This document shows positions 1 through 64,000 of a stretch of 64,000 nt of DNA, in pieces. Numbering within the stretch: the stretch's first letter is position 1; every line of letters starts with the position of its first letter. A program made the translations under genes and the position numbers. The notes under the pieces are model-generated. The model saw only the letters and a list, made by a program, of their open reading frames with translations, was not told the origin of the DNA and did not search any database. This DNA is from Modicisalibacter xianhensis. GTDB lineage: Bacteria > Pseudomonadota > Gammaproteobacteria > Pseudomonadales > Halomonadaceae. Where the stretch lies: assembly GCF_900113605.1 (NCBI RefSeq), contig NZ_FOPY01000003.1:1-64000 (forward strand), written 5' to 3'.

Positions 1-327
1 CGCTCTCTACCCGCCTCGATTGTTTGCGATAACGGGCCGGAGCTGACCAGCAAGGCAATGTTCTTCTGGGCGCGCGAGCGGAAGGTGACGCTGGCCTTCA
101 TCCAGCCGGGCAAGCCGACGCAGAATGCATTCATTGAGAGCTTCAACGGCAAGTTCCGGGACGGCTGCCTCAACCAACACTGGTTCCTGAGCCTGGCGGA
201 TGCACGGCACGAAATCACGCAATGGAGGGCCCACTACAACCATGTCAGACCGCACAGCTCACTGGGTTATTTACCGCCTAGCGTATGCCGAGCAGTGCGC
301 ATGAAGCTGGGATTTCTCACATTGTGA
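1..327 (+). CDS. IS3-family transposase OrfB, C-terminal part
   Basis: The frame is open from base 1 (RSLPASIVCDNGPELTSKAM...) and stops at 325-327. It is the C-terminal half of the DDE integrase core of IS3-family OrfB. The second catalytic Asp is in the CDNG motif and the catalytic Glu is in FIESFNG, followed by the family's conserved YNxxRPHSSLGYLPP tail. The N-terminal part lies outside the window, so it cannot be said whether the element is active. The first ATG in the window (58) is internal and is not a start. The role is cut-and-paste or copy-and-paste transposition of its own element. Confidence 0.85.
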   Translation, partial: RSLPASIVCDNGPELTSKAMFFWARERKVTLAFIQPGKPTQNAFIESFNGKFRDGCLNQHWFLSLADARHEITQWRAHYNHVRPHSSLGYLPPSVCRAVRMKLGFLTL

Positions 328-353
328 GCGGACCTAAACCAGGGGGAAGGTCA
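1..353 (+). mobile_element. Right end of an IS3-family insertion sequence
   Basis: The left window edge cuts this element, so only its 3' part is visible: the end of the transposase and about 26 nt of non-coding terminus. The sequence before 353 ends in GGGGGAAGGTCA, whose complement begins TGACCTTCCCCC. That is the type of terminal inverted repeat seen in the IS3 family (IS407-like group). The other terminus and the target duplication lie outside the window, so the exact boundary at 353 is inferred from the motif alone. Confidence 0.7.
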
Positions 354-380
354 ATTCCAACTTAGGGAGAGGTAAATCCG

Positions 381-434
381 CGATACAACATCCTGCCGGG
401 CACTTGGGTCACGGTCCTCCGGCACACGGCATGA
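381..434 (+). pseudogene. Remnant of an SRAP (YedK-like) gene
   Basis: Eighteen codons from 381 read RYNILPGTWVTVLRHTA and stop. They match the conserved RFNVPPGTW(I)T block of the two intact SRAP genes in this window (4304-4960 and 7244-7900), including the DNA string GGCACTTGG. Nothing before or after looks like the rest of the family. The scrap lies 28 nt from the IS terminus, so a third SRAP copy was probably destroyed by insertion or deletion here. Confidence is moderate because the match is short. Confidence 0.5.
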
Positions 435-574
435 GCGAGGCCGACGCTCGGCTGGTCTACGGGTCGCCGCGCCTGGTTGCAAACGACGGCGGCGGCTGCT
501 GCTGGCTGATCTGGCGTAATCCTGACCATGCGGCGCGGGTGTGTTTCGACACCGTGGCGCATGTATATTACTGA
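431..574 (+). CDS. Small unidentified ORF (47 aa)
   Basis: An ATG overlapping the stop of the SRAP remnant opens a 47-residue frame ending in HVYY. Third codon positions are mostly G or C, as in real genes here, and the protein is rich in small residues with a GGGCCWLIW segment. No ribosome binding site is evident and I do not recognise a family. It may be the tail of a broken gene rather than a functional one. Confidence 0.25.
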   Translation: MSEADARLVYGSPRLVANDGGGCCWLIWRNPDHAARVCFDTVAHVYY

Positions 575-589
575 GAAACGGCTCGAACC

Positions 590-622
590 AAAAAAGCCCG
601 GCGGGAGTAGCGGACCGGGCTG
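590..622 (-). terminator. Intrinsic terminator of the 637-852 gene
   Basis: Read on the minus strand, AGCCCGG and CCGGGCT pair and are followed by a run of six T (591-596 on the plus strand is A-rich). It sits just downstream of the stop of the minus-strand gene 637-852. Confidence 0.7.
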
Positions 623-636
623 AAGCAGTAATTATT

Positions 637-852
637 TCAATACCGATATTCGGTCTTATGCTTGGTTTGGCTATTTAAATCATGGCAGCAATCCTGCGCG
701 GCACGTAATGACTCGAAACCGCCGGCTAGGGGATCGTGGGTATCCATGTCTTTGATTCGCCACCAGGTCGCATAGGAGTGCTCGGCCAATACCGTTTCGT
801 CTTGCAATTCCAGCGGTTTGACGCCTTTCACGACCTTGTATTTTGTATACAT
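637..852 (-). CDS. Small hypothetical protein (71 aa)
   Basis: The start ATG at 852 has a GGGAGG ribosome binding site about 7 nt upstream, which favours it over the longer frame beginning at 933. The protein begins MYTKYKVVKGVKPLEL and contains TWWRIKDMD and a C-terminal FESLRAAQDCCHDLNSQ helix. It is followed by its own intrinsic terminator, so it is probably a monocistronic gene. I do not recognise a named family. The pattern TW-I-D-D ... F-S---A------LN-Q recurs in the protein encoded at 63693-63980, suggesting a small paralogous family. Confidence 0.6.
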   Translation of the reverse strand: MYTKYKVVKGVKPLELQDETVLAEHSYATWWRIKDMDTHDPLAGGFESLRAAQDCCHDLNSQTKHKTEYRY

Positions 853-1054
853 GAGTAGGCCCTCCCATGGCCAAGCCATGATGAGAAACTGATCTACGAA
901 AAATCCCGACCCGTAGGCCGGGTAAACAAGCATCTTGCATTACTAATGCTAGTAAGTGCTCAAGCCTTTTGCAGTGTTTTTTGGTTAAAAATATGTAGTA
1001 ATGTTATGCAATGGCATGACTTACGTAGTGCTGAATTAAGATAGGCTGTGTTTA

Positions 1055-1819
1055 TTACAGTGTGTCCCTGTGATCTTTTTTGCTTATATGGTGTGTGAGG
1101 TGAGAATTTATCGCGTCAGTGTATCTTTCAGGATCAAAGTTAGACATATTGTGCAGTTTTTTTATATCCATAATTTCGATTTCGTTTCGTGCCTTCTTGA
1201 GGATATTGTTTTCCTCCATTTCTTTAATAACTCGGCTGATATGGACATGAGTCAGTCCAAGCACAAGGCTTATATGCTTTTGAAGAAGAGGGAGTGTAAA
1301 ACCCTCTTGCAAGTCTGTGTTGACACGCTTTAAACGATAATAAATTTCAAGTATGAAATGTGCTACTCGGCATTTTGCATCATTGCTAAGTACATTGAAT
1401 AATCTGTCAGTGATTACGGCTTGCTGACGCGCTGAAGACGCATGAATGCTCATGGCGAGATTGGGGTATTCATGAAATATTTCCGTTAGCCGCCAGGCAG
1501 GCAATGGACAAACATCACCTGATGATAGCATGGAGCAAGAGGTCGCATGATGCGGCAGAGTTGCATCTCGGATCCCCATGATGTCTCCAGGAAGAAAAAT
1601 GTCCAATACCCTAATCTTTCCATTATTCATGACTTGGTAGGTGTAGGCCCAGCCACTATGCAAAGTATAAATATTGTCTGGCTGGTGTCCTTCCCGCCAA
1701 ACTTTGTCATCTTTTTTATATTTTATCGGTTCTAGTTCAAGTTCGTGGAGGATTCGGGCCTCTTCAGGTCCGATTGTGGTGAAATGGCTCAAATTCCGTA
1801 TGACGCAGCTATCTTCCAT
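1055..1819 (-). CDS. Crp/Fnr-family transcriptional regulator
   Basis: The 254-residue product starts MEDSCVIRNLSHF. It has an N-terminal cyclic-nucleotide-binding-like beta barrel (about residues 20-130, with VLDIFLPGDIMGIRD). A long dimerisation helix follows, then a C-terminal winged HTH near residues 185-225 (LLQKHISLVLGLTHVHISRVIKEMEE). No Fnr-type cysteine cluster is seen, so an iron-sulfur sensor is unlikely. The longer frame starts with TTG at 1852; ATG 1819 aligns better with the second Crp-like protein at 5645-6364. Base composition is clearly more AT-rich than the surrounding genes, which suggests recent acquisition. Ligand and targets are unknown. Confidence 0.8.
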   Translation of the reverse strand: MEDSCVIRNLSHFTTIGPEEARILHELELEPIKYKKDDKVWREGHQPDNIYTLHSGWAYTYQVMNNGKIRVLDIFLPGDIMGIRDATLPHHATSCSMLSSGDVCPLPAWRLTEIFHEYPNLAMSIHASSARQQAVITDRLFNVLSNDAKCRVAHFILEIYYRLKRVNTDLQEGFTLPLLQKHISLVLGLTHVHISRVIKEMEENNILKKARNEIEIMDIKKLHNMSNFDPERYTDAINSHLTHHISKKDHRDTL

Positions 1820-1865
1820 GATTCTGGCCCATTGTATTGCTGGAATGGTCAAACAGAGTAGACCT

Positions 1866-1893
1866 TAACCTATACCGTGCATAGCATAGGTTA
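1866..1893. promoter_or_regulatory. Perfect inverted repeat upstream of the Crp-like gene
   Basis: TAACCTAT and ATAGGTTA form a perfect 8-bp inverted repeat separated by 12 nt. It lies 47 nt upstream of the start of the Crp-like gene and downstream of umuC. No T-tract follows, so an operator is more likely than a terminator, but the binding protein is unknown. Confidence 0.4.
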
Positions 1894-2014
1894 CAATTTG
1901 GTTGGCTTGCCATTAGCAGCAAGCCATCATCTGCACTGGTAGAATCAGGGCCAGGCGCGCAGCGACGCCTACTGTGAAAGCCTTGGTCAGGAATGCCAGG
2001 AAGCTTCTTCTCTT

Positions 2015-3295
2015 CTATAGCACTCTCACCTTGGGTAACTCTTCCCAGCGCGTACTCCATCGCGGCGTGCGGTTGGCACAGCGCAAATGCCAGGCGGCGC
2101 CGTCTGTTGGCATACCCAGGCGTAGCGTGCCGCGCCCCATCTTCTGGTTCAGCTCATCCATGGTGGCCATGAGGCGCTTGCTGCGTTGTCGGTCAGCGTC
2201 GCTCTGCGGCGTGTCGAGCAGGGAGAGCTGCTGCCGATCGGCGTCGATCAGGTCCAGCAGCATCACGCCGGCTTTCATGTAGGCAAAGCGCTCCAGGAAT
2301 ATCCTGTCCAGAACATAGCTAGCCGCGTGAAGAATCTCCCGACTGTCGTCCGTGGGGCGCTCGAGCTCGACGATCGCGTGAGGGGAGTGCTGTGGCAGGT
2401 CCTGCCTGTGTGGGTTGGTCTTGAGGAACACGAGTACGGCGCGGGCCAGGCTGCCTTGCTGGCGGAGTTTTTCGGCGCCGCGCTGGCCATGCTGGCGAAT
2501 GGCTTCCTGAATCTCGCGGTAGTTGCCGGTCAGCTTGCCGAACGAGCGACTGGTCATGATGCGTTGCCTGGGCTCGTCGAAGTCGTTCATCTCGATGCAT
2601 GGGGTACCTTGCAGCTCGAGCACGGTACGCTCGAGCGTCACGCTGAACTTGCGGCGGATGCGCTTGGGATCGGTGCTGCGCAGGTCCCAGGCGGAACGAA
2701 TCCCCATGGTGTGCAGGCGCTCGACGAGACGCCGCCCCACGCCCCAGATATCACCCAGCTCGATTCGTTGCAGAAGGCCCTTGGTGGCGGTGCTGTCGCG
2801 GTCCAGTACGCACACGCCGCCATAGCCAGGAATCTTCTTTGCTGCGCGATTGGCGAGCTTGGATAGCGTGCGGGTGGGGGCGACGCCGATGGATACGGGA
2901 ATGCTCGTGTACTGGCGCACTTGCTGTCGGAGCTTGCGGCAGTGCTCAGTGAGCGCGGCGGTCTCGAAGCCATCGAAGCGCACGAACATTTCATCAATGG
3001 AGTAGGGCTCGACCTGGGGCGCGAATTCCTCGAGCACGGCCTGCACCCGTGACGACATATCTCCGTACAGTTCGTAGTTGCTGGAGAGCAGCACAAGGCC
3101 ACGCTGGCGGATTCGATGCTTGAGCTGGAACGCCGGCGTGCCCATCTCGACGCCCAATTGCTTGATCTCGGCCGAACGGGCGATCACGCAGCCATCGTTG
3201 TTCGAAAGCACGCCGACAGGGCGACCTTCAAGATCCGGCCGGAACGCGCGCTCGCAGCTCACGTAGAAGTTGTTGCAGTCAACGAGTCCGATCAT
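2015..3295 (-). CDS. umuC: DNA polymerase V catalytic subunit UmuC
   Basis: This 426-residue Y-family translesion polymerase inserts nucleotides opposite damaged bases together with cleaved UmuD. It begins MIGLVDCNNFYVSCERAF, giving the first metal-binding Asp at residue 6. The second acidic motif SIDEMFV is near residue 100. Helix-hairpin-helix and little-finger regions follow, and RQQLSLLD near residue 355 resembles a beta-clamp binding motif. Length matches E. coli UmuC (422). It starts 3 nt after the umuD stop, so the two are translated as one operon from the LexA-controlled promoter upstream of umuD. Confidence 0.95.
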   Translation of the reverse strand: MIGLVDCNNFYVSCERAFRPDLEGRPVGVLSNNDGCVIARSAEIKQLGVEMGTPAFQLKHRIRQRGLVLLSSNYELYGDMSSRVQAVLEEFAPQVEPYSIDEMFVRFDGFETAALTEHCRKLRQQVRQYTSIPVSIGVAPTRTLSKLANRAAKKIPGYGGVCVLDRDSTATKGLLQRIELGDIWGVGRRLVERLHTMGIRSAWDLRSTDPKRIRRKFSVTLERTVLELQGTPCIEMNDFDEPRQRIMTSRSFGKLTGNYREIQEAIRQHGQRGAEKLRQQGSLARAVLVFLKTNPHRQDLPQHSPHAIVELERPTDDSREILHAASYVLDRIFLERFAYMKAGVMLLDLIDADRQQLSLLDTPQSDADRQRSKRLMATMDELNQKMGRGTLRLGMPTDGAAWHLRCANRTPRWSTRWEELPKVRVL

Positions 3296-3298
3296 GGC

Positions 3299-3739
3299 TT
3301 ACACCGGAAACTCATGGATGACGGAGCGGACTACGCCCCACACCTGACATTCCGTATCGCCGAGCGGGATGGGGGCATAGCGGGTGTTGCCGGAGCAGAG
3401 ATAAGGGCGGTTGCCGAGCAGCTCGTAGCGTTTGACGATCACTTCACCATCGACCAAGGCGGCCAGAATGTGCCCAGGGCGTGGATCAATGGAGCGATCC
3501 ACCACCAGGATGTCGCCAGGGTAGATACCATAGGCCAGCATGCTGTCGCCATCATCGACCACCTGCATGAAGAATGTCGCACTGGGCCGCTTGATAAGGC
3601 GCTCGTTGAGATCCAGCGTGCGGCCCTCGTAGTCCTGCGCGGGGCTAGGGAAGCCCGACAGGCCGGCCCGGATCAGCGTCTCGGGGAATGGCAGGGCAAG
3701 CGGCGGCGGTGCGGCTTCGGCGGGGATGAGTGGCGACAT
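3299..3739 (-). CDS. umuD: UmuD, LexA-like self-cleaving subunit of Pol V
   Basis: ATG 3739 is chosen because AGGAGG stands about 9 nt upstream and the LexA box lies just beyond it. The 146-residue S24-family protein cleaves itself after RecA-ssDNA contact and then activates UmuC. The FPSPAQDY block aligns with E. coli FPSPAADY, which puts the cleavage site at Ser28-Gly29 where E. coli has Cys-Gly. The catalytic Ser is in GDSM (about residue 66) and the Lys is in VIVKRYEL (about residue 103). Both are intact, unlike in the divergent S24-like gene next door. Confidence 0.93.
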   Translation of the reverse strand: MSPLIPAEAAPPPLALPFPETLIRAGLSGFPSPAQDYEGRTLDLNERLIKRPSATFFMQVVDDGDSMLAYGIYPGDILVVDRSIDPRPGHILAALVDGEVIVKRYELLGNRPYLCSGNTRYAPIPLGDTECQVWGVVRSVIHEFPV

Positions 3740-3758
3740 AGTGACTTCCCTCCTATTG

Positions 3759-3774
3759 CTGGTTGGATATACAG
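3759..3774 (-). promoter_or_regulatory. LexA (SOS) box for umuDC
   Basis: On the minus strand the sequence is CTGTATATCCAACCAG, which fits the CTG-N10-CAG LexA consensus with a TATAT-rich left half. It lies about 20 nt upstream of the umuD start, the usual place for an SOS operator. It also sits in the shared intergenic region of the divergent S24-like gene at 3888. Confidence 0.85.
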
Positions 3775-3887
3775 TATTTAACGAATCCCCGTGTTCAGGC
3801 AAACGCTAATGTACGATTTGCCGCCAACGCTGGGCCGGGGGCGGTAGGTAAAACCAAGAAAAACAGGAAGTTGCAGGGAAGAGAAAA

Positions 3888-4241
3888 ATGCGTGTGACGT
3901 ACCTTGGCCCGCTGATTGCGGGCCTTCAGCATCCGGCACTGCACGGCTATGACCTGAGCCATTTCAGCCCGAGCTGTTTCCTGGTCGAGGTGAAAGAGGG
4001 CGCCGGGCTCGATGGGCCGCTGATCGAAGGCGACATGCTGGTCGTCGATGAAGGGCGCACGCCGCAGCACAACGACTTGGTCATTGCGTTGGTAGAGGAG
4101 GAACAATGCCTGTTCCATGCCTTCCGGATCGGCGGCTCGTTACTGCTGATACCGCCCCGGGGGAGGGATGGGGCGGTACCGGCGCGCTGGGTGGACCTGC
4201 GTGGGGTGGTGGTGAGTCAGGCGAGAAGGTATGTGCATTAG
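3888..4241 (+). CDS. UmuD/LexA-like S24 protein lacking catalytic residues
   Basis: The 117-residue product has the fold signature of the UmuD/LexA C-terminal domain: a GPLIEGDMLVVDEG strand pair, the HNDLVIALVEEEQ segment, and a final VDLRGVVV strand. The position of the catalytic GDSM is occupied by an EGAGLDG segment. The usual catalytic Lys strand reads CLFHAFRIGG without a Lys. It therefore looks unable to cleave itself. It lacks the N-terminal cleavage arm and is divergent from umuD, sharing the LexA-box intergenic region, with an SRAP gene directly downstream. A regulatory or subunit role with Pol V proteins is an inference; family assignment is from motif pattern only. Confidence 0.65.
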   Translation: MRVTYLGPLIAGLQHPALHGYDLSHFSPSCFLVEVKEGAGLDGPLIEGDMLVVDEGRTPQHNDLVIALVEEEQCLFHAFRIGGSLLLIPPRGRDGAVPARWVDLRGVVVSQARRYVH

Positions 4242-4303
4242 CGCGGCTTGCCGAGCCAGGCATTACTACCCACGCTTAGGGAAAGCTTCGTCAGGAGTTG
4301 TCC

Positions 4304-4960
4304 ATGTGCGGCCGTTTTGCGCTTTACAGTGCCTATCCGAAATTCTCGACTAAGGCAGGCGTCCCCAACGTCGAGGAGGCGCCGACACCGCGCTTCAACG
4401 TGCCGCCTGGCACTTGGATCACGGCAATACGGCAGGTGTCCGGCGACGAGCCGCCGCGCATGGACGAGTTGTGGTGGGGCTACAAGCCGAAGTGGGCGAA
4501 GGGCAAGGCCAGCCAGCCAATCAATGCCAGGGTCGAGACGGTGGCCACCTCCGGTTACTTCAAGTCGGCTTTCCAGAAGCATCGCTGCTTGGTCCCGGCG
4601 GATGGTTGGTATGAGTGGGACAAGAGCACTACGCCCAAGCAACCGCACTTCATCTGCCGCGAGGATCGCGAGCCGATCTTCTTTGCGGGGATTTACACCG
4701 AGCGCGAAGACGGCTCACTGGGTTGTGCGATCATCACCGAGCCGGCGCGAGGCTCTGCTCAAGACGTACACGACCGCATGCCGCTGATCCTGGACGACGA
4801 GAGCCTGGAGCCGTGGCTAGACCCGGACCTGACAGATCGGGAAATCTTGCGCAATGTGGTGCATCACATCGATGCCAAGTTGATTACGCACTGGCCCGTC
4901 AGCGCCAAGGTGAATCGGCCGAGTGGGGCGGGTGATGAGTCACTGATCAATCCGGCGTAA
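4304..4960 (+). CDS. yedK: SRAP domain protein (YedK/HMCES-like), copy 1
   Basis: SRAP proteins crosslink through their N-terminal cysteine to abasic sites in single-stranded DNA and so shield them. ATG 4304 is required because Cys2 must become the N-terminus; AGGAG lies 6 nt upstream. The 218-residue protein has MCGRF, FNVPPGTW (active Asn), WGYKPKW, INARVETV, DGWYEWDK (active Glu) and VHDRMPLIL (active His). All expected residues are present. It follows the UmuD-like gene by 62 nt, consistent with a damage-response neighbourhood. A close paralogue of identical length lies at 7244-7900, and the two share homologous 3' flanks. Confidence 0.93.
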   Translation: MCGRFALYSAYPKFSTKAGVPNVEEAPTPRFNVPPGTWITAIRQVSGDEPPRMDELWWGYKPKWAKGKASQPINARVETVATSGYFKSAFQKHRCLVPADGWYEWDKSTTPKQPHFICREDREPIFFAGIYTEREDGSLGCAIITEPARGSAQDVHDRMPLILDDESLEPWLDPDLTDREILRNVVHHIDAKLITHWPVSAKVNRPSGAGDESLINPA

Positions 4961-4984
4961 CAGAAGACACGAAGCGGAAAATTA

Positions 4985-5125
4985 ACGTCACAAAACGGCA
5001 TTTTTCAAAGGTTGGGCTGTGGTCTACTTTGCTACCGTGCTTTTGTGACGTCTTCCTTACTCGTGCCTGGCTTTAGGTTTCGTCCTTCTTTACGTCACAG
5101 CCCCGGCATACCGGCCGGGGCCATT
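4985..5125 (+). ncRNA. Candidate structured RNA element E1
   Basis: First of three copies of a folded element. The outer stem is GTGACGT (5045-5051) with ACGTCAC (5092-5098). Inside are the conserved string CTTCCTTACTCGT and a small hairpin CCT/AGG. Outside is a GC-rich hairpin, GCCCCGGC/GCCGGGGC (5100-5121), placed like a weak terminator. An upstream segment ACGTCACAAAA (4985-4995) is perfectly complementary to TTTTGTGACGT (5041-5051), so the 5' strand of the outer stem has two mutually exclusive partners. It starts 85 nt after the SRAP stop and ends 54 nt before the GacA-like box of the next small RNA. Whether it is a 3' UTR element or an independent RNA is not known. Confidence 0.5.
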
Positions 5126-5175
5126 TCCTACTTGGCTTAATGCCTACGCTTTCATGGCCTATGTCGCACAGGACG

Positions 5176-5193
5176 TGTCATATATCTCTTACA
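5176..5193 (+). promoter_or_regulatory. GacA-box-like upstream activating sequence A
   Basis: TGTCAT-ATATCT-CTTACA fits the Gac/Rsm upstream activating sequence TGTAAG-N6-CTTACA, with a perfect right half and a degenerate left half. It ends 43 nt before the -10-like hexamer TACAGT (5237-5242). The same 43-44 nt spacing is found for all four small RNAs in this cluster. Confidence 0.65.
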
Positions 5194-5248
5194 AAGCCAT
5201 CTAACCCGGGTTAAGCCACCTGCCGTGCATAGCAGGTACAGTGTCTTA

Positions 5249-5390
5249 CGTAGACATGGACATGTCGCGATGGAACCCGGGCAAGGATGCCTGATGAACC
5301 AAGGATGCATGAGCAGGATGGCTCATGAGTGGGCAGCAGGAAGCACCACGCCACGCAAGCCCGGCCTTCACAGGCCGGGCTTTATTCGTT
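5249..5390 (+). ncRNA. CsrB/RsmZ-like small RNA A
   Basis: A non-coding stretch of about 140 nt with six GGA motifs. Three are clearly in hairpin loops: GACAT-GGAC-ATGTC (5253-5266), CGGGC-AAGGAT-GCCTG (5278-5293) and CATGAGC-AGGATG-GCTCATG (5308-5327). It ends in the terminator GCCCGGCCT-TCAC-AGGCCGGGC followed by a T-rich tail (5359-5390). Loops presenting AGGA are the binding signature for CsrA/RsmA, which such RNAs sequester. The 5' end is estimated from a -10-like TACAGT at 5237. It is one of four such RNAs here. Confidence 0.78.
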
Positions 5391-5644
5391 TTGGAGCCTC
5401 GATTCATCCTCTTGTCCCTTCGCTTCGCACCGAAACAGCTGTCATTCAGACAATATTCTACTTCGATCGCCAGCCAGGAAGGACCCGGCTAAGCTGCATC
5501 GTAAGCAAGCTGATGGGGCTTGAGTGGAAGAGCAAGCCCAGCATGACGTTACGTATTAGCGTCAGCTTGTATCGCAACCCCTCGTCTGCTGCTAGCTTTT
5601 ATTTCGTTATGCCCTGTCTCACACTCAAGGAGATGATCCCTGCC

Positions 5645-6364
5645 GTGACTGTACGATTATTCAGCAAACTGGATCATTTCATGTCGTTGACGGAGGAAGA
5701 AAAGCGCTCCATAGAGCAGGCGGCTACCATCCGCAGGACCTACCAGAAAGGTGAAGATGTCATTAGTGAGGGCCAGCGACCGGATTTCGTGCATTTGATC
5801 GAGGAAGGCTGGGCCTGTCGCTACAAGCGGCTGGATAATGGCGACGATCACATCATGGCGTATCTCATTCCGGGCGATCTATGCGATGTGCACGTCACGA
5901 TCCTCAATGAGATGGACCACTCCATACGGGCACTGACGCCGCTCAAGATCGCCTTGCTGCCCGCCCATGAAATCAGCCTCCTGATGGAAAGCAGTAGTCG
6001 CATCGCCCGCGCCTTGTTCTGGTCGACCCTTGTCGACGAAGCCACGCTACGCGAATGGCTGGTCAATGCCGGTAGCCGATCCGCTGACAGGCGCCTGGCG
6101 CACGTCTTTTGCGAGATGCTGTTGCGCTCGCGTATTGCCGGGCTGACTGATGACAACAGCTTTGATTTGCCACTGACCCAGGTTGAGTTGGCCAATTCGA
6201 TGGGGCTGACCCCTATCCATGTCAACCGGACGCTGCAGAAACTGCGGGCCGAGAATCTGATCGCCTTCAATAATAAGCGCATGCGGATTCTGGACTGGGA
6301 GAGCCTCAAGGAGTTCTCGGGGTTCAAGCCCAACTACCTGCACTGCGAGAATGTCACCTGCTAG
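5645..6364 (+). CDS. Crp/Fnr-family transcriptional regulator
   Basis: The 239-residue product has a cNMP-binding-like barrel (HLIEEGWACRYKRLDNGDD, LIPGDLCDVHV) and a C-terminal winged HTH (LTQVELANSMGLTPIHVNRTLQKLR, about residues 178-202). The HVNRTLQ recognition-helix motif marks a known subgroup of Crp-type regulators; no Fnr cysteine cluster is seen. The frame is open further upstream, but that part overlaps small RNA A. GTG 5645 matches the N-terminus of the related protein at 1055-1819. It has AAGGAG 12 nt upstream; ATG 5633 or 5609 are alternatives. It is flanked on both sides by CsrB-like RNAs. Ligand unknown. Confidence 0.8.
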   Translation: MTVRLFSKLDHFMSLTEEEKRSIEQAATIRRTYQKGEDVISEGQRPDFVHLIEEGWACRYKRLDNGDDHIMAYLIPGDLCDVHVTILNEMDHSIRALTPLKIALLPAHEISLLMESSSRIARALFWSTLVDEATLREWLVNAGSRSADRRLAHVFCEMLLRSRIAGLTDDNSFDLPLTQVELANSMGLTPIHVNRTLQKLRAENLIAFNNKRMRILDWESLKEFSGFKPNYLHCENVTC

Positions 6365-6383
6365 CTCTCTGGCTTACTGTCTT

Positions 6384-6401
6384 TGTCATGAATCTCCTAC
6401 G
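6384..6401 (+). promoter_or_regulatory. GacA-box-like upstream activating sequence B
   Basis: TGTCAT-GAATCT-CCTACG has the same TGTCAT left half as box A and a CYTACR right half. It lies just after the Crp-like gene stop and ends 44 nt before GATAGT (6446-6451), the -10-like hexamer of small RNA B. Confidence 0.6.
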
Positions 6402-6457
6402 TTAGCGGCTAATTTATGTTTACAAACTTACTGTTTATTGCATGAGATAGTGTCCTT

Positions 6458-6597
6458 GCTGTAGCGCAAGGATGCTCACCAAGGAAGACAGGGCAGGGAA
6501 GGCCCAGGAAACCAGGGAAGCACGAACAGGAGGTTCGTGAAGCACGCAAGGAAATGCAGTGGTAAAAGAGCCCGGCCTCACGGTCGGGCTCTTTTCG
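6458..6597 (+). ncRNA. CsrB/RsmZ-like small RNA B
   Basis: About 140 nt with seven GGA motifs. The best displayed are CACGAAC-AGGAG-GTTCGTG (6521-6539), a perfect 7-bp stem with AGGAG in the loop; GGGC-AGGGAAG-GCCC (6491-6505); and GCA-AGGAAA-TGC (6546-6557). Others are in single-stranded linkers (aaggaag, aggaa, aggga). It ends in the terminator AGAGCCCGGCC/GGTCGGGCTCT followed by TTTTCG (6567-6597). It lacks an E element upstream, unlike A, C and D, and follows the Crp-like gene instead. Confidence 0.78.
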
Positions 6598-6798
6598 TTA
6601 CCACGGATATATTGTCGAAGTGGTGTAACAAGCACTTACTGTGGTACCCAACACGTTGTATAGTTTGGTGGAAAGATTGTTCAATAAAAACAAAGTATCA
6701 TTAGTAAATGCCATTGTTTTTAAGCAATTTCACCATTAACTACATTGTTTAACTAACGTACGGCTAGTGTTCACGCTCTGTTTTGCTATTGTAGACAG
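6598..6798. other. AT-rich intergenic stretch
   Basis: No gene is seen in about 200 nt. The sequence is AT-rich, with runs such as CAATAAAAACAAAG and TTTTTAAGCAATTT. It may hold the promoter of element E2, but I cannot define boxes with confidence. Confidence 0.4.
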
Positions 6799-6873
6799 GT
6801 GACGTCTTTATTACTCGTCCCCTGATGGGTCGTCTTTCCGCCACGTCACTGCCCCGGCGCGCGACGGGGCCTT
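6799..6873 (+). ncRNA. Candidate structured RNA element E2
   Basis: Second copy. The outer stem GTGACGT (6799-6805)/ACGTCAC (6843-6849) is identical to E1. The loop holds CTTTATTACTCGT, then an inner hairpin built on CCC/GGG around CTGAT where E1 uses CCT/AGG, then TCGTC. A GC-rich hairpin GCCCCG/CGGGGC (6851-6870) follows directly. Unlike E1 and E3 it does not follow an SRAP gene. It ends 65 nt before GacA-like box C. Preserved pairing with different bases in the inner hairpin argues for selection on RNA structure. Confidence 0.5.
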
Positions 6874-6935
6874 CCCTCACCCCTTGGCTTCGCTAATTCA
6901 GCCTTGTGGCCCTGTCGCGGGGGTTACAAGCGAGC

Positions 6936-6953
6936 CATGGCATATCTCCTACG
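6936..6953 (+). promoter_or_regulatory. Degenerate GacA-box-like sequence C
   Basis: CATGGC-ATATCT-CCTACG shares the ATATCT spacer with box A and the CCTACG half with box B, but its left half is poor. It ends 43 nt before TATGCA (6997-7002), the -10-like hexamer of small RNA C. It is identified mainly by position and by alignment to the other three boxes. Confidence 0.42.
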
Positions 6954-7008
6954 CAATGCGTGGTCGATCACTGATGCAAATCCAGCTTGTCGTGGGTATG
7001 CAGAAGGG

Positions 7009-7168
7009 CGGTTTGAATGAGACAGTGCGCACGTCGAACGGGAAGCCGACACAGGGAAGACCGGGCATGGAGGCTCGTGAACTCAAGGAAACATGGACAG
7101 GACGTTCATGAAGAGTACGCAAGGAGGCGGCGTTTGAAGGCCTGACCCACGCGGTCAGGCCTTCTTCG
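7009..7168 (+). ncRNA. CsrB/RsmZ-like small RNA C
   Basis: About 160 nt with seven GGA motifs. Hairpins with GGA in the loop are CGGGC-ATGGAG-GCTCG (7062-7077), CATGGAC-AGGAC-GTTCATG (7092-7110) and CGC-AAGGAG-GCG (7118-7129). Further GGA motifs are at 7041, 7055 and 7087. The terminator is AAGGCCTGACC-CACGC-GGTCAGGCCTT (7137-7163) followed by CTTCGTTTT. It ends about 75 nt upstream of the second SRAP gene. The weak GacA-like box makes its regulation less certain than for A, B and D. Confidence 0.72.
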
Positions 7169-7243
7169 TTTTGCAGCAATGCTTATCCCTTGCTGACCGG
7201 CATCTGCCTGTCCATGCTTGGACGAAATCCATGGGATAGCGCA

Positions 7244-7900
7244 ATGTGTGGACGCTTTGCCGCTTACGATGAGAAGGCCTACACCGAGTTTCTCACTCGT
7301 CTTGGCGTTACGGCTGATGATCATGCCATGGTGCCGAGGTTCAATGTGGCGCCCGGCACGTGGTGTCAGGTAGTGCGTCGTGTCGTGGCTGACACACCCC
7401 CGCAGGTCAAGGAGATGTGGTGGGGGTATCGCCCTGCATGGGGCAAGGCCAGCCAACCCATCAACGCTCGGGTCGAGACGGTCGCGACGTCAGGGTATTT
7501 CAAGTCTGCCTTTCAGAAACGCCGTTGCCTGGTGTATGCCGATGGCTGGTATGAATGGGACAAGGCCACGACTCCCAAGCAGCCCTACTTCCTTTGTCGC
7601 AAGGATCGCAAGCCGCTGCTGCTGGCAGGGATCTACACCGAGCGTGACGATGGCAAGCTGGGATTCGCCATCATTACCGAGCCTGCGCGTGGTGCAGCGC
7701 GCGAGATACACGATCGGATGCCTGTATTGCTCGACGAGGAGAGAATCGAGTCTTGGCTGGATCCGGACCTGACCGACCGCGAGGTGCTTCGCAATGTCGT
7801 AAAGCATTTGAAGGCAGACCAGATCACATACTGGCCTGTGAGCACGCGCATCAATCGGCCAAGTCAGGAAGGCGACGAGTCATTGATCAACCCAGCGTGA
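7244..7900 (+). CDS. yedK: SRAP domain protein (YedK/HMCES-like), copy 2
   Basis: This 218-residue protein is a close paralogue of the one at 4304-4960, with the same length, the same closing DESLINPA and long shared blocks (QPINARVETVATSGYFKSAF). The catalytic set is intact: Cys2 in MCGRF, Asn in FNVAPGTW, Glu in WYEWDK and His in IHDRMPVLL. ATG 7244 is chosen because Cys2 must be exposed, although upstream in-frame starts exist. Its predicted role is shielding abasic sites in single-stranded DNA. Its 3' flank is homologous to that of copy 1 and leads into E3, so the duplicated unit includes the downstream RNA genes. Confidence 0.92.
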   Translation: MCGRFAAYDEKAYTEFLTRLGVTADDHAMVPRFNVAPGTWCQVVRRVVADTPPQVKEMWWGYRPAWGKASQPINARVETVATSGYFKSAFQKRRCLVYADGWYEWDKATTPKQPYFLCRKDRKPLLLAGIYTERDDGKLGFAIITEPARGAAREIHDRMPVLLDEERIESWLDPDLTDREVLRNVVKHLKADQITYWPVSTRINRPSQEGDESLINPA

Positions 7901-7924
7901 CAGGATGACACGCTCTGGAGAATT

Positions 7925-8070
7925 AGGGACACAATCTTGGCTTTTTCATGCGCTCGAATGAGGGCATAGCCGTGATAGCATGCTTGTATGACGTCTTCGT
8001 TAAGCGTGTCCCTCCGGACTCGCCCTTGCTCCTCGTCATGCAGATAAGCCCCGGCCATGTCGGGGCTTTT
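7925..8070 (+). ncRNA. Candidate structured RNA element E3 with terminator
   Basis: Third copy, 88 nt after the SRAP copy 2 stop. The outer stem is ATGACG (7988-7993)/CGTCAT (8034-8039). The loop holds TCTTCGTTAAGCGT and an inner hairpin GTCC-CTCC-GGAC. A strong terminator AAGCCCCG-N7-CGGGGCTT with TTTT follows (8046-8070). As in E1 there is an alternative long-range pairing: AGGGACAC (7925-7932) complements GTGTCCCT (8006-8013) inside the loop. The flank between the SRAP stop and E3 aligns with that of E1 (AATTA, CACAA, GGC, TTTTTCA in the same order). Confidence 0.52.
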
Positions 8071-8122
8071 GCTCCCATCTGCTGTAGAATCCTTCCGATT
8101 AGCGTCTTTTGCCTACAAGTTT

Positions 8123-8140
8123 TGTAAGAAATCACTTACA
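8123..8140 (+). promoter_or_regulatory. Perfect GacA-box upstream activating sequence D
   Basis: TGTAAG-AAATCA-CTTACA matches the Gac/Rsm consensus TGTAAG-N6-CTTACA exactly. It ends 43 nt before CATAGT (8184-8189), the -10-like hexamer of small RNA D. This perfect site anchors the interpretation of the three more degenerate boxes. Confidence 0.82.
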
Positions 8141-8159
8141 AGTGTTCATAACTCTGTTT

Positions 8160-8178
8160 AATTTGCAGGGTGCAAATT
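8160..8178. promoter_or_regulatory. Palindrome between GacA box D and its -10
   Basis: AATTTGCA-GGG-TGCAAATT is a perfect 8-bp inverted repeat with a 3-nt centre, placed where a -35 element would be expected for small RNA D. The other three small RNA promoters have no equivalent. A second regulator acting on copy D is a reasonable inference. Confidence 0.45.
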
Positions 8179-8195
8179 TGTGTCATAGTTCATCC

Positions 8196-8341
8196 GTGAG
8201 CATGGAGCGGTCCTAAGGAACCCGAGCAAGGACGCTCGACGAACCACGGATGCTCGAGAAGGATTCTCGTAGATGAACTGCAGGATGCAGGGCGCGATGA
8301 GTGCCACGAAGAAGCCCGGCCGGCCAAGTCGGGCTTCTTTT
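8196..8341 (+). ncRNA. CsrB/RsmZ-like small RNA D
   Basis: About 145 nt with six GGA motifs. Three are in textbook CsrA-type hairpins: CGAGC-AAGGAC-GCTCG (8223-8238), CGAGA-AGGAT-TCTCG (8255-8269) and CTGC-AGGAT-GCAG (8278-8290). The terminator GAAGCCCGGC/GTCGGGCTTC (8311-8337) is preceded by AA and followed by TTTT. It probably also stops the convergent gene ending at 8356. With a perfect GacA box upstream, this is the best supported Rsm-type RNA in the window. Confidence 0.85.
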
Positions 8342-8355
8342 ATGCCTGGTTGCGC

Positions 8356-8859
8356 TCAGTCCGGCGTGTGGCTTCGCTTGCAGCCATTGCCTGGCGGAGT
8401 CGCTTGCTGCTCGGATTCGACAATGACGCGATTGATGGCGGCCTGGGGAGACTCATTCTGCCGCATGAGCCGCTTGAGTGCGGCCTGGGTCTCTGGCGCC
8501 AATGTTACGGCGATGCGCTTGGCTCTGTTGTCCCGAGGCGTGGGGGAAGCGTTGCCAAGCCACACGGCGATCTCGGCATGCGCTTGTTTGCCGATACCCG
8601 GAATTTTGCCGGGACCAAGCAGGCCGCGTCGGTCAGCGTCTGCAATGGCGTCTCGAGTTTCCAGGCCATTGGCGAGAAGGCACCGGGCGACGCGCGGCGT
8701 CAGTCCGTCGAGCCACTGGCGGCAATGCGCGTTCTGCTGCTGCCAATGAGTAATCCAAGTGCGTATCGTCTCGGGGGCCAGCCCGAACTCCTCGCTGATG
8801 GCTTCTTGGCTCATGCCCTGAGGCGCTAGCCCGGCTGAGCGTTGGCTACCTTCGTCCAT
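8356..8859 (-). CDS. Protein with HTH and RNA polymerase alpha-CTD-like domains
   Basis: The 167-residue product has an N-terminal HTH (about residues 16-40, MSQEAISEEFGLAPETIRTW). A segment of about 50 residues follows (LTPRVARCLLANGLETRD..., ending PGIGKQAHAEIAVWL) that closely resembles the C-terminal domain of the RNA polymerase alpha subunit. The C-terminus (about 112-150, KRIAVTLAPETQAALKRLM) has the look of a ribbon-helix-helix or an alternative DNA-binding tail. Three DNA-binding-like modules in one small protein is unusual. No ribosome binding site is clear; Met16 (8814) is an alternative start. It is convergent with small RNA D. Function unknown; a transcription regulator is the likeliest guess. 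Confidence 0.6.
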   Translation of the reverse strand: MDEGSQRSAGLAPQGMSQEAISEEFGLAPETIRTWITHWQQQNAHCRQWLDGLTPRVARCLLANGLETRDAIADADRRGLLGPGKIPGIGKQAHAEIAVWLGNASPTPRDNRAKRIAVTLAPETQAALKRLMRQNESPQAAINRVIVESEQQATPPGNGCKRSHTPD

Positions 8860-8951
8860 GATGGTATGTCTAGTGTGGTATTGACTCGTTAATCACACAT
8901 CATACGGCCTCCTGGCGTCAAATGAGACCGGCCAAAGGTCTTACTGACGAT

Positions 8952-8989
8952 AAAAACACAGGGCCCGACCAGTTTGGCCGGGCCCTGTG
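8952..8989 (-). terminator. Intrinsic terminator of the 9012-9218 gene
   Basis: A long GC-rich stem (CACAGGGCCCG/CGGGCCCTGTG plus further pairs) is followed on the minus strand by TTTTT. It lies 22 nt downstream of the stop of the small acidic gene. Confidence 0.8.
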
Positions 8990-9011
8990 CCGTTAGGGAT
9001 GAGATCATCGC

Positions 9012-9218
9012 TTAGAAGCCGTAGTCCTCTGGCTCCTCGCCTTGTTCTCTGAGAAAGGCGGCGATCAATGAGTCTTCGCCATCGTAATGCTCACCATTGG
9101 CGTAGGCGAACTCAATGAACTGCTCCTCCTCGAAGCCGTCATACCATTCCATTTCCTTGTAGTCGCTGGTGGAGTACCAGTCGCTGGCGGCTTCGTAGCT
9201 GTCGAACAGTATGGGCAT
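9012..9218 (-). CDS. Small acidic hypothetical protein (68 aa)
   Basis: The start at 9218 has GGAGG 8 nt upstream and the gene ends in its own terminator, so it is well supported as a real transcription unit. The protein is very rich in Glu, Asp and Tyr (DYKEMEWYDGFEEEQFIEFAY) and has almost no basic residues. Such composition is common in halophile proteins and in DNA mimics. I do not recognise a family. Position between regulators gives no clear role. Confidence 0.65.
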   Translation of the reverse strand: MPILFDSYEAASDWYSTSDYKEMEWYDGFEEEQFIEFAYANGEHYDGEDSLIAAFLREQGEEPEDYGF

Positions 9219-9299
9219 GGCATCTACCTCCCTGATTACCGATTTACCTTTGCAACGTAGGTAGGCAGCGGGAGGGATGCAAGAAAGACCATTGCCCGG

Positions 9300-9941
9300 T
9301 CAGTTGGTCGGCTCCGGTGCCGGAGCGAACGAGTGGATGTCGTTGTCGACGATCAACTTCCAGCGTGCTCGTACAAGGCCGACAAGGCGGAACGGGAGGG
9401 CGTTGGTAGGGACCGTTTCCGTATGCTGCGACTCGTCGGAGACCGCCACGTTGCCATCCTGGGTGCGGCTCAGGTAACGAATGGTCAGTTTTCCCAGGTA
9501 TTCAAGGACGTAAAGGCCATCGCGAGAAAATTCGATGGTGGGAAGAACGGCAGCAAGATCCCCTTCGTTGAGAAAATCGAACGATTCGCCTTGGCCGGGT
9601 GTGATGAGGTGACAGTCCTTGGTCAAGCCAGGCAGTGGCAGGTCATCAAGTAGCGGCAGGGTCGTGTCACCTTGATGGAGCCAAGGCGCTGGTTGACGCT
9701 CCAGCATGTGCAGGACGCCATGCTGCGGGGGAGGAGCCGGCGTGCCTTGAAGTAAATCGGATAACGTACAATCGAGTGCCTCGGTCAAGGCAACCAGACG
9801 TTCATGGCCAATTTGCCGGATCGTGCCCGACTCCCAATAGGAAATAGTGACATCGGAAACACCGACCCGTCGGGCCAGAGCGGCTTTGCTCAGATTGGCC
9901 TTCAATCTCAATTGTTTTATGCGGGATCCCAATGCGTCCAT
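9300..9941 (-). CDS. XRE-family repressor with S24-like C-terminal domain
   Basis: The 213-residue protein begins with a Cro/CI-type HTH (residues 5-62: IKQLRLKANLSKAALARRVGVSDVTISYWESG). A C-terminal domain follows with the strand pattern of phage repressors of the LexA/S24 family (NEGDLAAVLP, GLYVLEYLGKLTIRYLSR, LVGLVRARWKLI). The catalytic GDSM position reads GQGESFDF, so self-cleavage is doubtful. It may be a prophage remnant or a free-standing stress regulator. A perfect inverted repeat at 10010-10032 upstream is a candidate operator. Confidence 0.78.
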   Translation of the reverse strand: MDALGSRIKQLRLKANLSKAALARRVGVSDVTISYWESGTIRQIGHERLVALTEALDCTLSDLLQGTPAPPPQHGVLHMLERQPAPWLHQGDTTLPLLDDLPLPGLTKDCHLITPGQGESFDFLNEGDLAAVLPTIEFSRDGLYVLEYLGKLTIRYLSRTQDGNVAVSDESQHTETVPTNALPFRLVGLVRARWKLIVDNDIHSFAPAPEPTN

Positions 9942-10009
9942 CGTTGCATCTCGCCTTAACGTGAACGCGATAGCATAGCCACCCGCTGCCGAAGTTTGTT
10001 TCGGATTGA

Positions 10010-10032
10010 TAACGGTTACTCAAAAACCGTTA
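10010..10032. promoter_or_regulatory. Candidate operator of the XRE repressor
   Basis: TAACGGTT and AACCGTTA form a perfect 8-bp inverted repeat with a 7-nt spacer, 68 nt upstream of the repressor start. This geometry is typical for a dimeric Cro/CI-like protein. Autoregulation is inferred from position only. Confidence 0.5.
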
Positions 10033-10335
10033 AAACGTACAGCCTGGCCGTTCGACACTATCGCTTCGAGTGGATTGCGCTGCAGATCCCTGTGCCGGCG
10101 ACTCATGCCAATAGAGCCGTTCCAAACCCCGGTATTTCGCCGGTGCCGTTATTATTATGGCCGAGTTGGCGGGCTAAACGAGAATTAACCGTGCGTGCCC
10201 AGTCATGGCTTCAGTGAGACACACTTTGGCGCGCGAAAGCAATCAACGCAGTTATTAGGCGTGAAAAAAGGAGAAAAATGCGCCGGCTGCTCGGATGAAC
10301 AGCCCGGTGGCGCTCAAGCGTATGCACTGAAGGCA

Positions 10336-10364
10336 CCACCGGCACGCTAGCGTGCCCATGGTGG
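10336..10364. promoter_or_regulatory. Perfect 16-bp palindrome upstream of the LysR gene
   Basis: GGCACGCTAGCGTGCC (10341-10356) is fully palindromic and is extended by CCACC on the left and GGTGG on the right after a 3-nt offset. It lies about 140 nt upstream of the LysR start, in the otherwise empty interval 9942-10496. It could be an operator or a hairpin in a leader; no T-tract follows. Confidence 0.45.
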
Positions 10365-10496
10365 CTCTCGAGAGGACACCGGTGAGCGTCTTCAAGAGAG
10401 TGGCTGCAGTATAGGCAGTCGTTATTTACGGAATAAGTGGGTACAATCGAAAACTTGTGTTTCCTATTTGGAAACTTGTGCAGGGGGAGGCAGAAC

Positions 10497-11393
10497 CTGG
10501 CTACGCTGGATGCATTGAAAGTCTTCGTCGAGGTCGTCCGTGCCGGCAGTTTCACGGCCGCTGCCCGGCGGCTGGGGATTTCCAAATCCCTGGCGTCCAA
10601 GCGTGTTGCGGCACTGGAAGAAGAATTGGGAGTCAGCCTGCTCAACCGCTCGACGCGTTCGCTGCACCTGACCGAGGCTGGCCAGATCTATTACGAGCAT
10701 GGCCTTCGCATCCGCGAGGAGCTTGCGGCTGCCGAGGCGCAGGTCCAATCGGTGACGGCCCGGCCGAGAGGCCAGCTCAAGGTCAGCGCCCAGGTGAGTT
10801 TTGGCTTCATGTACCTGGCGCCTCCCACCACGGCCTTCATGCGGCGTTATCCGGATGTGGCCGTCGAGATCCTGCTCGAGGACCAGCGTTTCGAGCCGAT
10901 CGACGATTCGGTCGACCTGGCCATACGCATGGGCCCGATGCCGCCTTCGAGTTTGGTTTCCCGGCCCTTGTGCAAGGTGGTCTATGGGCTATATGCCTCG
11001 CCAGAATACCTGGCCCGCGCCGAGCGCCCTGTGCATCCCCGGGATATCGCCCAGCACGATAGCGTCTTCTATGGCAACTACGATCTTGGGGCCCACTGGC
11101 GCTTTTCCCTGAACGGCCAGCCGCTGGATATCGAGCCCAACTCACGTCTGGTCATCAATAACCTGCTGGGGGTCGTGGAAGCTGCCAAGGCCGGTTTCGG
11201 TCTGGCCTATCTGCCCACGTTTGCCGCTCGCGCCGCTGTCGCCAGTGGTGAGCTGCTACCGCTGTTACAGCCCTACTGGAACGAGCATGGCAGCATGTTG
11301 GTGCTGTTCCGCTCACGCAAGTACCTGCCCGACAAGACCCGAGCCTATCTGGATTTCATTACCGACTGGTTCCGCGAGCATCTGGCCCTGTAA
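10497..11393 (+). CDS. LysR-family transcriptional regulator
   Basis: About 298 residues. The N-terminal winged HTH reads LKVFVEVVRAGSFTAAARRLGISKSLASKRVAALEEELG and is followed by the linker helix and a two-lobed effector domain (LKVSAQVSFGFMYLAPP...). This is the common CrgA/DsdC-like subgroup. The best start by ribosome binding site is CTG 10497, with GGGGGAGG 6 nt upstream; there is no ATG nearby. In-frame GTG 10437 and TTG 10476 are alternatives. It converges with an SDR gene 22 nt away. The target is unknown. Confidence 0.85.
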   Translation: MATLDALKVFVEVVRAGSFTAAARRLGISKSLASKRVAALEEELGVSLLNRSTRSLHLTEAGQIYYEHGLRIREELAAAEAQVQSVTARPRGQLKVSAQVSFGFMYLAPPTTAFMRRYPDVAVEILLEDQRFEPIDDSVDLAIRMGPMPPSSLVSRPLCKVVYGLYASPEYLARAERPVHPRDIAQHDSVFYGNYDLGAHWRFSLNGQPLDIEPNSRLVINNLLGVVEAAKAGFGLAYLPTFAARAAVASGELLPLLQPYWNEHGSMLVLFRSRKYLPDKTRAYLDFITDWFREHLAL

Positions 11394-11414
11394 CCGGGCT
11401 CCGCACGCAGCCTG

Positions 11415-12155
11415 TTACCAGGCGATGGGTTGACCGGCCCAGTCCCAGAAACTGCCACTATCTTCGATGGTTCGCTCATCCATTACGGCAATCAGGCGTT
11501 CGGCGACGAATTGTGGTGTGAATAATTTGCCTTCGGGCACTCGCGCCTGAAACGGCTTCGACAATCCGGTATCGGTCGTGCCGGGATGCAGGCTCAGTAC
11601 GATGGCCTGCCTGTTCAGGCGCTTGAGTTCCACAGCGGCAGTATGCAGCAGCATGTTGTGGGCCGCCTTGCTGGCGCGATAGGCATACCAGCCACCCAAG
11701 CCATTGTCCCCGATTGAGCCAACGCGTGCCGACAGGCTGGTCACGAGCGCCGGGTGACTGCCCTTGAGCGATGGCGACAATGCCTTGATCAGCATGATCG
11801 GCGTAGCGGCATTAACGTGAAACAGATGCATCAGGGCATCGAAGGAGAGATCCTCGAGCCTCTTTTCGGGCTGGATGCCGCGTGCCTCGTCGTGCAGGGT
11901 GCCAATCGCGTTGAACACCAGGTGAACCGGCTCGCCCGCAAGGGACTGCGTCAGCGCGTCGAGACCGCGTTCATCGGTAATATCGGCCATCACGCTGCGC
12001 AAGCGCGGGTCGTCGCGCTCGACGGTATTTCGTGATACGGCATGCAGCCGGCCAAGACGCGGGTCGTCCAGCAACGTATCGATCATGGCGTGGCCGATCC
12101 CGCCGCCGGCGCCTGTCACGATGGCTGTGTAGTTCTCGGGCAGATGCCGAAGCAT
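11415..12155 (-). CDS. Short-chain dehydrogenase/reductase (C-factor-like)
   Basis: A 246-residue classical SDR with the cofactor motif TGAGGGIG near residue 15 and the catalytic YRASK in [11 protein letters not shown] around residue 157, plus the upstream catalytic Ser in SLSARVGS. The layout with a C-terminal [19 protein letters not shown] segment resembles the CsgA/C-factor group of SDRs. Substrate cannot be inferred. It diverges from gltX and converges with the LysR gene. Confidence 0.82.
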
Positions 12156-12211
12156 CGGTACCTCCTGCGATTGTTGGGGATTCGCCGGCTGATGGTAATG
12201 AGCAAGGCGCG

Positions 12212-12217
12212 TATAAT
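12212..12217 (+). promoter_or_regulatory. -10 element of the gltX promoter
   Basis: A perfect TATAAT stands 34 nt upstream of the gltX start. A weak -35 (CTGATG, 12189-12194) lies 17 nt before it. The assignment rests mainly on the -10 box. Confidence 0.55.
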
Positions 12218-12250
12218 GCCGCCCGAGACTTCACCAACGGAACGGAAAAC

Positions 12251-13729
12251 ATGACCGTACGTACACGAATCGCCCCATCGCCGACCGGCGATCCGCATGT
12301 CGGCACTGCCTATATTGCCTTGTTCAACCTGTGCTTCGCACGCCAGCATGGCGGACAGTTCATCCTGCGGATCGAAGATACCGACCGGCAGCGTTCCACC
12401 AGCGAATCGGAGCAGATGATTCTCGATTCGCTGCGCTGGCTGGGGCTGGAGTGGGATGAGGGCCCCGATGTCGGCGGCCCGCATGGTCCGTACCGCCAGA
12501 GTGAGCGGGGCGACATCTATGCCGAGTATGCCCGTCAACTCCTCGATGCCGGTCACGCCTTCAAGTGCTACCGGACCAGCGAGGAGCTGGACGAACTGCG
12601 CGAGGCACGCAAGGCAGAAGGCCTGCAGATGGCACTCAAGCCGGCCGACCTGGCGCTGCCCGACGATGAAATCAAGCGTCGAGAGGCCGAAGGCATGCCC
12701 TACGTGGTGCGCATGAACGTACCGGCGGAAGGCACCTGTGTCGTCGAGGACATGCTGCGCGGCACTATCGAAGTCGACTGGGCCCAGGTCGATGCGCAGA
12801 TCCTGCTCAAGTCCGACGGCATGCCAACGTACCATCTGGCCAATGTGGTCGATGATCACCTCATGGGGATCACCCATGTGCTGCGTGGCGAGGAGTGGAT
12901 CAATTCGGCGCCCAAGCACAAGCTGCTCTACGAATATTTCGGCTGGGAAATGCCGCAGCTCTGTCACATGCCGCTGTTGCGCAACCCCGACAAGTCGAAA
13001 CTCTCGAAGCGCAAGAACCCGACCTCGATCAACTACTACCGACGCATGGGCTTCCTGCCGCAGGCAGTGACCAATTACCTGGGGCGCATGGGCTGGTCGA
13101 TGCCCGATGATCGCGAGAAGTTCACCCTCGACGAGATGATGGCGCACTTCGATATCCAGCGCGTATCGCTGGGTGGCCCGGTGTTCGACCTCGAGAAGCT
13201 GACCTGGCTCAACGGTGTCTACATCCGTGAAGACCTCGACGATGCCGCGTTGCTTAAGGCATTGCGTAACTGGGCCTTCAACGAGAGCTACGTCGGCGAG
13301 ATCCTGCCCCAGGTGCGCCCGCGCATCGAAACCCTGTCCGATGTGATGCCGCTGGCCGGGCACTTCTTTGCCGGGCTGCCGCGCATCGATGCGCAGAGCT
13401 TCGATGAGGTCAAGCTCGAGCGCGATGAGCTGGTCAAGCTGCTGCAATTCCTGATCTGGCGTTTCGAAGGCGTGACCCGCTGGGACAAGGAGAGCCTGCT
13501 GTCCGAGGTCAAGTCGCTCAGCGAGGTTTTCGGGTTGAAGATGAAGGCGTTCCTGGCGCCGGTATTCATTGCCATTACAGGGTCGGCCACCTCGACATCG
13601 GTCATGGATGCCATGGCCATTCTCGGCTCCGACATGACGCGAGCGCGTTTGCGCCATGCTGTCGAGGTGCTGGGAGGCGTTTCCAAGAAGCAGGCCAAGA
13701 AGCTCGAGAAAGAGTACCGCGACCTCTGA
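12251..13729 (+). CDS. gltX: Glutamyl-tRNA synthetase
   Basis: This 492-residue class I synthetase charges tRNA-Glu with glutamate. The HIGH-type motif is [14 protein letters not shown] (HVGT at residues 16-19). The KMSKS-type motif is KLSKRK near residue 250. A catalytic Rossmann fold, tRNA contact domain and alpha-helical anticodon cage are all present in the expected order and length. ATG 12251 is chosen because it yields the conserved N-terminus [13 protein letters not shown]; the upstream open frame overlaps the SDR gene. tRNA-Glu is encoded about 250 nt downstream. Confidence 0.96.
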
Positions 13730-13815
13730 TCGGGTCATGAGCGAGCCTGGCCGGCGCTTTCGGGCCGCCGTCGGCCAGGCTGTAGCAAGCAACAGGATTT
13801 TGTTTGTTTTCATGG

Positions 13816-13844
13816 TTGACGAAAGCGAGGGTTATCAGTAATAT
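13816..13844 (+). promoter_or_regulatory. Sigma70-type promoter of the tRNA genes
   Basis: TTGACG (13816-13821) and TAATAT (13839-13844) are separated by 17 bp. A GC-rich discriminator ACGCCCCG follows, as in stringently controlled stable RNA promoters. It drives the tRNA-Ala and tRNA-Glu pair. Confidence 0.8.
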
Positions 13845-13878
13845 ACGCCCCGTCCTCGCGAGAGAGACAGCGGTTCAA

Positions 13879-13954
13879 GGGGCCTTAGCTCAGCTGGGAG
13901 AGCGCGACGCTGGCAGCGTCGAGGTCACCGGTTCGATCCCGGTAGGCTCCACCA
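13879..13954 (+). tRNA. tRNA-Ala (anticodon GGC)
   Basis: A 76-nt cloverleaf with acceptor GGGGCCT/AGGCTCC, an anticodon arm with loop CTGGCAG giving anticodon GGC, a GGTTCGATCCC T arm and an encoded CCA end. Confidence 0.97.
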
Positions 13955-13978
13955 ATTCTCGCGAAGCGCACTTCTTGC

Positions 13979-14054
13979 GTCCCATTCGTCTAGTGGTCCA
14001 GGACACCGCCCTTTCACGGCGGTAACAGGGGTTCGAACCCCCTATGGGACGCCA
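13979..14054 (+). tRNA. tRNA-Glu (anticodon TTC)
   Basis: A 76-nt cloverleaf with acceptor GTCCCAT/ATGGGAC, anticodon loop CTTTCAC giving TTC, a GGTTCGAACCC T arm and an encoded CCA. It is 24 nt after tRNA-Ala and shares its promoter. Confidence 0.97.
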
Positions 14055-14701
14055 CTTTATTTTCCTCTTGGTCCTCATCAGCCTGCATTGCATTCGTTAA
14101 TGTCAAGCATGTTTTGTCCCATGCTTAAGCATTAGTTTCTACCGAAGCAGGGTTGACATTCCTCTAAAGTTTTCCCCATCCATGGGTCGTCTCAGGAAGT
14201 CTTGTGTATAGATTTCCCGGCAAGCCCGTGGTTATGCGCTTTTCCTGTTTTTCCTTTCTAATCAAACACTTATGCGTGGTTAAAAATTAGCCAATTTGTT
14301 GCCAGGCCGCTTGTCATGGCGACTCGAAGACGTTTTTGAGAGGTTTTAAACAGGTTTATCCACAGAAAGTGTGGAAAACGATTGAGGGTGCGCAAGTCGG
14401 GATATGGCAAGTGGAAAAACCGCTCTGAACGTAAAAATCTGCGGATTATTGTTGTCGATTGCTATCGCCTGCCGAAGGAGTGGGGTGGTGGTTGCGAGGG
14501 GGCCGAAAAGCGCCCAGGCATGCTGCAGATGGCAGAGCCAGAACGTCGTCATACCATCGTGGCTTGAGCCCGGGTGGGCGCTGGTTGGGCTTGCTGGGGG
14601 CTGAAGAGGGCCGTGAGGGAAACGTTAGGGTAGGTGTGCGTCGTTGTAGGTTGTAGGGGAGGCGCGGGCAGGGCGCAGGAGGCGGGTGCAGTCACCAGAA
14701 A
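14055..14701. other. Long intergenic region with two DnaA-box-like sites
   Basis: About 650 nt without a convincing gene: short open frames lack ribosome binding sites and known motifs. The left half is AT-rich; the right half becomes G-rich (GGGGTGGTGG, GCTGGGGGC). It holds TTATCCACA (14356-14364), a perfect DnaA box, and an inverted near-match TGTGGAAAA (14370-14378) 5 nt away. No AT-rich unwinding element with repeated boxes is seen, so this is not proposed as an origin. Confidence 0.45.
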
Positions 14702-14733
14702 CGCATCGGGCCGCCCGAAGGCGGCCCGATGCG
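14702..14733 (-). terminator. Terminator hairpin downstream of gltA
   Basis: A perfect 14-bp stem CGCATCGGGCCGCC/GGCGGCCCGATGCG encloses a UUCG-type tetraloop on the minus strand. It lies 15 nt after the gltA stop. Only three T follow, but the stem is very stable. Confidence 0.75.
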
Positions 14734-14747
14734 ACGGTGCGCGAGAC

Positions 14748-16037
14748 TTACTTTTTGGTGGGGTAGTCGCGCTCGGTGTGGCCAGTATAGAGCTGGCGCG
14801 GGCGGCCGATGCGGTAGCTGCCGCTGATCATCTCGTGCCAGTGAGAGATCCAGCCGATGGTGCGCGATACGGCAAAGATGACTGTGAACATGTTCGTCGG
14901 GATGCCGATTGCCTTGAGGATGATGCCCGAGTAGAAGTCGACGTTGGGGTACAGCTTGCGTTCGATGAAGTACTCGTCTTCCAGCGCGATCTGTTCCAGG
15001 CGCTTGGCGATCTTGAGTTTGGGGTCGTCGGCCATGCCCAGTTCGCTGAGGACTTCGTCACAGGTTTCCTTCATCACCTTGGCGCGCGGGTCGAAGTTGC
15101 GGTAGACGCGGTGACCGAAGCCCATCAGGCGGAACGGGTCATCCTTGTCCTTGGCGCGATCGACGAAGCGCTGGATGTTTTCTTCGGAGTCGTCACCGAT
15201 CTCGTCGAGCATGTTGAGTACGGCTTCGTTGGCGCCACCGTGTGCCGGGCCCCACAGGGCGGCGATGCCGGCGCTGATACAGGCAAACGGGTTGGCGCCG
15301 GTGGAGCCGGCCAGGCGAACCGTGGACGTCGAGGCGTTCTGCTCATGGTCGGCATGCAGCATGAAGATGCGATCCATGGCCTTGGCGAACACCGGGTTGA
15401 TCACGTATTCCTCGGCCGGGTTGCCGAACATCATGTACAGGAAGTTTTCGGCGTAGTTGAGGTTATTACGCGGGTAATTGAACGGCTGGCCGACGTTGTA
15501 CTTGTAGGACATCGCCGCCAGGGTCGGCATCTTGGCAATCAGGCGAATGGCGCTGATATAGCGGTCTTCTTCGCGCGTGATGTCCAGATGATCGTGGTAG
15601 AACGCTGCCAGGCCGCCGACCACGCCGCACAGGATCGCCATCGGGTGGGCGTCACGACGGAAACCCTTGTAGAAGTTGGCGATCTGCTCGTGAACCATCG
15701 TATGGTAACGGATGGTCTTCTCGAAATCCTTGTACTGCTCGTCGGTGGGCAGCTCGCCGAACAGCAGCAGATAGCACAGCTCGACGTAATTGGAATGATC
15801 GGCCAACTGGTCGATAGGGTAGCCGCGGTGGAGTAGAACGCCATTGGCGCCATCGATGTAGGTGATGCCGGACTCGGTAGCAGCAGTGGCAACGAAGCCG
15901 GGGTCATAGGTGAAGAAGCCCTCGGCAGTGAGGCCGCGCACGTCGATGACATCAGGTCCGGTAGTGCCGGAATAGACTGGAAATTCAATCGTCTTGTCCA
16001 GTCCATCTATAGTCAACTTCGCTTTCCTGTCAGCCAT
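14748..16037 (-). CDS. gltA: Citrate synthase
   Basis: The 429-residue hexameric-type citrate synthase condenses acetyl-CoA and oxaloacetate at the entry of the TCA cycle. Catalytic and substrate residues are visible in [30 protein letters not shown] (His) and [15 protein letters not shown] (His and Arg), with the catalytic Asp in the following segment. Length matches E. coli GltA (427). It is divergent from sdhC with both promoters in the 419-nt gap, the standard gammaproteobacterial arrangement. It has its own promoter and terminator. Confidence 0.96.
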
Positions 16038-16117
16038 GTCGGCCTCCTTCTATCGTTATCTCATTCTGTACGTAAGTCGTTGTCTTGCTTACCAGCCCGG
16101 CGCAAAAAGGTTCGCCC

Positions 16118-16145
16118 ACTATAGGAACGCCGAGCCAATTGTCAA
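16118..16145 (-). promoter_or_regulatory. gltA promoter
   Basis: On the minus strand TTGACA and TATAGT are separated by 16 bp, about 80 nt upstream of the gltA start. Confidence 0.72.
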
Positions 16146-16290
16146 TTGATCGTTGGTGGTTGCAGCAGGACCCGATGCCCTGTTTTCGAGAGGATCTCAA
16201 GGAAGTTATAGCGCACTGCAGCATAGCTTAGCACGCTGTGTAGGGGTGTTACCGAGGGTAACACTAAGGTCGCAATGAAGCGGTAACGAT

Positions 16291-16319
16291 TTGTCATACC
16301 TGAGGTCAGTCCCTATAAT
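16291..16319 (+). promoter_or_regulatory. Promoter of the sdhCDAB-suc operon
   Basis: TTGTCA (16291-16296) and a perfect TATAAT (16314-16319) are separated by 17 bp. The predicted transcript has a leader of about 130 nt before sdhC. Confidence 0.78.
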
Positions 16320-16456
16320 CTCTCTCCGCGCGACTGGCGGGAAAGGGATTCGGTCGTGTCACTTGGCGGACAGCCGAGGCCCCTTCTTAAAACCACCGCC
16401 CGCTCGGGCCCAAGCCCGGTAGCAAGCAGAGCGGGCCAAGAGAGTGTGTAAGTGCC

Positions 16457-16834
16457 GTGAATAGCAAAAGACCCGTAAACCTCGACCTCTCCACGATAAA
16501 GTTTCCACTCCCTGCACTGACCTCGATCACCCACCGTATTACCGGCGTTATCCTCTTCGTTGGCTTGATCTTCCTTTTCTGGGCGCTGGACGCCTCGCTG
16601 TCTTCTCCGGAAGGTTTCGACGCCGTACGTGACGCCCTGGAGCACAACTTCTTTGCCAAGCTGGTGACCTGGGGCCTGTTGTCCGCCCTGGCGTTCCACT
16701 TCGTGGCAGGAGCGCGTCACCTGCTGATGGACCTCGACTTCGGCATCGAGCTCGAGGACGCAGTGAAATATACGAAAATCACCATCGTGGCTAGCGTGGT
16801 CCTGGTGGTCCTGGCGGGGGTCTGGGTATGGTAA
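16457..16834 (+). CDS. sdhC: Succinate dehydrogenase cytochrome b556 subunit SdhC
   Basis: This 125-residue membrane anchor has three predicted transmembrane helices (GVILFVGLIFLFW, LVTWGLLSALAFHFV, IVASVVLVVLAGVWVW). The quinone-site motif SITHRITG is near residue 25. The heme-ligand His lies in AFHFVAGARHLLMD. It forms the membrane part of complex II with SdhD. The start is a GTG. The frame overlaps sdhD by 7 nt, implying translational coupling. Confidence 0.93.
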   Translation: MNSKRPVNLDLSTIKFPLPALTSITHRITGVILFVGLIFLFWALDASLSSPEGFDAVRDALEHNFFAKLVTWGLLSALAFHFVAGARHLLMDLDFGIELEDAVKYTKITIVASVVLVVLAGVWVW

Positions 16835-17175
16835 CCAATATCACTAACTTCGGTCGTAGTGGCCTGTCCGACTGGCTGATCCAGCGTGTATCGGCCATCA
16901 TTCTGATGCTCTACACCATCTTCATGGTGGGGTATCTGCTGTTCACGCCGGACATCGACTATCTCACTTGGCGCGGCTTGTTCGACCAGACATGGATGCG
17001 CATCTTCTCTCTGCTGGCTTTCCTTTCGCTCGCGGCACACGCCTGGATCGGCCTGTGGACCGTAGTCACCGACTACATCAAGCCGACCGGTGCCCGTTTC
17101 GCCGTTCAAATCGCCATCATCCTCGCCATCTTCATCTTCCTGGTGTGGGGCGTTCAAGTTCTCTGGGGAGCCTGA
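16828..17175 (+). CDS. sdhD: Succinate dehydrogenase membrane anchor SdhD
   Basis: The 115-residue protein has three hydrophobic helices (VSAIILMLYTIFMVGYLLF, IFSLLAFLSLAAHAWIGLW, FAVQIAIILAIFIFLVWGV). The DWLIQRVSAI N-terminal motif and an AHAWIGLW segment carry the expected heme/quinone-site His. With SdhC it anchors SdhAB and passes electrons to ubiquinone. It sits between overlapping sdhC and sdhA (3-nt gap). Confidence 0.92.
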   Translation: MVTNITNFGRSGLSDWLIQRVSAIILMLYTIFMVGYLLFTPDIDYLTWRGLFDQTWMRIFSLLAFLSLAAHAWIGLWTVVTDYIKPTGARFAVQIAIILAIFIFLVWGVQVLWGA

Positions 17176-17178
17176 TCC

Positions 17179-18951
17179 ATGTCTACCATGCGTAACCTGA
17201 CATTCGACGCAATCATCATCGGTGGCGGCGGCTCCGGCCTGCGTGCAGCCCTCGAACTGGCGAAGTCCGGCAAGAAGACCGCCGTCATCTCCAAGGTGTT
17301 CCCGACCCGGTCGCACACCGTATCCGCGCAGGGCGGCATCACCTGTGCCATCGCTTCCGCCGACCCGAACGACGACTGGCGCTGGCACATGTACGACACC
17401 GTCAAGGGCGGTGACTACATCACCGACCAGGACGCCGCCGAGTACATGTGCTCCGAAGGCCCCAAGGCCGTGTTCGAACTCGAGCACATGGGGCTGCCGT
17501 TCTCGCGTTTCGACAATGGCCGCATCTACCAGCGTCCGTTCGGCGGTCAGTCCAAGGAATTCGGCAAGGGCGGCCAGGCGGCACGCACCTGTGCCGCCGC
17601 CGACCGTACCGGTCACGCGCTGCTGCACACGCTGTACCAGAACAACCTGAAGAACAACACCGTATTCCTGAACGAATGGTACGCGGTGGATCTGGTCAAG
17701 AATGCCAACGGCGACGTGGTCGGCTGCATCGCGCTGTGCATCGAGACCGGCGAAGTGGTGCACATCAAGTCCAAGGCCACCGTGCTGGCGACCGGTGGTG
17801 CCGGCCGTATCTATTCCTCCACCACCAACGCGCTGATCAACACCGGTGACGGTGTCGGCATGGCGCTGCGCGCTGGCGTCACGGTGCAGGACATGGAAAT
17901 GTGGCAGTTCCACCCGACCGGTATTGCCGGCGCCGGTGTGCTGGTTACCGAAGGCTGCCGTGGTGAGGGTGGTTACCTCATCAACAAGGACGGCGAGCGC
18001 TTCATGGAGCGTTATGCCCCCAACGCCAAGGACCTGGCCGGTCGTGACGTCGTGGCCCGCTCCATGGTCATGGAGATCCTCGAAGGCCGCGGTGTTGGCG
18101 AGAATGGCGACCACGTGCTGCTTAAGCTCGATCACCTGGGCGAAGAGGTGCTGCACAAGCGCCTGCCGGGTATCGTCGAGCTGGCCAAGACCTTCGCCGC
18201 CGTCGATCCGGTCAAGGAGCCGATCCCGGTCGTGCCGACCTGTCACTACATGATGGGTGGCCTGGCCACCAATGTGCATGGCCAGGTCATCAAGCAGGAT
18301 ACCGACGGCAACGACGAGATCGTCAACGGCCTGTTCGCCTGTGGCGAGGTGGCTTGCGTGTCCGTTCACGGCGCCAACCGCCTGGGCGGCAACTCGCTGC
18401 TCGACCTCGTGGTGTTCGGTCGTGCCGCCGGCATGTTCATCGAAGGCGCGCTCAACGAAGGCATCGAGTACTTGGACGCCACCCAGTCCGATGTCGATTT
18501 CGCGCTGGCCCGCATGAATCGCTGGAACGAGTCCAGCGGCGGCGAGTCGATTCCCGAGCTGCGTGCCGAACTGCAGGAAACCATGCAGAAGTCCTTCGGT
18601 GTCTTTCGTCAGGAAGATCACATGCAGGAAGGCGTCAAGAAGGTGGCCGAGCTGCGCGAGCGCATCGCCAACGCCCACCTGGGCGACAAGTCCAACGCCT
18701 TCAACACGGCGCGTGTCGAAGCGCTGGAACTCGACAACCTGCTGGAAGTGGCCGAAGCGACTGCCATCTCTGCGCTCGAGCGCAAGGAAAGTCGCGGCGC
18801 CCATTCCCGTTACGACTATCCGGATCGGGACGACGTCAACTGGCTCAAGCACTCCACCTACTACCCGCTGGAGAAGAAGCTGGGCAAGCGTGAAGTCAAC
18901 TTCTCGCCGAAGACCGTCGACACCTTTGAGCCGAAAGTCCGTACTTATTGA
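17179..18951 (+). CDS. sdhA: Succinate dehydrogenase flavoprotein SdhA
   Basis: This 590-residue flavoprotein oxidises succinate to fumarate. The FAD-binding motif is [16 protein letters not shown] near the N-terminus. The His that carries covalent FAD is in [10 protein letters not shown] near residue 45. Substrate residues lie in [11 protein letters not shown], the GEGGYLIN segment and TCHYMMGG. Length matches E. coli SdhA (588). It is followed by sdhB after 11 nt, in the order C-D-A-B. Confidence 0.97.
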
Positions 18952-18962
18952 GGGGGACCACG

Positions 18963-19673
18963 ATGTCCATGCTTCAGGTATCCGTATACCGCTACAATCC
19001 GGAGACCGACTCCGCTCCTTACATGCAGGAGTTCCAGGTGGACACCCAGGGCCGCGACCTGATGGTCCTGAACGTCCTCGAGCTCATCAAGCAGCAGGAC
19101 AGCTCGATGGCCTACCGTCGCAGCTGTCGTGAGGGCGTCTGCGGCTCCGACGGGATGAACATGAACGGCACCAACGGCCTGGCCTGCGTCACGCCGCTGT
19201 CGGCCGTGACCAAGGGGGGCAAGCTGGTGCTGCGCCCGTTGCCGGGCCTGCCGGTGATTCGCGACCTGGTCGTCGACATGGGGATCTTCTACAAGCAGTA
19301 CGAGCGTATCCAGCCGTACCTGCAGAACGAGAACTCCCCGCCGGCCATCGAGCGCCTGCAGTCGCCGGAAGAGCGCGACAAGCTCGACGGGCTCTACGAA
19401 TGTATCCTGTGTGCCTGCTGTTCGACGTCCTGCCCGTCGTTCTGGTGGAACCCGGACAAGTTCGTCGGTCCGGCCGGTCTGCTTCAAGCTTATCGCTTCC
19501 TGGCCGATAGTCGTGACACGGCAACCCGCGAGCGCCTCGCCGAACTCGAGGATCCGTTCAGCGTGTTCCGTTGCCGCGGCATCATGAACTGCGTGGCGGT
19601 GTGTCCGAAAGGGCTCAACCCGACTCGCGCGATCGGCAAGATTCGTGAGCTGCTATTGGCGAATGCTACTTAA
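18963..19673 (+). CDS. sdhB: Succinate dehydrogenase iron-sulfur subunit SdhB
   Basis: ATG 18963 has AGGGGG about 8 nt upstream. The 236-residue subunit carries the 2Fe-2S cluster site SCREGVCGSDGMNMNG near residue 55, the 4Fe-4S motif CILCACCSTSCP near residue 146, and the 3Fe-4S site in CRGIMNCVAVCPKGLNP. All cluster cysteines are present. It wires electrons from SdhA flavin to quinone. Confidence 0.96.
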   Translation: MSMLQVSVYRYNPETDSAPYMQEFQVDTQGRDLMVLNVLELIKQQDSSMAYRRSCREGVCGSDGMNMNGTNGLACVTPLSAVTKGGKLVLRPLPGLPVIRDLVVDMGIFYKQYERIQPYLQNENSPPAIERLQSPEERDKLDGLYECILCACCSTSCPSFWWNPDKFVGPAGLLQAYRFLADSRDTATRERLAELEDPFSVFRCRGIMNCVAVCPKGLNPTRAIGKIRELLLANAT

Positions 19674-19748
19674 ATCGTGGCCAGCGACTTGCTATCATTG
19701 GAGCCCGTTTCACCTGCGGCCATGTGTCGCAGGTGAGGCCGGCCCACG

Positions 19749-19785
19749 CGTCAAGAGCCGGTGCCTCGTGCACCGGCTCTTGACG
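19749..19785 (+). other. Perfect 16-bp hairpin between sdhB and sucA
   Basis: CGTCAAGAGCCGGTGC and GCACCGGCTCTTGACG form a perfect 16-bp stem with a CTCGT loop. No T-tract follows. A second hairpin CACCTGCG/CGCAGGTG precedes it. They occupy the 228-nt sdhB-sucA gap and may cause partial termination, RNA processing or mRNA stabilisation between the sdh and suc parts. Confidence 0.6.
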
Positions 19786-19901
19786 ATCACGCCGCGCATT
19801 CCGTGGACGCTGTCCCGTCCACAAGCAAGACAAAGAGTGACGCCGGTGCGCATCCCGTACCAGGCGCCGACACCACCCCATCAGTGCAGGGTGACCGAGA
19901 G

Positions 19902-22736
19902 ATGCAAGAAGGCATAATGGAGTTGATGTGGCGCTCCTCGCACGTGAGTGGCGGCAACGCTCACTACGTCGAAGCGCTGTACGAGCAATACCTCGTCGAT
20001 CCCAATGAAGTTCCGGATGAATGGCGTAACTATTTCGATCAGTTACCGCGCCCGGAAGGCAGTCCCTCCTACGATACCCCCCTCAGTCCGATCCGAGACC
20101 AGTTCTACCAGTTGGCACGTAACCGTCGCACCGCTCAGGGCACGGCCGCTGTCGACAGTGGCGAGAACAAGAAGCAGGTCAAGGTCCTCCAGCTGATCAA
20201 CGCCTATCGATTCCGTGGCCACCAGAAGGCCGACATCGATCCGCTCGATCTGCGCAAACCGGTACCGGTGCCGGACCTGGACCTGTCCTTCCACCAGTTG
20301 TCGAAGGCCGACATGGACAGCGAGTTCCAGACCGGCTCCTTCTTCCTGGGCAAGGACAAGGCACCGCTGAAGGAAATCGTCGAAGCGCTGGAGCAGACCT
20401 ACTGCCGCAGCATCGGCTGTGAGTTCATGCACATCGTCGACACCGAAGAGAAGCGCTGGCTGCAACAGCGGTTCGAATCGGTGCGCTCGAAGCCGAAGTA
20501 CGGCAACGAGGTCCGCAAGCATGTGCTCGAACGACTGACCGCCGCCGAGGGCCTGGAGAGCTACCTGGCCTCCAAGTACCCCGGCACCAAGCGTTTCGGT
20601 CTCGAAGGGGGCGAAAGCTTCATCCCGATGATGGACGAGGTCATCCAGCGTGCCGGCGGCTACGGCACCAAGGAAGTCGTCATCGGCATGGCGCACCGCG
20701 GCCGCCTCAACCTGCTGGTCAACATCCTTGGCAAGAGCCCGTCAGAGCTGATCGACGAGTTCGATGGCAAGAAGGTCATTACCAAAGGCTCGGGCGACGT
20801 CAAGTACCACCAAGGCTTCAGCTCCAACGTCATGACGCCGGGCGGCGAAGTCCACCTGGCGCTGGCCTTCAACCCGTCGCACCTGGAAATCGTGGCACCG
20901 GTGGTCGAAGGCTCGGTACGTGCCCGTCAGGATCGCCGCGACGACACCGACGGTGACAAGGTACTGCCGATCAATGTCCACGGCGACGCGGCCTTCGCCG
21001 GCCAGGGCGTGGTCATGGAAACCTTCCAGATGTCGCAGACCCGTGCCTACAAGACCGGTGGCACGCTCCACGTCGTGATCAACAACCAGGTCGGTTTCAC
21101 CACCTCGCATCCGCAGGACACGCGCTCCACCGAGTACTGCACCGATATCGCCAAGATGGTTCAGGCGCCGATCTTCCACGTCAATGGCGACGACCCGGAT
21201 GCCGTGCTGCATGCTGCGCAAGTGGCCATCGACTACCGCCAGCAGTTCCACAAGGACGTCGTCATCGATCTGGTCTGCTACCGGCGTCGCGGTCACAACG
21301 AGGCCGACGAGCCGTCCGGCACCCAGCCGATGATGTACCAGAAGATCAAGTCGCACAAAAGCTCCCGCGAGCTTTACGCGGCGCGCCTGGTCGAGGAGGG
21401 CGTGCTCTCCGAGGACGACGCCAAGGCACTGGTCGAGCAGTACCGCGAGGACCTGCTGGCGGGTAACCACGTCGCCAACGCGCTGGTCAAGCAGCCCAAC
21501 ACCGAGCTGTTCGTCGACTGGAACCCGTACCTCGGCCACGAGTGGAGCGGCGACTTCGACACCTCGTTCGACATGAAGCGCATGCAGCAACTGGCGACGC
21601 GCATGTGCGAAATTCCCGACGGTGTCCAGGTCCAGCGTCAGGTTGCCAAGATCTACGAGGACCGTCGCAAGATGCAGGCCGGTGGCATGGCGCTCAACTG
21701 GGGCTTCGCCGAAACCCTGGCCTATGCCACGCTGCTCGACGAAGGCCACCCGATCCGCATCACGGGTCAGGACTCTGGCCGCGGCACCTTCTCGCACCGC
21801 CACGCCGTGGTGCACAACCAGAAGGACGGCACCACCTACGTGCCGCTCGAGCACATCCGTGAAGGGCAGCCGCGTTTCACCATTCGCGACTCCTACCTCT
21901 CCGAAGAGGCGGTGCTGGCCTTCGAGTATGGCTACGCTACCACCATGCCCAACGCGCTGATCGTCTGGGAAGCGCAGTTCGGCGACTTCTTCAACGGCGC
22001 TCAGGTCGTGGTCGACCAGTTCATTTCCTCGGGTGAGTCCAAGTGGGGCCGCCTGTGCGGGTTGACCATGCTGCTGCCGCACGGCTACGAAGGGCAGGGG
22101 CCGGAGCACTCCTCCGCGCGCCTCGAGCGCTTCTTGCAGTTGTGTGCCGAGCACAACATGCAGGTCTGCGTGCCGACCACGCCGGCGCAGATCTTCCATC
22201 TCCTGCGTCGTCAGGTGATTCGCCCGCTGCGCAAGCCGCTGGTGATCATGTCGCCGAAGAGCCTGCTGCGCCATAAGGAAGCGACTTCTACGCTGGAAGA
22301 GCTGGCCAACGGTCGCTTCCAGATGGTACTGGAAGACCAGGGCAAGCTGGACGCCAGCAAGGTCAAGCGTGTCGTGCTGTGCGCCGGCAAGGTCTATTAC
22401 GACCTGGCGGCCTATCGCGCGGAGAACGAGCGCGAAGATACGGCGGTCCTGCGCGTCGAACAGCTCTACCCCTTCCCGAAGGACGAGCTCTTCGAGGCGA
22501 TCAAGGACTACACCAACCTGGAGCAGGTGGTGTGGTGTCAGGAAGAGCCGCTGAACCAGGGCGCCTGGTATCAGAGCCAGCACCATATGCGTGTCGTCGC
22601 GGACATGTTCAAGGAAGGCCTGGGCCGCGAACTCAAGTTCGCCGGTCGTCCGGCCTCGGCAGCACCCGCTGCGGGCTACATGTCCGTCCATGTCGAACAG
22701 CAGCGCCAACTGGTGGAAGACGCCTTCAACGCCTGA
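19902..22736 (+). CDS. sucA: 2-oxoglutarate dehydrogenase E1 component
   Basis: The 944-residue thiamine-diphosphate enzyme decarboxylates 2-oxoglutarate and passes the succinyl group to SucB. ATG 19902 gives the family N-terminus MQEGIMELMWRSSHVSGGN; upstream codons overlap the hairpin region. The ThDP site (GMAHRGRLNLLVN near residue 265, GDAAFAGQGVVMET) and the substrate-binding His in the NPSHLE and FSHRHAV blocks are present. Length matches E. coli SucA (933). It is part of the operon with sucB and lpd. Confidence 0.95.
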   Translation: MQEGIMELMWRSSHVSGGNAHYVEALYEQYLVDPNEVPDEWRNYFDQLPRPEGSPSYDTPLSPIRDQFYQLARNRRTAQGTAAVDSGENKKQVKVLQLINAYRFRGHQKADIDPLDLRKPVPVPDLDLSFHQLSKADMDSEFQTGSFFLGKDKAPLKEIVEALEQTYCRSIGCEFMHIVDTEEKRWLQQRFESVRSKPKYGNEVRKHVLERLTAAEGLESYLASKYPGTKRFGLEGGESFIPMMDEVIQRAGGYGTKEVVIGMAHRGRLNLLVNILGKSPSELIDEFDGKKVITKGSGDVKYHQGFSSNVMTPGGEVHLALAFNPSHLEIVAPVVEGSVRARQDRRDDTDGDKVLPINVHGDAAFAGQGVVMETFQMSQTRAYKTGGTLHVVINNQVGFTTSHPQDTRSTEYCTDIAKMVQAPIFHVNGDDPDAVLHAAQVAIDYRQQFHKDVVIDLVCYRRRGHNEADEPSGTQPMMYQKIKSHKSSRELYAARLVEEGVLSEDDAKALVEQYREDLLAGNHVANALVKQPNTELFVDWNPYLGHEWSGDFDTSFDMKRMQQLATRMCEIPDGVQVQRQVAKIYEDRRKMQAGGMALNWGFAETLAYATLLDEGHPIRITGQDSGRGTFSHRHAVVHNQKDGTTYVPLEHIREGQPRFTIRDSYLSEEAVLAFEYGYATTMPNALIVWEAQFGDFFNGAQVVVDQFISSGESKWGRLCGLTMLLPHGYEGQGPEHSSARLERFLQLCAEHNMQVCVPTTPAQIFHLLRRQVIRPLRKPLVIMSPKSLLRHKEATSTLEELANGRFQMVLEDQGKLDASKVKRVVLCAGKVYYDLAAYRAENEREDTAVLRVEQLYPFPKDELFEAIKDYTNLEQVVWCQEEPLNQGAWYQSQHHMRVVADMFKEGLGRELKFAGRPASAAPAAGYMSVHVEQQRQLVEDAFNA

Positions 22737-22778
22737 GGCGTCCCACCAGGACGAGAGAGAACCCACTAAGGAAACCAA

Positions 22779-24380
22779 ATGGCTACCGAGATCAAAGCGC
22801 CCAGTTTTCCGGAATCCGTTGCCGAGGGCACGGTTGCTGCCTGGCACAAGCAGCCCGGCGACAGCGTCGAACGTGACGAGCTGATCGTCGAAATCGAGAC
22901 CGACAAGGTCGTGCTCGAGGTCGTGGCGCCGGAAGCGGGCACGCTGTCAGAGATCAAGGTCGAAGAGGGCGATACCTGTGAATCGGAGCAGGTCCTTGGC
23001 ATGCTCGGCGCCGCCGAGGAAAAGGCCGAGTCCAAGTCCGACGCCAAGCCGCAGGGCGGCCAGGACGCCGAGCCCGAGCAGAAGGCCGAGAAACAGGCCG
23101 AGCAGAAGAGCGAAAAGCCGGCGGCTTCCGGCAAGAGCTACGATGTCAAGGCGCCGTCCTTCCCCGAATCCGTTCAGGAAGGCACCGTGGCCACCTGGCA
23201 CAAGAAGGTCGGCGAAGCGGTCAAGCGCGACGAAGTGCTGGCCGACATCGAGACCGACAAGGTCGTGCTGGAAGTCGTCGCGCCGGCCGATGGCGCCCTG
23301 AGCGACATCAAGGTGCAGGAAGGCGAGCAGGTCGAGTCCGAAGCGTTGCTGGCGACTTTCGCCGAAGGCGCCGGTGGTAGCGAGGGCGGCGAAGCCGAAG
23401 GCGCTTCCGCCGAGTCGCGTGGCGATGAAAGCGAAGCCAGCGGTGCGGAATCCGACGAGAAGGTCGGCGACAAGATCGTTGCCCCTGCCGCACGCAAGCT
23501 GATCGCCGAGCACGACCTTGACGTCAGCAAGATCGAGGGCACCGGCAAGGGTGGCCGCGTGCTCAAGGAAGACGTGCAGAAGGCGGTCAAGGAAGGCAAC
23601 GCCAAGAAGTCCGCACCGGCTGCCAAGAGCGGTGGCGGTGCCAAGGCCGCTGCAGCCGCAGCGCCGGCCGTCGAGGGCGAGCGCCCCGAGAAGCGCGTGC
23701 CGATGAGCCGCCTGCGCCAGACCATCGCCAAGCGCCTGGTCCAGGCCCAGCAGACCGCTGCCATGCTCACCACCTACAACGAGGTGGACATGACCGCGGT
23801 AATGGCCCTGCGTGCCCAGTACAAGGACACCTTCCTCAAGGCGCACGACACCAAGCTCGGCTTCATGGGCTTCTTCGTCAAGGCCGCCAGCGAGGCGCTC
23901 AAGCGCTTCCCGGACGTCAACGCTTCCATCGACGGTACCGACATCGTCTACCACGGTTATCAGGACATCGGTGTGGCCGTGTCCACCGACCGTGGCCTGG
24001 TGGTCCCCGTGCTGCGCGATACCGATAGCATGAAGATCGCCGACGTCGAGAAGACCATCGTCGACTTCGGCAAGCGCGCGCGTGACGGCAAGCTAGGCAT
24101 CGACGAGATGCAGGGCGGTACGTTCACCATCACCAACGGTGGTATCTTCGGCTCGCTGATGTCGACGCCGATCCTCAACCCGCCGCAGACGGCTATCCTG
24201 GGCATGCACAAGATCCAGGAGCGCCCGATGGCGGTCAACGGCAAGGTCGAGATCCGCCCGATGATGTACCTGGCTCTGTCGTACGACCACCGCATGATCG
24301 ACGGCAAGGACGCAGTGCAGTTCCTGGTTGCCATCAAGGACCTGCTCGAGGATCCGGCGCGCCTGCTGCTGGACATCTGA
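22779..24380 (+). CDS. sucB: Dihydrolipoyl succinyltransferase E2 with two lipoyl domains
   Basis: The 533-residue E2 core transfers succinyl groups to CoA. Unlike E. coli SucB (405 residues, one lipoyl domain) it has two complete lipoyl domains with near-identical sequences. Lipoylated lysines are predicted at residue 43 ([10 protein letters not shown]) and at about 161 ([11 protein letters not shown]). Linkers rich in Glu, Lys, Gln and Ala follow each domain, then an E3/E1-binding domain ([22 protein letters not shown]) and the catalytic core ending in [13 protein letters not shown] (His and Asp). The duplication is clean, in frame and has no disrupted codons. Confidence 0.93.
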
Positions 24381-24390
24381 CCTCGTCTGA

Positions 24391-25872
<1,482 letters not shown>

Positions 25873-25887
25873 CCCGCAGGACAACAA

Positions 25888-25976
25888 GCGCCGCCCCGGG
25901 CGGCGCGTCGCCCCCGGCAATGTACCGGGAGCGGACGGGGGTGATGCGGGCCGGCGACAGGGCCGCCCGGCATCAC
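25888..25976 (+). other. Two hairpins in the lpd-sucC gap
   Basis: GCGCCGCC-CCG-GGCGGCGC (25888-25906) and a longer hairpin closed by GTGATGC/GCATCAC with inner GGGC/GCCC (25941-25976) fill the 138-nt gap. No T-tracts follow. They probably influence mRNA processing or relative expression inside the operon. Confidence 0.45.
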
Positions 25977-26010
25977 CATTCGAGTCACATGCAACCAATG
26001 GCATGACACG

Positions 26011-27177
26011 ATGAACCTTCACGAATATCAGGGCAAACAGCTGTTTGCCGACTATGGTCTGCCGGTGTCCAAGGGTTTCGCCGTGGACACTCCCGAAGAA
26101 GCTGCCCAAGCGTGCGAGAAGATCGGCGGCAACATGTGGGTCGTCAAGGCCCAGGTGCACGCCGGTGGCCGCGGCAAGGCCGGTGGCGTCAAGCTGGTCA
26201 AGAGCGCTGAAGAAGCCAAGGCCTTCGCCGAGCAGTGGCTGGGCAAGAACCTGGTGACCTTCCAGACCGACGAGAAGGGCCAGCCGGTCGCCAAGATCCT
26301 GGTCGAGACCTGCACCGACATCGCCGAAGAGCTGTACCTGGGCGCCGTCGTTGACCGTGGCACGCGCCGCGTGGTCTTCATGGCTTCCACCGAGGGTGGT
26401 GTCGAGATCGAGAAGGTCGCGGAAGAAACTCCCGAGAAGATCCTCAAGGCCGAGATCGATCCGCTGGTTGGTGCACAGCCGTACCAGGCGCGTGAGCTGG
26501 CGTTCCAGCTGGGCCTGAAAGGCGACCAGATCAAGCAGTTCACCAAGATCTTCCTGGGCCTGTCCAAGATGTTCCACGACAAGGACCTGGCACTGCTCGA
26601 GATCAACCCGCTGGTCATCACCGAGCAGGGCAACCTGCACTGCCTGGATGCCAAGATCGGCCTCGACGGTAACGCCCTGTACCGTCACCCCGACCTGCAG
26701 GCCATGCGCGATCCTTCCCAGGAAGACGAGCGCGAAGCGCATGCCCAGCAGTGGGAGCTCAACTACGTTGCGCTCGACGGCAACATCGGCTGCATGGTCA
26801 ACGGCGCAGGCCTGGCCATGGGCACCATGGACATCATCAAGCTCAACGGCGGCCAGCCGGCGAACTTCCTTGACGTCGGCGGCGGCGCCACCAAGGAGCG
26901 CGTGGCGGAAGCCTTCAAGATCATCCTCTCCGACACCTCCGTGAAGGCCGTGCTGGTCAACATCTTCGGCGGTATCGTGCGCTGCGACATGATTGCCGAA
27001 GGCATCATCGGCGCGGTCGAGCAGGTCGGCGTCAACGTGCCGGTCGTGGTTCGTCTGGAAGGTAACAACGCCGAGCTGGGCGCCGAGAAGCTGGCATCCA
27101 GCGGTCTGAACATCATCGCGGCTACCAGCCTGACTGACGCTGCACAGCAGGTGGTCAAAGCGGCGGAGGGCAAGTAA
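26011..27177 (+). CDS. sucC: Succinyl-CoA synthetase beta subunit
   Basis: The 388-residue subunit has an ATP-grasp N-terminal domain ([38 protein letters not shown]) and a C-terminal CoA-ligase domain ([28 protein letters not shown]). With SucD it makes succinate and ATP or GTP from succinyl-CoA. Length equals E. coli SucC. Its stop TAA shares one base with the ATG of sucD. Confidence 0.96.
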
Positions 27178-28049
27178 TGAGTATCCTGATCGACAAAAAC
27201 ACCAAGGTCATCTGCCAGGGCTTCACTGGCGGGCAGGGGACCTTCCACTCCGAACAGGCGATCGCCTACGGTACCCAGATGGTCGGCGGCGTCACGCCGG
27301 GCAAGGGTGGCCAGGAGCACCTGGGCCTGCCGGTGTTCAACACCGTCAAGGAAGCCGTCGAGAAGACCGGTGCCGAAGCCTCGGTCATCTACGTACCGGC
27401 CCCGTTCTGCAAGGACTCGATCCTTGAAGCCGCCAATGCCGGCATCAAGCTGATCGTGTGCATCACCGAAGGCATCCCGACCCTCGACATGCTCGACGTC
27501 AAGGTCAAGTGCGACGAGCTGGGCGTACGCCTGATCGGCCCGAACTGCCCCGGCGTCATCACCCCGGGTGAGTCCAAGATCGGCATCATGCCGGGTCACA
27601 TCCACAAGCCGGGCAAGGTCGGTATCGTCTCTCGCTCCGGCACGCTGACCTACGAAGCGGTCAAGCAGACCACCGATCACGGCTTCGGCCAGTCCACTTG
27701 CGTGGGCATCGGCGGCGACCCGATCCCGGGCTCCAACTTCATCGACATCCTCGAGATGTTCGAGAAGGACCCGCAGACCGAAGCCATCGTCATGATCGGT
27801 GAGATCGGCGGCACGGCGGAAGAAGAGGCGGCGGCCTACATCAAGGCCAACGTCACCAAGCCGGTCGTTTCCTACATCGCCGGTGTGACTGCACCTCCCG
27901 GCAAGCGCATGGGCCACGCCGGCGCCATCATCGCCGGTGGCAAGGGCACCGCGGACGAGAAGTTTGCTGCGCTCGAAGCGGCAGGCGTCAAGACCGTGCG
28001 CTCCCTGGCCGAGATCGGCGACGCGCTGAAGCAGGCGACCGGCTGGTAA
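27177..28049 (+). CDS. sucD: Succinyl-CoA synthetase alpha subunit
   Basis: The 290-residue subunit binds CoA in an N-terminal Rossmann fold ([15 protein letters not shown]). It carries the His that is phosphorylated during catalysis in [11 protein letters not shown], about residue 246, as in E. coli. It overlaps sucC by 1 nt and is the last gene of the operon, followed by a strong terminator. Confidence 0.96.
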
Positions 28050-28102
28050 GCAGCGACTGACGCGCACAGCGCCAGAGGCCAAAACCACTGGCGCAAAAAA
28101 TC

Positions 28103-28127
28103 AAGGGCACCCTCGGGTGCCCTTTTT
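28103..28127 (+). terminator. Terminator of the sdh-suc operon
   Basis: GGGCACC-CTCG-GGTGCCC is followed by TTTTT, 54 nt after the sucD stop. Preceding A residues could extend the stem. Confidence 0.9.
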
Positions 28128-28154
28128 CGTTTCCGGCCTTGTGAACCCGGCGTG

Positions 28155-30263
28155 TTACTCCAACGCGTCGCCGATCTCGTCCCAGTAGCGGCCCATGTCG
28201 CGTTCGTGAGTCAAGCCATACAGGCTGTACTGGCGAGCCAGGCGCGCGCCACCGTCACGGGTGAGTGGCTTCCAGGCCACGCTGGTGTAGGCGCGTGACG
28301 AGGTGGTGAAGAACGCATCGAGCGGCAGGGTAATGTAGATTCCCTTGTCGAAGCTGCCTTCGCCGTAGTCGTCACCGGCATCGGTCAGGGTCGCCCAGGC
28401 GCCGATCCGGGCGCCATTCTCGAACTCGCGCGACACATCGAAGGTCGCGCCGATGTCGCCCGCCAGGTAACGCCCGACGCTGACCTGGGCCAGGATGTCC
28501 TCCCAGCCGGGCTCGACGTACGCCGTGGCATGACCAGTCCAGGTATCGTAGTCGCGTAGCCCGAAGCGCTGGTCGAAATCACGTTGGCGAACCCAGTTAA
28601 GATCCAGCCCATAGGCAACGTGACTGTTGAATGGCCGGTACAATACCTCACCGCCGACTCCGGCATACATGGACTCCAGCAGGCCGCCGTAGGCCATCGC
28701 ATACCAGTCCTCGTCGAGTTGCGCCGTGCGCGTGTACTGCAGGTTGTACAGCCCCAGGTCGGTCTCGGCGAGATACTCGCCGATGTAGGTCCTGACCCGC
28801 GGCAGGTCGGACGAGGCGATGTAATCGAACGATTCGAAGTTATCCGCCACCGTCCAGCCGAGCATGCCCGAGAACCAGCCATTGGCATCGGTATGGTATT
28901 CGGCGCTGGCCCGCAGGTAGATCTCGTAGAGGTAACCGTCCGGCCCGCCCAGGTTCTGGTTGATGCCCGGGCCGATCCGCCAGCCGAAGCGCTGCGGATC
29001 GCCCTCGTATAGCGTGTCGCCCTGGTGGCTTTCCGTGGCGGCCAGCGAGTACAGGCTGTACTTGTAGTCGACCTCGGTCGACGCATCTTGCGCCGCGGCG
29101 ACGTAAGCGTGGCGGGGCTGCACGTCCTCGCGCACGGGCAGGCCACGGCTATACCAGCGGTAGCGATAGGTGTCGATATCGTGCGGCGTGGCGTTGTGCA
29201 GGATACGGTTGGCGCGGGCTTCGGTCTCGGCCAGCGAGCGGTACTTGGTGGGCCGGGCATCGACGATCAGCGTATCGCCATCCCGGCGAATACGCTTGAC
29301 CTGGGTACCGGCATTGCTGCCGAGCTGCGCTACCACCGGGCGCCAATCCTTGGGCATGTCGGTAGCCGGTGCTTGCAGGGGGACGGGCTGCGGATCGCGC
29401 TTGATCTGGGACAGGCCCGCCAGGTTGGCGGACAGTGTCATTCCGGCCATCAGCGTATTGCCGCGCTCCCAGCCAAGGTTGAGCTTGAGATTGTCATTCA
29501 GCCGGTAGCGTGCGCCGAGGTTGAATGACGAATCCTGCTCGAAGCGATTGTTCAGCGGCTCGCTCTGGTAATCGTTGCCGTCATATTCCAACTGGAGTGT
29601 CAGCGGGTCCCAGGGCGTCTGATACTCCACGCCACCGAAGAACCCAATTGGGCCAGAAAACAGCGACGATAACGAGAAATCGCCGGTATCGTCGATGCTC
29701 TGTGCACCGGGGCCGCGGGTATCGAAGCGATCGTCCACCCAGCCCAACGGATTGTCGATATCGCCACCCGCCCCCAGGTAACCCGTGCCCACCCCCAGAC
29801 TGAAATCCAGGTCGTACCAGCGCTTGCTGGCCACCAGGTATTCGCCACTGAACAGGCCGGTGCCGCCAAAATCGCGAAACCCCAGGGCGACCTGGGGCAG
29901 GTAACGGCTCTCGTCCCACACCCCCAGCTTGAAATCAATGCCCTTGTCGAGGTAATCACGGTCCCCGGCGATGCTCGGCCCGTAAAAGCGGTTGTCGATC
30001 TCGGTATAGCGAAACCCGACCTCGAACCAGTCCAGGGGCTGCACGCTGATGTTGTAGCGGGTATACGGCTCGACACGGCCGTAAGTGAAAGAAAATTCGC
30101 CAAGCGGCGCCATGCGCGCCGTGGGCGTCTGCATCAGGCCGACACCGCCGAAGTCGCTCTGCGCCTGGCCCAACTCGGCCCGCGCCAGCGACGGATAAAG
30201 CCCGACCAACACGGCCACGGTCAAGGGAGCCAGCGAGGAGGGCGAGGCTGTCACGTGTGTCAT
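28155..30263 (-). CDS. yjbH: YjbH-family outer membrane exopolysaccharide protein
   Basis: The start ATG at 30263 begins MTHVTASPSSLAPLTVAVLVGLYPSLARAELGQ, a signal peptide with an ALA-type cleavage site. The 702-residue mature region is rich in alternating strands (FSFTYGRVEPYTRYNISV, YKYSLYSLAATES) and is the YjbH/GfcD type of beta-barrel lipoprotein-like protein linked to exopolysaccharide secretion. It is the last gene of a yjbEFGH operon read leftwards. It lies divergent from wza, supporting an export or surface-assembly role. Exact function in the family is not established. Confidence 0.88.
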   Translation of the reverse strand: MTHVTASPSSLAPLTVAVLVGLYPSLARAELGQAQSDFGGVGLMQTPTARMAPLGEFSFTYGRVEPYTRYNISVQPLDWFEVGFRYTEIDNRFYGPSIAGDRDYLDKGIDFKLGVWDESRYLPQVALGFRDFGGTGLFSGEYLVASKRWYDLDFSLGVGTGYLGAGGDIDNPLGWVDDRFDTRGPGAQSIDDTGDFSLSSLFSGPIGFFGGVEYQTPWDPLTLQLEYDGNDYQSEPLNNRFEQDSSFNLGARYRLNDNLKLNLGWERGNTLMAGMTLSANLAGLSQIKRDPQPVPLQAPATDMPKDWRPVVAQLGSNAGTQVKRIRRDGDTLIVDARPTKYRSLAETEARANRILHNATPHDIDTYRYRWYSRGLPVREDVQPRHAYVAAAQDASTEVDYKYSLYSLAATESHQGDTLYEGDPQRFGWRIGPGINQNLGGPDGYLYEIYLRASAEYHTDANGWFSGMLGWTVADNFESFDYIASSDLPRVRTYIGEYLAETDLGLYNLQYTRTAQLDEDWYAMAYGGLLESMYAGVGGEVLYRPFNSHVAYGLDLNWVRQRDFDQRFGLRDYDTWTGHATAYVEPGWEDILAQVSVGRYLAGDIGATFDVSREFENGARIGAWATLTDAGDDYGEGSFDKGIYITLPLDAFFTTSSRAYTSVAWKPLTRDGGARLARQYSLYGLTHERDMGRYWDEIGDALE

Positions 30264-30276
30264 GAACACCCTGTGA

Positions 30277-31101
30277 TTATTCTGAAGAGTCGGTCGTAGC
30301 CGCATCGCGTTGCCATAATGTCGTGCAATCATCGCCCGGCAGTTGCACCGCCAGGGCCTCGGGCATGGCGGTATTCAGCCAATGGGTCAGCGTGGCCTGG
30401 CCGGGGGCAAGGTCGTCGGGCAGGTCGAGCCACACGCGGCTTCCCGGCGCGACCGGCAGCGTGGCGTAATTCCAGGGCGCCACCCCGAAGCGGTGCACGT
30501 CACCCATGGGCGACACCAGGGCGGCGGTTTGGGTCAGTTCGCGGGTGCGTTCGGTGAGGGCATCGATCAACTCACCGCTCTGCATGCCGCTGTGCCAATC
30601 CAGCCGCGTCACGCCGTCCAGTGACCAGGCTTCCACCCAGGTGGGACGCTGGCATGCGCCGATACGCTCGAGTTCGGCGAGGTCAGGCACATGACGTGGA
30701 TTGGCTGCCAGCCAGGCGACATCGATGCGCCCCGGCGAGCGCTGCACGGCGGACGCGTCAAGGGCGTGCTGCCATTCGGCGATGTGCTCCGCCAGGGACG
30801 CATGAGGTGTCAGGCGAAGCGCCAGGGCCAAGCCATCCAGTTCGGCCTCGAGACGACGCTGCCGAAACGCGCTGTCACGAATACCGCTATCGAAGTCGCG
30901 ACGCTCGACGAAGGCATAGGCCCAATCGGTCGGCATGGGTTGCCGGTCGGCCTGGCGTGCCAGCCAATAGTCGAACAGGTTTTCACTTGAGGCCGCTGAC
31001 TGGGCGAGCGCCGAATGCGCCGTTGCCAGGCCAAGCAATAGGCACGTGCCGAGCCCCAGCCGGGGCAGGCAGGCCAGGCGAGGAAAGTAACGGGATGTCA
31101 T
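30277..31101 (-). CDS. yjbG: YjbG/GfcC-type capsule biosynthesis protein
   Basis: 274 residues with a signal peptide (LPRLGLGTCLLLGLATAHSALA). The body resembles GfcC/YjbG, with the conserved VTRLDWHSGMQSGELIDALT and a C-terminal VWLDLPDD segment. GfcC-type proteins are periplasmic with beta-grasp folds related to Wza domains. The ATG overlaps the yjbF stop by 4 nt and the gene ends 13 nt before yjbH, so F, G and H are coupled. Confidence 0.85.
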   Translation of the reverse strand: MTSRYFPRLACLPRLGLGTCLLLGLATAHSALAQSAASSENLFDYWLARQADRQPMPTDWAYAFVERRDFDSGIRDSAFRQRRLEAELDGLALALRLTPHASLAEHIAEWQHALDASAVQRSPGRIDVAWLAANPRHVPDLAELERIGACQRPTWVEAWSLDGVTRLDWHSGMQSGELIDALTERTRELTQTAALVSPMGDVHRFGVAPWNYATLPVAPGSRVWLDLPDDLAPGQATLTHWLNTAMPEALAVQLPGDDCTTLWQRDAATTDSSE

Positions 31102-31871
31102 GATGCGCCTCCCGTCGCTTGCCGGGGCGCAGGTTGCCACCAGGGCTTGGCGACCCGCCAGGCCAGGGCGTGCTGCTCGGGCCACGGCACCATGCGGCCT
31201 GCCCAGGGCTGCCGGTCCACCGGATCGCGCCAGATGATGTCGGTTGTGGTCTCGCCCGTGTGCCATTCATGCACCAGGGTGCAGCGCTCGAGCCGGCGCG
31301 TCTGGAGAGGCAGCGCGACCGGCGCCGCCGAAGCGCAGTGCATCCGACCCTCCGCACTGTCATGCACCGTGATGCCCTGATCGTTGATCCAGCTTCTTTC
31401 CAGCCGGTAGTGCGCCGGGGCGTCATCCAGCCACGGCGAATAGGGTGCTGTAGACGTTGAAGGTGACGTGCCCTCCTCAACGCGAGGGTAATAGCGGGTG
31501 CCGACCAGATCGTTTTTCAGTCCACCGGTACTCGTCAGCCCCCCATGCGTCAACGCTAATGTCACGCTATCGCTGGATTGCCAGTACGTGGTGTCTCCGG
31601 TCTGGGTGCCCATGATCAGCAGGCCGCGATTGCCGTTGATATCCACGCTCAACGAGGCGTAGGGCAGGGCCGTGGCCTGCCTGGCCAGTGCCGTGCCGCC
31701 AATGTCGGGCAACACCGTGCGCAGCGACTGCGCCATGGGTGAGGCACCTTGCGAAGAGCAGCCGCCAAGCGTGGCCAGGGAGGGGAGCGCTGCCAGACAT
31801 AACAGGACCGCCCGAAGGCGGCCCCGTCGCTGTGGCGCAGTCCCGAGCTTGCGTCGTGTCGAGCCCGGCAT
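31098..31871 (-). CDS. yjbF: YjbF/GfcB-type lipoprotein
   Basis: 257 residues with a positively charged start and a lipobox LATLGGC at about residues 32-38, so it is a predicted lipoprotein. The body (DINGNRGLLIMGTQTGDTTYWQS...) matches the YjbF/GfcB family, thought to sit in the outer membrane with YjbH. It begins 2 nt after the yjbE stop. The N-terminal MPGSTRRKLG extension is Arg-rich; Met46 is too far in to be the start because it would remove the lipobox. Confidence 0.85.
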   Translation of the reverse strand: MPGSTRRKLGTAPQRRGRLRAVLLCLAALPSLATLGGCSSQGASPMAQSLRTVLPDIGGTALARQATALPYASLSVDINGNRGLLIMGTQTGDTTYWQSSDSVTLALTHGGLTSTGGLKNDLVGTRYYPRVEEGTSPSTSTAPYSPWLDDAPAHYRLERSWINDQGITVHDSAEGRMHCASAAPVALPLQTRRLERCTLVHEWHTGETTTDIIWRDPVDRQPWAGRMVPWPEQHALAWRVAKPWWQPAPRQATGGAS

Positions 31872-31873
31872 GG

Positions 31874-32221
31874 TCAGTTGGTCGTGCCTGTCGTACCGGT
31901 GGTGCCTGTCGTGCCGGTGGTTCCCGTCGTACCGCTGCCGCCACTGTCGCTGTCGCTGCCCCCGGAGGCCGAGACAGCAGCACCCACGGCCACGGCGCCG
32001 ACCACGGCCGTTCCCGCGATGGCGGCAGTGGATAGCCCAGCCGCTGCGCCCAGGCCGGCGCCACCTGCCGCCGCGCCACCCGCTGCCGCACCACCAGCGG
32101 CACCCGTTCCCGCACCGCCGGTCGCCGCTGCGCCTCCGGTCGTCTCGGCCTGGCCAAACGCCACCGGGGAGATCGCTAACAGGCTTACGCTCAGCGCAGC
32201 CACGGCCTTCTTCAAATCCAT
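31874..32221 (-). CDS. yjbE: YjbE/GfcA-like Ala/Gly/Thr-rich secreted protein
   Basis: 115 residues. A signal peptide (KKAVAALSVSLLAISPVAFG) is followed by a low-complexity body of Gly and Ala (AAGGAAAGGAGLGAA). A hydrophobic stretch (AAIAGTAVVGAVAVGAAV) and a tail of six GTT tripeptides come next. First gene of yjbEFGH; small proteins like this start the operon in other gammaproteobacteria. The sequence is too simple for homology, so the name rests on position and composition. The GTT repeat could vary in number between strains. Confidence 0.7.
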   Translation of the reverse strand: MDLKKAVAALSVSLLAISPVAFGQAETTGGAAATGGAGTGAAGGAAAGGAAAGGAGLGAAAGLSTAAIAGTAVVGAVAVGAAVSASGGSDSDSGGSGTTGTTGTTGTTGTTGTTN

Positions 32222-32829
32222 GACAAGTCCTCCATTTCGCGAAGAAAGAGCGGCGCGGCAGAAGGCTGCGCCAGCGGTTGTGTCAACCTGATTTTATCCC
32301 ATAGCAGCAGCCATGCAATGCTTCAACCGATTTGCTGTTACAAAAAGCGCTAGGAATTGTATTTCGTAAGGAAGATAATTAACATGCATCAGTAAGGGAA
32401 CCTAACCATAGTTAGGCCTGCATTTCTGTCAATTATTCGTAAAAAGAATGCAGGATAAATGAGCAAGGGAAGGCTCGGTGGTCACCATTTAGCATGCCGT
32501 CAGCGCTTCCTTTTTCTAGAAAATGCTTAATAAACAAGTATTTATAGGCTAAGGAGAAAAGCCGGATGCAACTCCAGGGCGGTAGCGTGCCTACGAGTCT
32601 CCTGCCATTCGTCTCTCCTCCAGGCAAGAAATTGCCCAATATCCCCCTGAATTCAGTGACTAAAAGCACCATCACTGGTTTTTTACGCAGTGAATCATGC
32701 GTGAATTCATATGCACTAAACTGTCGAATTGTTACAAATGCGGCTCTCTCTTGGTGCACGGCAATAACGCATGGCATTGGCTGAATTCCCTTTCGTTTGC
32801 CGAATACAAAACAGGAATGTAAGAAAAAC
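32222..32829. other. Divergent regulatory region between yjbE and wza
   Basis: About 600 AT-rich nt with no convincing gene; the open frames on either strand lack motifs. Visible signals are the inverted repeat CCTAAC-CATA-GTTAGG (32401-32416), a GGCT/AGCC hairpin with AAGGAGAAA in the loop (32547-32563), and the ops element at 32578. Both exopolysaccharide operons start here, so their common control is probably in this interval. No clear -35/-10 pair could be fixed. Confidence 0.6.
32578..32589 (+). promoter_or_regulatory. ops element (JUMPstart, RfaH recruitment site)
   Basis: GGCGGTAGCGTG is an exact ops element, the DNA signal at which the NusG paralogue RfaH loads onto paused RNA polymerase. 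It lies about 240 nt upstream of wza, in the leader of a long polysaccharide operon, exactly where ops acts. An rfaH gene is not in the window. Confidence 0.85.
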
Positions 32830-33984
32830 ATGATGTTACGCTTCGCTCGGCAGGCCGCGAGCCTTGCCAGGCCGCTTGCTGGCCTTGCCCTGGTAATGGG
32901 ACTGTCTGCCTGTGCCTTTGCACCGGGTGGGCACATCGACTACGACGCGGAAACCGCACCGCTCGATGACGCCGTGGAGATCCAGCCGATCACCCTGGGG
33001 CTGGTCAGGGCCATGAACACGGTGCAGCGGCCGGAAGCGGTCAGCATGAAAACCCTCACTACCGAGCCGGGTGAAGCCCCCAGCGACTATGACTACCGCA
33101 TTGGTCGTGGCGATATCCTCAATGTCATCGTTTATGACCACCCCGAACTCACCATTCCGGCGGGCAGCGAGCGCAGCGCCGAGGAATCCGGCAACGTGGT
33201 GCACGCCGACGGCACGATCTTCTACCCCTACGTGGGGCAGGTGCAGGTGGCGGGTCGCACGGTGCGCGACGTGCGCGACGAGATCCAGCGCCGGCTGGAC
33301 AAGTACATCGCCCAGCCCCAGGTCGACGTGAAAGTCGCTGCTTATAATTCTCAGAAGGCCTACGTCACCGGTCAGGTCGGCCAGCCCGGGCTGTTTCCGG
33401 TTACCAACGTGCCGATGCGCGTGCTCGATGCGATCAGTGCCGCCGGTGGGCTTACCGATACCGCCAACTGGCACGACGTGGTGCTGACGCGTGATGGCCA
33501 GGACATGCACCTGTCTGTCTTCGACATGCTGGCCAATGGTGAGATGGAACAGAACCTGCTACTGCAGGATGGCGACGTGCTGCACGTGCCCGATATCGGC
33601 AACCAGCAGATCTACGTCATGGGTGAAGTCAACGAGCCCAGGGCACTGGCCATGGCCAACAGCCGCCTGTCACTGACGGCGGCCATCACCCAGGCCGGCG
33701 GCATCGACGAGAGCCAGGCCAATGCCTCGGGCATCTTCGTGATTCGCCCGAACGCGCCCACCGACGACAAGTTCGCCACCGTCTACCAGCTCAATGCCGA
33801 AAACGCAGTGGCCTTTGCGCTCGGTGCCCAGTTCCTGTTGCAGCCCACGGATGTCATTTATGTCACCGCGGCCCCCGTTTCACGCTGGAACCGTGTACTC
33901 TCACAGTTGCTGCCGTCGCTCAGCACGCTATATCAAGTGACGGAGCTGGGTGAAAACGTGAACAACTTCTCAGACAGCGACTAA
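32830..33984 (+). CDS. wza: Wza-type polysaccharide export lipoprotein
   Basis: 384 residues. A signal peptide ends in the lipobox GLSAC, then comes the polysaccharide export domain (DYRIGRGDILNVIVYDHPEL, IFYPYVGQVQVAGRTVRDV) and SLBB repeats (VYVTGQVGQPG-like YVTGQVGQPGLFPV, YVMGEVNEPRALAM). Wza forms the octameric outer membrane channel for capsule or EPS. Adjacent ATGs at 32830 and 32833 are both possible starts. Its stop overlaps the wzb start by one base. Confidence 0.93.
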   Translation: MMLRFARQAASLARPLAGLALVMGLSACAFAPGGHIDYDAETAPLDDAVEIQPITLGLVRAMNTVQRPEAVSMKTLTTEPGEAPSDYDYRIGRGDILNVIVYDHPELTIPAGSERSAEESGNVVHADGTIFYPYVGQVQVAGRTVRDVRDEIQRRLDKYIAQPQVDVKVAAYNSQKAYVTGQVGQPGLFPVTNVPMRVLDAISAAGGLTDTANWHDVVLTRDGQDMHLSVFDMLANGEMEQNLLLQDGDVLHVPDIGNQQIYVMGEVNEPRALAMANSRLSLTAAITQAGGIDESQANASGIFVIRPNAPTDDKFATVYQLNAENAVAFALGAQFLLQPTDVIYVTAAPVSRWNRVLSQLLPSLSTLYQVTELGENVNNFSDSD

Positions 33985-34427
33985 TGAACTTTTCCCGCGT
34001 TCTTATCGTATGTACGGGCAACATTTGCCGCAGCCCGGTCGCCGAGGCCCTGCTCAAGGCCCGGTTGCCGCACATGACCATCGAGTCCGCCGGGCTCGGT
34101 GCCCTGGTCGACCATGGCATCGAACCCACTGCGCGTAGCCTGGCCGAAGGCGATGGCCTGACGGTCGCCGAGCACAAGGCGCGCCAGGTCACCGAAGACA
34201 TGATCCTGCGTGCCGACCTGGTACTGGTCATGAGTGAAGGCCAGCGCCAGGCCGTCGCCAAGCTGGTGCCTTCCGCCACTGGCAAGACCATGCTGTTTGG
34301 CCGGTGGCTGGGGCAGGGCGGCAAGGGGGAAGAGATTCCCGATCCCTACCGCAAGAGCCCCGAGGCGTTCCAGCATGTGCACCGCCAACTGGTGCGCGCC
34401 GCCGATAGCTGGGCCAGCAAGCTGTAA
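33984..34427 (+). CDS. wzb: Low-molecular-weight protein tyrosine phosphatase Wzb
   Basis: The 147-residue phosphatase has the P-loop CTGNICRSP with nucleophile Cys10 and Arg16, and the general acid Asp in IPDPYRKSP. It dephosphorylates the Tyr-rich tail of Wzc, a cycle needed for polymer assembly. It overlaps wza by 1 nt and is followed by a 12-bp hairpin before wzc. Confidence 0.94.
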   Translation: MNFSRVLIVCTGNICRSPVAEALLKARLPHMTIESAGLGALVDHGIEPTARSLAEGDGLTVAEHKARQVTEDMILRADLVLVMSEGQRQAVAKLVPSATGKTMLFGRWLGQGGKGEEIPDPYRKSPEAFQHVHRQLVRAADSWASKL

Positions 34428-34467
34428 TACCACCCCACACGACCTAGAAAATCGTTCGCAAGTGTCG

Positions 34468-34497
34468 CCTGAAAATCATTCCACGATGATTTTCAGG
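34468..34497 (+). other. 12-bp hairpin between wzb and wzc
   Basis: CCTGAAAATCAT and ATGATTTTCAGG pair perfectly around a 6-nt loop in the wzb-wzc gap. The following bases (TGGCATTGG) are not a T-tract. It could attenuate transcription, which an ops/RfaH-modified polymerase would read through, or it may be a processing site. Confidence 0.5.
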
Positions 34498-34531
34498 TGG
34501 CATTGGCGATTTCGTTCGTCTTTTCACTCAG

Positions 34532-36739
34532 ATGCTTCCGGTCTCTTCCATGCCACAGAATCCGCCCGTTACCCGCGAGCCACAGAGCAACGACGATATC
34601 GATCTCGGTCGCCTGTTCGGCGTCCTGATCGATCACAAGTGGCTGATTGCCTTCATCACTGCGCTGTTCGCCCTGGCCGGGGTGATGTATGCGCTGCTGG
34701 CCACCCCGATCTACCGCGCCGATGCCCTGGTGCAGATCGAGGATGCCGCGCCCTCGATGAACCCGCTGTCCGAAGTGACCACCATGCTGGGGCAGGAGCC
34801 GCCCTCGCAGTCGGAAATCGGCATCATCCGCTCGCGCATGGTGCTGGGCCGCGCCGTGGATATCCTCAACCTCGACTTGCTGGTCGAGCCCAACCGCGTG
34901 CCGGTAGTGGGTGAGTTCCTCGAGCGGATCGGTATTGCGCGCCCCGCGTTCGCCGCCAACTGGGGGTTCACCTGGGCGGGTGATGCCATCACCGTAGACG
35001 CCATGCCGGTGGCGGAGGAGTACCTGGACGAAACGTTCACGCTGACGGTGCTTGGCGATACGCGCTATGCGATCAGCCATGATGGCGAACCCATCGGCGA
35101 AGGCCGGGTTGGTCAGCGCGCGGAATTTCTGGATGGCGGCCTGGCACTGACAGTGGCCTCCATCGACGCGTTGCCGGGGGCCGAATTCGACCTGACGCAC
35201 ATTCGCCGCCTGACCGCCATTGGCGATTTGAAAGACCGCTTGAGCATCAGTGAACAGGGCCAGGAAACGGGCCTGCTCGACCTGGGGTTGACCGGCCCCG
35301 TGCCGGCCCTGGCCGAAACCACCCTGGCCTCGATTACCGACATCTATGTGGCGCAGAACATCCAGCGCCAGTCCCAGGAGGCCCGCAACAGCCTGGAGTT
35401 CCTGCGCAAGCAGGTGCCGCAGGTGCGGGCCGACCTCAACCAGGCCGAAGCCAAGCTCAACGCCTACCGCACCGACCGCGAAAGCGTCGACCTGAGCCTG
35501 GAAACCCAGTCCGTGCTCGAGCGCCTGGTCAATCTTGAGGCCCAGCTCAACGAACTGTCGTTCACCGAATCGGAAATCTCGCGGCGTTTCGAGCCGACGC
35601 ACCCTACCTATGCGGCGTTGCTCGAGAAGAAGGGCCAACTCCAGAAGGAAAAGGCCAATCTGGAGCGCAAGATCAATTCCCTGCCCGAGACCCAGCAGGA
35701 AATCCTGCGCCTGCAGCGTGATGTCGCCGTGACCCAGGAGATCTATGTGCAACTGCGCAACAAGGTGCAGGAGATGCAGATCGCCGAGGCCAGCACGGTC
35801 GGCAACGTGCGCGTACTGGATACCGCCGAGGTGTTCCCCGAGCCGGTCAAGCCCAACAAGAAATTGATCGTCGTGGTGGCGACGCTGCTGGGAGCGATGA
35901 TCGGCGTGGGGCTGGTGCTGCTGCGTGCTGCCTTCAATCGTGGCGTGGAAACCACCGACCAGTTGGAAGCCCTCGGGTTGCCGGTGTACGCCACCGTGCC
36001 GCTGTCCGAAGAGCAGGAAAAGCTCAATCGCCGCGTGCGACGCGGCTCCAACAAGGGCAAGGCGATACCCGTTGGCCTGCTGGCCGAGCGCAACCCTGCC
36101 GATACCTCGGTGGAGGCACTGCGTGGGCTGCGCACCAGCCTGCACTTCGCCATGCTGGAAGGCGCCGACAACCGCCTGATGATCACCGGCCCCAGCCCCA
36201 ACATCGGCAAGAGCTTCATTTCCGCCAACCTGGCGGCGGTGTGTGCCCAGGCGGGGCAGCGCGTGCTGGTGGTGGATGGCGACATGCGCAAGGGCCATAT
36301 CCACCGCGTCTTCGGCGCGCGCTCCGAGGGTGGCCTGAGCGACATCCTCTCCGGTCGCAAGCCGCTCGACGAGGTGATTCGCCCCGTCAACGACAGCTTG
36401 CACTACGTGGCGCGCGGCATGGCGCCGCCCAACCCGTCGGAGCTGCTGACCAGCCAGCGTTTCAGTGAGTTCCTCCACGCCGTGGGCGAGCGCTACGACC
36501 TGGTGATCATCGATTCGCCCCCGGTACTGGCCGTGACCGATGCCGCCATCATCGGCAAGCAGGTCGGCACCACGCTGATGGTCGCGCGCTTCCAGCTCAA
36601 CCCGGCCAAGGAAATCGAACTGGCCATGCGTCGCCTGGAAACGGCCAACGTGCAGGTCAAGGGCGCGATCCTCAATGCCCTGGAGCGCAAGGCCGCCACG
36701 GCCTACGGCTACGGCTACTACAACTACTCGTACAAATGA
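34532..36739 (+). CDS. wzc: Wzc-type polysaccharide tyrosine autokinase
   Basis: 735 residues. An N-terminal Wzz domain has a transmembrane helix (WLIAFITALFALAGVMYALL). A long periplasmic coiled coil (residues ~270-400) and a second transmembrane helix (LIVVVATLLGAMIGVGLVLL) follow, then a cytoplasmic BY-kinase domain. Walker A is GPSPNIGKSF near residue 552, Walker A' is VLVVDGDMRKG, and Walker B is DLVIIDSPP. The C-terminus YGYGYYNYSYK is the autophosphorylated Tyr cluster. It controls chain length and export with Wza and Wzb. ATG 34550 is an alternative start; neither has a clear ribosome binding site. Confidence 0.93.
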   Translation: MLPVSSMPQNPPVTREPQSNDDIDLGRLFGVLIDHKWLIAFITALFALAGVMYALLATPIYRADALVQIEDAAPSMNPLSEVTTMLGQEPPSQSEIGIIRSRMVLGRAVDILNLDLLVEPNRVPVVGEFLERIGIARPAFAANWGFTWAGDAITVDAMPVAEEYLDETFTLTVLGDTRYAISHDGEPIGEGRVGQRAEFLDGGLALTVASIDALPGAEFDLTHIRRLTAIGDLKDRLSISEQGQETGLLDLGLTGPVPALAETTLASITDIYVAQNIQRQSQEARNSLEFLRKQVPQVRADLNQAEAKLNAYRTDRESVDLSLETQSVLERLVNLEAQLNELSFTESEISRRFEPTHPTYAALLEKKGQLQKEKANLERKINSLPETQQEILRLQRDVAVTQEIYVQLRNKVQEMQIAEASTVGNVRVLDTAEVFPEPVKPNKKLIVVVATLLGAMIGVGLVLLRAAFNRGVETTDQLEALGLPVYATVPLSEEQEKLNRRVRRGSNKGKAIPVGLLAERNPADTSVEALRGLRTSLHFAMLEGADNRLMITGPSPNIGKSFISANLAAVCAQAGQRVLVVDGDMRKGHIHRVFGARSEGGLSDILSGRKPLDEVIRPVNDSLHYVARGMAPPNPSELLTSQRFSEFLHAVGERYDLVIIDSPPVLAVTDAAIIGKQVGTTLMVARFQLNPAKEIELAMRRLETANVQVKGAILNALERKAATAYGYGYYNYSYK

Positions 36740-36752
36740 GCGGTGGGTTCCT

Positions 36753-38237
36753 ATGAACGCAGCCTTGGGTAACTCACCCGCCCCCAGTCGTAGCATCGAC
36801 AGCGCAGGGGTCAGTATCAGCCATCATGGCGGAGACGAGGGTGTCACCGGCAGTTGCCACCGCCTGCAATTCGCCCCGGACCGTGCCCTGCTGGTCGACT
36901 GCGGGCTGTTCCAGGGGCAGGACGCCGACCGCCTCGACAGCCTGACCCAACATCAGGTGACGTTCCCCGTCGATGACGTGCTGGCGCTGATCGTCACGCA
37001 CGTGCATATCGATCATATCGGTCGCTTGCCCTACCTGCTGGCGGCCGGCTACCAGGGGCCGATCCTGTGCAGCGTGCCCTCGGCACGTTTGCTGCCCCTG
37101 GTCATTGAGGATGCGCTCAAGATCGGCTTTACCCACGACAGGGCGCTGATCGAGCGATTCCTGGCGGAAGTGGAGCAGCGCCTGGTGGCGCTCGAGTATG
37201 CCACTTGGCACACCGTAATCGACGATGCGCGCCACCGGGTACGCCTCCGGCTCCAGCGCGCCGGACACATCCTCGGCTCGGCGTACGTGGAAATCGACAC
37301 GCTCGACCGCGCCAGCGGGGCGCGTCAGCGCACGGTATTCTCCGGTGACCTGGGCGCGCCGCATGCGCCCCTGCTGCCGGCACCCAAGTCACCCTATCGT
37401 GCCGATGTGCTGGTGCTGGAAAGCACCTACGGTGACCGCCGGCATGAAGACCGCACCACGCGCCGCGCCCGCCTGAAAGCCGCCATCGACCGGGCGCTCG
37501 ATAACCAGGGCAGCGTGATCATTCCCGCCTTCAGCATCGGTCGCACCCAAGAGCTGCTCTACGAACTCGAAAGCCTGATCCACCAGGCCGTCGACGAGAG
37601 TTGGCGAGACCTGGAAATCATCGTCGACTCGCCACTCGCCGCCCGATTCACCCAGGTCTACCGCGAACTCAAGCCGTGGTGGGATGCCGAAGCCCACCAG
37701 CGGCTGCGCAGCGGGCGCCACCCGCTGAGTTTCGACAACCTGTATACCGTCGATAGCCACGCGGAACACGAGCGCACCGTGGACTACCTGGCCCGCACCG
37801 GCCGCCCCGCGGTGGTCATCGCCGCCAGTGGCATGGCCACCGGCGGGCGAGTCGTCAACTACCTCAAGCGCATGCTGAGTGATGAACGCCATGCCGTACT
37901 GTTTACCGGCTATCAGGCCGCCGGCACGCCGGGGCGCGATATACAGCACTACGGCCCGCGCGGCGGCTGGGTGGAACTCGACGGCGAGCGCATCACCATT
38001 CGCGCCAGGGTCGACACCATCGGCGGTTACTCCGCCCACGCCGATCAGCACGACTTGCTCAATTTCGTCAAGCGCATGCGAAAGCCCCCGCGTGAGATCC
38101 GGCTGGTGCATGGCGACAGCCACGCAAAGCAATCCCTCAAGGCCAAGATAGACGCATGGGCAGCCGAGGCCGGCCATGCGCTCCACGTCACGATCGCTGG
38201 CGTGGCAAATCAAGACCAAGCGGCAAAGCAAGAATAA
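36753..38237 (+). CDS. Beta-CASP metallo-beta-lactamase-fold hydrolase
   Basis: 494 residues. The MBL metal motif HVHIDHIGRLPYL is near residue 85. Next come the beta-CASP insert with AFSIGRTQELLYELE, VIAASGMATGGRVVNYL and a C-terminal GYSAHADQHDLL block. This is the CPSF73/Ysh1-like branch of RNA-processing MBL proteins. In this locus it directly follows wzc by 13 nt, an odd place for an RNase. Such genes are occasionally carried in polysaccharide operons; the role there is unknown. The product could act on RNA or another phosphodiester. Confidence 0.85.
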   Translation: MNAALGNSPAPSRSIDSAGVSISHHGGDEGVTGSCHRLQFAPDRALLVDCGLFQGQDADRLDSLTQHQVTFPVDDVLALIVTHVHIDHIGRLPYLLAAGYQGPILCSVPSARLLPLVIEDALKIGFTHDRALIERFLAEVEQRLVALEYATWHTVIDDARHRVRLRLQRAGHILGSAYVEIDTLDRASGARQRTVFSGDLGAPHAPLLPAPKSPYRADVLVLESTYGDRRHEDRTTRRARLKAAIDRALDNQGSVIIPAFSIGRTQELLYELESLIHQAVDESWRDLEIIVDSPLAARFTQVYRELKPWWDAEAHQRLRSGRHPLSFDNLYTVDSHAEHERTVDYLARTGRPAVVIAASGMATGGRVVNYLKRMLSDERHAVLFTGYQAAGTPGRDIQHYGPRGGWVELDGERITIRARVDTIGGYSAHADQHDLLNFVKRMRKPPREIRLVHGDSHAKQSLKAKIDAWAAEAGHALHVTIAGVANQDQAAKQE

Positions 38238-38393
38238 TAAGCACCGATCCGCTCGATGGAACGACGTGCGTCTGTGACTCGCGATAGATGATCTTGCTGT
38301 TGGCACGCCACCACAGCCCCGTTCACAAATCACATAACTGGATCAAGGCAGCCGAGTGACCGGCTGCCCATTGCTCACGCGACGCGTGGCGCA

Positions 38394-40202
38394 ATGCGCA
38401 TTTCCCAAAGGTGCAAGTTGGACACTTCCCTCGATTGGACGGCCTACGTGTCGATGGCCGTCGTCTTATCCGTGCTGACCGGTCTTATCCTGACGCGTAT
38501 CGCGCCGGATGCGATTCTGATGGCGGCGCTGACCGCCCTGGTCATTACCGGCATTCTGACACCCGCCGAAGCCCTGCAGGGGTTTGCCAACCCCGGCGTG
38601 ATGACCATCGCGACCCTATATGTGGTGGCAGCCGGCCTGAAGGAAACCGGCGCCGTACAATGGATTGCCCATCGTCTGCTGGGCCAGCCACGCAGCCTGC
38701 AGCGTGCCCAACTGCGCCTGCTGATTCCCGCCAGCGTGCTCAGCGCGTTCATGAACAACACCACCGTCGTGGCCATGTTCATTCCTGCCGTGCAGGAGTG
38801 GGCGCATCGGCTGCGCTTCCCACCTTCCAAGCTGTTACTTCCCTTGAGTTACGCCGCCATACTCGGCGGCACCTGTACCCTGATCGGCACCAGTACCAAT
38901 CTGGTCATCAACGGCCTGCTGCAAAGCCAGATGGGCATCTCGCTCGGCATGTTCGACATCGCCTGGGTGGGCGTGCCGGTGCTGCTGGCCGGGGGCACGT
39001 TCCTGCTGCTGTTCGCCAACCGCCTGTTGCCGCAGCGTGAAAGCGTGATCGAGCAGGTCGAGCATGCCCGCGAATACAGTGTCGAGGTGGTGGTCGAGCC
39101 CAACGGCCCCTTGATCGGCAAGACCATTCAGGAAGCCGGCCTGCGCCACATGCAGCATGGTTACCTGGCCGAGATTCAGCGTGGCGAGCGGTTATTGACG
39201 GCTGTGTCGCCACAGACAGAACTGATGGCCGGCGATATCCTCGGCTTTATCGGCGCGCCGGAGTGTGCCCGCGAGCTGCGAGGCGTACATGGTGTGCGCC
39301 CGGCCAATGGCGATGTGCGCAAACTCAACATTGCCCACCACCGCCGTTGCCTGGTCGAGGCCGTGATCGGCCCCGACTTCGCCGGGCTAGGGCAGACCAT
39401 CCGTGAATCGCGCTTCCGTACCCGCTTTCAGGCGGTGATTCTCTCGATTTCTCGCGAGGGGAGACGCCTGCCCGGCAAGCTTGGCGATATCCAATTACGC
39501 GTAGGCGATACGCTGCTGCTAGAAACCGACCACGACTTTGTCGAGCAATACCGTTACCGCAAGGACTTCCTGCTGGTCAGCGCGCTTAACGACTCGACCC
39601 CACCCAACTTCAAGAAAGCCCCGTTGGCACTCGTCATCCTCGCCGCCATGGTTGGCCTGAGTGCGTTCAGCATCTTGAGCATACTCGAAGCCGCCTTTCT
39701 CGCCGCAGGCACCATGCTGGCCACGCGCTGCATCACGGTCAGCAAGGCCCGCCGTTATATCGACTTGCAAGTGCTTGTCGTCATTGCTGCATCGTTTGCC
39801 TTGGGGGCAGCCATGACCAAGAGCGGCGCAGCCCAGGCAATCGCCGAGCTGATGACAAGCAATGTCACGTCGCCATGGCTTGCGCTCGCCATGGTTTATT
39901 TCGTGACGGTGCTCTTCACAGAGTTAATTACCAATAATGCGGCAGCGGTATTGATGTTTCCAATTGCGGTGGAAGTTGCTGAACAGTTGAACGTAAACAT
40001 AATGCCGTTTGCCATTGCCATCATGATTGCCGCCTCAGCAAGTTTTATAACGCCGCTTGGCTACCAGACTAATTTAATGGTTTATGGGCCTGGTGGTTAT
40101 CGAATGAAAGACTATGTTGCTAACGGTCTCCCTGTCAGCTTGTTAGTAGGAGGGGCTGCACTGTGTTTTATACCCACTGTATGGAGTTTTGGTGGGTATT
40201 AA
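38394..40202 (+). CDS. SLC13-family permease with RCK_C domains
   Basis: About 600 residues. Two sets of transmembrane helices flank a cytoplasmic insert with two TrkA-C (RCK_C) domains (EYSVEVVVEPNGPLIGKTI and VEAVIGPDFAGLGQTIRES). The SLC13 signature motifs are FMNNTTVVAMFIPA, GTCTLIGTSTNLVINGL and SFITPLGYQTNLMVYGPGGY. Family members move sulfate or dicarboxylates by Na+ symport. The surrounding sulfate-activation genes make sulfate the favoured substrate (inference). TTG 38418, with AAAGG upstream, is an alternative start. The last 300 nt are AT-richer, where the imported insert begins. Confidence 0.85.
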   Translation: MRISQRCKLDTSLDWTAYVSMAVVLSVLTGLILTRIAPDAILMAALTALVITGILTPAEALQGFANPGVMTIATLYVVAAGLKETGAVQWIAHRLLGQPRSLQRAQLRLLIPASVLSAFMNNTTVVAMFIPAVQEWAHRLRFPPSKLLLPLSYAAILGGTCTLIGTSTNLVINGLLQSQMGISLGMFDIAWVGVPVLLAGGTFLLLFANRLLPQRESVIEQVEHAREYSVEVVVEPNGPLIGKTIQEAGLRHMQHGYLAEIQRGERLLTAVSPQTELMAGDILGFIGAPECARELRGVHGVRPANGDVRKLNIAHHRRCLVEAVIGPDFAGLGQTIRESRFRTRFQAVILSISREGRRLPGKLGDIQLRVGDTLLLETDHDFVEQYRYRKDFLLVSALNDSTPPNFKKAPLALVILAAMVGLSAFSILSILEAAFLAAGTMLATRCITVSKARRYIDLQVLVVIAASFALGAAMTKSGAAQAIAELMTSNVTSPWLALAMVYFVTVLFTELITNNAAAVLMFPIAVEVAEQLNVNIMPFAIAIMIAASASFITPLGYQTNLMVYGPGGYRMKDYVANGLPVSLLVGGAALCFIPTVWSFGGY

Positions 40203-40249
40203 CAGTGCTTTCAGTGATTTACGCTGCGCAGTAAGTAGACGGAGGTAGA

Positions 40250-40996
40250 ATGTCGCTTTTAAAAAAAGCAATAGCAGATGTGAAAAAGTTCAGAAATGCG
40301 GAAGTGTATATTTACCAAATGGGTAAAGTGGGATCCTCTTCCTTAGAAGCCAGTATACCAAACTCTGTACACATGCATACTTTATATGGGAACAGTCCAT
40401 GTTGTGTAGGTGAGAAGCAACGAAATGCTGGAATAAAAAGACAGTTTGTTACTAAAACGAAATTTTTGCTGAGGCGTTTTTTTATTAAATGGAAAAAAGA
40501 CGTAAAAATTATAACTGTGGTGAGAGAGCCTAAGGCAAGAAATGTATCAATGTTTTTCCAAGAGCTTTCATATTGGGTGGTGGATTATATAAACAAGTAT
40601 AATCCTGATATGCGCTATGTGGACGATGATTTTTTATTAGAGGTTTTTGAAAAAACTTTTGATCATGATTATTACGATAAATGGTTTGATAGGGAGATAA
40701 AAAGGCTTACTGGAATTGATGTTTATAAAAAAGGTTTTGATCACAAGAAAGGTTTTAATATTTACAAGAATGGAAGGTATGAGCTTATGGTCATAAGGAT
40801 GGAGGATATCGAGAAAAACAAAAATGAAATAGAGGGGTTTATAAACATTGAATTTGAATTAGAAAATGTTAATGATGGAAGCAGGAAATGGTATGCCAAT
40901 ATTTACAAAGAGTTCAAGGAAAAATTAAAAATTAGAAATATAAAGGGGTTGGATTATGTTTCAAAGTCAAGGACGGCAAAGTTTTTTGGATATTAA
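40250..40996 (+). CDS. Putative PAPS-dependent sulfotransferase (capsular polysaccharide type)
   Basis: 248 residues. The N-terminal YQMGKVGSSSLEASI (about residues 22-36) fits the PAPS 5'-phosphosulfate loop of sulfotransferases. IITVVREPKARNVSMFFQ fits the 3'-phosphate site (Arg and Ser in the expected spacing). The family has been labelled putative capsular polysaccharide synthesis protein. Codons are strongly AT-biased, unlike the flanking genes. cysC, cysQ, cysD and cysN in the same locus supply its donor PAPS and remove PAP, so transfer of sulfate to the exopolysaccharide is the coherent reading. Acceptor position is unknown. Confidence 0.72.
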   Translation: MSLLKKAIADVKKFRNAEVYIYQMGKVGSSSLEASIPNSVHMHTLYGNSPCCVGEKQRNAGIKRQFVTKTKFLLRRFFIKWKKDVKIITVVREPKARNVSMFFQELSYWVVDYINKYNPDMRYVDDDFLLEVFEKTFDHDYYDKWFDREIKRLTGIDVYKKGFDHKKGFNIYKNGRYELMVIRMEDIEKNKNEIEGFINIEFELENVNDGSRKWYANIYKEFKEKLKIRNIKGLDYVSKSRTAKFFGY

Positions 40997-40997
40997 T

Positions 40998-41648
40998 ATG
41001 GTACCTAAGAAGCTACATTATTGTTGGTTTGGTAAAGGTGAACTCCCTGAATTGTATAAAGAGTGCATAAGTACTTGGGGAGCTAATATGCCAGAGTACG
41101 AGATATTCTTGTGGACTGAAGATAACATCTCTATTGATACTCCATTCCTGTCGTATGCTATAAAAAATAAAAAATGGGCGTTTGTTTCTGACTACATAAG
41201 GCTTCGCGCTATTGAACAGCATGGTGGTGTTTATCTAGATACTGACATTGAAGTAATTAAGTCTTTTGATTCTCTCTTGAAATATAGTTGTTTTTTGGGA
41301 TATGAAGATGTTGGTAGGCTTAATACTGCAGTTTTGGGAGCGGTTGCCGGTCATCCTTTTATAAAGGATTGTAGAGAGCTTATGGAAGAGAGGTTTGCTA
41401 ATAATAAGCCATATTTGATTGCGCCAGAAGTTGCTAGTGTTTGTGCGGAAAAATACTTAAGTGATAACGATTTTTTTACTTGTCCTGAAGAGTATTTTTA
41501 TCCTTACAACCCTTACGCCAAGCATGATAGAAAATTTTTAATGAATAAGTACGTTACGGAAAATACTTATGCAATACATCATTGGGGGAAGGGGTGGAAA
41601 TTAGGTTTTTTTGATAGACTAAAGAAGAAGTTTGAATGCCTCGCATAA
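40998..41648 (+). CDS. Glycosyltransferase, GT32/OCH1-like
   Basis: 216 residues. It begins MVPKKLHYCWFGKGELPELY, the start expected for this family, and has the DXD nucleotide-sugar motif in GGVYLDTDIEVIKSFD near residue 85 and the FVSDYIRLRAIEQHGG block. It probably adds a hexose in repeat-unit assembly. Starting 1 nt after the previous stop it is translationally coupled; an earlier in-frame ATG (40956) with AAAGGGG upstream is possible. AT-rich like its neighbours. Confidence 0.82.
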   Translation: MVPKKLHYCWFGKGELPELYKECISTWGANMPEYEIFLWTEDNISIDTPFLSYAIKNKKWAFVSDYIRLRAIEQHGGVYLDTDIEVIKSFDSLLKYSCFLGYEDVGRLNTAVLGAVAGHPFIKDCRELMEERFANNKPYLIAPEVASVCAEKYLSDNDFFTCPEEYFYPYNPYAKHDRKFLMNKYVTENTYAIHHWGKGWKLGFFDRLKKKFECLA

Positions 41649-42805
41649 CTTTTAGTAAAAGCTTTCTGTTGTCCAAAAACAATAGAGTTCTTTTCTTAGG
41701 TGTTTTTTTAGGGCCGCTGTTTTTCTTTTTTGCAAATGAGGGAGATTTTACGGAAGGGAAGAAAATATACGATGCATTTATAGTTTTTTCAATTGTTTGC
41801 ATGCTCCCTTTTTTTGTTATGGAGAAGATGAAGGCTGATAGTCAGCTAAAATATTTGTTTTATAGTGCTGTTTTTTTGTTCATATTTTTAGTCTGGAAGT
41901 TTCTTTTCTACCATATGGAGGTTGGTTATTTTGATAATTTTCAGGCATTTTCTTTTTTTATGGAGTTTAAGCCATTTGTTTACTGTTTTTTTGTATTTCT
42001 ATGGTTGCGAAACAAAGAGCCTCCGACCCTTGTTGATTGGGTTAAGTACACAAAAATTTTCTCTTGGTTAGTGATAGCAAACTTTGCTTTTTTGATTTTG
42101 ATTCATGGCTTTCCTATTAGGCCTAAATTGGCTGATGAGGCAAATTACGACAATTTTATTGTTTTGTTGGGGTTGATAGCTTATCTGAAAATAAAAGAAG
42201 GAAAGATGAATGAGGATTATTTTCTTTACTTCCTTGCAACCATGGCGTCTCAATCAAAAACGGGGCTTTTGTGTTTTTTGGTTATTACTTTTATTTTTGT
42301 ATTGGATAAAAAAAACTTTCCAAAAATACTAGTTCTTATTGCATTGTTTTCCGTTTCCATTTTGGTTGTTTATTCAAGGCTGGAAGTCTCAAATGTAAAT
42401 ACTATTGATTCAGTGGATAGGTTTAAGATGCTTTTCAGTTTTTTTTATCAATATGAGTATTTGTCTTTTTTTGAAAAAATGCTGGGTATATTTCCTGGAG
42501 TTCCAATAGCTTACGAAGACCCTTATATTGGATGGTTTATTAGTCATCAAACAGAAGGAACATGGAATGGCGTAGGATTGCATCCTTTTAATTATCATGG
42601 AATGTGGCTTAGGCTGATATTGACATGGGGAGTCGGGCTTACTTTTATATTTTGGATTATTTTTTTCTTTTCTTATGTAAAAGATAGAAGTTCTTTAGCT
42701 TTCTTTGCATTAGTAACCCTTCAAGGCTTTCCTATGGGTGTTATTTATCTATCAACAGTATCAATATTTTTATTGATATTTTCTTTTTCATTAAAAAGGA
42801 CGTAA
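41636..42805 (+). CDS. wzy: Wzy-like polysaccharide polymerase (membrane protein)
   Basis: 389 residues with about ten hydrophobic helices (LFLGVFLGPLFFFFANEG, VFLFIFLVWKFLFYHM, ILVLIALFSVSILVVYS, WGVGLTFIFWIIFFFSYV) and a large polar loop before the last helices, with WNGVGLHPFNYHGMWLRL. That topology and the O-antigen-ligase-type His-Gly segment fit a Wzy polymerase. Sequence identity in this group is always low, so the assignment rests on topology and context between glycosyltransferases. Strongly AT-rich; it overlaps the previous gene by 13 nt. Confidence 0.72.
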   Translation: MPRITFSKSFLLSKNNRVLFLGVFLGPLFFFFANEGDFTEGKKIYDAFIVFSIVCMLPFFVMEKMKADSQLKYLFYSAVFLFIFLVWKFLFYHMEVGYFDNFQAFSFFMEFKPFVYCFFVFLWLRNKEPPTLVDWVKYTKIFSWLVIANFAFLILIHGFPIRPKLADEANYDNFIVLLGLIAYLKIKEGKMNEDYFLYFLATMASQSKTGLLCFLVITFIFVLDKKNFPKILVLIALFSVSILVVYSRLEVSNVNTIDSVDRFKMLFSFFYQYEYLSFFEKMLGIFPGVPIAYEDPYIGWFISHQTEGTWNGVGLHPFNYHGMWLRLILTWGVGLTFIFWIIFFFSYVKDRSSLAFFALVTLQGFPMGVIYLSTVSIFLLIFSFSLKRT

Positions 42806-42806
42806 T

Positions 42807-43505
42807 GTGAATATCTTGAGAAATGAAAATGATGTGGATTTTTCAAGCGGGTTTTATAGCTTTGTAAATCCTTATTCATTCAGGCTGATTGTGAATAATT
42901 CAAAGCATAATCCCGAATTAATAAATGATATAAAATATGGTTTTGATGGCATATCCTTGGTTAAATTGCATAATTTATTTTCAAGAAAAAATAATGAGGT
43001 GTCTCGCATTAGTTTCGATGACACTTCCTTGGCTTCACCTTTTTTTGAGCATTGCAAATTGAATCGTCTTAAAATTGCTTTGGTGGGCTCAAAAAAAGAA
43101 GTTTCACTGTCTGCAAAAAAAATAGTTAGTGATAAATATGGCGTTCATGTAGGGTTTGTTAGTCACGGTTTTCTGAATGATTATGAACTAGAAGATGTTG
43201 TTAGCGAGGTTTTGAAGCATGATGCTGTAGTTGTATCAATGGGCACACCCTTACAAGAGAATTTCTTGATCAGCCTGAAGGCTAGAGGTTGGAAAGGTGT
43301 AGGGTTTACATGTGGTGGTTTTTTGGATCAACTTGTAAGTTCTGATGGGAAATCCTATTACCCTAATTGGGTAAATAAGTTTAACATACGTTGGGCATAT
43401 AGGATGTTAAAAGAGCCCAAGAGATTATGGAAGCGTTATGTATTAATCTACCCGCGAGGGGTTTTTCATTATTTCAAGTACATGAGGGTGGTAAATGGGA
43501 AGTGA
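42807..43505 (+). CDS. WecG/TagA/CpsF-family glycosyltransferase (GT26)
   Basis: 232 residues from GTG 42807 with AAGGA 7 nt upstream. The family signature [15 protein letters not shown], then [10 protein letters not shown] and [28 protein letters not shown], is complete. Enzymes of this group transfer ManNAcA, ManNAc or glucose to lipid-linked sugars. It is the last gene of the AT-rich insert; base composition returns to GC-rich within cysC. Confidence 0.88.
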
Positions 43506-44088
43506 TGTCGTATGGCACGCCCATAAAGTGTGTCGTGAAGACCGTGAACTGCAGAACGAGCATCGCGCTTGTTTGTTGTGGTTCACTGGTCTCAGTGGTT
43601 CGGGCAAATCGACGGTCGCCGGTCTGGTCGAAGAAAAACTTCATGCCATGGGCAAGCGTACCTATCTGCTGGATGGCGATAACGTACGCAAGGGCATGAA
43701 TCGCGACTTGGGTTTTACCGATGAGGATCGTATCGAGAACATTCGGCGTATCGGTGAAATGTCACGTCTGTTCGTTGATGCCGGTATCATTACGCTATCG
43801 GCATTTATTTCTCCCTTCCGCTCTGAACGACAAAGTGTGCGTGAGTTGCTAGGGGGAAATGATTTCATCGAAGTTTTTGTGGATACGCCCTTGACGACTT
43901 GTGAGAGGCGTGACCCCAAAGGGTTGTACCAACGAGCGAGGGATGGGCTGATCAAGAACTTTACGGGGATCGACTCACCTTACGAAGCGCCGCAATCGCC
44001 AGAAGTTCATATCATCAATGATGGTATTGATCCAGACGCAGCCGCCGAACAAGTGATTTCATATTTAGTTGCCAATAAGTACATCTAG
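43495..44088 (+). CDS. cysC: Adenylylsulfate (APS) kinase
   Basis: 197 residues. P-loop GLSGSGKST (residues 32-40), then [26 protein letters not shown] and the conserved FISPFRSER and DPKGLYQRA blocks, all diagnostic of CysC. It phosphorylates APS to PAPS, the sulfate donor. It overlaps the GT26 gene by 11 nt and sits in the polysaccharide operon rather than next to cysDN, which points to a role in polysaccharide sulfation. Confidence 0.95.
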
Positions 44089-44120
44089 AAGTCGCTCAAG
44101 GGAATAAAGGGGAAAATAAC

Positions 44121-45563
44121 ATGGAAACGATAGCTGCAGGAGGAATGAGCGAGCACCAAGTCGCTCGTGGTTTACTGCAACGTCACTCCTCGCATCTCGG
44201 GGTGGCGCAACGTATTCTGGATGCAACGCTGATCATTGGCGGGATCGTTGCCCTGGGGCTTTATCACCCCGATGCCATCGGCTTGGAGTGGCTGCTGGTC
44301 TATGGCTTTGCAGCTTGGTTCTTCTATCAGATCGGCGCGAGTACCGGCAATTTTTATGGTTCCTGGCGTGTGCACTCGCTTGGTCGTGAATTGCTCGTAG
44401 TCGGTCTACTGTGGCTGGTCGTCTTTGGCGTCGTGCTTACCTTGGCGCTGTTGGTCTTTCGCGACACGGCGCATACGTATGATCTGCTGTTGCCGTGGGG
44501 CATCGCCGTGGGCGGCGGCATGCTGCTCTACCGTAGCCTGCTGCGCGTGGTACTGCATCGGCTGCGTGAACTGGGCTTCAATACCCGCAATGTCGCGATT
44601 GTCGGTTGTGGCGAGGTGGCGGATAAGCTGTCTGCCTCTTTCAATGCCGCACCCTGGATGGGCTTCAATGTGGTCGGGCAGTTCGCACTGCATGCCCGTG
44701 AGGCGAACGAAAACCGCCCGGAAGGGCTGGAGCCAATGAGCGATGTCGAGCAGGTCATCGAGATTGCCCACAATCATAAGCTGGACCGTATCTACATTAC
44801 CTGGGGGCTCCATCGTCAGGCCGAGATCCGTGAGTTGATCGATGCCCTGTCCGATACTACCGTCTCGTTGTATATCGTGCCCGACCTGCTCGTGGCGGAT
44901 CTGATCTACTCGCGTATCGAGCCGATCAACAGCACATTGACGGTCAGCATCTACGATACGCCGGCCCATGGCCCGTCCGGCTCATTGAAGCGTGTCGAGG
45001 ATATCGTGGTGGGCTCGCTGATCATGGCCCTGATCGCCTTGCCGATGCTGATAATCGCGTTAGGCGTCAAGCTGTCCTCGCCGGGGCCCGTTCTCTTTCG
45101 CCAGAATCGTTATGGACTGGATGGCCGGCCCATCAAGGTCTACAAGTTCCGCTCCATGCGTGTCATGGAAAACGGCGACAAGGTCGTTCAGGCGACGCGC
45201 AATGATAGCCGTATCACGCCGTTTGGTGCCTTCCTGCGCCGGACATCGCTGGATGAATTGCCCCAGTTCATCAATGTGCTGCAGGGGCGCATGTCGATTG
45301 TCGGGCCGCGCCCGCACGCCGTGGCGCACAACGAGGAGTATCGCGGCCAGATACGCGGCTACATGCTGCGTCACAAGGTGAAGCCGGGCATTACCGGCTG
45401 GGCGCAGATCAACGGCTGGCGTGGCGAAACCGATACCTTGGAGAAGATGCAGAAGCGGATCGAATTCGACCATGCCTATATTCGTCACTGGAGTTTGGGC
45501 TTCGACCTGAAGATAATCTTCCTGACACTCTTCAAGGGCTTCATGGACGATAATGCCTACTAG
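44121..45563 (+). CDS. Undecaprenyl-phosphate sugar phosphotransferase (initiating enzyme)
   Basis: 480 residues. Four N-terminal transmembrane helices, a cytoplasmic Rossmann-like domain (VAIVGCGEVADKLSASF) and a C-terminal bacterial sugar transferase domain. That domain is entered by KRVEDIVVGSLIMALIAL and carries VYKFRSM, RRTSLDELPQFINVLQG, MSIVGPRPHA and KVKPGITGWAQINGWRG. It loads the first sugar phosphate on undecaprenyl phosphate to start repeat synthesis (WcaJ/WbaP/PssY type). GGGGA precedes ATG 44121. The first sugar is probably glucose or galactose; galE is two genes on. Confidence 0.92.
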   Translation: METIAAGGMSEHQVARGLLQRHSSHLGVAQRILDATLIIGGIVALGLYHPDAIGLEWLLVYGFAAWFFYQIGASTGNFYGSWRVHSLGRELLVVGLLWLVVFGVVLTLALLVFRDTAHTYDLLLPWGIAVGGGMLLYRSLLRVVLHRLRELGFNTRNVAIVGCGEVADKLSASFNAAPWMGFNVVGQFALHAREANENRPEGLEPMSDVEQVIEIAHNHKLDRIYITWGLHRQAEIRELIDALSDTTVSLYIVPDLLVADLIYSRIEPINSTLTVSIYDTPAHGPSGSLKRVEDIVVGSLIMALIALPMLIIALGVKLSSPGPVLFRQNRYGLDGRPIKVYKFRSMRVMENGDKVVQATRNDSRITPFGAFLRRTSLDELPQFINVLQGRMSIVGPRPHAVAHNEEYRGQIRGYMLRHKVKPGITGWAQINGWRGETDTLEKMQKRIEFDHAYIRHWSLGFDLKIIFLTLFKGFMDDNAY

Positions 45564-45954
45564 GTCTCGCCTGGCGTGGGTTTCCGCCATCTTTTTTCTC
45601 TTCTTTTTGCTGTTTGCCGTGGGCGGGCTGATTCCCGGCGCATTGCGTGACACCATCGAAGTGTGGCTGGGATTGCCGTTCTCGGTGCCGCCGGTGGCGC
45701 ATTTCATGCTGTTCGTGGCCATGGCCTTTTGCCTGCCCTGGGCGTGGCCGCGCCTGCATGTCGCCGGTACGCTGGTGATCATGCTTGTGCTAGGTGCCGT
45801 GGTTGAGCTATTGCAAGCATGGATACCCGGCAGAACCCCGTCACTGGAAGACTTCCTGCTGGATACCCTCGGGGCAGGGCTGGGCTGTCTCATCTATCTA
45901 TGGGTGAATAGAAACGCTGAAACGACGGCAGTCTCGCTTAACAAGGAAAATTGA
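45553..45954 (+). CDS. VanZ-family membrane protein
   Basis: 133 residues with four hydrophobic segments and the VanZ-type AHFMLFVAMAF and VVELLQAWIPGRTPSLEDFLLDTLGAGLG block. It overlaps the sugar transferase gene by 11 nt. VanZ-like proteins are common in polysaccharide operons without a known reaction. It is a small integral membrane protein. Confidence 0.82.
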   Translation: MPTRSRLAWVSAIFFLFFLLFAVGGLIPGALRDTIEVWLGLPFSVPPVAHFMLFVAMAFCLPWAWPRLHVAGTLVIMLVLGAVVELLQAWIPGRTPSLEDFLLDTLGAGLGCLIYLWVNRNAETTAVSLNKEN

Positions 45955-45966
45955 TTGGAGGCACGG

Positions 45967-47001
45967 ATGACAGTTCTGGTTACCGGGGGCGCAGGGTATA
46001 TCGGCTCGCACACGGTGCTGACGCTGTTGGGGGCAGGGCACGACGTGGTGGTGCTGGACAACCTCTGCAACAGCTCGCGCGAGTCGCTGCGGCGCATCGA
46101 GGCCTTGGCGGGCCAGGCCGTCCCGTTCATCGAGGGGGATATCCGCGACCGGGCCTGCCTGGATCGCCTGTTCGCCCTGCATGATATCGATGCGGTCATT
46201 CACTTTGCAGGCCTCAAGGCGGTGGGTGAAAGCATGCAGAAGCCGCTCGCCTATTTCGACAACAATGTGTCGGGTAGCCTGTGCCTGTTCCAGGCCATGG
46301 CCGCGGCCGGCGTGTATCGTATCGTGTTCAGCTCGTCGGCCACGGTTTACGGCGAGCCTGGCACGCCGGTGTTCCGCGAGGACATGCCCACCGGTACGCC
46401 GACCAACACCTACGGCCAGACCAAGTTGATGGTGGAACAGATGCTCCAGGCGCTGGTCGGTGCCGGCGGGGCGTGGTCGGTGGCCCTGCTGCGTTACTTC
46501 AACCCGGTCGGGGCCCACGAGAGCGGCCAGATTGGCGAAGACCCGCAGGGCATTCCCAATAACCTAGTACCGTTCATCAGCCAGGTGGCGGTCGGCCGGT
46601 TGGAGAGCCTCTCGGTGTTCGGCGATGACTACCCGACCCGCGACGGTACCGGCATTCGCGACTACATCCATGTCATGGATCTGGCCGAAGGCCACCTCAA
46701 GGCAATGGAAGCCCTGGCCAATCGTCCCGGCGTGAATGTCTGGAACCTGGGCACCGGTACCGGCTATTCGGTGCTGGAAATGGTCGCTGCCTACGAGAAG
46801 GCCTGTGGTCGTCCGATTCCGTACAAGATAGCCCCGCGCCGCGCCGGCGATATCGCCGAGTTCTGGGCCGACCCGACCAAGGCCGCCGAGGAACTAGGCT
46901 GGAAAGCCGAGCGTGGCCTGGAGGCGATGATGACCGATACTTGGCGCTGGCAGTCCCGTAACCCGCAAGGGTATCGCAACCCACAAGAGGAGGTGGCGTG
47001 A
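45967..47001 (+). CDS. galE: UDP-glucose 4-epimerase
   Basis: 344 residues, an extended SDR. NAD motif TGGAGYIGSHT at residues 6-16; catalytic Tyr-Lys in NTYGQTKLMVEQM; Ser in SSATVYGEPG. It interconverts UDP-Glc and UDP-Gal, supplying galactose units for the polymer. GGAGG lies 5 nt before ATG 45967. Its stop overlaps the cysQ start (GTGA). Confidence 0.93.
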   Translation: MTVLVTGGAGYIGSHTVLTLLGAGHDVVVLDNLCNSSRESLRRIEALAGQAVPFIEGDIRDRACLDRLFALHDIDAVIHFAGLKAVGESMQKPLAYFDNNVSGSLCLFQAMAAAGVYRIVFSSSATVYGEPGTPVFREDMPTGTPTNTYGQTKLMVEQMLQALVGAGGAWSVALLRYFNPVGAHESGQIGEDPQGIPNNLVPFISQVAVGRLESLSVFGDDYPTRDGTGIRDYIHVMDLAEGHLKAMEALANRPGVNVWNLGTGTGYSVLEMVAAYEKACGRPIPYKIAPRRAGDIAEFWADPTKAAEELGWKAERGLEAMMTDTWRWQSRNPQGYRNPQEEVA

Positions 47002-47843
47002 CACAACGACCCAAACCGCAACGCCTCGATGCCATTCGTGCCGGCGTCGAGTCGGCCGGCCGCGAGGTAGTGACCATCTACCGTCGCGACTTCGATATCC
47101 AGACCAAGGCCGACGACAGTCCGCTGACCGAGGCCGATATGGCCTCGCATCATGCGCTGGTCGACCTGCTCAAGATCCAGACCCCGCAGATACCCGTGCT
47201 CTCCGAGGAGTCCGGCGAGATTCCCTACGCGACGCGTGGCAGTTGGGCGCGCTATTGGCTGATCGACCCGCTCGATGGCACCAAGGAGTTCATCAAGAAA
47301 AGCGGCGAGTTCACCCTGAACGTGGCCTTGATCGAGAACGGCGTGCCGGTCTTCGGTATCGTGCATGCGCCGGCGCTGGAGAATGGCGGTACGACCTGGT
47401 GGGGGCAGGTGGGCGAGGGCGCCTGGAAGCAGATCCGGGGCGAGGAGCCTCAGGCCATCCGTGTGCGTGCCTTGCCCGATCCCGAACACGAGCCTTGGAA
47501 GGTGGTCGGCAGCCGCTCGCATGGCGCCGCCGAGTTCGAGTCGTTCTGTGCCGACCTGCCGTACAACGAGCGTGTGTCCATGGGTAGCTCGCTCAAGCTG
47601 TGCCTGGTGGCCGAAGGCGAGGCCGACCTGTACCCGCGCTTGGCGCCGACCTGCGAATGGGACACGGCTGCCGCCCAGGCGGTGGTTAACGCTGCCGGTG
47701 GCGAAGTGCTCGATGCGCATACCCTGGAGCCGCTGCGCTGCAACCAGCAGGACAGCGTGCTCAATCCCTACTTCATTGTCTGTGGTCAGCGTGACGAGCG
47801 CTGGAAGCAGGCCTTGGCGAAAGCCCTGAATACGCAGTTCTGA
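46998..47843 (+). CDS. cysQ: 3'(2'),5'-bisphosphate nucleotidase CysQ
   Basis: 281 residues from GTG 46998 with AGAGGAGG upstream. An inositol-monophosphatase-fold metal enzyme: EE in [19 protein letters not shown], and the C-terminal [15 protein letters not shown]. It hydrolyses PAP, the inhibitory by-product left when a sulfotransferase uses PAPS. Its position here, upstream of cysD, supports a PAPS-consuming pathway in this locus. Confidence 0.93.
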
Positions 47844-47929
47844 TCGACGCTCCATCGGCCGTCAGGCGGGGCGCGCTCGCTGCCTTGCCTGTCGGCCGAC
47901 TTCCTTCCGTACACCCTAGGACGACCCTC

Positions 47930-48887
47930 ATGAACCAGCCCGCACCCGAGGCAACGCCTCTGGCGCGCACGGACGATGCGCTCCTGTCACCCGAACGCCA
48001 GACCCACCTCAAGCAGCTCGAGGCGGAGTCGATCCACATCATCCGCGAAGTCGCCGCCGAGTTCCGCAACCCGGTGATGCTGTACTCCATCGGCAAGGAC
48101 TCCTCGGTGATGTTGCACCTGGCGCGCAAGGCCTTCTACCCGGGCACGCCGCCGTTCCCGCTGATGCACGTCAACACCACCTGGAAATTCCGCGAGATGA
48201 TCGAGTTTCGCGATCGCATGGCCGCGGAAGCCGGGATGGAGCTAATCGAGCACATCAACGAGGAAGGGCGCGCCGCCAACATCAACCCGTTCGAGCACGG
48301 CAGCGCCAAGTACACCGACATCATGAAGACCCAGTCGCTCAAGCAGGCGCTGGACAAGTACGGCTTCGACGCCGCCTTCGGCGGCGCGCGCCGCGACGAA
48401 GAGGCCTCGCGCGCCAAGGAGCGCGTCTACTCGTTCCGTGACCGCTACCACCGCTGGGACCCCAAGAACCAGCGCCCCGAGCTGTGGAACATCTACAACG
48501 CCAAGGTCAACAAGGGCGAGTCGATCCGCGTATTCCCGCTCTCCAACTGGACCGAGCTGGATATCTGGCAGTACATCTATCTCGAGTCGATTCCCATCGT
48601 ACCGCTGTACTACGCCGCGCCCGGTGGTCGAGCGCGACGGCATGCAGATCATGGTCGACGACGAGCGCCTGCCGCTGGAAGACGGCGAAGTCCCGCAGGA
48701 AAAGTGGGTGCGTTTCCGCACGCTGGGCTGCTATCCGCTGACCGGGGCGGTGGAATCGACTGCCGCCACGCTGCCCGAGATCATCCAGGAAATGCTGCTG
48801 ACCCGCACCAGCGAGCGCTCGGGCCGGGCCATCGATCATGACCAGGCGGGCAGCATGGAGCGCAAGAAGCGCGAGGGGTATTTCTGA
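47930..48887 (+). pseudogene. cysD: Sulfate adenylyltransferase subunit 2 (cysD), frameshifted
   Basis: Residues 1 to about 230 read normally ([59 protein letters not shown]) up to PLYYAA. The rest of the protein ([15 protein letters not shown] to [12 protein letters not shown]) continues in another frame. The break is in 48614-48624, in a CG-rich run (GCCGCGCCCGG). Adding 2 nt (a CG unit) would restore the sequence expected from E. coli CysD. ATG 47930 has AGGA upstream. CysD is the catalytic PP-loop subunit of ATP sulfurylase with CysN. This may be a real mutation or a sequence error; the uninterrupted homology on both sides favours a recent event or an error. Confidence 0.85.
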
Positions 48888-48891
48888 CGTG

Positions 48892-50235
48892 ATGCACAAA
48901 GCGATGGCACGCCTGAAAGGCGAAATGGCGCTGGCGCTGTTTCGTACGTTCGTGGCGCGCGGCATTGCGGCCTTGGGTAGCCTGTTGCTCGTCGTCGTGC
49001 TGGGGCGGCTGTATGGCCCCGAGGGGGTGGGGGCCTTTGCGCTGGCGCAAAGTGTCATTCTCGGCGCGGCCTTGCTGGCGCGCTACGGGATGGACAATGC
49101 GCTGATGCGTTTCGTAGGCCAGAATGCCCGTTCCCGTCACACGCTGACCTACCTGAGCTGGGGACTACGCAAGGCGGGGGGGCTGAGCATCGTGGCTGCA
49201 GTGGTCATCTTCCTGGGTCGGCACACGTTCGAGTGGCTGTTCGGTTCACAGGCGTTGAGCGAGGTGTTGATCGGTATCGCCATCGCCACCCCGGCGTTCA
49301 CGCTGGCGTTCCTGCTTGCCGGATTCATGAAGGGTATCGGCAGGCCGGCGACGGCGTGTCTACTGGAAAACGGCTCCATTTCGCTGGCGGCGGCGGGAGT
49401 CCTGCTAGCCCTTCACTGGGCTATTCCCGCGGTCGGCGTGATAGCCATCGGCTGGGCCTTTGCCGTGGCAGCCTGGCTGGTCGTGCTTCAGGGGGCCTGG
49501 CAACTGCTGGCATGGCAGCGAGGGCGAGAGCAGCCCTGGGAAGACGCCGAGTGCGTGTCGCGCCAGGTATTTAATCGATCATCGCGAGCATTCTTTGTCT
49601 TGAATCTTGCTGAATTCTTGCAGACGGTGGTCAGTATTTGGATTGCTGGTTTCCTCCTGACCAGCAGCGAGCTGGGCCTGTTCAAGTCGGCACAGCAGAT
49701 GGCCCTCCTGATAATGTTTATCCTGATGGTGATCAACGCGATTTTTCCGCCGCGCTTCGCCAGGCTCTACCACGAAGGCAACCATCAGGGCTTGGCCCGC
49801 CTGGCTCGGCAGGGTGCCCTGTTGGGCACGTTGCTGGCTTCGCCGTTACTGTTGGTGTGCCTGGTCGTTCCGCAGTGGGTGCTGGGCTGGATGGGCGACG
49901 AGTTCGTCCAGGCGGCGCCATTGCTGCGCATCATCGCCGTTGCGCAACTGGTCAACGTGGCCACGGGCTCGGTCGGTTTCCTGCTCAACATGACCGGCCA
50001 TGAAGCGTTGATGCGCAACATCGCCCTGAGCGCCAACGCCATCGGCATTGGCTTGTTCATGATCCTGATTCCCCTTTTCGATGAACTCGGCGCGGCGCTG
50101 GCCCTGGCCAGTGTGCTGGTGTTGCAGAACGTGATTGCCTTGCTGTTCGTGTGGCGCCGCCTGGGTATCTGGATGATGCCGTTGCCCAACCTGTTTCGCC
50201 TGGCGGGCATTCCCACGACGCATTCCCCCGCCTAG
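48892..50235 (+). CDS. wzx: Wzx-like oligosaccharide flippase
   Basis: About 447 residues with some 12 transmembrane segments of the MATE/PST superfamily, starting ALFRTFVARGIAALGSLLLVVVLGRLYGPEGVGAFALAQ, the typical entry for polysaccharide flippases. It is predicted to flip lipid-linked repeat units to the periplasm. ATG 48892 (GTG 48889 alternative) is just after the cysD stop. The gene is lodged between cysD and cysN, which are normally adjacent, so the sulfate-activation operon and the polysaccharide operon have been knitted together. Confidence 0.85.
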   Translation: MHKAMARLKGEMALALFRTFVARGIAALGSLLLVVVLGRLYGPEGVGAFALAQSVILGAALLARYGMDNALMRFVGQNARSRHTLTYLSWGLRKAGGLSIVAAVVIFLGRHTFEWLFGSQALSEVLIGIAIATPAFTLAFLLAGFMKGIGRPATACLLENGSISLAAAGVLLALHWAIPAVGVIAIGWAFAVAAWLVVLQGAWQLLAWQRGREQPWEDAECVSRQVFNRSSRAFFVLNLAEFLQTVVSIWIAGFLLTSSELGLFKSAQQMALLIMFILMVINAIFPPRFARLYHEGNHQGLARLARQGALLGTLLASPLLLVCLVVPQWVLGWMGDEFVQAAPLLRIIAVAQLVNVATGSVGFLLNMTGHEALMRNIALSANAIGIGLFMILIPLFDELGAALALASVLVLQNVIALLFVWRRLGIWMMPLPNLFRLAGIPTTHSPA

Positions 50236-50280
50236 CCCCGGTTCCGCTTTCTCCTTTCCCTGTTTTATTGAGGTTTCGTC

Positions 50281-51708
50281 ATGTCCCACCAATCGAGCCT
50301 GATCGCCGAGAACATCGAGCAGTACCTGCACGAGCATGAGAACAAGGACCTGCTGCGCTTCATCACCTGCGGCAGCGTCGATGATGGTAAGTCGACCCTG
50401 ATCGGGCGCCTGCTGCACGACTCGAAGATGATCTACGAGGACCAGCTCGCTGCGCTCACCCGGGATTCCAAGAAGAGCGGCACCACCGGCGACAAGGTCG
50501 ACCTGGCGCTGCTGGTGGATGGCCTGCAGTCCGAGCGCGAGCAGGGCATCACCATCGACGTGGCGTACCGCTTCTTCTCCACCGACAAGCGCAAGTTCAT
50601 CATCGCCGACACCCCGGGGCACGAGCAGTACACCCGCAACATGGCCACCGGCGCCTCCACGGCGAGCCTGGCGGTGATCCTGATCGATGCCCGCCATGGC
50701 GTGCAGACCCAGACCCGCCGCCACAGCTTCATCGCCGATCTGCTGGGCATCCAGCACCTGGTGATTGCGGTCAACAAGATGGACCTGGTCGATTATTCCC
50801 AGGCGCGCTTCGACGAGATCGTCGCCGAGTACCGCGCCTTCGCCGAGAAGCTCGACGCCCGCGACATCCGCTTCGTGCCGCTGTCGGCGCTGGAGGGCGA
50901 CAATGTCGTCAATCCGAGTGAACACACGCCGTGGTACGCCGGCCCGCCGCTGCTCGAGCTGCTCGAAGGCGTCGAGATCAGCCGCGACCAGAACCTCACC
51001 GACCTGCGCCTGCCGGTGCAGTACGTCAACCGCCCCAACCTCGACTTCCGCGGCTACTGCGGCACGCTGGCCGCCGGCATCCTGCGTCCCGGCCAGGCGA
51101 TCAAGGCGCTGCCCTCGGGCAAGGCCTCCACGGTCGAGCGCATCGTCACCTTCGACGGCGACCTCGACGCCGCCTACCCGGGCCAGGCGATCACCGTGAC
51201 CCTGAACGACGAGATCGACATCTCGCGCGGCGACTGGCTGGTCGCGGCGGATGCCGAGGTGCCGCTGTCGAATGCCTTCAGCGCCGACATCGTGTGGATG
51301 CACGAGGACGCGCTGCAACCCGGCAAGCTGTATGACCTCAAGCTCGCCACCCGCGACCTGGCGGGGCAGGTCAGTGCCATCGACTATCAGATCGATGTCA
51401 ACACGCTGGAACATCATGACGCCGAGCAACTGGGCCTGAATGTCATCGGCCGTTGCCGGGTCGAGCTGACCGCGCCGGTCCCCATCGACGACTACCGCAA
51501 GAGCCCCGGCACGGGGAGTTTCATCGTCATCGACCGGCTGACCAACGTCACCGTGGGGGCCGGAATGATCCGCGGCGTGGCCGACGGGCAGGGCGCGGCA
51601 AGCGGGGACGTCGACTGGCAGGCCTTCGAGGTCGAGCTCAACGCGCTGGTACGCAAGTACTTCCCGCATTGGGAAGCCAAGGACGTGCGCGAGCTGCTGC
51701 GCATGTAA
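50281..51708 (+). CDS. cysN: Sulfate adenylyltransferase subunit 1 CysN (GTPase)
   Basis: 475 residues. EF-Tu-like GTPase: P-loop [15 protein letters not shown] near residue 33, [20 protein letters not shown], then beta-barrel domains. It drives APS formation by CysD at the expense of GTP. There is no C-terminal CysC fusion; that activity is encoded separately at 43495. It closes the polysaccharide/sulfation gene set and is followed by a strong hairpin terminator. Confidence 0.95.
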
Positions 51709-51740
51709 CCCCAACCTTTTAAATTTCAGGCTGCAAGCAA

Positions 51741-51773
51741 CGGGCCCCGCCGAGACATCGGCGGGGCCCGTTT
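51741..51773. terminator. Bidirectional terminator after cysN
   Basis: A perfect 13-bp stem CGGGCCCCGCCGA/TCGGCGGGGCCCG with a GACA loop and a short TTTG tail lies between cysN and the convergent M42 gene. A near copy occurs at 55280-55316. Confidence 0.75.
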
Positions 51774-51792
51774 GCATTGTGGCGTGTGTCCG

Positions 51793-53049
51793 TCAGGATT
51801 CAGGCTTTTCCTCGTCGGGTTTGGCTGACCCTTGATGATTCAGCGGATTGGCCTGGTCCAGGCGCGGATGGTTGTCGAGGAATTCCCGATGCGGGTCCGG
51901 CAGGGAGTCCAGAGCCTGGATCGTGCGGGTCAGGCCATGAATGGCGGCCAGCAGGTCCTGGGTATTGCCGGTCTCGGAGATCGTGTGCATGTTGCGGATA
52001 GGGAAGCCGATAGATGTGGCGGCACAGTCCACGGCGGCGAGTACGCCGGCCATGCCGTCGGTGCCCGTGTCCGCGCCGACGATGTCGCGTTGCATGGGGA
52101 TGTTGTACTGCTTCGCGGTGCTCGCGATGATCCGGTTCAACTGTTCGCTGGCAATCGCCCCCACCGCCAGGGTGAAGCCCTTGCCCATCTCCAGTGGCTG
52201 CATGCGCTTGTCGCCGATACCCGGCGCGGCGACGTAGTCGTGGTTCACGTCTACGCCGATCAGCACGTCGGGCTTGAGCTCGCCGGCGAGCACCCGGCTG
52301 CCGAAACGGCCGATCTCTTCGTAGCTGGCGATGGCGTAGAGCATGCGTACCTGCCGGGTGCCGCCGGCCTCGGCGATCAGTCGCGCGACCTCAGCCGTGA
52401 CGAAGCAGCCCAGGCCGTTATCCAGGTAGGCGCCATAGAAGGTGTTGGGGCTGAAGCCGGGGCGGATGGGGCGGTCCAGCAGGATGGAGTCGCCGGGGCG
52501 CACGCCCAGGTTCAGCACCTGCTGTTTCTTGTTCTCGCCATGAATCTGCAGATCCAGGTAGATCTGCTCTTTCTTGATGCCTTTCTCGCCGGAGCGGACT
52601 GCCGGATCGGCGAAATGGATGGCGCCCAGCGCCTCCACCGTGCCGCCCTCGATGGTGCGATAGCTGCCGGGGTTCTCCGGGTCTTCACTGAATAGCTTGA
52701 CCTCGTGGCCGACGACGACCGTGGGTAGGAAGGCATCGGTATTGATCCAGATCTTGCCGTCATCGCCGATGCTGCGCACCTGCATGCGAATCTTGTCGGC
52801 GTGACCGATGATCATGACCTTGAGCAGGTCATCCCGGCCCGGGTGGGAATCCAGCACGATGCCGGCATGTCCCTTGAACTGGTGGATATGCCAGTCGTCA
52901 GGCGCAAACGACTCGAAATATGGTTTGAGCACCCCGTAGGTCATGGCGCCTTCCAGCCCGACCGGGCTGGGCGCGGCCAGGATACGGCGCATCAGGTCGA
53001 ACTGCTCGTCGGGCATGGGCCGGGTCCACGGCGGATTCGTTTCGTCCAT
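51793..53049 (-). CDS. M42-family metallopeptidase
   Basis: 418 residues. Metal and catalytic residues of M42 aminopeptidases are recognisable: GHADKIRMQV, AYLDNGLGCF (bridging Asp), ASYEEIGRFGS (catalytic Glu pair), GVDVNHDYV and NMHTISETGN (His). It resembles the M42 enzyme of the NAGGN osmoprotectant system, but none of that pathway's other genes is nearby. It is longer than usual M42 proteins (about 350) through internal insertions and a C-terminal tail. Substrate unknown; peptides are likely. Confidence 0.85.
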   Translation of the reverse strand: MDETNPPWTRPMPDEQFDLMRRILAAPSPVGLEGAMTYGVLKPYFESFAPDDWHIHQFKGHAGIVLDSHPGRDDLLKVMIIGHADKIRMQVRSIGDDGKIWINTDAFLPTVVVGHEVKLFSEDPENPGSYRTIEGGTVEALGAIHFADPAVRSGEKGIKKEQIYLDLQIHGENKKQQVLNLGVRPGDSILLDRPIRPGFSPNTFYGAYLDNGLGCFVTAEVARLIAEAGGTRQVRMLYAIASYEEIGRFGSRVLAGELKPDVLIGVDVNHDYVAAPGIGDKRMQPLEMGKGFTLAVGAIASEQLNRIIASTAKQYNIPMQRDIVGADTGTDGMAGVLAAVDCAATSIGFPIRNMHTISETGNTQDLLAAIHGLTRTIQALDSLPDPHREFLDNHPRLDQANPLNHQGSAKPDEEKPES

Positions 53050-53190
53050 GTCGCTCTCTCTTTTCGTGAAGGAAAGTCAGTGTAGCTTTCAGCTTGGCAG
53101 TTGCCTGTCGGAAGCGATGTGCTGACGCTTGAAGATAAACGTACCATGAGGATATCGATACAGCGCCAGTCACTCTACCTTGGAGGCGTT

Positions 53191-53730
53191 ATGGCTGAGC
53201 TTTGTGATGCCGCACGTTCCGTACTGATTCTGGTGGACTTCCAGGAAGCGTTGTTGCCTGCCATACACGAAGGGGAGGCGGCGCTCGAGCGGGCCATCGT
53301 GCTCGCCAGGGCGGCAAGCGAACTGGGGGTGCCTGTGATGGGGACGGAGCAGAACCCTGACGGCCTGGGGCCGAACCATCCGCGCATTCGCCAGTTATGT
53401 GATCGGACCATCACCAAGACGCATTTTGCCGCCACTAGCCAGCCCGATTTTCTGACCTGCCTTGATCCGCAGCGGGACGAGTTGATCGTTGCCGGCTGCG
53501 AAGCGCATGTCTGCGTACTGCAGACAGTGCTCGGGCTGCTGGCCCATGGCTACCGGGTCCGCCTGGTCGCCGATGGCATCGGTTCACGGCGTGCCTCGGA
53601 TCGTGAAGTGGCCATCGCCAGGGCGAGTGCGGCTGGGGCAACGGTGGTTACGAGCGAGATGGTGATCTTCGAATGGCTGCGGCATAGCGACCACGCTGCG
53701 TTCCGTTCCCTATTGAAACTGGTGAAGTAA
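53191..53730 (+). CDS. Isochorismatase-family cysteine hydrolase
   Basis: 179 residues from ATG 53191 with GGAGG 6 nt upstream. The catalytic triad is present: Asp in LILVDFQEALL, Lys in ITKTHFAA and Cys in AGCEAHVCVLQT. Members hydrolyse amide or vinyl-ether bonds of small molecules; it resembles the YcaC-like and nicotinamidase-related hydrolases. An in-frame ATG at 53146 would add 15 residues without family motifs. It stands alone between the M42 gene and a small charged protein. Confidence 0.85.
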   Translation: MAELCDAARSVLILVDFQEALLPAIHEGEAALERAIVLARAASELGVPVMGTEQNPDGLGPNHPRIRQLCDRTITKTHFAATSQPDFLTCLDPQRDELIVAGCEAHVCVLQTVLGLLAHGYRVRLVADGIGSRRASDREVAIARASAAGATVVTSEMVIFEWLRHSDHAAFRSLLKLVK

Positions 53731-53931
53731 GCCATGGAGTAAGACGAGGCTCCTGTCGGGAAAGACCGACACCGCGTTCGAGGTTGCAGCGAAGTGCTGT
53801 ATGGGCGTACAGTATTGGCAGTACAATGCCCTGTGCCATTGCAGGCAATCCTCACTGGCACTCGCGGGCCGCGCCAGTTTGCCGCCCAGGCCCATCCGCT
53901 ATTCCAGCGCTTGTCCTTTCGGGAGCCTACC

Positions 53932-54327
53932 ATGACCGATGCGAAGCATATCACCGAGAACATCGATGCCATCCTCGAGGTGGCCAAGCGGATCAAGGCG
54001 GGGAAGGGCCGCTATACCCGCACGCTCGAGCAGGAGCAAGAGGCCCGCGACGCCGTGAAATCCCTTCAGCGTGAGGCGCATGCCGCGACCACCGCCATGG
54101 TCAACGACGAAGACACGAGCCAGCATCGCGACCTCGCGGACATCCAACGAGACCTGCTCAAGGCGCATAACAAGGTCGATAAGGCCATCGACAAGAGTCA
54201 CGATGACGTGACTGCGATGGACAATGCCTGCGAGGCCTTGCTGGCCCTCATGAATGAGCCGGCAGAGAAAACAGACGGAAGCGACGGGGCGAGTGCCAGG
54301 TTCAAGGAAAGCGCAGCGGCTGCCTGA
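53932..54327 (+). CDS. Hypothetical small helical, highly charged protein
   Basis: 131 residues from ATG 53932, GGGAG about 7 nt upstream. The sequence is almost entirely predicted helix with many Asp, Glu, Lys, Arg and Ala (ENIDAILEVAKRIKAGKGRYTRTLEQEQEARDAV). No membrane segment or catalytic motif is visible. It may form coiled coils. I do not recognise a family. Confidence 0.6.
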   Translation: MTDAKHITENIDAILEVAKRIKAGKGRYTRTLEQEQEARDAVKSLQREAHAATTAMVNDEDTSQHRDLADIQRDLLKAHNKVDKAIDKSHDDVTAMDNACEALLALMNEPAEKTDGSDGASARFKESAAAA

Positions 54328-54342
54328 TTCACGGCATGCCGT

Positions 54343-55206
54343 TCAGGGCTTTCTCGCAATGCCGTAAACGCCGACGACCTCTTCGTTTACAAGGATCGGC
54401 AGGTTGATGATAGTGACAGGGTAGATATTGCCATTCGCACTGATGGCCCTGATGTTGTATTGCTGCTGCTTCCCTTTCACTGCGTTGCGAAACGCCTTGT
54501 CGACACGGGGAAGGTCCTCGGCAACGACGAAGCGGGAAAAGTGTTGACCGAGTAGCGTGTCCCGCGTATATCCGGTCAGGGCCAGGCCCGCCGGGTTGAC
54601 CTCCTCGACATGCCCGGTCAGATCGAGAGAGAACACCCCATCTGGATGACAGGTGAATAGCGATTGGTAACGCTGCTGGGTGATACGGTGGGCCTGCCGC
54701 GCCTCGTCGCGCTCGATGGCTAACGCAACCAGGGCGGTAGCGCGTGACATCAAGTCGATTTCTCGCCGGCTGGGCGGGCCGGGGACGCGGTAGAAGACGG
54801 CAAATGTCCCCAGCAAGACACGCTCCCGGGACAGCACCGGGTAGGCCCAGCATGCCCGCAGGCCATTCTGCTCGATGAACTCATGGGGAACCGACGAGAA
54901 GCTGTCGTGGCGTACATCCTCGCTGACCACCAGTTGCTTGAGAAAGGCGGCGCGACAGCAGATGTCCTCATTGGGACCGATGGGCAGGGTCCGCATGTCC
55001 CGTTGGCATGCCTCGGGCAGGTTGCCTGCTGCGAAGCGAAGCGTCTGTGACTCGCCATCGAAGAGCATCACCTTGCTGAGTGAGCTCGGGATCATTGAAT
55101 TCGTCAATTCGCAGATGGCCAGTAACGTGCCGCTTAGCGGTTCATCCCGTGCAATCAGGTCCTGAATGGATTGCTGAGCTTGTAATTCCCGCCTGATTCC
55201 CCACAT
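54343..55206 (-). CDS. GAF-PAS sensor protein without output domain
   Basis: 287 residues. An N-terminal GAF domain (about 20-160: LLAICELTNSMIPSSLSKVML, GLRACWAYPVLSRERVLLGTFAVFY) and a C-terminal PAS domain (about 170-285: YQSLFTCHPDGVFSLDLTGHVEEVNPAG). The protein ends right at the PAS C-cap (GVYGIARKP), where GGDEF, EAL or kinase domains usually follow. Either it is a stand-alone sensor acting by interaction or it has lost its output domain. The preceding gene is convergent (16-nt gap). Confidence 0.82.
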   Translation of the reverse strand: MWGIRRELQAQQSIQDLIARDEPLSGTLLAICELTNSMIPSSLSKVMLFDGESQTLRFAAGNLPEACQRDMRTLPIGPNEDICCRAAFLKQLVVSEDVRHDSFSSVPHEFIEQNGLRACWAYPVLSRERVLLGTFAVFYRVPGPPSRREIDLMSRATALVALAIERDEARQAHRITQQRYQSLFTCHPDGVFSLDLTGHVEEVNPAGLALTGYTRDTLLGQHFSRFVVAEDLPRVDKAFRNAVKGKQQQYNIRAISANGNIYPVTIINLPILVNEEVVGVYGIARKP

Positions 55207-55279
55207 GGCACTACCTGGATCGCTTCGGTTTTAATTTTACTTAGAGTGCCTTTTTATTACTCGCCTAACAAGGGCAGCA

Positions 55280-55316
55280 AACGGGCCCTCGCCGAACTAT
55301 CGGCGGGGCCCGTTTG
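55280..55316 (-). terminator. Terminator downstream of the GT2 gene
   Basis: AAACGGGCCC-(T)-CGCCGA pairs with TCGGCGGGGCCCGTTT around an ACTA loop with a single bulged T. It closes the minus-strand glycosyltransferase gene. Sequence and flanks (CAGCAAACGGGCCC) are close to the hairpin at 51741. Confidence 0.7.
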
Positions 55317-55342
55317 CGTTCTGGGCTGGGCTCATGCGCCGT

Positions 55343-56203
55343 TTACACGCGCAGGGGTTTGCTCAGCCCGGTTTTCATCAGCACGATGGCTTTGAACTTG
55401 CAGACCTTTATATAGTAGGCAAGCAGAAAGGCCACGCCTTTTTCGAGTAGTGTGAGGTTTGTCATGCCTGCCAGGGAGCGGGCGGTACCGATGGGCGGCA
55501 TGAAACCGCGCAGGAACCACAGGCGTGGCAGTCGATAGAGCTCACCGCCCGCCACCCGCAGGGCCTTCTTGCGCACTTCTTCCATGCTGGCGCGGGCTGG
55601 ATGATAGACGATACTGTCTTCGCAGTAGTGCAGCGAGAACCCCCGTTGGGTTGCCCGCCGATTCCATTCGAAATCCCCGCCCGACATCATTTCCTGATTG
55701 AAATGCCCCACCTGGTCGAAGACACGCCGGTAGGTCACCAGATTAGCGGTCACTGAGTGGCCGTCCGCCGCGTAGCCTTTCTGGTCGAAGGCGAAGGCCT
55801 TTTCGTAGGTGTGCGCCAGGTTATATCCCGAGCTGGGGAAGAACACCTCGACGTGACCCGCAACGCGATCGACCTTTCTCTCATCTAGACAGTGCACGGC
55901 GGCTTCCAGCCAGTGCTTGTCCGGCAGGCAGTCGGCATCCGTGAAGGCCAGGATGTCGCCCTTGGCGATCTGCAACGCAGCGTTGCGTGCCGCATAGGAG
56001 CCGGGCTTGGGTTCTTGAATGACCTGGCAGGGAAAGTCCGGCCGGTAGTTGGCACTTTTCTCGTCATTGTCCACGACGATGATTTCGTAACGATCCCGGG
56101 GATAGGTCTGCAGGGACAAGGCATCAAGACACTGCTCGGCTTTGTGCCAATCCCTGTAGACGGGAATGATGACGCTAACGAACGGTTGGCGATTGTCGGT
56201 CAT
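55343..56203 (-). CDS. GT2-family glycosyltransferase
   Basis: 286 residues from ATG 56203. GT-A fold: VSVIIPVYRDWHKAEQCLDAL, IVVDNDEKSANYRPDF, the AFTDADCLPDKHW DXD-type metal site, and the GGDFEWNRRATQRGF acceptor-side motif. Two C-terminal hydrophobic segments suggest membrane association. It is divergent from the second glycan cluster and likely adds a sugar to that polymer. Confidence 0.88.
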   Translation of the reverse strand: MTDNRQPFVSVIIPVYRDWHKAEQCLDALSLQTYPRDRYEIIVVDNDEKSANYRPDFPCQVIQEPKPGSYAARNAALQIAKGDILAFTDADCLPDKHWLEAAVHCLDERKVDRVAGHVEVFFPSSGYNLAHTYEKAFAFDQKGYAADGHSVTANLVTYRRVFDQVGHFNQEMMSGGDFEWNRRATQRGFSLHYCEDSIVYHPARASMEEVRKKALRVAGGELYRLPRLWFLRGFMPPIGTARSLAGMTNLTLLEKGVAFLLAYYIKVCKFKAIVLMKTGLSKPLRV

Positions 56204-56215
56204 GGGAGCCTGCAA

Positions 56216-56586
56216 CAGTGCTTAGCAGTTTATGTTTTTCTTTATTAAAAAATAGCCCAGCCCAACGTAACGGGGAAGATGAGATCGCATCATGCTATCC
56301 GCTAGGTAGGGCATAAAGTGGAATCCCTACGTGGAAATGGCTCGCCAGAAAACTCTACTGATCTGGCTAATAACGCCAACAGGACAAGTATCGCTACTTT
56401 TTTTGAAAATTAAGTGATTGAAAGTTACTTCCTTGACCGTTGTGCAACCAGTGCGTAATTAAATGAGTAGGGATCATAACAGAGCGAGAGTTCATCGCCG
56501 GCTGGATTGAAAGGCGGCACTCGCTGATAACGATGCGCTGCACGGAAGTTCGCAAAGCGCCAACGACAAGATAGCTAGGGAAAACT
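56216..56586. other. Intergenic region between divergent glycan genes
   Basis: 370 nt without a gene. The only pattern noted is an inverted repeat GTAGGG/CCCTAC (56306-56311 and 56325-56330). It probably holds the divergent promoters of the GT2 gene and the epimerase-led operon. Confidence 0.4.
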
Positions 56587-57633
56587 GTGAAAATACTGAT
56601 CATCGGTAATATGGGCTATGTGGGCGCCGCCGTGGTTCGTGGGTTGGCGCAGGCCCACCCGTCGGCCACGCTTCATGGTTACGATAATGGATATTTTGCC
56701 CATTGCCTGACCGGCGCGAATTATCTACCCGAACGTTACCTTGCGTGCCAGTTCTTCGGTGATGTGCGTTCCCTTTCTCCAGAACGGCTCGAGGGCTACG
56801 ATGCCGTCGTGCAGCTCGCTGCGGTCTCCAATGACCCGATGGGGTCGCGTTTCGCGGCAGCTACTGCGGAAATCAACCAGCATGCCACGGTTGCCACCGC
56901 CCAGGCTGCAGCCAAGGCGGGGGTCAGCAACTACGTCTTTGCCTCGAGTTGCAGCGTGTATGGCGTTGCCTTGGGTGGCCCGCGCTGCGAGACGGATGAA
57001 ATCGCCCCGCTGACGGACTATGCCAAGTCCAAGATTGGTGCCGAGGAAGCGCTGGCCGGCATCGAAGGGGACATGGTCATCACCAGCCTGCGCTTTGCCA
57101 CGGCGTGCGGCATGTCCGACCGCTTGCGTCTCGATCTGGTGCTCAATGATTTTGTGGCCTGCGCCCTGAGCCAGAAGCAGATCACGGTGCTCAGCGATGG
57201 TTCGCCTTGGCGTCCCTTGATCGATGTGAGCGACATGGCTCGCGCCATCGATTGGGCGATACAGCGCAAGGCAAGCAACGGCGGCCGGATACTGCGCGTC
57301 AATACCGGATCGAACGCGCGCAATCATCAGGTCCGGGACCTGGCCCATGCCGTGGCGGATGCGGTGCCGGGCACTACGGTCAGTATCAATACCGATGCCC
57401 CGGTCGATAGCCGTTCCTACCAGGTCAATTTCGATCTTTATGCCAGCCTGGCACCCGATCATCAGCCGCAGATGACGCTAGCGGACTCGATCCATGGGCT
57501 GATCGACGGGCTCAAACGCATGAACTTCGCCGACAAGGAGTTTCGGGCATCGCCTCTCATGCGCCTGCATGTCCTGCAACGTCATATCGAAGAAGGCCGA
57601 CTTTCCGAAAGCCTGCATTGGCAGACTCACTAA
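56587..57633 (+). CDS. NAD-dependent sugar epimerase/dehydratase (extended SDR)
   Basis: 348 residues from GTG 56587. NAD-binding GNMGYVG at residues 7-13, the conserved VVQLAAVSNDPMG, the catalytic Ser in SSCSVYG and Tyr-Lys in DYAKSK. It acts on a nucleotide sugar; the exact reaction is unclear. The neighbouring rfbF-type gene suggests a CDP-sugar substrate (inference). First gene of a six- or seven-gene operon. Confidence 0.85.
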   Translation: MKILIIGNMGYVGAAVVRGLAQAHPSATLHGYDNGYFAHCLTGANYLPERYLACQFFGDVRSLSPERLEGYDAVVQLAAVSNDPMGSRFAAATAEINQHATVATAQAAAKAGVSNYVFASSCSVYGVALGGPRCETDEIAPLTDYAKSKIGAEEALAGIEGDMVITSLRFATACGMSDRLRLDLVLNDFVACALSQKQITVLSDGSPWRPLIDVSDMARAIDWAIQRKASNGGRILRVNTGSNARNHQVRDLAHAVADAVPGTTVSINTDAPVDSRSYQVNFDLYASLAPDHQPQMTLADSIHGLIDGLKRMNFADKEFRASPLMRLHVLQRHIEEGRLSESLHWQTH

Positions 57634-57681
57634 TAACCAAGAAACAAGCGTTTCGGATAAATGCTCACGGAGGGATGCATC

Positions 57682-58458
57682 ATGAAAGTGGTCATATTTG
57701 CTGGCGGCTATGGCACGCGCTTGAGTGAGGAAACTGCCATATGTCCCAAGCCGATGGTGGAAATCGGTGGTCGGCCAATAATCTGGCACATCATGAAAAC
57801 GTATGCCCATTATGGCTTCAAGGACTTTGTCATTCTGGGTGGTTATAAAGTCGATTATATTCGCAATTACTTCTTGAATTATCGCGGAAACTTGACCGAT
57901 TACACCATCGACTTGAAAACCGGCAACATTGATTGGCTCCAGAGCGTCAATGAAGACTGGAAAGTGACCGTGCTAGATACCGGGGATGGGGCCATGACCG
58001 GAGGGCGCCTCAAGAAGGCGATGCCGTTGCTGATGGATGGCTCTTTCTGCCTGACTTACGGCGATGGGGTCAGCGACATCAACATTCCTGCACTCATCGA
58101 TACCCATAAGTCAGCGGGTAACTGGTGCACCTTGACGGCGGTCACCCAGCCCGGCCGCTTCGGCGCCCTGCGATTCGACGAGGGGTCGAGTCGCGTCAAG
58201 GGCTTTCGGGAGAAGGGAGAGAAGGATGGCGGCTTGATCAATGGCGGTTACTTCGTCTGCGAGCCGGAAGTCTTCGAATTGATCGACGATAGCCAGACGA
58301 CATGGGAAAACGAGCCCCTCGAGCGCATGGTCAAGCTTGGCAAGCTGGGCTACTACCATCACGACGGCTATTGGCAGTGCATGGACTCGCTGCGCGACAA
58401 GCGGGTACTGGAAACGGCCTGGGAAACCAATCCGCCCTGGAAGGTCTGGAGCGATTGA
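57682..58458 (+). CDS. rfbF: Glucose-1-phosphate cytidylyltransferase
   Basis: 258 residues from ATG 57682, with GGAGGG about 8 nt upstream. Nucleotidyltransferase signature MKVVIFAGGYGTRLSEET, CPKPMVEIGGRPIIWHIM, LTYGDGVSDINI and the GYWQCMDSLRDK tail match RfbF. It makes CDP-glucose, normally the precursor of 3,6-dideoxyhexoses. The next enzyme of that path, CDP-glucose 4,6-dehydratase, is not seen in the window. Confidence 0.92.
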   Translation: MKVVIFAGGYGTRLSEETAICPKPMVEIGGRPIIWHIMKTYAHYGFKDFVILGGYKVDYIRNYFLNYRGNLTDYTIDLKTGNIDWLQSVNEDWKVTVLDTGDGAMTGGRLKKAMPLLMDGSFCLTYGDGVSDINIPALIDTHKSAGNWCTLTAVTQPGRFGALRFDEGSSRVKGFREKGEKDGGLINGGYFVCEPEVFELIDDSQTTWENEPLERMVKLGKLGYYHHDGYWQCMDSLRDKRVLETAWETNPPWKVWSD

Positions 58459-58504
58459 CCCTGCCTCGCCAAGCCCGATCACTTCTCAACAGACGACACT
58501 ATAG

Positions 58505-59812
58505 ATGATCATTATCGATACTGGCCTTGCCAAGCGGCAGGCGGAAGGGAATCCCATTCGGGTCGGTATGGTGGGTGCCGGATTTCAGGCCAGCGGTATC
58601 GGCCTGCAAATCATCACCGCCACACCGGGAATGCAGTTATGCGCCATCGCCAACCGTAACCTGCCGGCGGCGATCAATGTTTTCGGACAAGTCGATATCC
58701 AGCCGGTGCATTGCGATACCCAGGACGAACTGGAGGCCGCCATCGCTGCCGGCCGCCCGGCCGTTACCGAGGATGCCGTCGCCCTGGCACGCGCTGGCGG
58801 GCTCGATGCGATCATCGAGGTGACCGGCTCGGTGGAATTTGCTGCCCATGCCGTACTGGCCGCGCTGGAAAGCGGCAAGCATGTCATCCAGATGAATGCC
58901 GAGCTGGACGGCACCATCGGTCCCATCCTCAAGGCCAAGGCGGATGCGGCCGGGGTCATTTATACATTTTCCGATGGCGATCAGCCAGGCGTGCAGATGA
59001 ACCTGTATCGTTTCGTGGCCGGCCTGGGCGTGACACCGGTGCTGTGCGGCAATATCAAGGGCTTGCACGACCCCTATCGCAACCCTGCCACCCAGGAGAG
59101 CTTTGCCAAGCGCTGGGGTCAGAAGCCGGCGATGGTCGCCTCGTTTGCCGATGGCACCAAGATCTCGTTCGAACAGGCCATCGTTGCCAATGGGACGGAC
59201 ATGCAAGTGGCCCGGCGTGGCATGCTCGGCCCGGATTTTTCGAATGGCAATCCCGGCTCGCCGCTGGTACCGATCGAAGAGACCGTATCGGCATTCGAAC
59301 CGCACCTGAATCCCGATGGACCCGGATTGGTGGATTATGTCGTCGGAGCGCGACCGGGGCCGGGCGTGTTCGTCCTCGGTACGTTGGAAAACCCCAGGCA
59401 GCGGCACTACCTGGAGCTCTACAAGCTGGGCAAGGGGCCCTATTACTGCTTCTACACGCCGTATCATCTGTGCCACTTCGAAGTGCCGACCTCCGTGGCC
59501 CGGGCGGTGCTGTTCAATGATGCCGTGCTGGCGCCCAGGGCGGGGCCGAAGGTCGGGGTCATTGCCGTGGCCAAGAAGGATCTGGCCGAGGGCGAGACGA
59601 TCGAGGAGTTCGGAGGCTTCGAGGTGTATGGCGTGGCCGAGAACATGACGGCCATTCGCCAGGAACAGCTGTTACCGGTCGGGTTGGCGCTGGGCTGCCG
59701 CCTGGCAAGGCCGGTAGCGAAAGATACGCCGCTGACATTCGATGATGTCGTTGTGCCTGCCGGCCGATTGATCGATCGCCTTTATGCCGAGCAGGAACAT
59801 CTCTTTGCCTGA
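58505..59812 (+). CDS. NAD(P)-binding dehydrogenase-like protein with SAF domain
   Basis: 435 residues. N-terminal Rossmann domain (IRVGMVGAGFQASGIGLQII, IIEVTGSVEF) of the homoserine dehydrogenase-like/Gfo-Idh type, and a C-terminal SAF-like domain (IGVIAVAKKDLAEGETIEEFGG ... PVGLALGC). Proteins of this shape travel with sugar nucleotide genes. The reaction is not known. It follows rfbF by 46 nt and precedes an RmlC-like epimerase, so a step in the same sugar pathway is likely. Confidence 0.78.
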   Translation: MIIIDTGLAKRQAEGNPIRVGMVGAGFQASGIGLQIITATPGMQLCAIANRNLPAAINVFGQVDIQPVHCDTQDELEAAIAAGRPAVTEDAVALARAGGLDAIIEVTGSVEFAAHAVLAALESGKHVIQMNAELDGTIGPILKAKADAAGVIYTFSDGDQPGVQMNLYRFVAGLGVTPVLCGNIKGLHDPYRNPATQESFAKRWGQKPAMVASFADGTKISFEQAIVANGTDMQVARRGMLGPDFSNGNPGSPLVPIEETVSAFEPHLNPDGPGLVDYVVGARPGPGVFVLGTLENPRQRHYLELYKLGKGPYYCFYTPYHLCHFEVPTSVARAVLFNDAVLAPRAGPKVGVIAVAKKDLAEGETIEEFGGFEVYGVAENMTAIRQEQLLPVGLALGCRLARPVAKDTPLTFDDVVVPAGRLIDRLYAEQEHLFA

Positions 59813-59844
59813 GTTTGGCTGATATCTTTTCCTGGGAGAATGTG

Positions 59845-60393
59845 ATGATTTTCCATCCGACGACATTGAACGATGCCTGGTTGATCGAACTTGAGCCAAG
59901 AGGCGATCAGCGAGGTTATTTTGCACGCACCATGTGTCAGGAAGAATTTGAAAAACAGGGTTTGATTAGTCGGTTCGTACAGCAAAATACGTCATTTTCA
60001 TCCGAGCGTGGCACATTGCGTGGACTACACTATCAAAAACGGCCGCATGGGGAAGCCAAGCTGATACGTTGTCTGCGTGGTTCGATAGTGGACATTATTG
60101 TCGATGTCAGGGAGGAGTCGTCGACTTACCTGCAACATCAGATTTTCGAGCTGACAGACAAGAACTTTTATCAACTCTATGTGCCGCCAGGCTTCGCTCA
60201 CTCGTTTCAGACGCTGACCGATAACGTGGAAGTCAGTTATCTGGTTTCGGCGCCATATACGCCCGAAGCCGAGCGGGGATTACGATATAACGATGAAAGG
60301 CTAAACATAAATTGGCCCGTTCCGGTGACGGTAATTTCAGAAAAAGATAAAAACTGGCCTTTGATTGTCGATCAGGAACTTCCTCTTTATTGA
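59845..60393 (+). CDS. dTDP-4-dehydrorhamnose 3,5-epimerase-like protein
   Basis: 182 residues, a cupin of the RmlC/RfbC family. It has the catalytic His in GTLRGLHYQKRPHGEAKLIRC and the later Tyr region in LYVPPGFAHSFQTL. GGGAG precedes ATG 59845. In this cluster the substrate may be a 4-keto CDP- or dTDP-sugar; no rmlA or rmlB is near. 3- or 5-epimerisation of the keto sugar is the family reaction. Confidence 0.85.
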   Translation: MIFHPTTLNDAWLIELEPRGDQRGYFARTMCQEEFEKQGLISRFVQQNTSFSSERGTLRGLHYQKRPHGEAKLIRCLRGSIVDIIVDVREESSTYLQHQIFELTDKNFYQLYVPPGFAHSFQTLTDNVEVSYLVSAPYTPEAERGLRYNDERLNINWPVPVTVISEKDKNWPLIVDQELPLY

Positions 60394-60448
60394 AAAATGA
60401 GTGTGAGGTCATGGTCTGAATACGCAGGTGCCGGTGGGAGAGAATCAC

Positions 60449-61480
60449 ATGGGGAAGGTGGTAGCGGTCATCCTGACTTACAATCGTAAGGAGTTGCTCG
60501 AGAAGGCACTGGCTGCCGTCTATGCGCAGACACGGCCTTGCGATGGCGTCATCGTGGTGGATAACGCCAGTGAGGATGGCACCCGGCAGATGCTGAACGA
60601 GTCTGCCTATCCCGGCCTGAAAGCCTACGTGCTGTCAGCCAACATCGGAGCCGCGGGTGGCTTCAATGCCGGGTTTCGCCTGGCCTACCAGCATGGCGCC
60701 GATTTCGTATGGATGATGGACGATGATGTCTTTCCCGAGCCGGATGCCTTGCAGCGTCTTCTCGACGCGGATGAGTTCCTGGCGCAGAAAGGCGTCGAGC
60801 ATAGCTATCTCTTGTCGACGGCTTACACGGAACATAGCCAGGTTACCAATACCCCCGAGGTCAGTCAGCTGACGAACGAGGTCGGCTACGGCAACTGGCC
60901 TGCCTTGGTCGAGCATGGCCTGATTCCCATACAGCGAGCGACTTTCGTCTCGATTCTCGTGCCCCGTCCAGTGTTGACCCGTCATGGGTTGCCCATAGCC
61001 TCGATGTTCATTTGGGGAGAAGACTATGAATACACCCTCCGTATAAGTCGCAAGCGTCCGGGGTTTCTTGTCGGCAACAGCAGGGTTCAGCATGTACGCC
61101 AGAAGAGCGGTGCCCAGAACCTGCTCAAGGAAGAGAATCCTTCAAGACTGAAATTTCACCGGCACCACGTCAGGAACAATATCTTCATCGCCAGAAAATA
61201 CTTTTCCACCCGCAAGTTGCTTGGGGTTATCTGGTTTTCCCTGAAAACTTTGTCCAAGCTCTTGCGTAGAGCGGAACTTGCCAAGTCCAGGGTGCTGGTT
61301 CATGGAATGATCGAAGGTTTGAGTTTCTATCCCGCCGAGGAATCGGTGAACTCCCCGTTCGACAATCTGAAAGTCAAGGCATTGCCGGTCGAGAGTCTTT
61401 TTTCACAACGTCAATCACCGCCGGGTTTCGATAGAGCTATGCCACCTGTAATTGAATCTCTACAGGGGAACTGTAGCTAG
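60449..61480 (+). CDS. GT2-family glycosyltransferase (GlfT2-like)
   Basis: 343 residues from ATG 60449, with GGGAG upstream. VVAVILTYNRKELLEKAL, VIVVDNASEDGTRQML, NIGAAGGFNAGF and the FVWMMDDDVFPEPDAL metal site match the branch that includes galactofuranosyl and rhamnosyl transferases. A C-terminal basic region follows. It probably extends the glycan made by this cluster. Confidence 0.88.
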   Translation: MGKVVAVILTYNRKELLEKALAAVYAQTRPCDGVIVVDNASEDGTRQMLNESAYPGLKAYVLSANIGAAGGFNAGFRLAYQHGADFVWMMDDDVFPEPDALQRLLDADEFLAQKGVEHSYLLSTAYTEHSQVTNTPEVSQLTNEVGYGNWPALVEHGLIPIQRATFVSILVPRPVLTRHGLPIASMFIWGEDYEYTLRISRKRPGFLVGNSRVQHVRQKSGAQNLLKEENPSRLKFHRHHVRNNIFIARKYFSTRKLLGVIWFSLKTLSKLLRRAELAKSRVLVHGMIEGLSFYPAEESVNSPFDNLKVKALPVESLFSQRQSPPGFDRAMPPVIESLQGNCS

Positions 61481-61548
61481 TAAACATTCTATTTCCTGAA
61501 AAGCTTGAGACATGGAAGTGGTGGTGGCGTGTTACAGGGGTATGTTCC

Positions 61549-63591
61549 ATGGAATTCAGGAGAGATATCAACGGCCTCAGGGCAATCGCAGTCGCGCTTG
61601 TCGTGCTGTTCCATTTCGGTGTGCCGGGCTTCCAGGGAGGATTCATCGGCGTCGATGTGTTCTTTGTGATTTCAGGCTATTTAATGACTGGAATCATTTT
61701 TTCAAGAATGCGCAAAGAGACATTTACCATTCTAGGTTTCTATCTCGACCGGGCACGCCGAATCGTGCCCGCGCTCGCTTGTCTGTGCTTTGTTGTGCTT
61801 CTGGTCGGCTGGGCGCTGCTGTTGCCTGTCAACTACGTGGAACTGGGAAAGCAGGTGCTAGGCAGCTTGGCCTTCGTGTCGAATTTTTTGTATTCCCAGG
61901 AGGCGGGGTATTTCGAGCAGGCCGCTCATGAAAAGTGGCTGCTGCATACCTGGTCGCTCTCCGTTGAATGGCAATTCTATCTGCTCTATCCGCTGGCGCT
62001 TGTCGCCTTGCGCCTGTTCGTACCCATCGACAAGTTGCGCTGGTTCATCCTGGCTGCCGCCATGCTCTCGTTGGCGATCTCGGTCTATGCCTCCAGCCGC
62101 TGGTCGATTCATGCCTACTTCCTGCTGCCTACCCGGGCATGGGAGATGCTGGCCGGGGCATTGGTATTCTTGTTTCCCTTGCGCCGCATGCACACCGACA
62201 AGGTCAGTTGGGAATGGGTCGGCATCGGCCTGATCTTGTTCAGCGCGATGTTCTTCAGTTCGCAACTGGACTGGCCAGGGGCACTTGCTGTGTTACCTGT
62301 GCTGGGCACGGCCTTGATCATCCTGCAAGCCCGGCAGGATTCGATCGTCACCTCCAATTCTGTGTCGACGTTTCTGGGTAAAACCTCCTATTCGGTCTAC
62401 CTGTGGCATTGGCCAGTGGTCGTCTGGATCAATTATTTTGGCCTGGGTGGCGAGGCGGCATGGACGGTACTGGGTATCGCGGCATCGATCCTGCTCGGCT
62501 ATCTCTCCTATCGCTTCATAGAGAACATGGCTCGTCAGCGGCGCTCGCGGCCTGCTCGCGCATTTCACTCATCCCGCCCTCTGTTGCATATCGGTGTGCC
62601 GACTACGGCAGCGGCTGTGTTTGGCATGGCAATCATTGTCTCCAACGGGGTGTCGCAGCGCATGAGCGAGGATTTCTATGCAGCGATGGGAAGGCTCGAC
62701 CTGCCGCGCATGAACAACGGTTGGTGTTTCTACGACGTCAACTCCGATGAAAACCTCGCGGTAGGAAGCGAAGGGCTGCACTGTGTGCGAGGGGAGAGTG
62801 GGGCGCCACTCAAGGGGTTATTATTCGGGGATTCCTTCGCCGGGCACTATGGGCCGTTCTGGGACCGGGTAGGCAAGGACATCTCGGCCGAAATCAACTC
62901 CGTAACGACAAACTGGTGCTATCCCAGCACGAACGATGTCATCTATGGTGATTCGTCCACCAGAAGCTACGATCAGTGCTTGATCAATAGGCAGTACTTC
63001 CTCGAGAACGTGTCGGACTACGATTTCGTGGTGCTGTCAGGCTCGTGGCGCAATATCTATACTTCGAACCAGATGCAGGGCGTCTACGATGCCATTGCCT
63101 ATGCTGCCCAGCGGACCCGGTTGGTTATCGTCATGCCGACCCCGACCTATTTCGATGTCAACGTGAAGAACATCTATGCACGTAGCATGCTCTTCAACAT
63201 CGACTTCGATATCAGCCATTTTGCCAAGACCGGCGATGCCGAGGCCGTCGAGGCGAACAGGGCCGTCGAGGCCTTCGCCGAGCAATACGACAATGTCGTC
63301 TACATAGACCGGGAAGCGTTATTCAACGTCGATGGCCTGCCTTCGGAGGTCACGGCGGAGAATATTCCCTTCAATTATGACGAGAACGGGCACATCAGTA
63401 TCTATGGATCGAAAATGGCGGCTGAGTCTTTCACGTCTTCCAGCAGTTATCGTGAACTTTCAAGACAGCTGATGGAAGTGCGCAATGCCAAGGCCAGGCT
63501 TAAACCCAAACCTGATCCCAAGCCCAGGGAGCTGGTTACCCAGTGGTTAACGAACTGGGACATGCCCAACTCCGCCGTCATTACCTGGTAG
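61549..63591 (+). CDS. Acyltransferase 3 / SGNH hydrolase fusion (OafA-like)
   Basis: 680 residues. An N-terminal acyltransferase-3 domain with about ten transmembrane helices (FRRDINGLRAIAVALVVLFHF, FIGVDVFFVISGYLMTGIIF with the active His and Arg regions). A periplasmic SGNH domain follows with the Ser in LLFGDSFAGHYGPF and Asp-His in YDENGHISIYGSKM. Such fusions O-acetylate surface polysaccharides. Length fits the fusion family (about 640-690). Last gene of the second glycan cluster. Confidence 0.9.
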   Translation: MEFRRDINGLRAIAVALVVLFHFGVPGFQGGFIGVDVFFVISGYLMTGIIFSRMRKETFTILGFYLDRARRIVPALACLCFVVLLVGWALLLPVNYVELGKQVLGSLAFVSNFLYSQEAGYFEQAAHEKWLLHTWSLSVEWQFYLLYPLALVALRLFVPIDKLRWFILAAAMLSLAISVYASSRWSIHAYFLLPTRAWEMLAGALVFLFPLRRMHTDKVSWEWVGIGLILFSAMFFSSQLDWPGALAVLPVLGTALIILQARQDSIVTSNSVSTFLGKTSYSVYLWHWPVVVWINYFGLGGEAAWTVLGIAASILLGYLSYRFIENMARQRRSRPARAFHSSRPLLHIGVPTTAAAVFGMAIIVSNGVSQRMSEDFYAAMGRLDLPRMNNGWCFYDVNSDENLAVGSEGLHCVRGESGAPLKGLLFGDSFAGHYGPFWDRVGKDISAEINSVTTNWCYPSTNDVIYGDSSTRSYDQCLINRQYFLENVSDYDFVVLSGSWRNIYTSNQMQGVYDAIAYAAQRTRLVIVMPTPTYFDVNVKNIYARSMLFNIDFDISHFAKTGDAEAVEANRAVEAFAEQYDNVVYIDREALFNVDGLPSEVTAENIPFNYDENGHISIYGSKMAAESFTSSSSYRELSRQLMEVRNAKARLKPKPDPKPRELVTQWLTNWDMPNSAVITW

Positions 63592-63692
63592 GGCGTCCAT
63601 TGTATCAAGTGGGCCAAGTGGCAACCAAGGGGCAGGCAGGCCCGGTCGCACAGCGGGGCGTCGGGACGGGACTGCCTGGCATGGGATCGGGG

Positions 63693-63980
63693 TCAATATA
63701 GCGCCTGAAGCCGTTCGGCAGCACATTGCCGATTCAAGACTTCTGCGCGGTGCAGTGCCTTCTGGTAGCTGGCGAAGGTTTCTTGGGTGTTGTGTATCGC
63801 GCCGTCGTCATCCTCGATGATCAACCAGGTATCGACTGTGCGGTTGGGGTCGACGCGGCGATTGGCGGCGGCGACTCGATAGGTTGGAGCCAACGGGTAT
63901 CTCCTTATTCTGGTGTCCTTGATAGGCTGAGCCACGGTCTGGCCCGATCTACGTTCTGTCTGAAAAATGTCTGCGCTCAA
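63693..63980 (-). CDS. Small hypothetical protein (about 95 aa, start uncertain)
   Basis: The frame is open to the right window edge; the nearest start is TTG 63980, so the true start may lie outside. The sequence ends TWLIIEDDDGAIHNTQETFASYQKALHRAEVLNRQ and then a short tail. The pattern TW-I-D-D ... F-S---A------LN-Q is shared with the 71-residue protein at 637-852. No family is recognised. It is convergent with the acyltransferase gene. Confidence 0.55.
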   Translation of the reverse strand: MSADIFQTERRSGQTVAQPIKDTRIRRYPLAPTYRVAAANRRVDPNRTVDTWLIIEDDDGAIHNTQETFASYQKALHRAEVLNRQCAAERLQALY

Positions 63981-64000
63981 CCATACAGCGTTAAAAATCG

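Follow-up and report, generated by a model that had tools for sequence, protein, structure and literature searches.

Four candidate Csr/Rsm sponge-type small RNA genes of a multiplied Halomonadaceae family, clustered in Modicisalibacter xianhensis

RESULTS

Four intergenic genes on the plus strand, here called A1 to A4, very probably encode Csr/Rsm sponge-type small RNAs (sRNAs) belonging to a family that has multiplied in the Halomonadaceae. The assignment to the Gac/Rsm (Csr) type, made in an earlier note on this DNA, is borne out by a GGA hairpin with compensated pairing and by GacA boxes before A1, A2, and A4.

Four sRNA genes and their terminators

The window, meaning the whole stretch of 64,000 nucleotides analyzed, comes from Modicisalibacter xianhensis, a salt-loving member of the genus Modicisalibacter in the Halomonadaceae. 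A covariance model of the A RNAs (R1), built from 23 seeds that include all of A1 to A4, places A1 at positions 5248 to 5389 (128.3 bits; fold z, -2.97), A2 at 6460 to 6598 (113.4 bits; z, -3.96), A3 at 7032 to 7169 (97.1 bits; z, -2.70), and A4 at 8194 to 8343 (98.8 bits; z, -2.99). Within these model bounds the genes carry 6, 7, 7, and 6 GGA motifs, respectively, and their pairwise identity is 73 to 79%. The central GGA hairpin lies at about 5308 to 5327 in A1, 6521 to 6539 in A2, 7092 to 7110 in A3, where the stem is CATGGAC/GTTCATG, and 8253 to 8271 in A4. At the end of each gene stands the hairpin of an intrinsic terminator (5357 to 5385, 6568 to 6594, about 7136 to 7164, and 8312 to 8339), with T-rich sequence after it. 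The earlier note had thus correctly located four intergenic RNA genes with 6 or 7 GGA motifs each, every one closed by a terminator; its positions also hold, except that R1 starts A3 23 bases after the 7009 first proposed.

A GGA hairpin under selection

The GGA motifs had been offered as evidence in their own right, and here the bare counts must be separated from the hairpin. In shuffles that keep dinucleotide composition, the number of GGA motifs alone was not above chance (P = 0.15, 0.05, 0.23, and 0.29 for A1 to A4), and 29 runs with at least 6 GGA in 125 nucleotides, A1 to A4 included, occur on the two strands of the window. GGA density was therefore dropped as proof of a Csr-type sRNA, since shuffles often reach the same count. 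The hairpin-loop GGA, in contrast, is under selection. In an alignment of 76 members fitted to the R1 model, every one of the 6 base pairs in the central hairpin shows double compensatory changes. In the same alignment, 73 of the 76 members retain the loop GGA column, and the terminator helix is 96.8% paired. The two helices together gave 140 double-compensatory cells against 25.4 in shuffles, with none of 500 shuffles as high, and a MAFFT alignment of the 23 seeds that was not fitted to the model still had double changes at 11 of 16 pairs. As expected of the Csr/Rsm class, A1 to A4 carry several GGA motifs, some of them in hairpin loops and under selection, as well as an intrinsic terminator. 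If the GGA motifs were incidental, A1 to A4 might be base-pairing sRNAs of the ordinary kind or a structural repeat. GGA numbers near dinucleotide expectation would agree with this reading, but we consider it very improbable, given a loop GGA that persists while the surrounding stem changes with compensation, and given the GacA boxes upstream.

GacA boxes and a second promoter element

A1 is preceded at 5176 to 5193 by TGTCATATATCTCTTACA, with one mismatch to the GacA box pattern TGTMAGNNATCTCTTACA, and A2 at 6384 to 6401 by the weaker box TGTCATGAATCTCCTACG, with three. The perfect box TGTAAG-N6-CTTACA that the earlier note had seen in one gene was found before A4, at 8123 to 8140 (TGTAAGAAATCACTTACA); it has one mismatch to the longer pattern TGTMAGNNATCTCTTACA. 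All three are on the plus strand, and at up to three mismatches to TGTMAGNNATCTCTTACA they are the only such places in the 64 kb. A search with TGTMAGNNATCTCTTACA gave 5 matches over both strands against a shuffle mean of 0.29, and none of 100 shuffles reached 5. Across the whole genome there are 5 places with at most one box mismatch, 4 of which sit 71 to 74 nucleotides before an A RNA.

The box is joined by a second conserved element, the palindrome TAACCYRGGTTA, whose form we take to be that of a Crp/Fnr-family operator, the PrfA box being an example. It stands before A1 at 5202 to 5213 (TAACCCGGGTTA) and, imperfectly, before A4 at 8149 to 8160 (TAACTCTGTTTA; 7 of 8 fixed bases), both on the plus strand. 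Over 76 family loci, which are related and so not independent, and with patterns partly derived from the same sequences that were counted, a GacA box (at least 12 of 16 positions) lies between -60 and -100 in 40 loci, against 2 in a control interval, and the palindrome is centered about 40 nucleotides before the RNA start in 48, against 4 of 76 in the control. Box 5' ends fall at -71 to -76 in 27 loci and at -91 to -97 in 13. Neither element was found at 14 of the 76.

A3 is the one promoter of the four in the window that has no box. Upstream of it there is no recognizable GacA box, the best match being 9 of 16 positions at another spacing, and no recognizable palindrome either. One could accordingly picture the cluster as descendants of Csr sponges of which several, A3 first, are decaying or silent, so that only one or two still work. 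The lack of both promoter elements at A3 speaks for this, as does a strong family member elsewhere in the genome (C21:4052) that keeps only 3 GGA, for which reason some copies may indeed be decaying. A3, however, retains 7 GGA, the compensated hairpin, and a strong terminator, and we regard decay on this scale as unlikely.

Copy number, spread, and age of the family

R1 gave 13 matches of at least 62 bits in the M. xianhensis genome. These amount to 12 strong places, because two matches overlap in one long RNA (C27; 264 nucleotides, 14 GGA); eight are model seeds, and the nonseeds are C19, C16:219799, C27, and C21:4052. Five weaker places (E values of 1.0e-9 to 8.7e-7), with 4 to 7 GGA in the matched stretch, bring the total to 17, a count that leaves out C28:148164, C25:52173, and C28:150425. 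The sequence at C28:148164 (E = 6e-5) looks like that of an RNA that is rich in GGA and has a terminator.

The family was seen here in Halomonadaceae only. Among 14 genomes of one genus, R1 matches range from 0 to 18, the 18 being in M. luteus. The tight cluster had been called unusual. It is present, but it is not isolated, given the 12 places in the genome and further clusters in three genomes from other genera: G127 has four members (41 to 99 bits) in 1.6 kb, G161 has three of at least 50 bits in 1.5 kb, and G058 has three in 1.4 kb. A tree of the family, drawn from few columns and with 28 of 73 inner branches left open, assigns A1 and A4 to two different clades, each supported and each containing copies from other species, and leaves A2 and A3 without a settled place; with those limits, it gives no support to a recent tandem duplication of A1 to A4. 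The description of the genes as old, selected duplicates of one architecture agrees with these clades, with the 73 to 79% identity, and with selection on the hairpin. Many dispersed copies, and a frame at the window's left end that looks transposase-like on visual reading, might instead suggest that the A RNAs are carried along by a mobile repeat element. Against this stand the low identity among cluster copies, promoter elements kept at fixed distances, and close relatives of A1 and A4 in other species, and we find the idea scarcely credible.

Neighboring protein genes and a second structured RNA

The A genes are interleaved with protein genes on the same strand, as had been pointed out: a Crp/Fnr-family regulator gene (5633 to 6364; PF00027, PF13545) lies between A1 and A2, and two SRAP genes (PF02586) lie at 4304 to 4960 and 7244 to 7900. 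Both kinds of neighbor are present, but the Crp-like gene is not a general partner. In the genus, A matches adjoin matches to the Crp gene of the window at G000 C31, at G005 C1 and C11, and at G001 C19. In other named species, none of 18 loci with Crp relatives had an R1 match in the flanking sequence of up to 10 kb on either side, which speaks against a general partnership, with the reservation that R1 may miss distant members. A plasmid origin was also rejected; the matches to four plasmid records were all confined to the Crp-like gene.

The SRAP genes are about 71% identical in DNA, and the identity spans a stretch reaching into a second structured RNA, B, which the earlier note had overlooked. 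Its three copies interleave with A1 to A4 on the plus strand, and all are seeds of the B model, R2: B1 at 5045 to 5129, with its own terminator (68.5 bits; fold z, -4.93), B2 at 6799 to 6878 (62.8 bits; z, -1.18), and B3 at 7988 to 8074 (72.4 bits; z, -5.02). The fold of B2 by itself is not unusual, 28 of 200 shuffles being as good. B is not always beside A. An R1 match of at least 40 bits lies within 1.5 kb of 10 of the best 20 B loci; 2 have weak matches only (L205, 22 bits; L204, 17 bits), and 8 have none. A fair count gives 6 of 16, since four of the ten (L186, L187, L188, and L191) hold B seeds that were found next to A genes. One B locus, L201, is probably a false match and reads as coding sequence. 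The idea that B is antisense to the GGA motif was dropped on reading, the B bases facing GGA not being conserved.

Comparison with known Csr/Rsm RNAs

The Rfam covariance search that the earlier note had proposed for CsrB, RsmY, RsmX, and RsmZ returned no match at the gathering cutoff. The best was RsmY (RF00195; cutoff, 57 bits), with 21.8 bits for A2 (E = 0.022) and 14.8 for A1; A3 and A4 were not listed at E ≤ 10. Neither the window nor 13 related loci had a match to CsrB, CsrC, RsmX, or RsmZ at gathering, and these families gave nothing at E ≤ 10 over 4900 to 8450, in a list that omits one overlapping, lower-scoring clan match. The top permissive match in the region, BTnc231 on the minus strand over the A2 terminator (27.4 bits; cutoff, 80.4), was taken as chance.

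CsrB and CsrC of Escherichia coli act by sequestering CsrA, the mode proposed for the A RNAs too. The same action is proposed for Pf1 to Pf3 of Pseudoalteromonas fuliginea, which carry many more GGA motifs (21 in Pf2), a number that only C27 approaches (PMC11882849). RsmX, RsmY, and RsmZ of Pseudomonas resemble the A RNAs in having 110 to 150 nucleotides, several GGA, a terminator, and a GacA upstream sequence, and the tandem rsmX-1/rsmX-2 pair of P. brassicacearum parallels the tandem placement here (PMC7911923). Unlike Pseudomonas Rsm RNAs, those described here occupy at least 12 places in one genome, four of them in 3.1 kb, have an extra palindrome near -40 and interleaved B RNAs, and lack an Rfam match at gathering. 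The norm of two to four scattered genes assumed in the earlier note is too narrow: P. syringae has 7 Csr/Rsm RNAs in print, and Azotobacter vinelandii has 8 or 9, under GacA and with RsmA (PMC11330419, PMC7366521), a set likewise multiplied but smaller than the 12 strong places here. The A-family copy number exceeds the figures found reported for other bacteria. No paper describing Csr/Rsm RNAs in Halomonadaceae was found in searches of an open library, and a 2020 review gives those of Halomonas anticariensis as unknown (PMC7366521).

CsrA and GacA in the genome

The M. xianhensis genome contains both partners, with two csrA genes and, just upstream of uvrC, a GacA-like response regulator gene (PF00072 and PF00196). 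A matches are most numerous (13, 13, and 18) in those three genomes of the genus that have an extra csrA. A steady csrA-to-sponge ratio is nevertheless not a general rule: across the family, 143 of 151 genomes have one csrA each, while A matches reach 11 in a genome with one csrA (G136).

DISCUSSION

From the sequences we infer that the A RNAs are transcribed, controlled by GacA, bound by CsrA, and effective through dosage. Phosphorylated GacA would switch on those A genes that have a GacA box (A1, A2, and A4). The RNAs, of about 140 nucleotides, would offer several GGA sites, the most constrained of them in the conserved hairpin loop, and by binding CsrA they would free its mRNA targets. The family has probably multiplied by old local duplication, for example of an SRAP-B-A unit, together with dispersal, and many copies would mean a higher sponge dosage. 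Since the promoters of the copies differ, more than one signal could feed one CsrA pool.

A fuller picture, which we put forward tentatively as one possibility, is that Halomonadaceae run a many-sponge, multi-input Csr system. The GacA box would have its 5' end near either -72 or -94, two sites separated by about two helical turns, the palindrome TTAAC-N4-GTTAA near -40 would be the site of a second activator, with a Crp/Fnr-type gene in the cluster, and B would be a second, undescribed family of regulatory RNAs that often travels with the sponges.

Since at least 12 candidate sponges occur here and M. luteus has 18 R1 matches, it becomes testable whether the copies supply dosage redundantly or feed one CsrA pool as distinct inputs; the range of 0 to 18 R1 matches across 14 genomes of one genus forms a natural series for this. 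Halomonads are production hosts, for which the control that CsrA exerts on carbon flow would be of consequence.

A cluster of putative CsrA sponge genes with a conserved hairpin

The four Csr/Rsm-type small RNA genes A1 to A4, putative CsrA sponges, lie near the left end of contig C30 (bases 1 to 64000 form the window) in the 4.36-Mb genome G000 (genus Modicisalibacter, Halomonadaceae). All features of the cluster are on the forward strand, in the order SRAP gene 1 (4304-4960), B1 (5045-5129), A1 (5248-5389), a Crp/Fnr-family gene (5633-6364), A2 (6460-6598), B2 (6799-6878), A3 (7032-7169), SRAP gene 2 (7244-7900), B3 (7988-8074), and A4 (8194-8343), where B denotes a second structured RNA. 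The left flank holds, on the reverse strand, 1055-1852, 2015-3295, and 3299-3802, comprising a second Crp/Fnr-family gene and an umuC-like/Peptidase S24 (umuD-like) pair. A short forward-strand frame at 58-327, close to where the window begins, resembles, by eye, the end of an IS3-type transposase.

An earlier note had named A1 to A4 as Gac/Rsm-type small RNA genes, and this identity proved right, given that a compensated GGA hairpin is conserved across the matches to R1, our covariance model of the A family. The GGA counts of A1 to A4, taken by themselves, showed no excess over chance. R1 rests on 23 sequences, of which G000 contributed eight, and RNAalifold on a plain alignment of these gave 16 pairs, with double changes in 11. 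Conservation was assessed on 76 matches (E<=1e-18) drawn from 63 chosen loci, in an alignment that was fitted to R1 and so favors structure, and with shuffled controls that leave relatedness in place. In this set, double changes occur at every one of the six pairs in the central hairpin, where 98.5% of cells are paired; when the 3' partner was shifted by one base, pairing over the structure as a whole fell from 97.4% to 50-54%. The loop GGA is conserved in 73 of the 76 members, and a further GGA column directly 5' of the central hairpin is present in all 76. A stem that drifts around a constant loop is the signature of selection on a protein-binding hairpin, which is how we read the central hairpin from these sequences.

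Two promoter elements upstream of the A genes

A GacA box with at most three mismatches occurs at three places in the window, preceding A1, A2, and A4. With at most one mismatch, there are five places genome-wide, four of which lie 71-74 nt upstream of an A RNA (A1, A4, a copy on C25, and a long RNA on C27). The fifth, the palindrome TGTGAGATATCTCTTACA at C30:64283-64300, just beyond the window, has no R1 match downstream. Allowing three mismatches over the whole genome gave 41 matches versus 16 with the pattern reversed, so the weaker matches elsewhere are largely due to chance. One site with two mismatches (G000:C45:40943-40960) lies shortly 5' of a frame that resembles, by eye, another SRAP gene. 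Across the family, a box matching at least 12 of 16 positions was found at -60 to -100 in 40/76 loci versus 2/76 in a control interval. Positions are counted from the R1 model start, which need not be the point where transcription begins, and many loci are related to one another. The 5' end of the box falls at -71 to -76 in 27 loci and at -91 to -97 in 13; roughly two turns of the helix separate these positions.

A second element, a palindrome with consensus TAACCYRGGTTA, stands upstream of many A genes at a nearly fixed distance, including at loci without a GacA box. It was found inside -75 to -38 in 48/76 loci versus 4/76 in the control interval, with its 5' end mostly at -44 to -48 (42 loci). 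Both elements occur together in 26 of the 76 loci, and 14 have neither. In the window, A1 and A4 have box and palindrome (the latter at 5202-5213 and 8149-8160, respectively), A2 has a weak box only, and A3 has neither. The exact sequence TAACCNNGGTTA occurs twice genome-wide, once at A1. We know of no element like TAACCYRGGTTA in published rsm promoters.

Origin, copy number, and distribution

A1 to A4 are 73-79% identical in pairwise comparisons. In a tree of the family, with 28 of 73 inner branches drawn open, one starred clade unites A1 with copies from the genus genomes G001 and G005 and the C25 copy of G000, and another unites A4 with copies from G005, G001, and another genus (G040); A2 and A3 are unresolved, joining neither A1, A4, nor each other. 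The order SRAP-B-A is present twice in the window and the SRAP stretches are about 71% identical, and an old segmental duplication is thus a probable contributor to the cluster.

At 62 bits or more, R1 gave 13 matches at 12 places in G000, four of the 12 being non-seeds. Within the genus (E<=1e-9), G001 has 13, G005 has 18, and the other eleven genomes have 0-7 each, counts that used stricter filters and are matches rather than curated loci. A match is present in 78 of 151 sampled family genomes. In an order-level sample, 7 of 244 genomes had one and all seven are Halomonadaceae, so the family as modeled is seen only there, within a reach of R1 that excludes more distant Csr RNAs. Other clusters comprise four members in 1.6 kb (G127; 99, 77, 60, and 41 bits), three of at least 50 bits in 1.5 kb (G161), and three in 1.4 kb (G058). 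Longer CsrB-like RNAs were seen at G000:C27:19498-19761 (264 nt, 14 GGA) and on G005:C7 (L038:83 onward; a run of 10 GGA). A selenocysteine tRNA (L091:564-655) lies about 0.9 kb from a weaker A-like RNA at G000:C30:124633. The 12 places in G000 compare with the 8 or 9 Rsm RNAs of Azotobacter vinelandii given in excerpts of PMC7366521 and PMC11330419; the former excerpt gives 7 for P. syringae, and a tandem rsmX pair is already described in an excerpt of PMC7911923.

Three genomes of the genus carry more than the single csrA gene present in each of the remaining eleven, with two in G000 and three apiece in G001 and G005. In all three genomes with more than one, extra csrA adjoins a divergently oriented A copy: csrA at C28:327578 with A at 327896 in G000 (locus C28:327578-328041), csrA at C23:225923 and 226518 with A at 226839 in G001, and csrA at C12:21226 and 21856 with A at 20917 in G005. 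These csrA-side A copies form one group in the tree, with modest support (85/55). The same three genomes also have the highest numbers of A matches in the genus, and the two features may reflect one historical event. Family-wide, csrA is single in 143/151 genomes, and A matches reach 11 (G136).

A companion RNA

The B RNA, about 85 nt long in its covariance model R2 (10 seeds, all picked adjoining A loci), has an outer stem with UA/CG exchange, a wide internal loop, an inner hairpin, and a terminator. Among 33 matches (31 distinct), double changes numbered 58 cells versus 18 in shuffles (0/500 as high). By contrast, the count of pairs showing double changes did not exceed that of shuffles (52/500 as high), which leaves the structure less well supported than that of A. 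In G000, each of the four R2 matches (E<=1e-4; three are seeds) has an A gene no more than 160 nt away, the copy outside the window being at G000:C19:334403-334494. In other genomes, B stands between A copies (G161, G127, and G085) or alone, the latter in other genera; among the 20 best B loci, 6 of 16 non-seeds have an A match of at least 40 bits within 1.5 kb. No Rfam family matched B above gathering threshold. Our guess is that B is a separate regulatory RNA sharing the A islands.

Proposed function

Judged from sequence, the Halomonadaceae possess a highly multiplied family of predicted sponges, A, which has B as its companion RNA and carries a promoter element in addition to the GacA box. 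A GacA-like response regulator gene lies directly upstream of uvrC in G000. Gac-activated CsrA sponging is the most likely working of the A RNAs, every step beyond the sequence being borrowed from the known Gac/Csr pathway. GacS/GacA signaling would turn on A1 and A4, and probably A2 too; A3 would have another driver or be weak, and the differing mixes of promoter elements would add inputs. The A RNAs would then bind CsrA via their GGA sites, and CsrA targets would be relieved.
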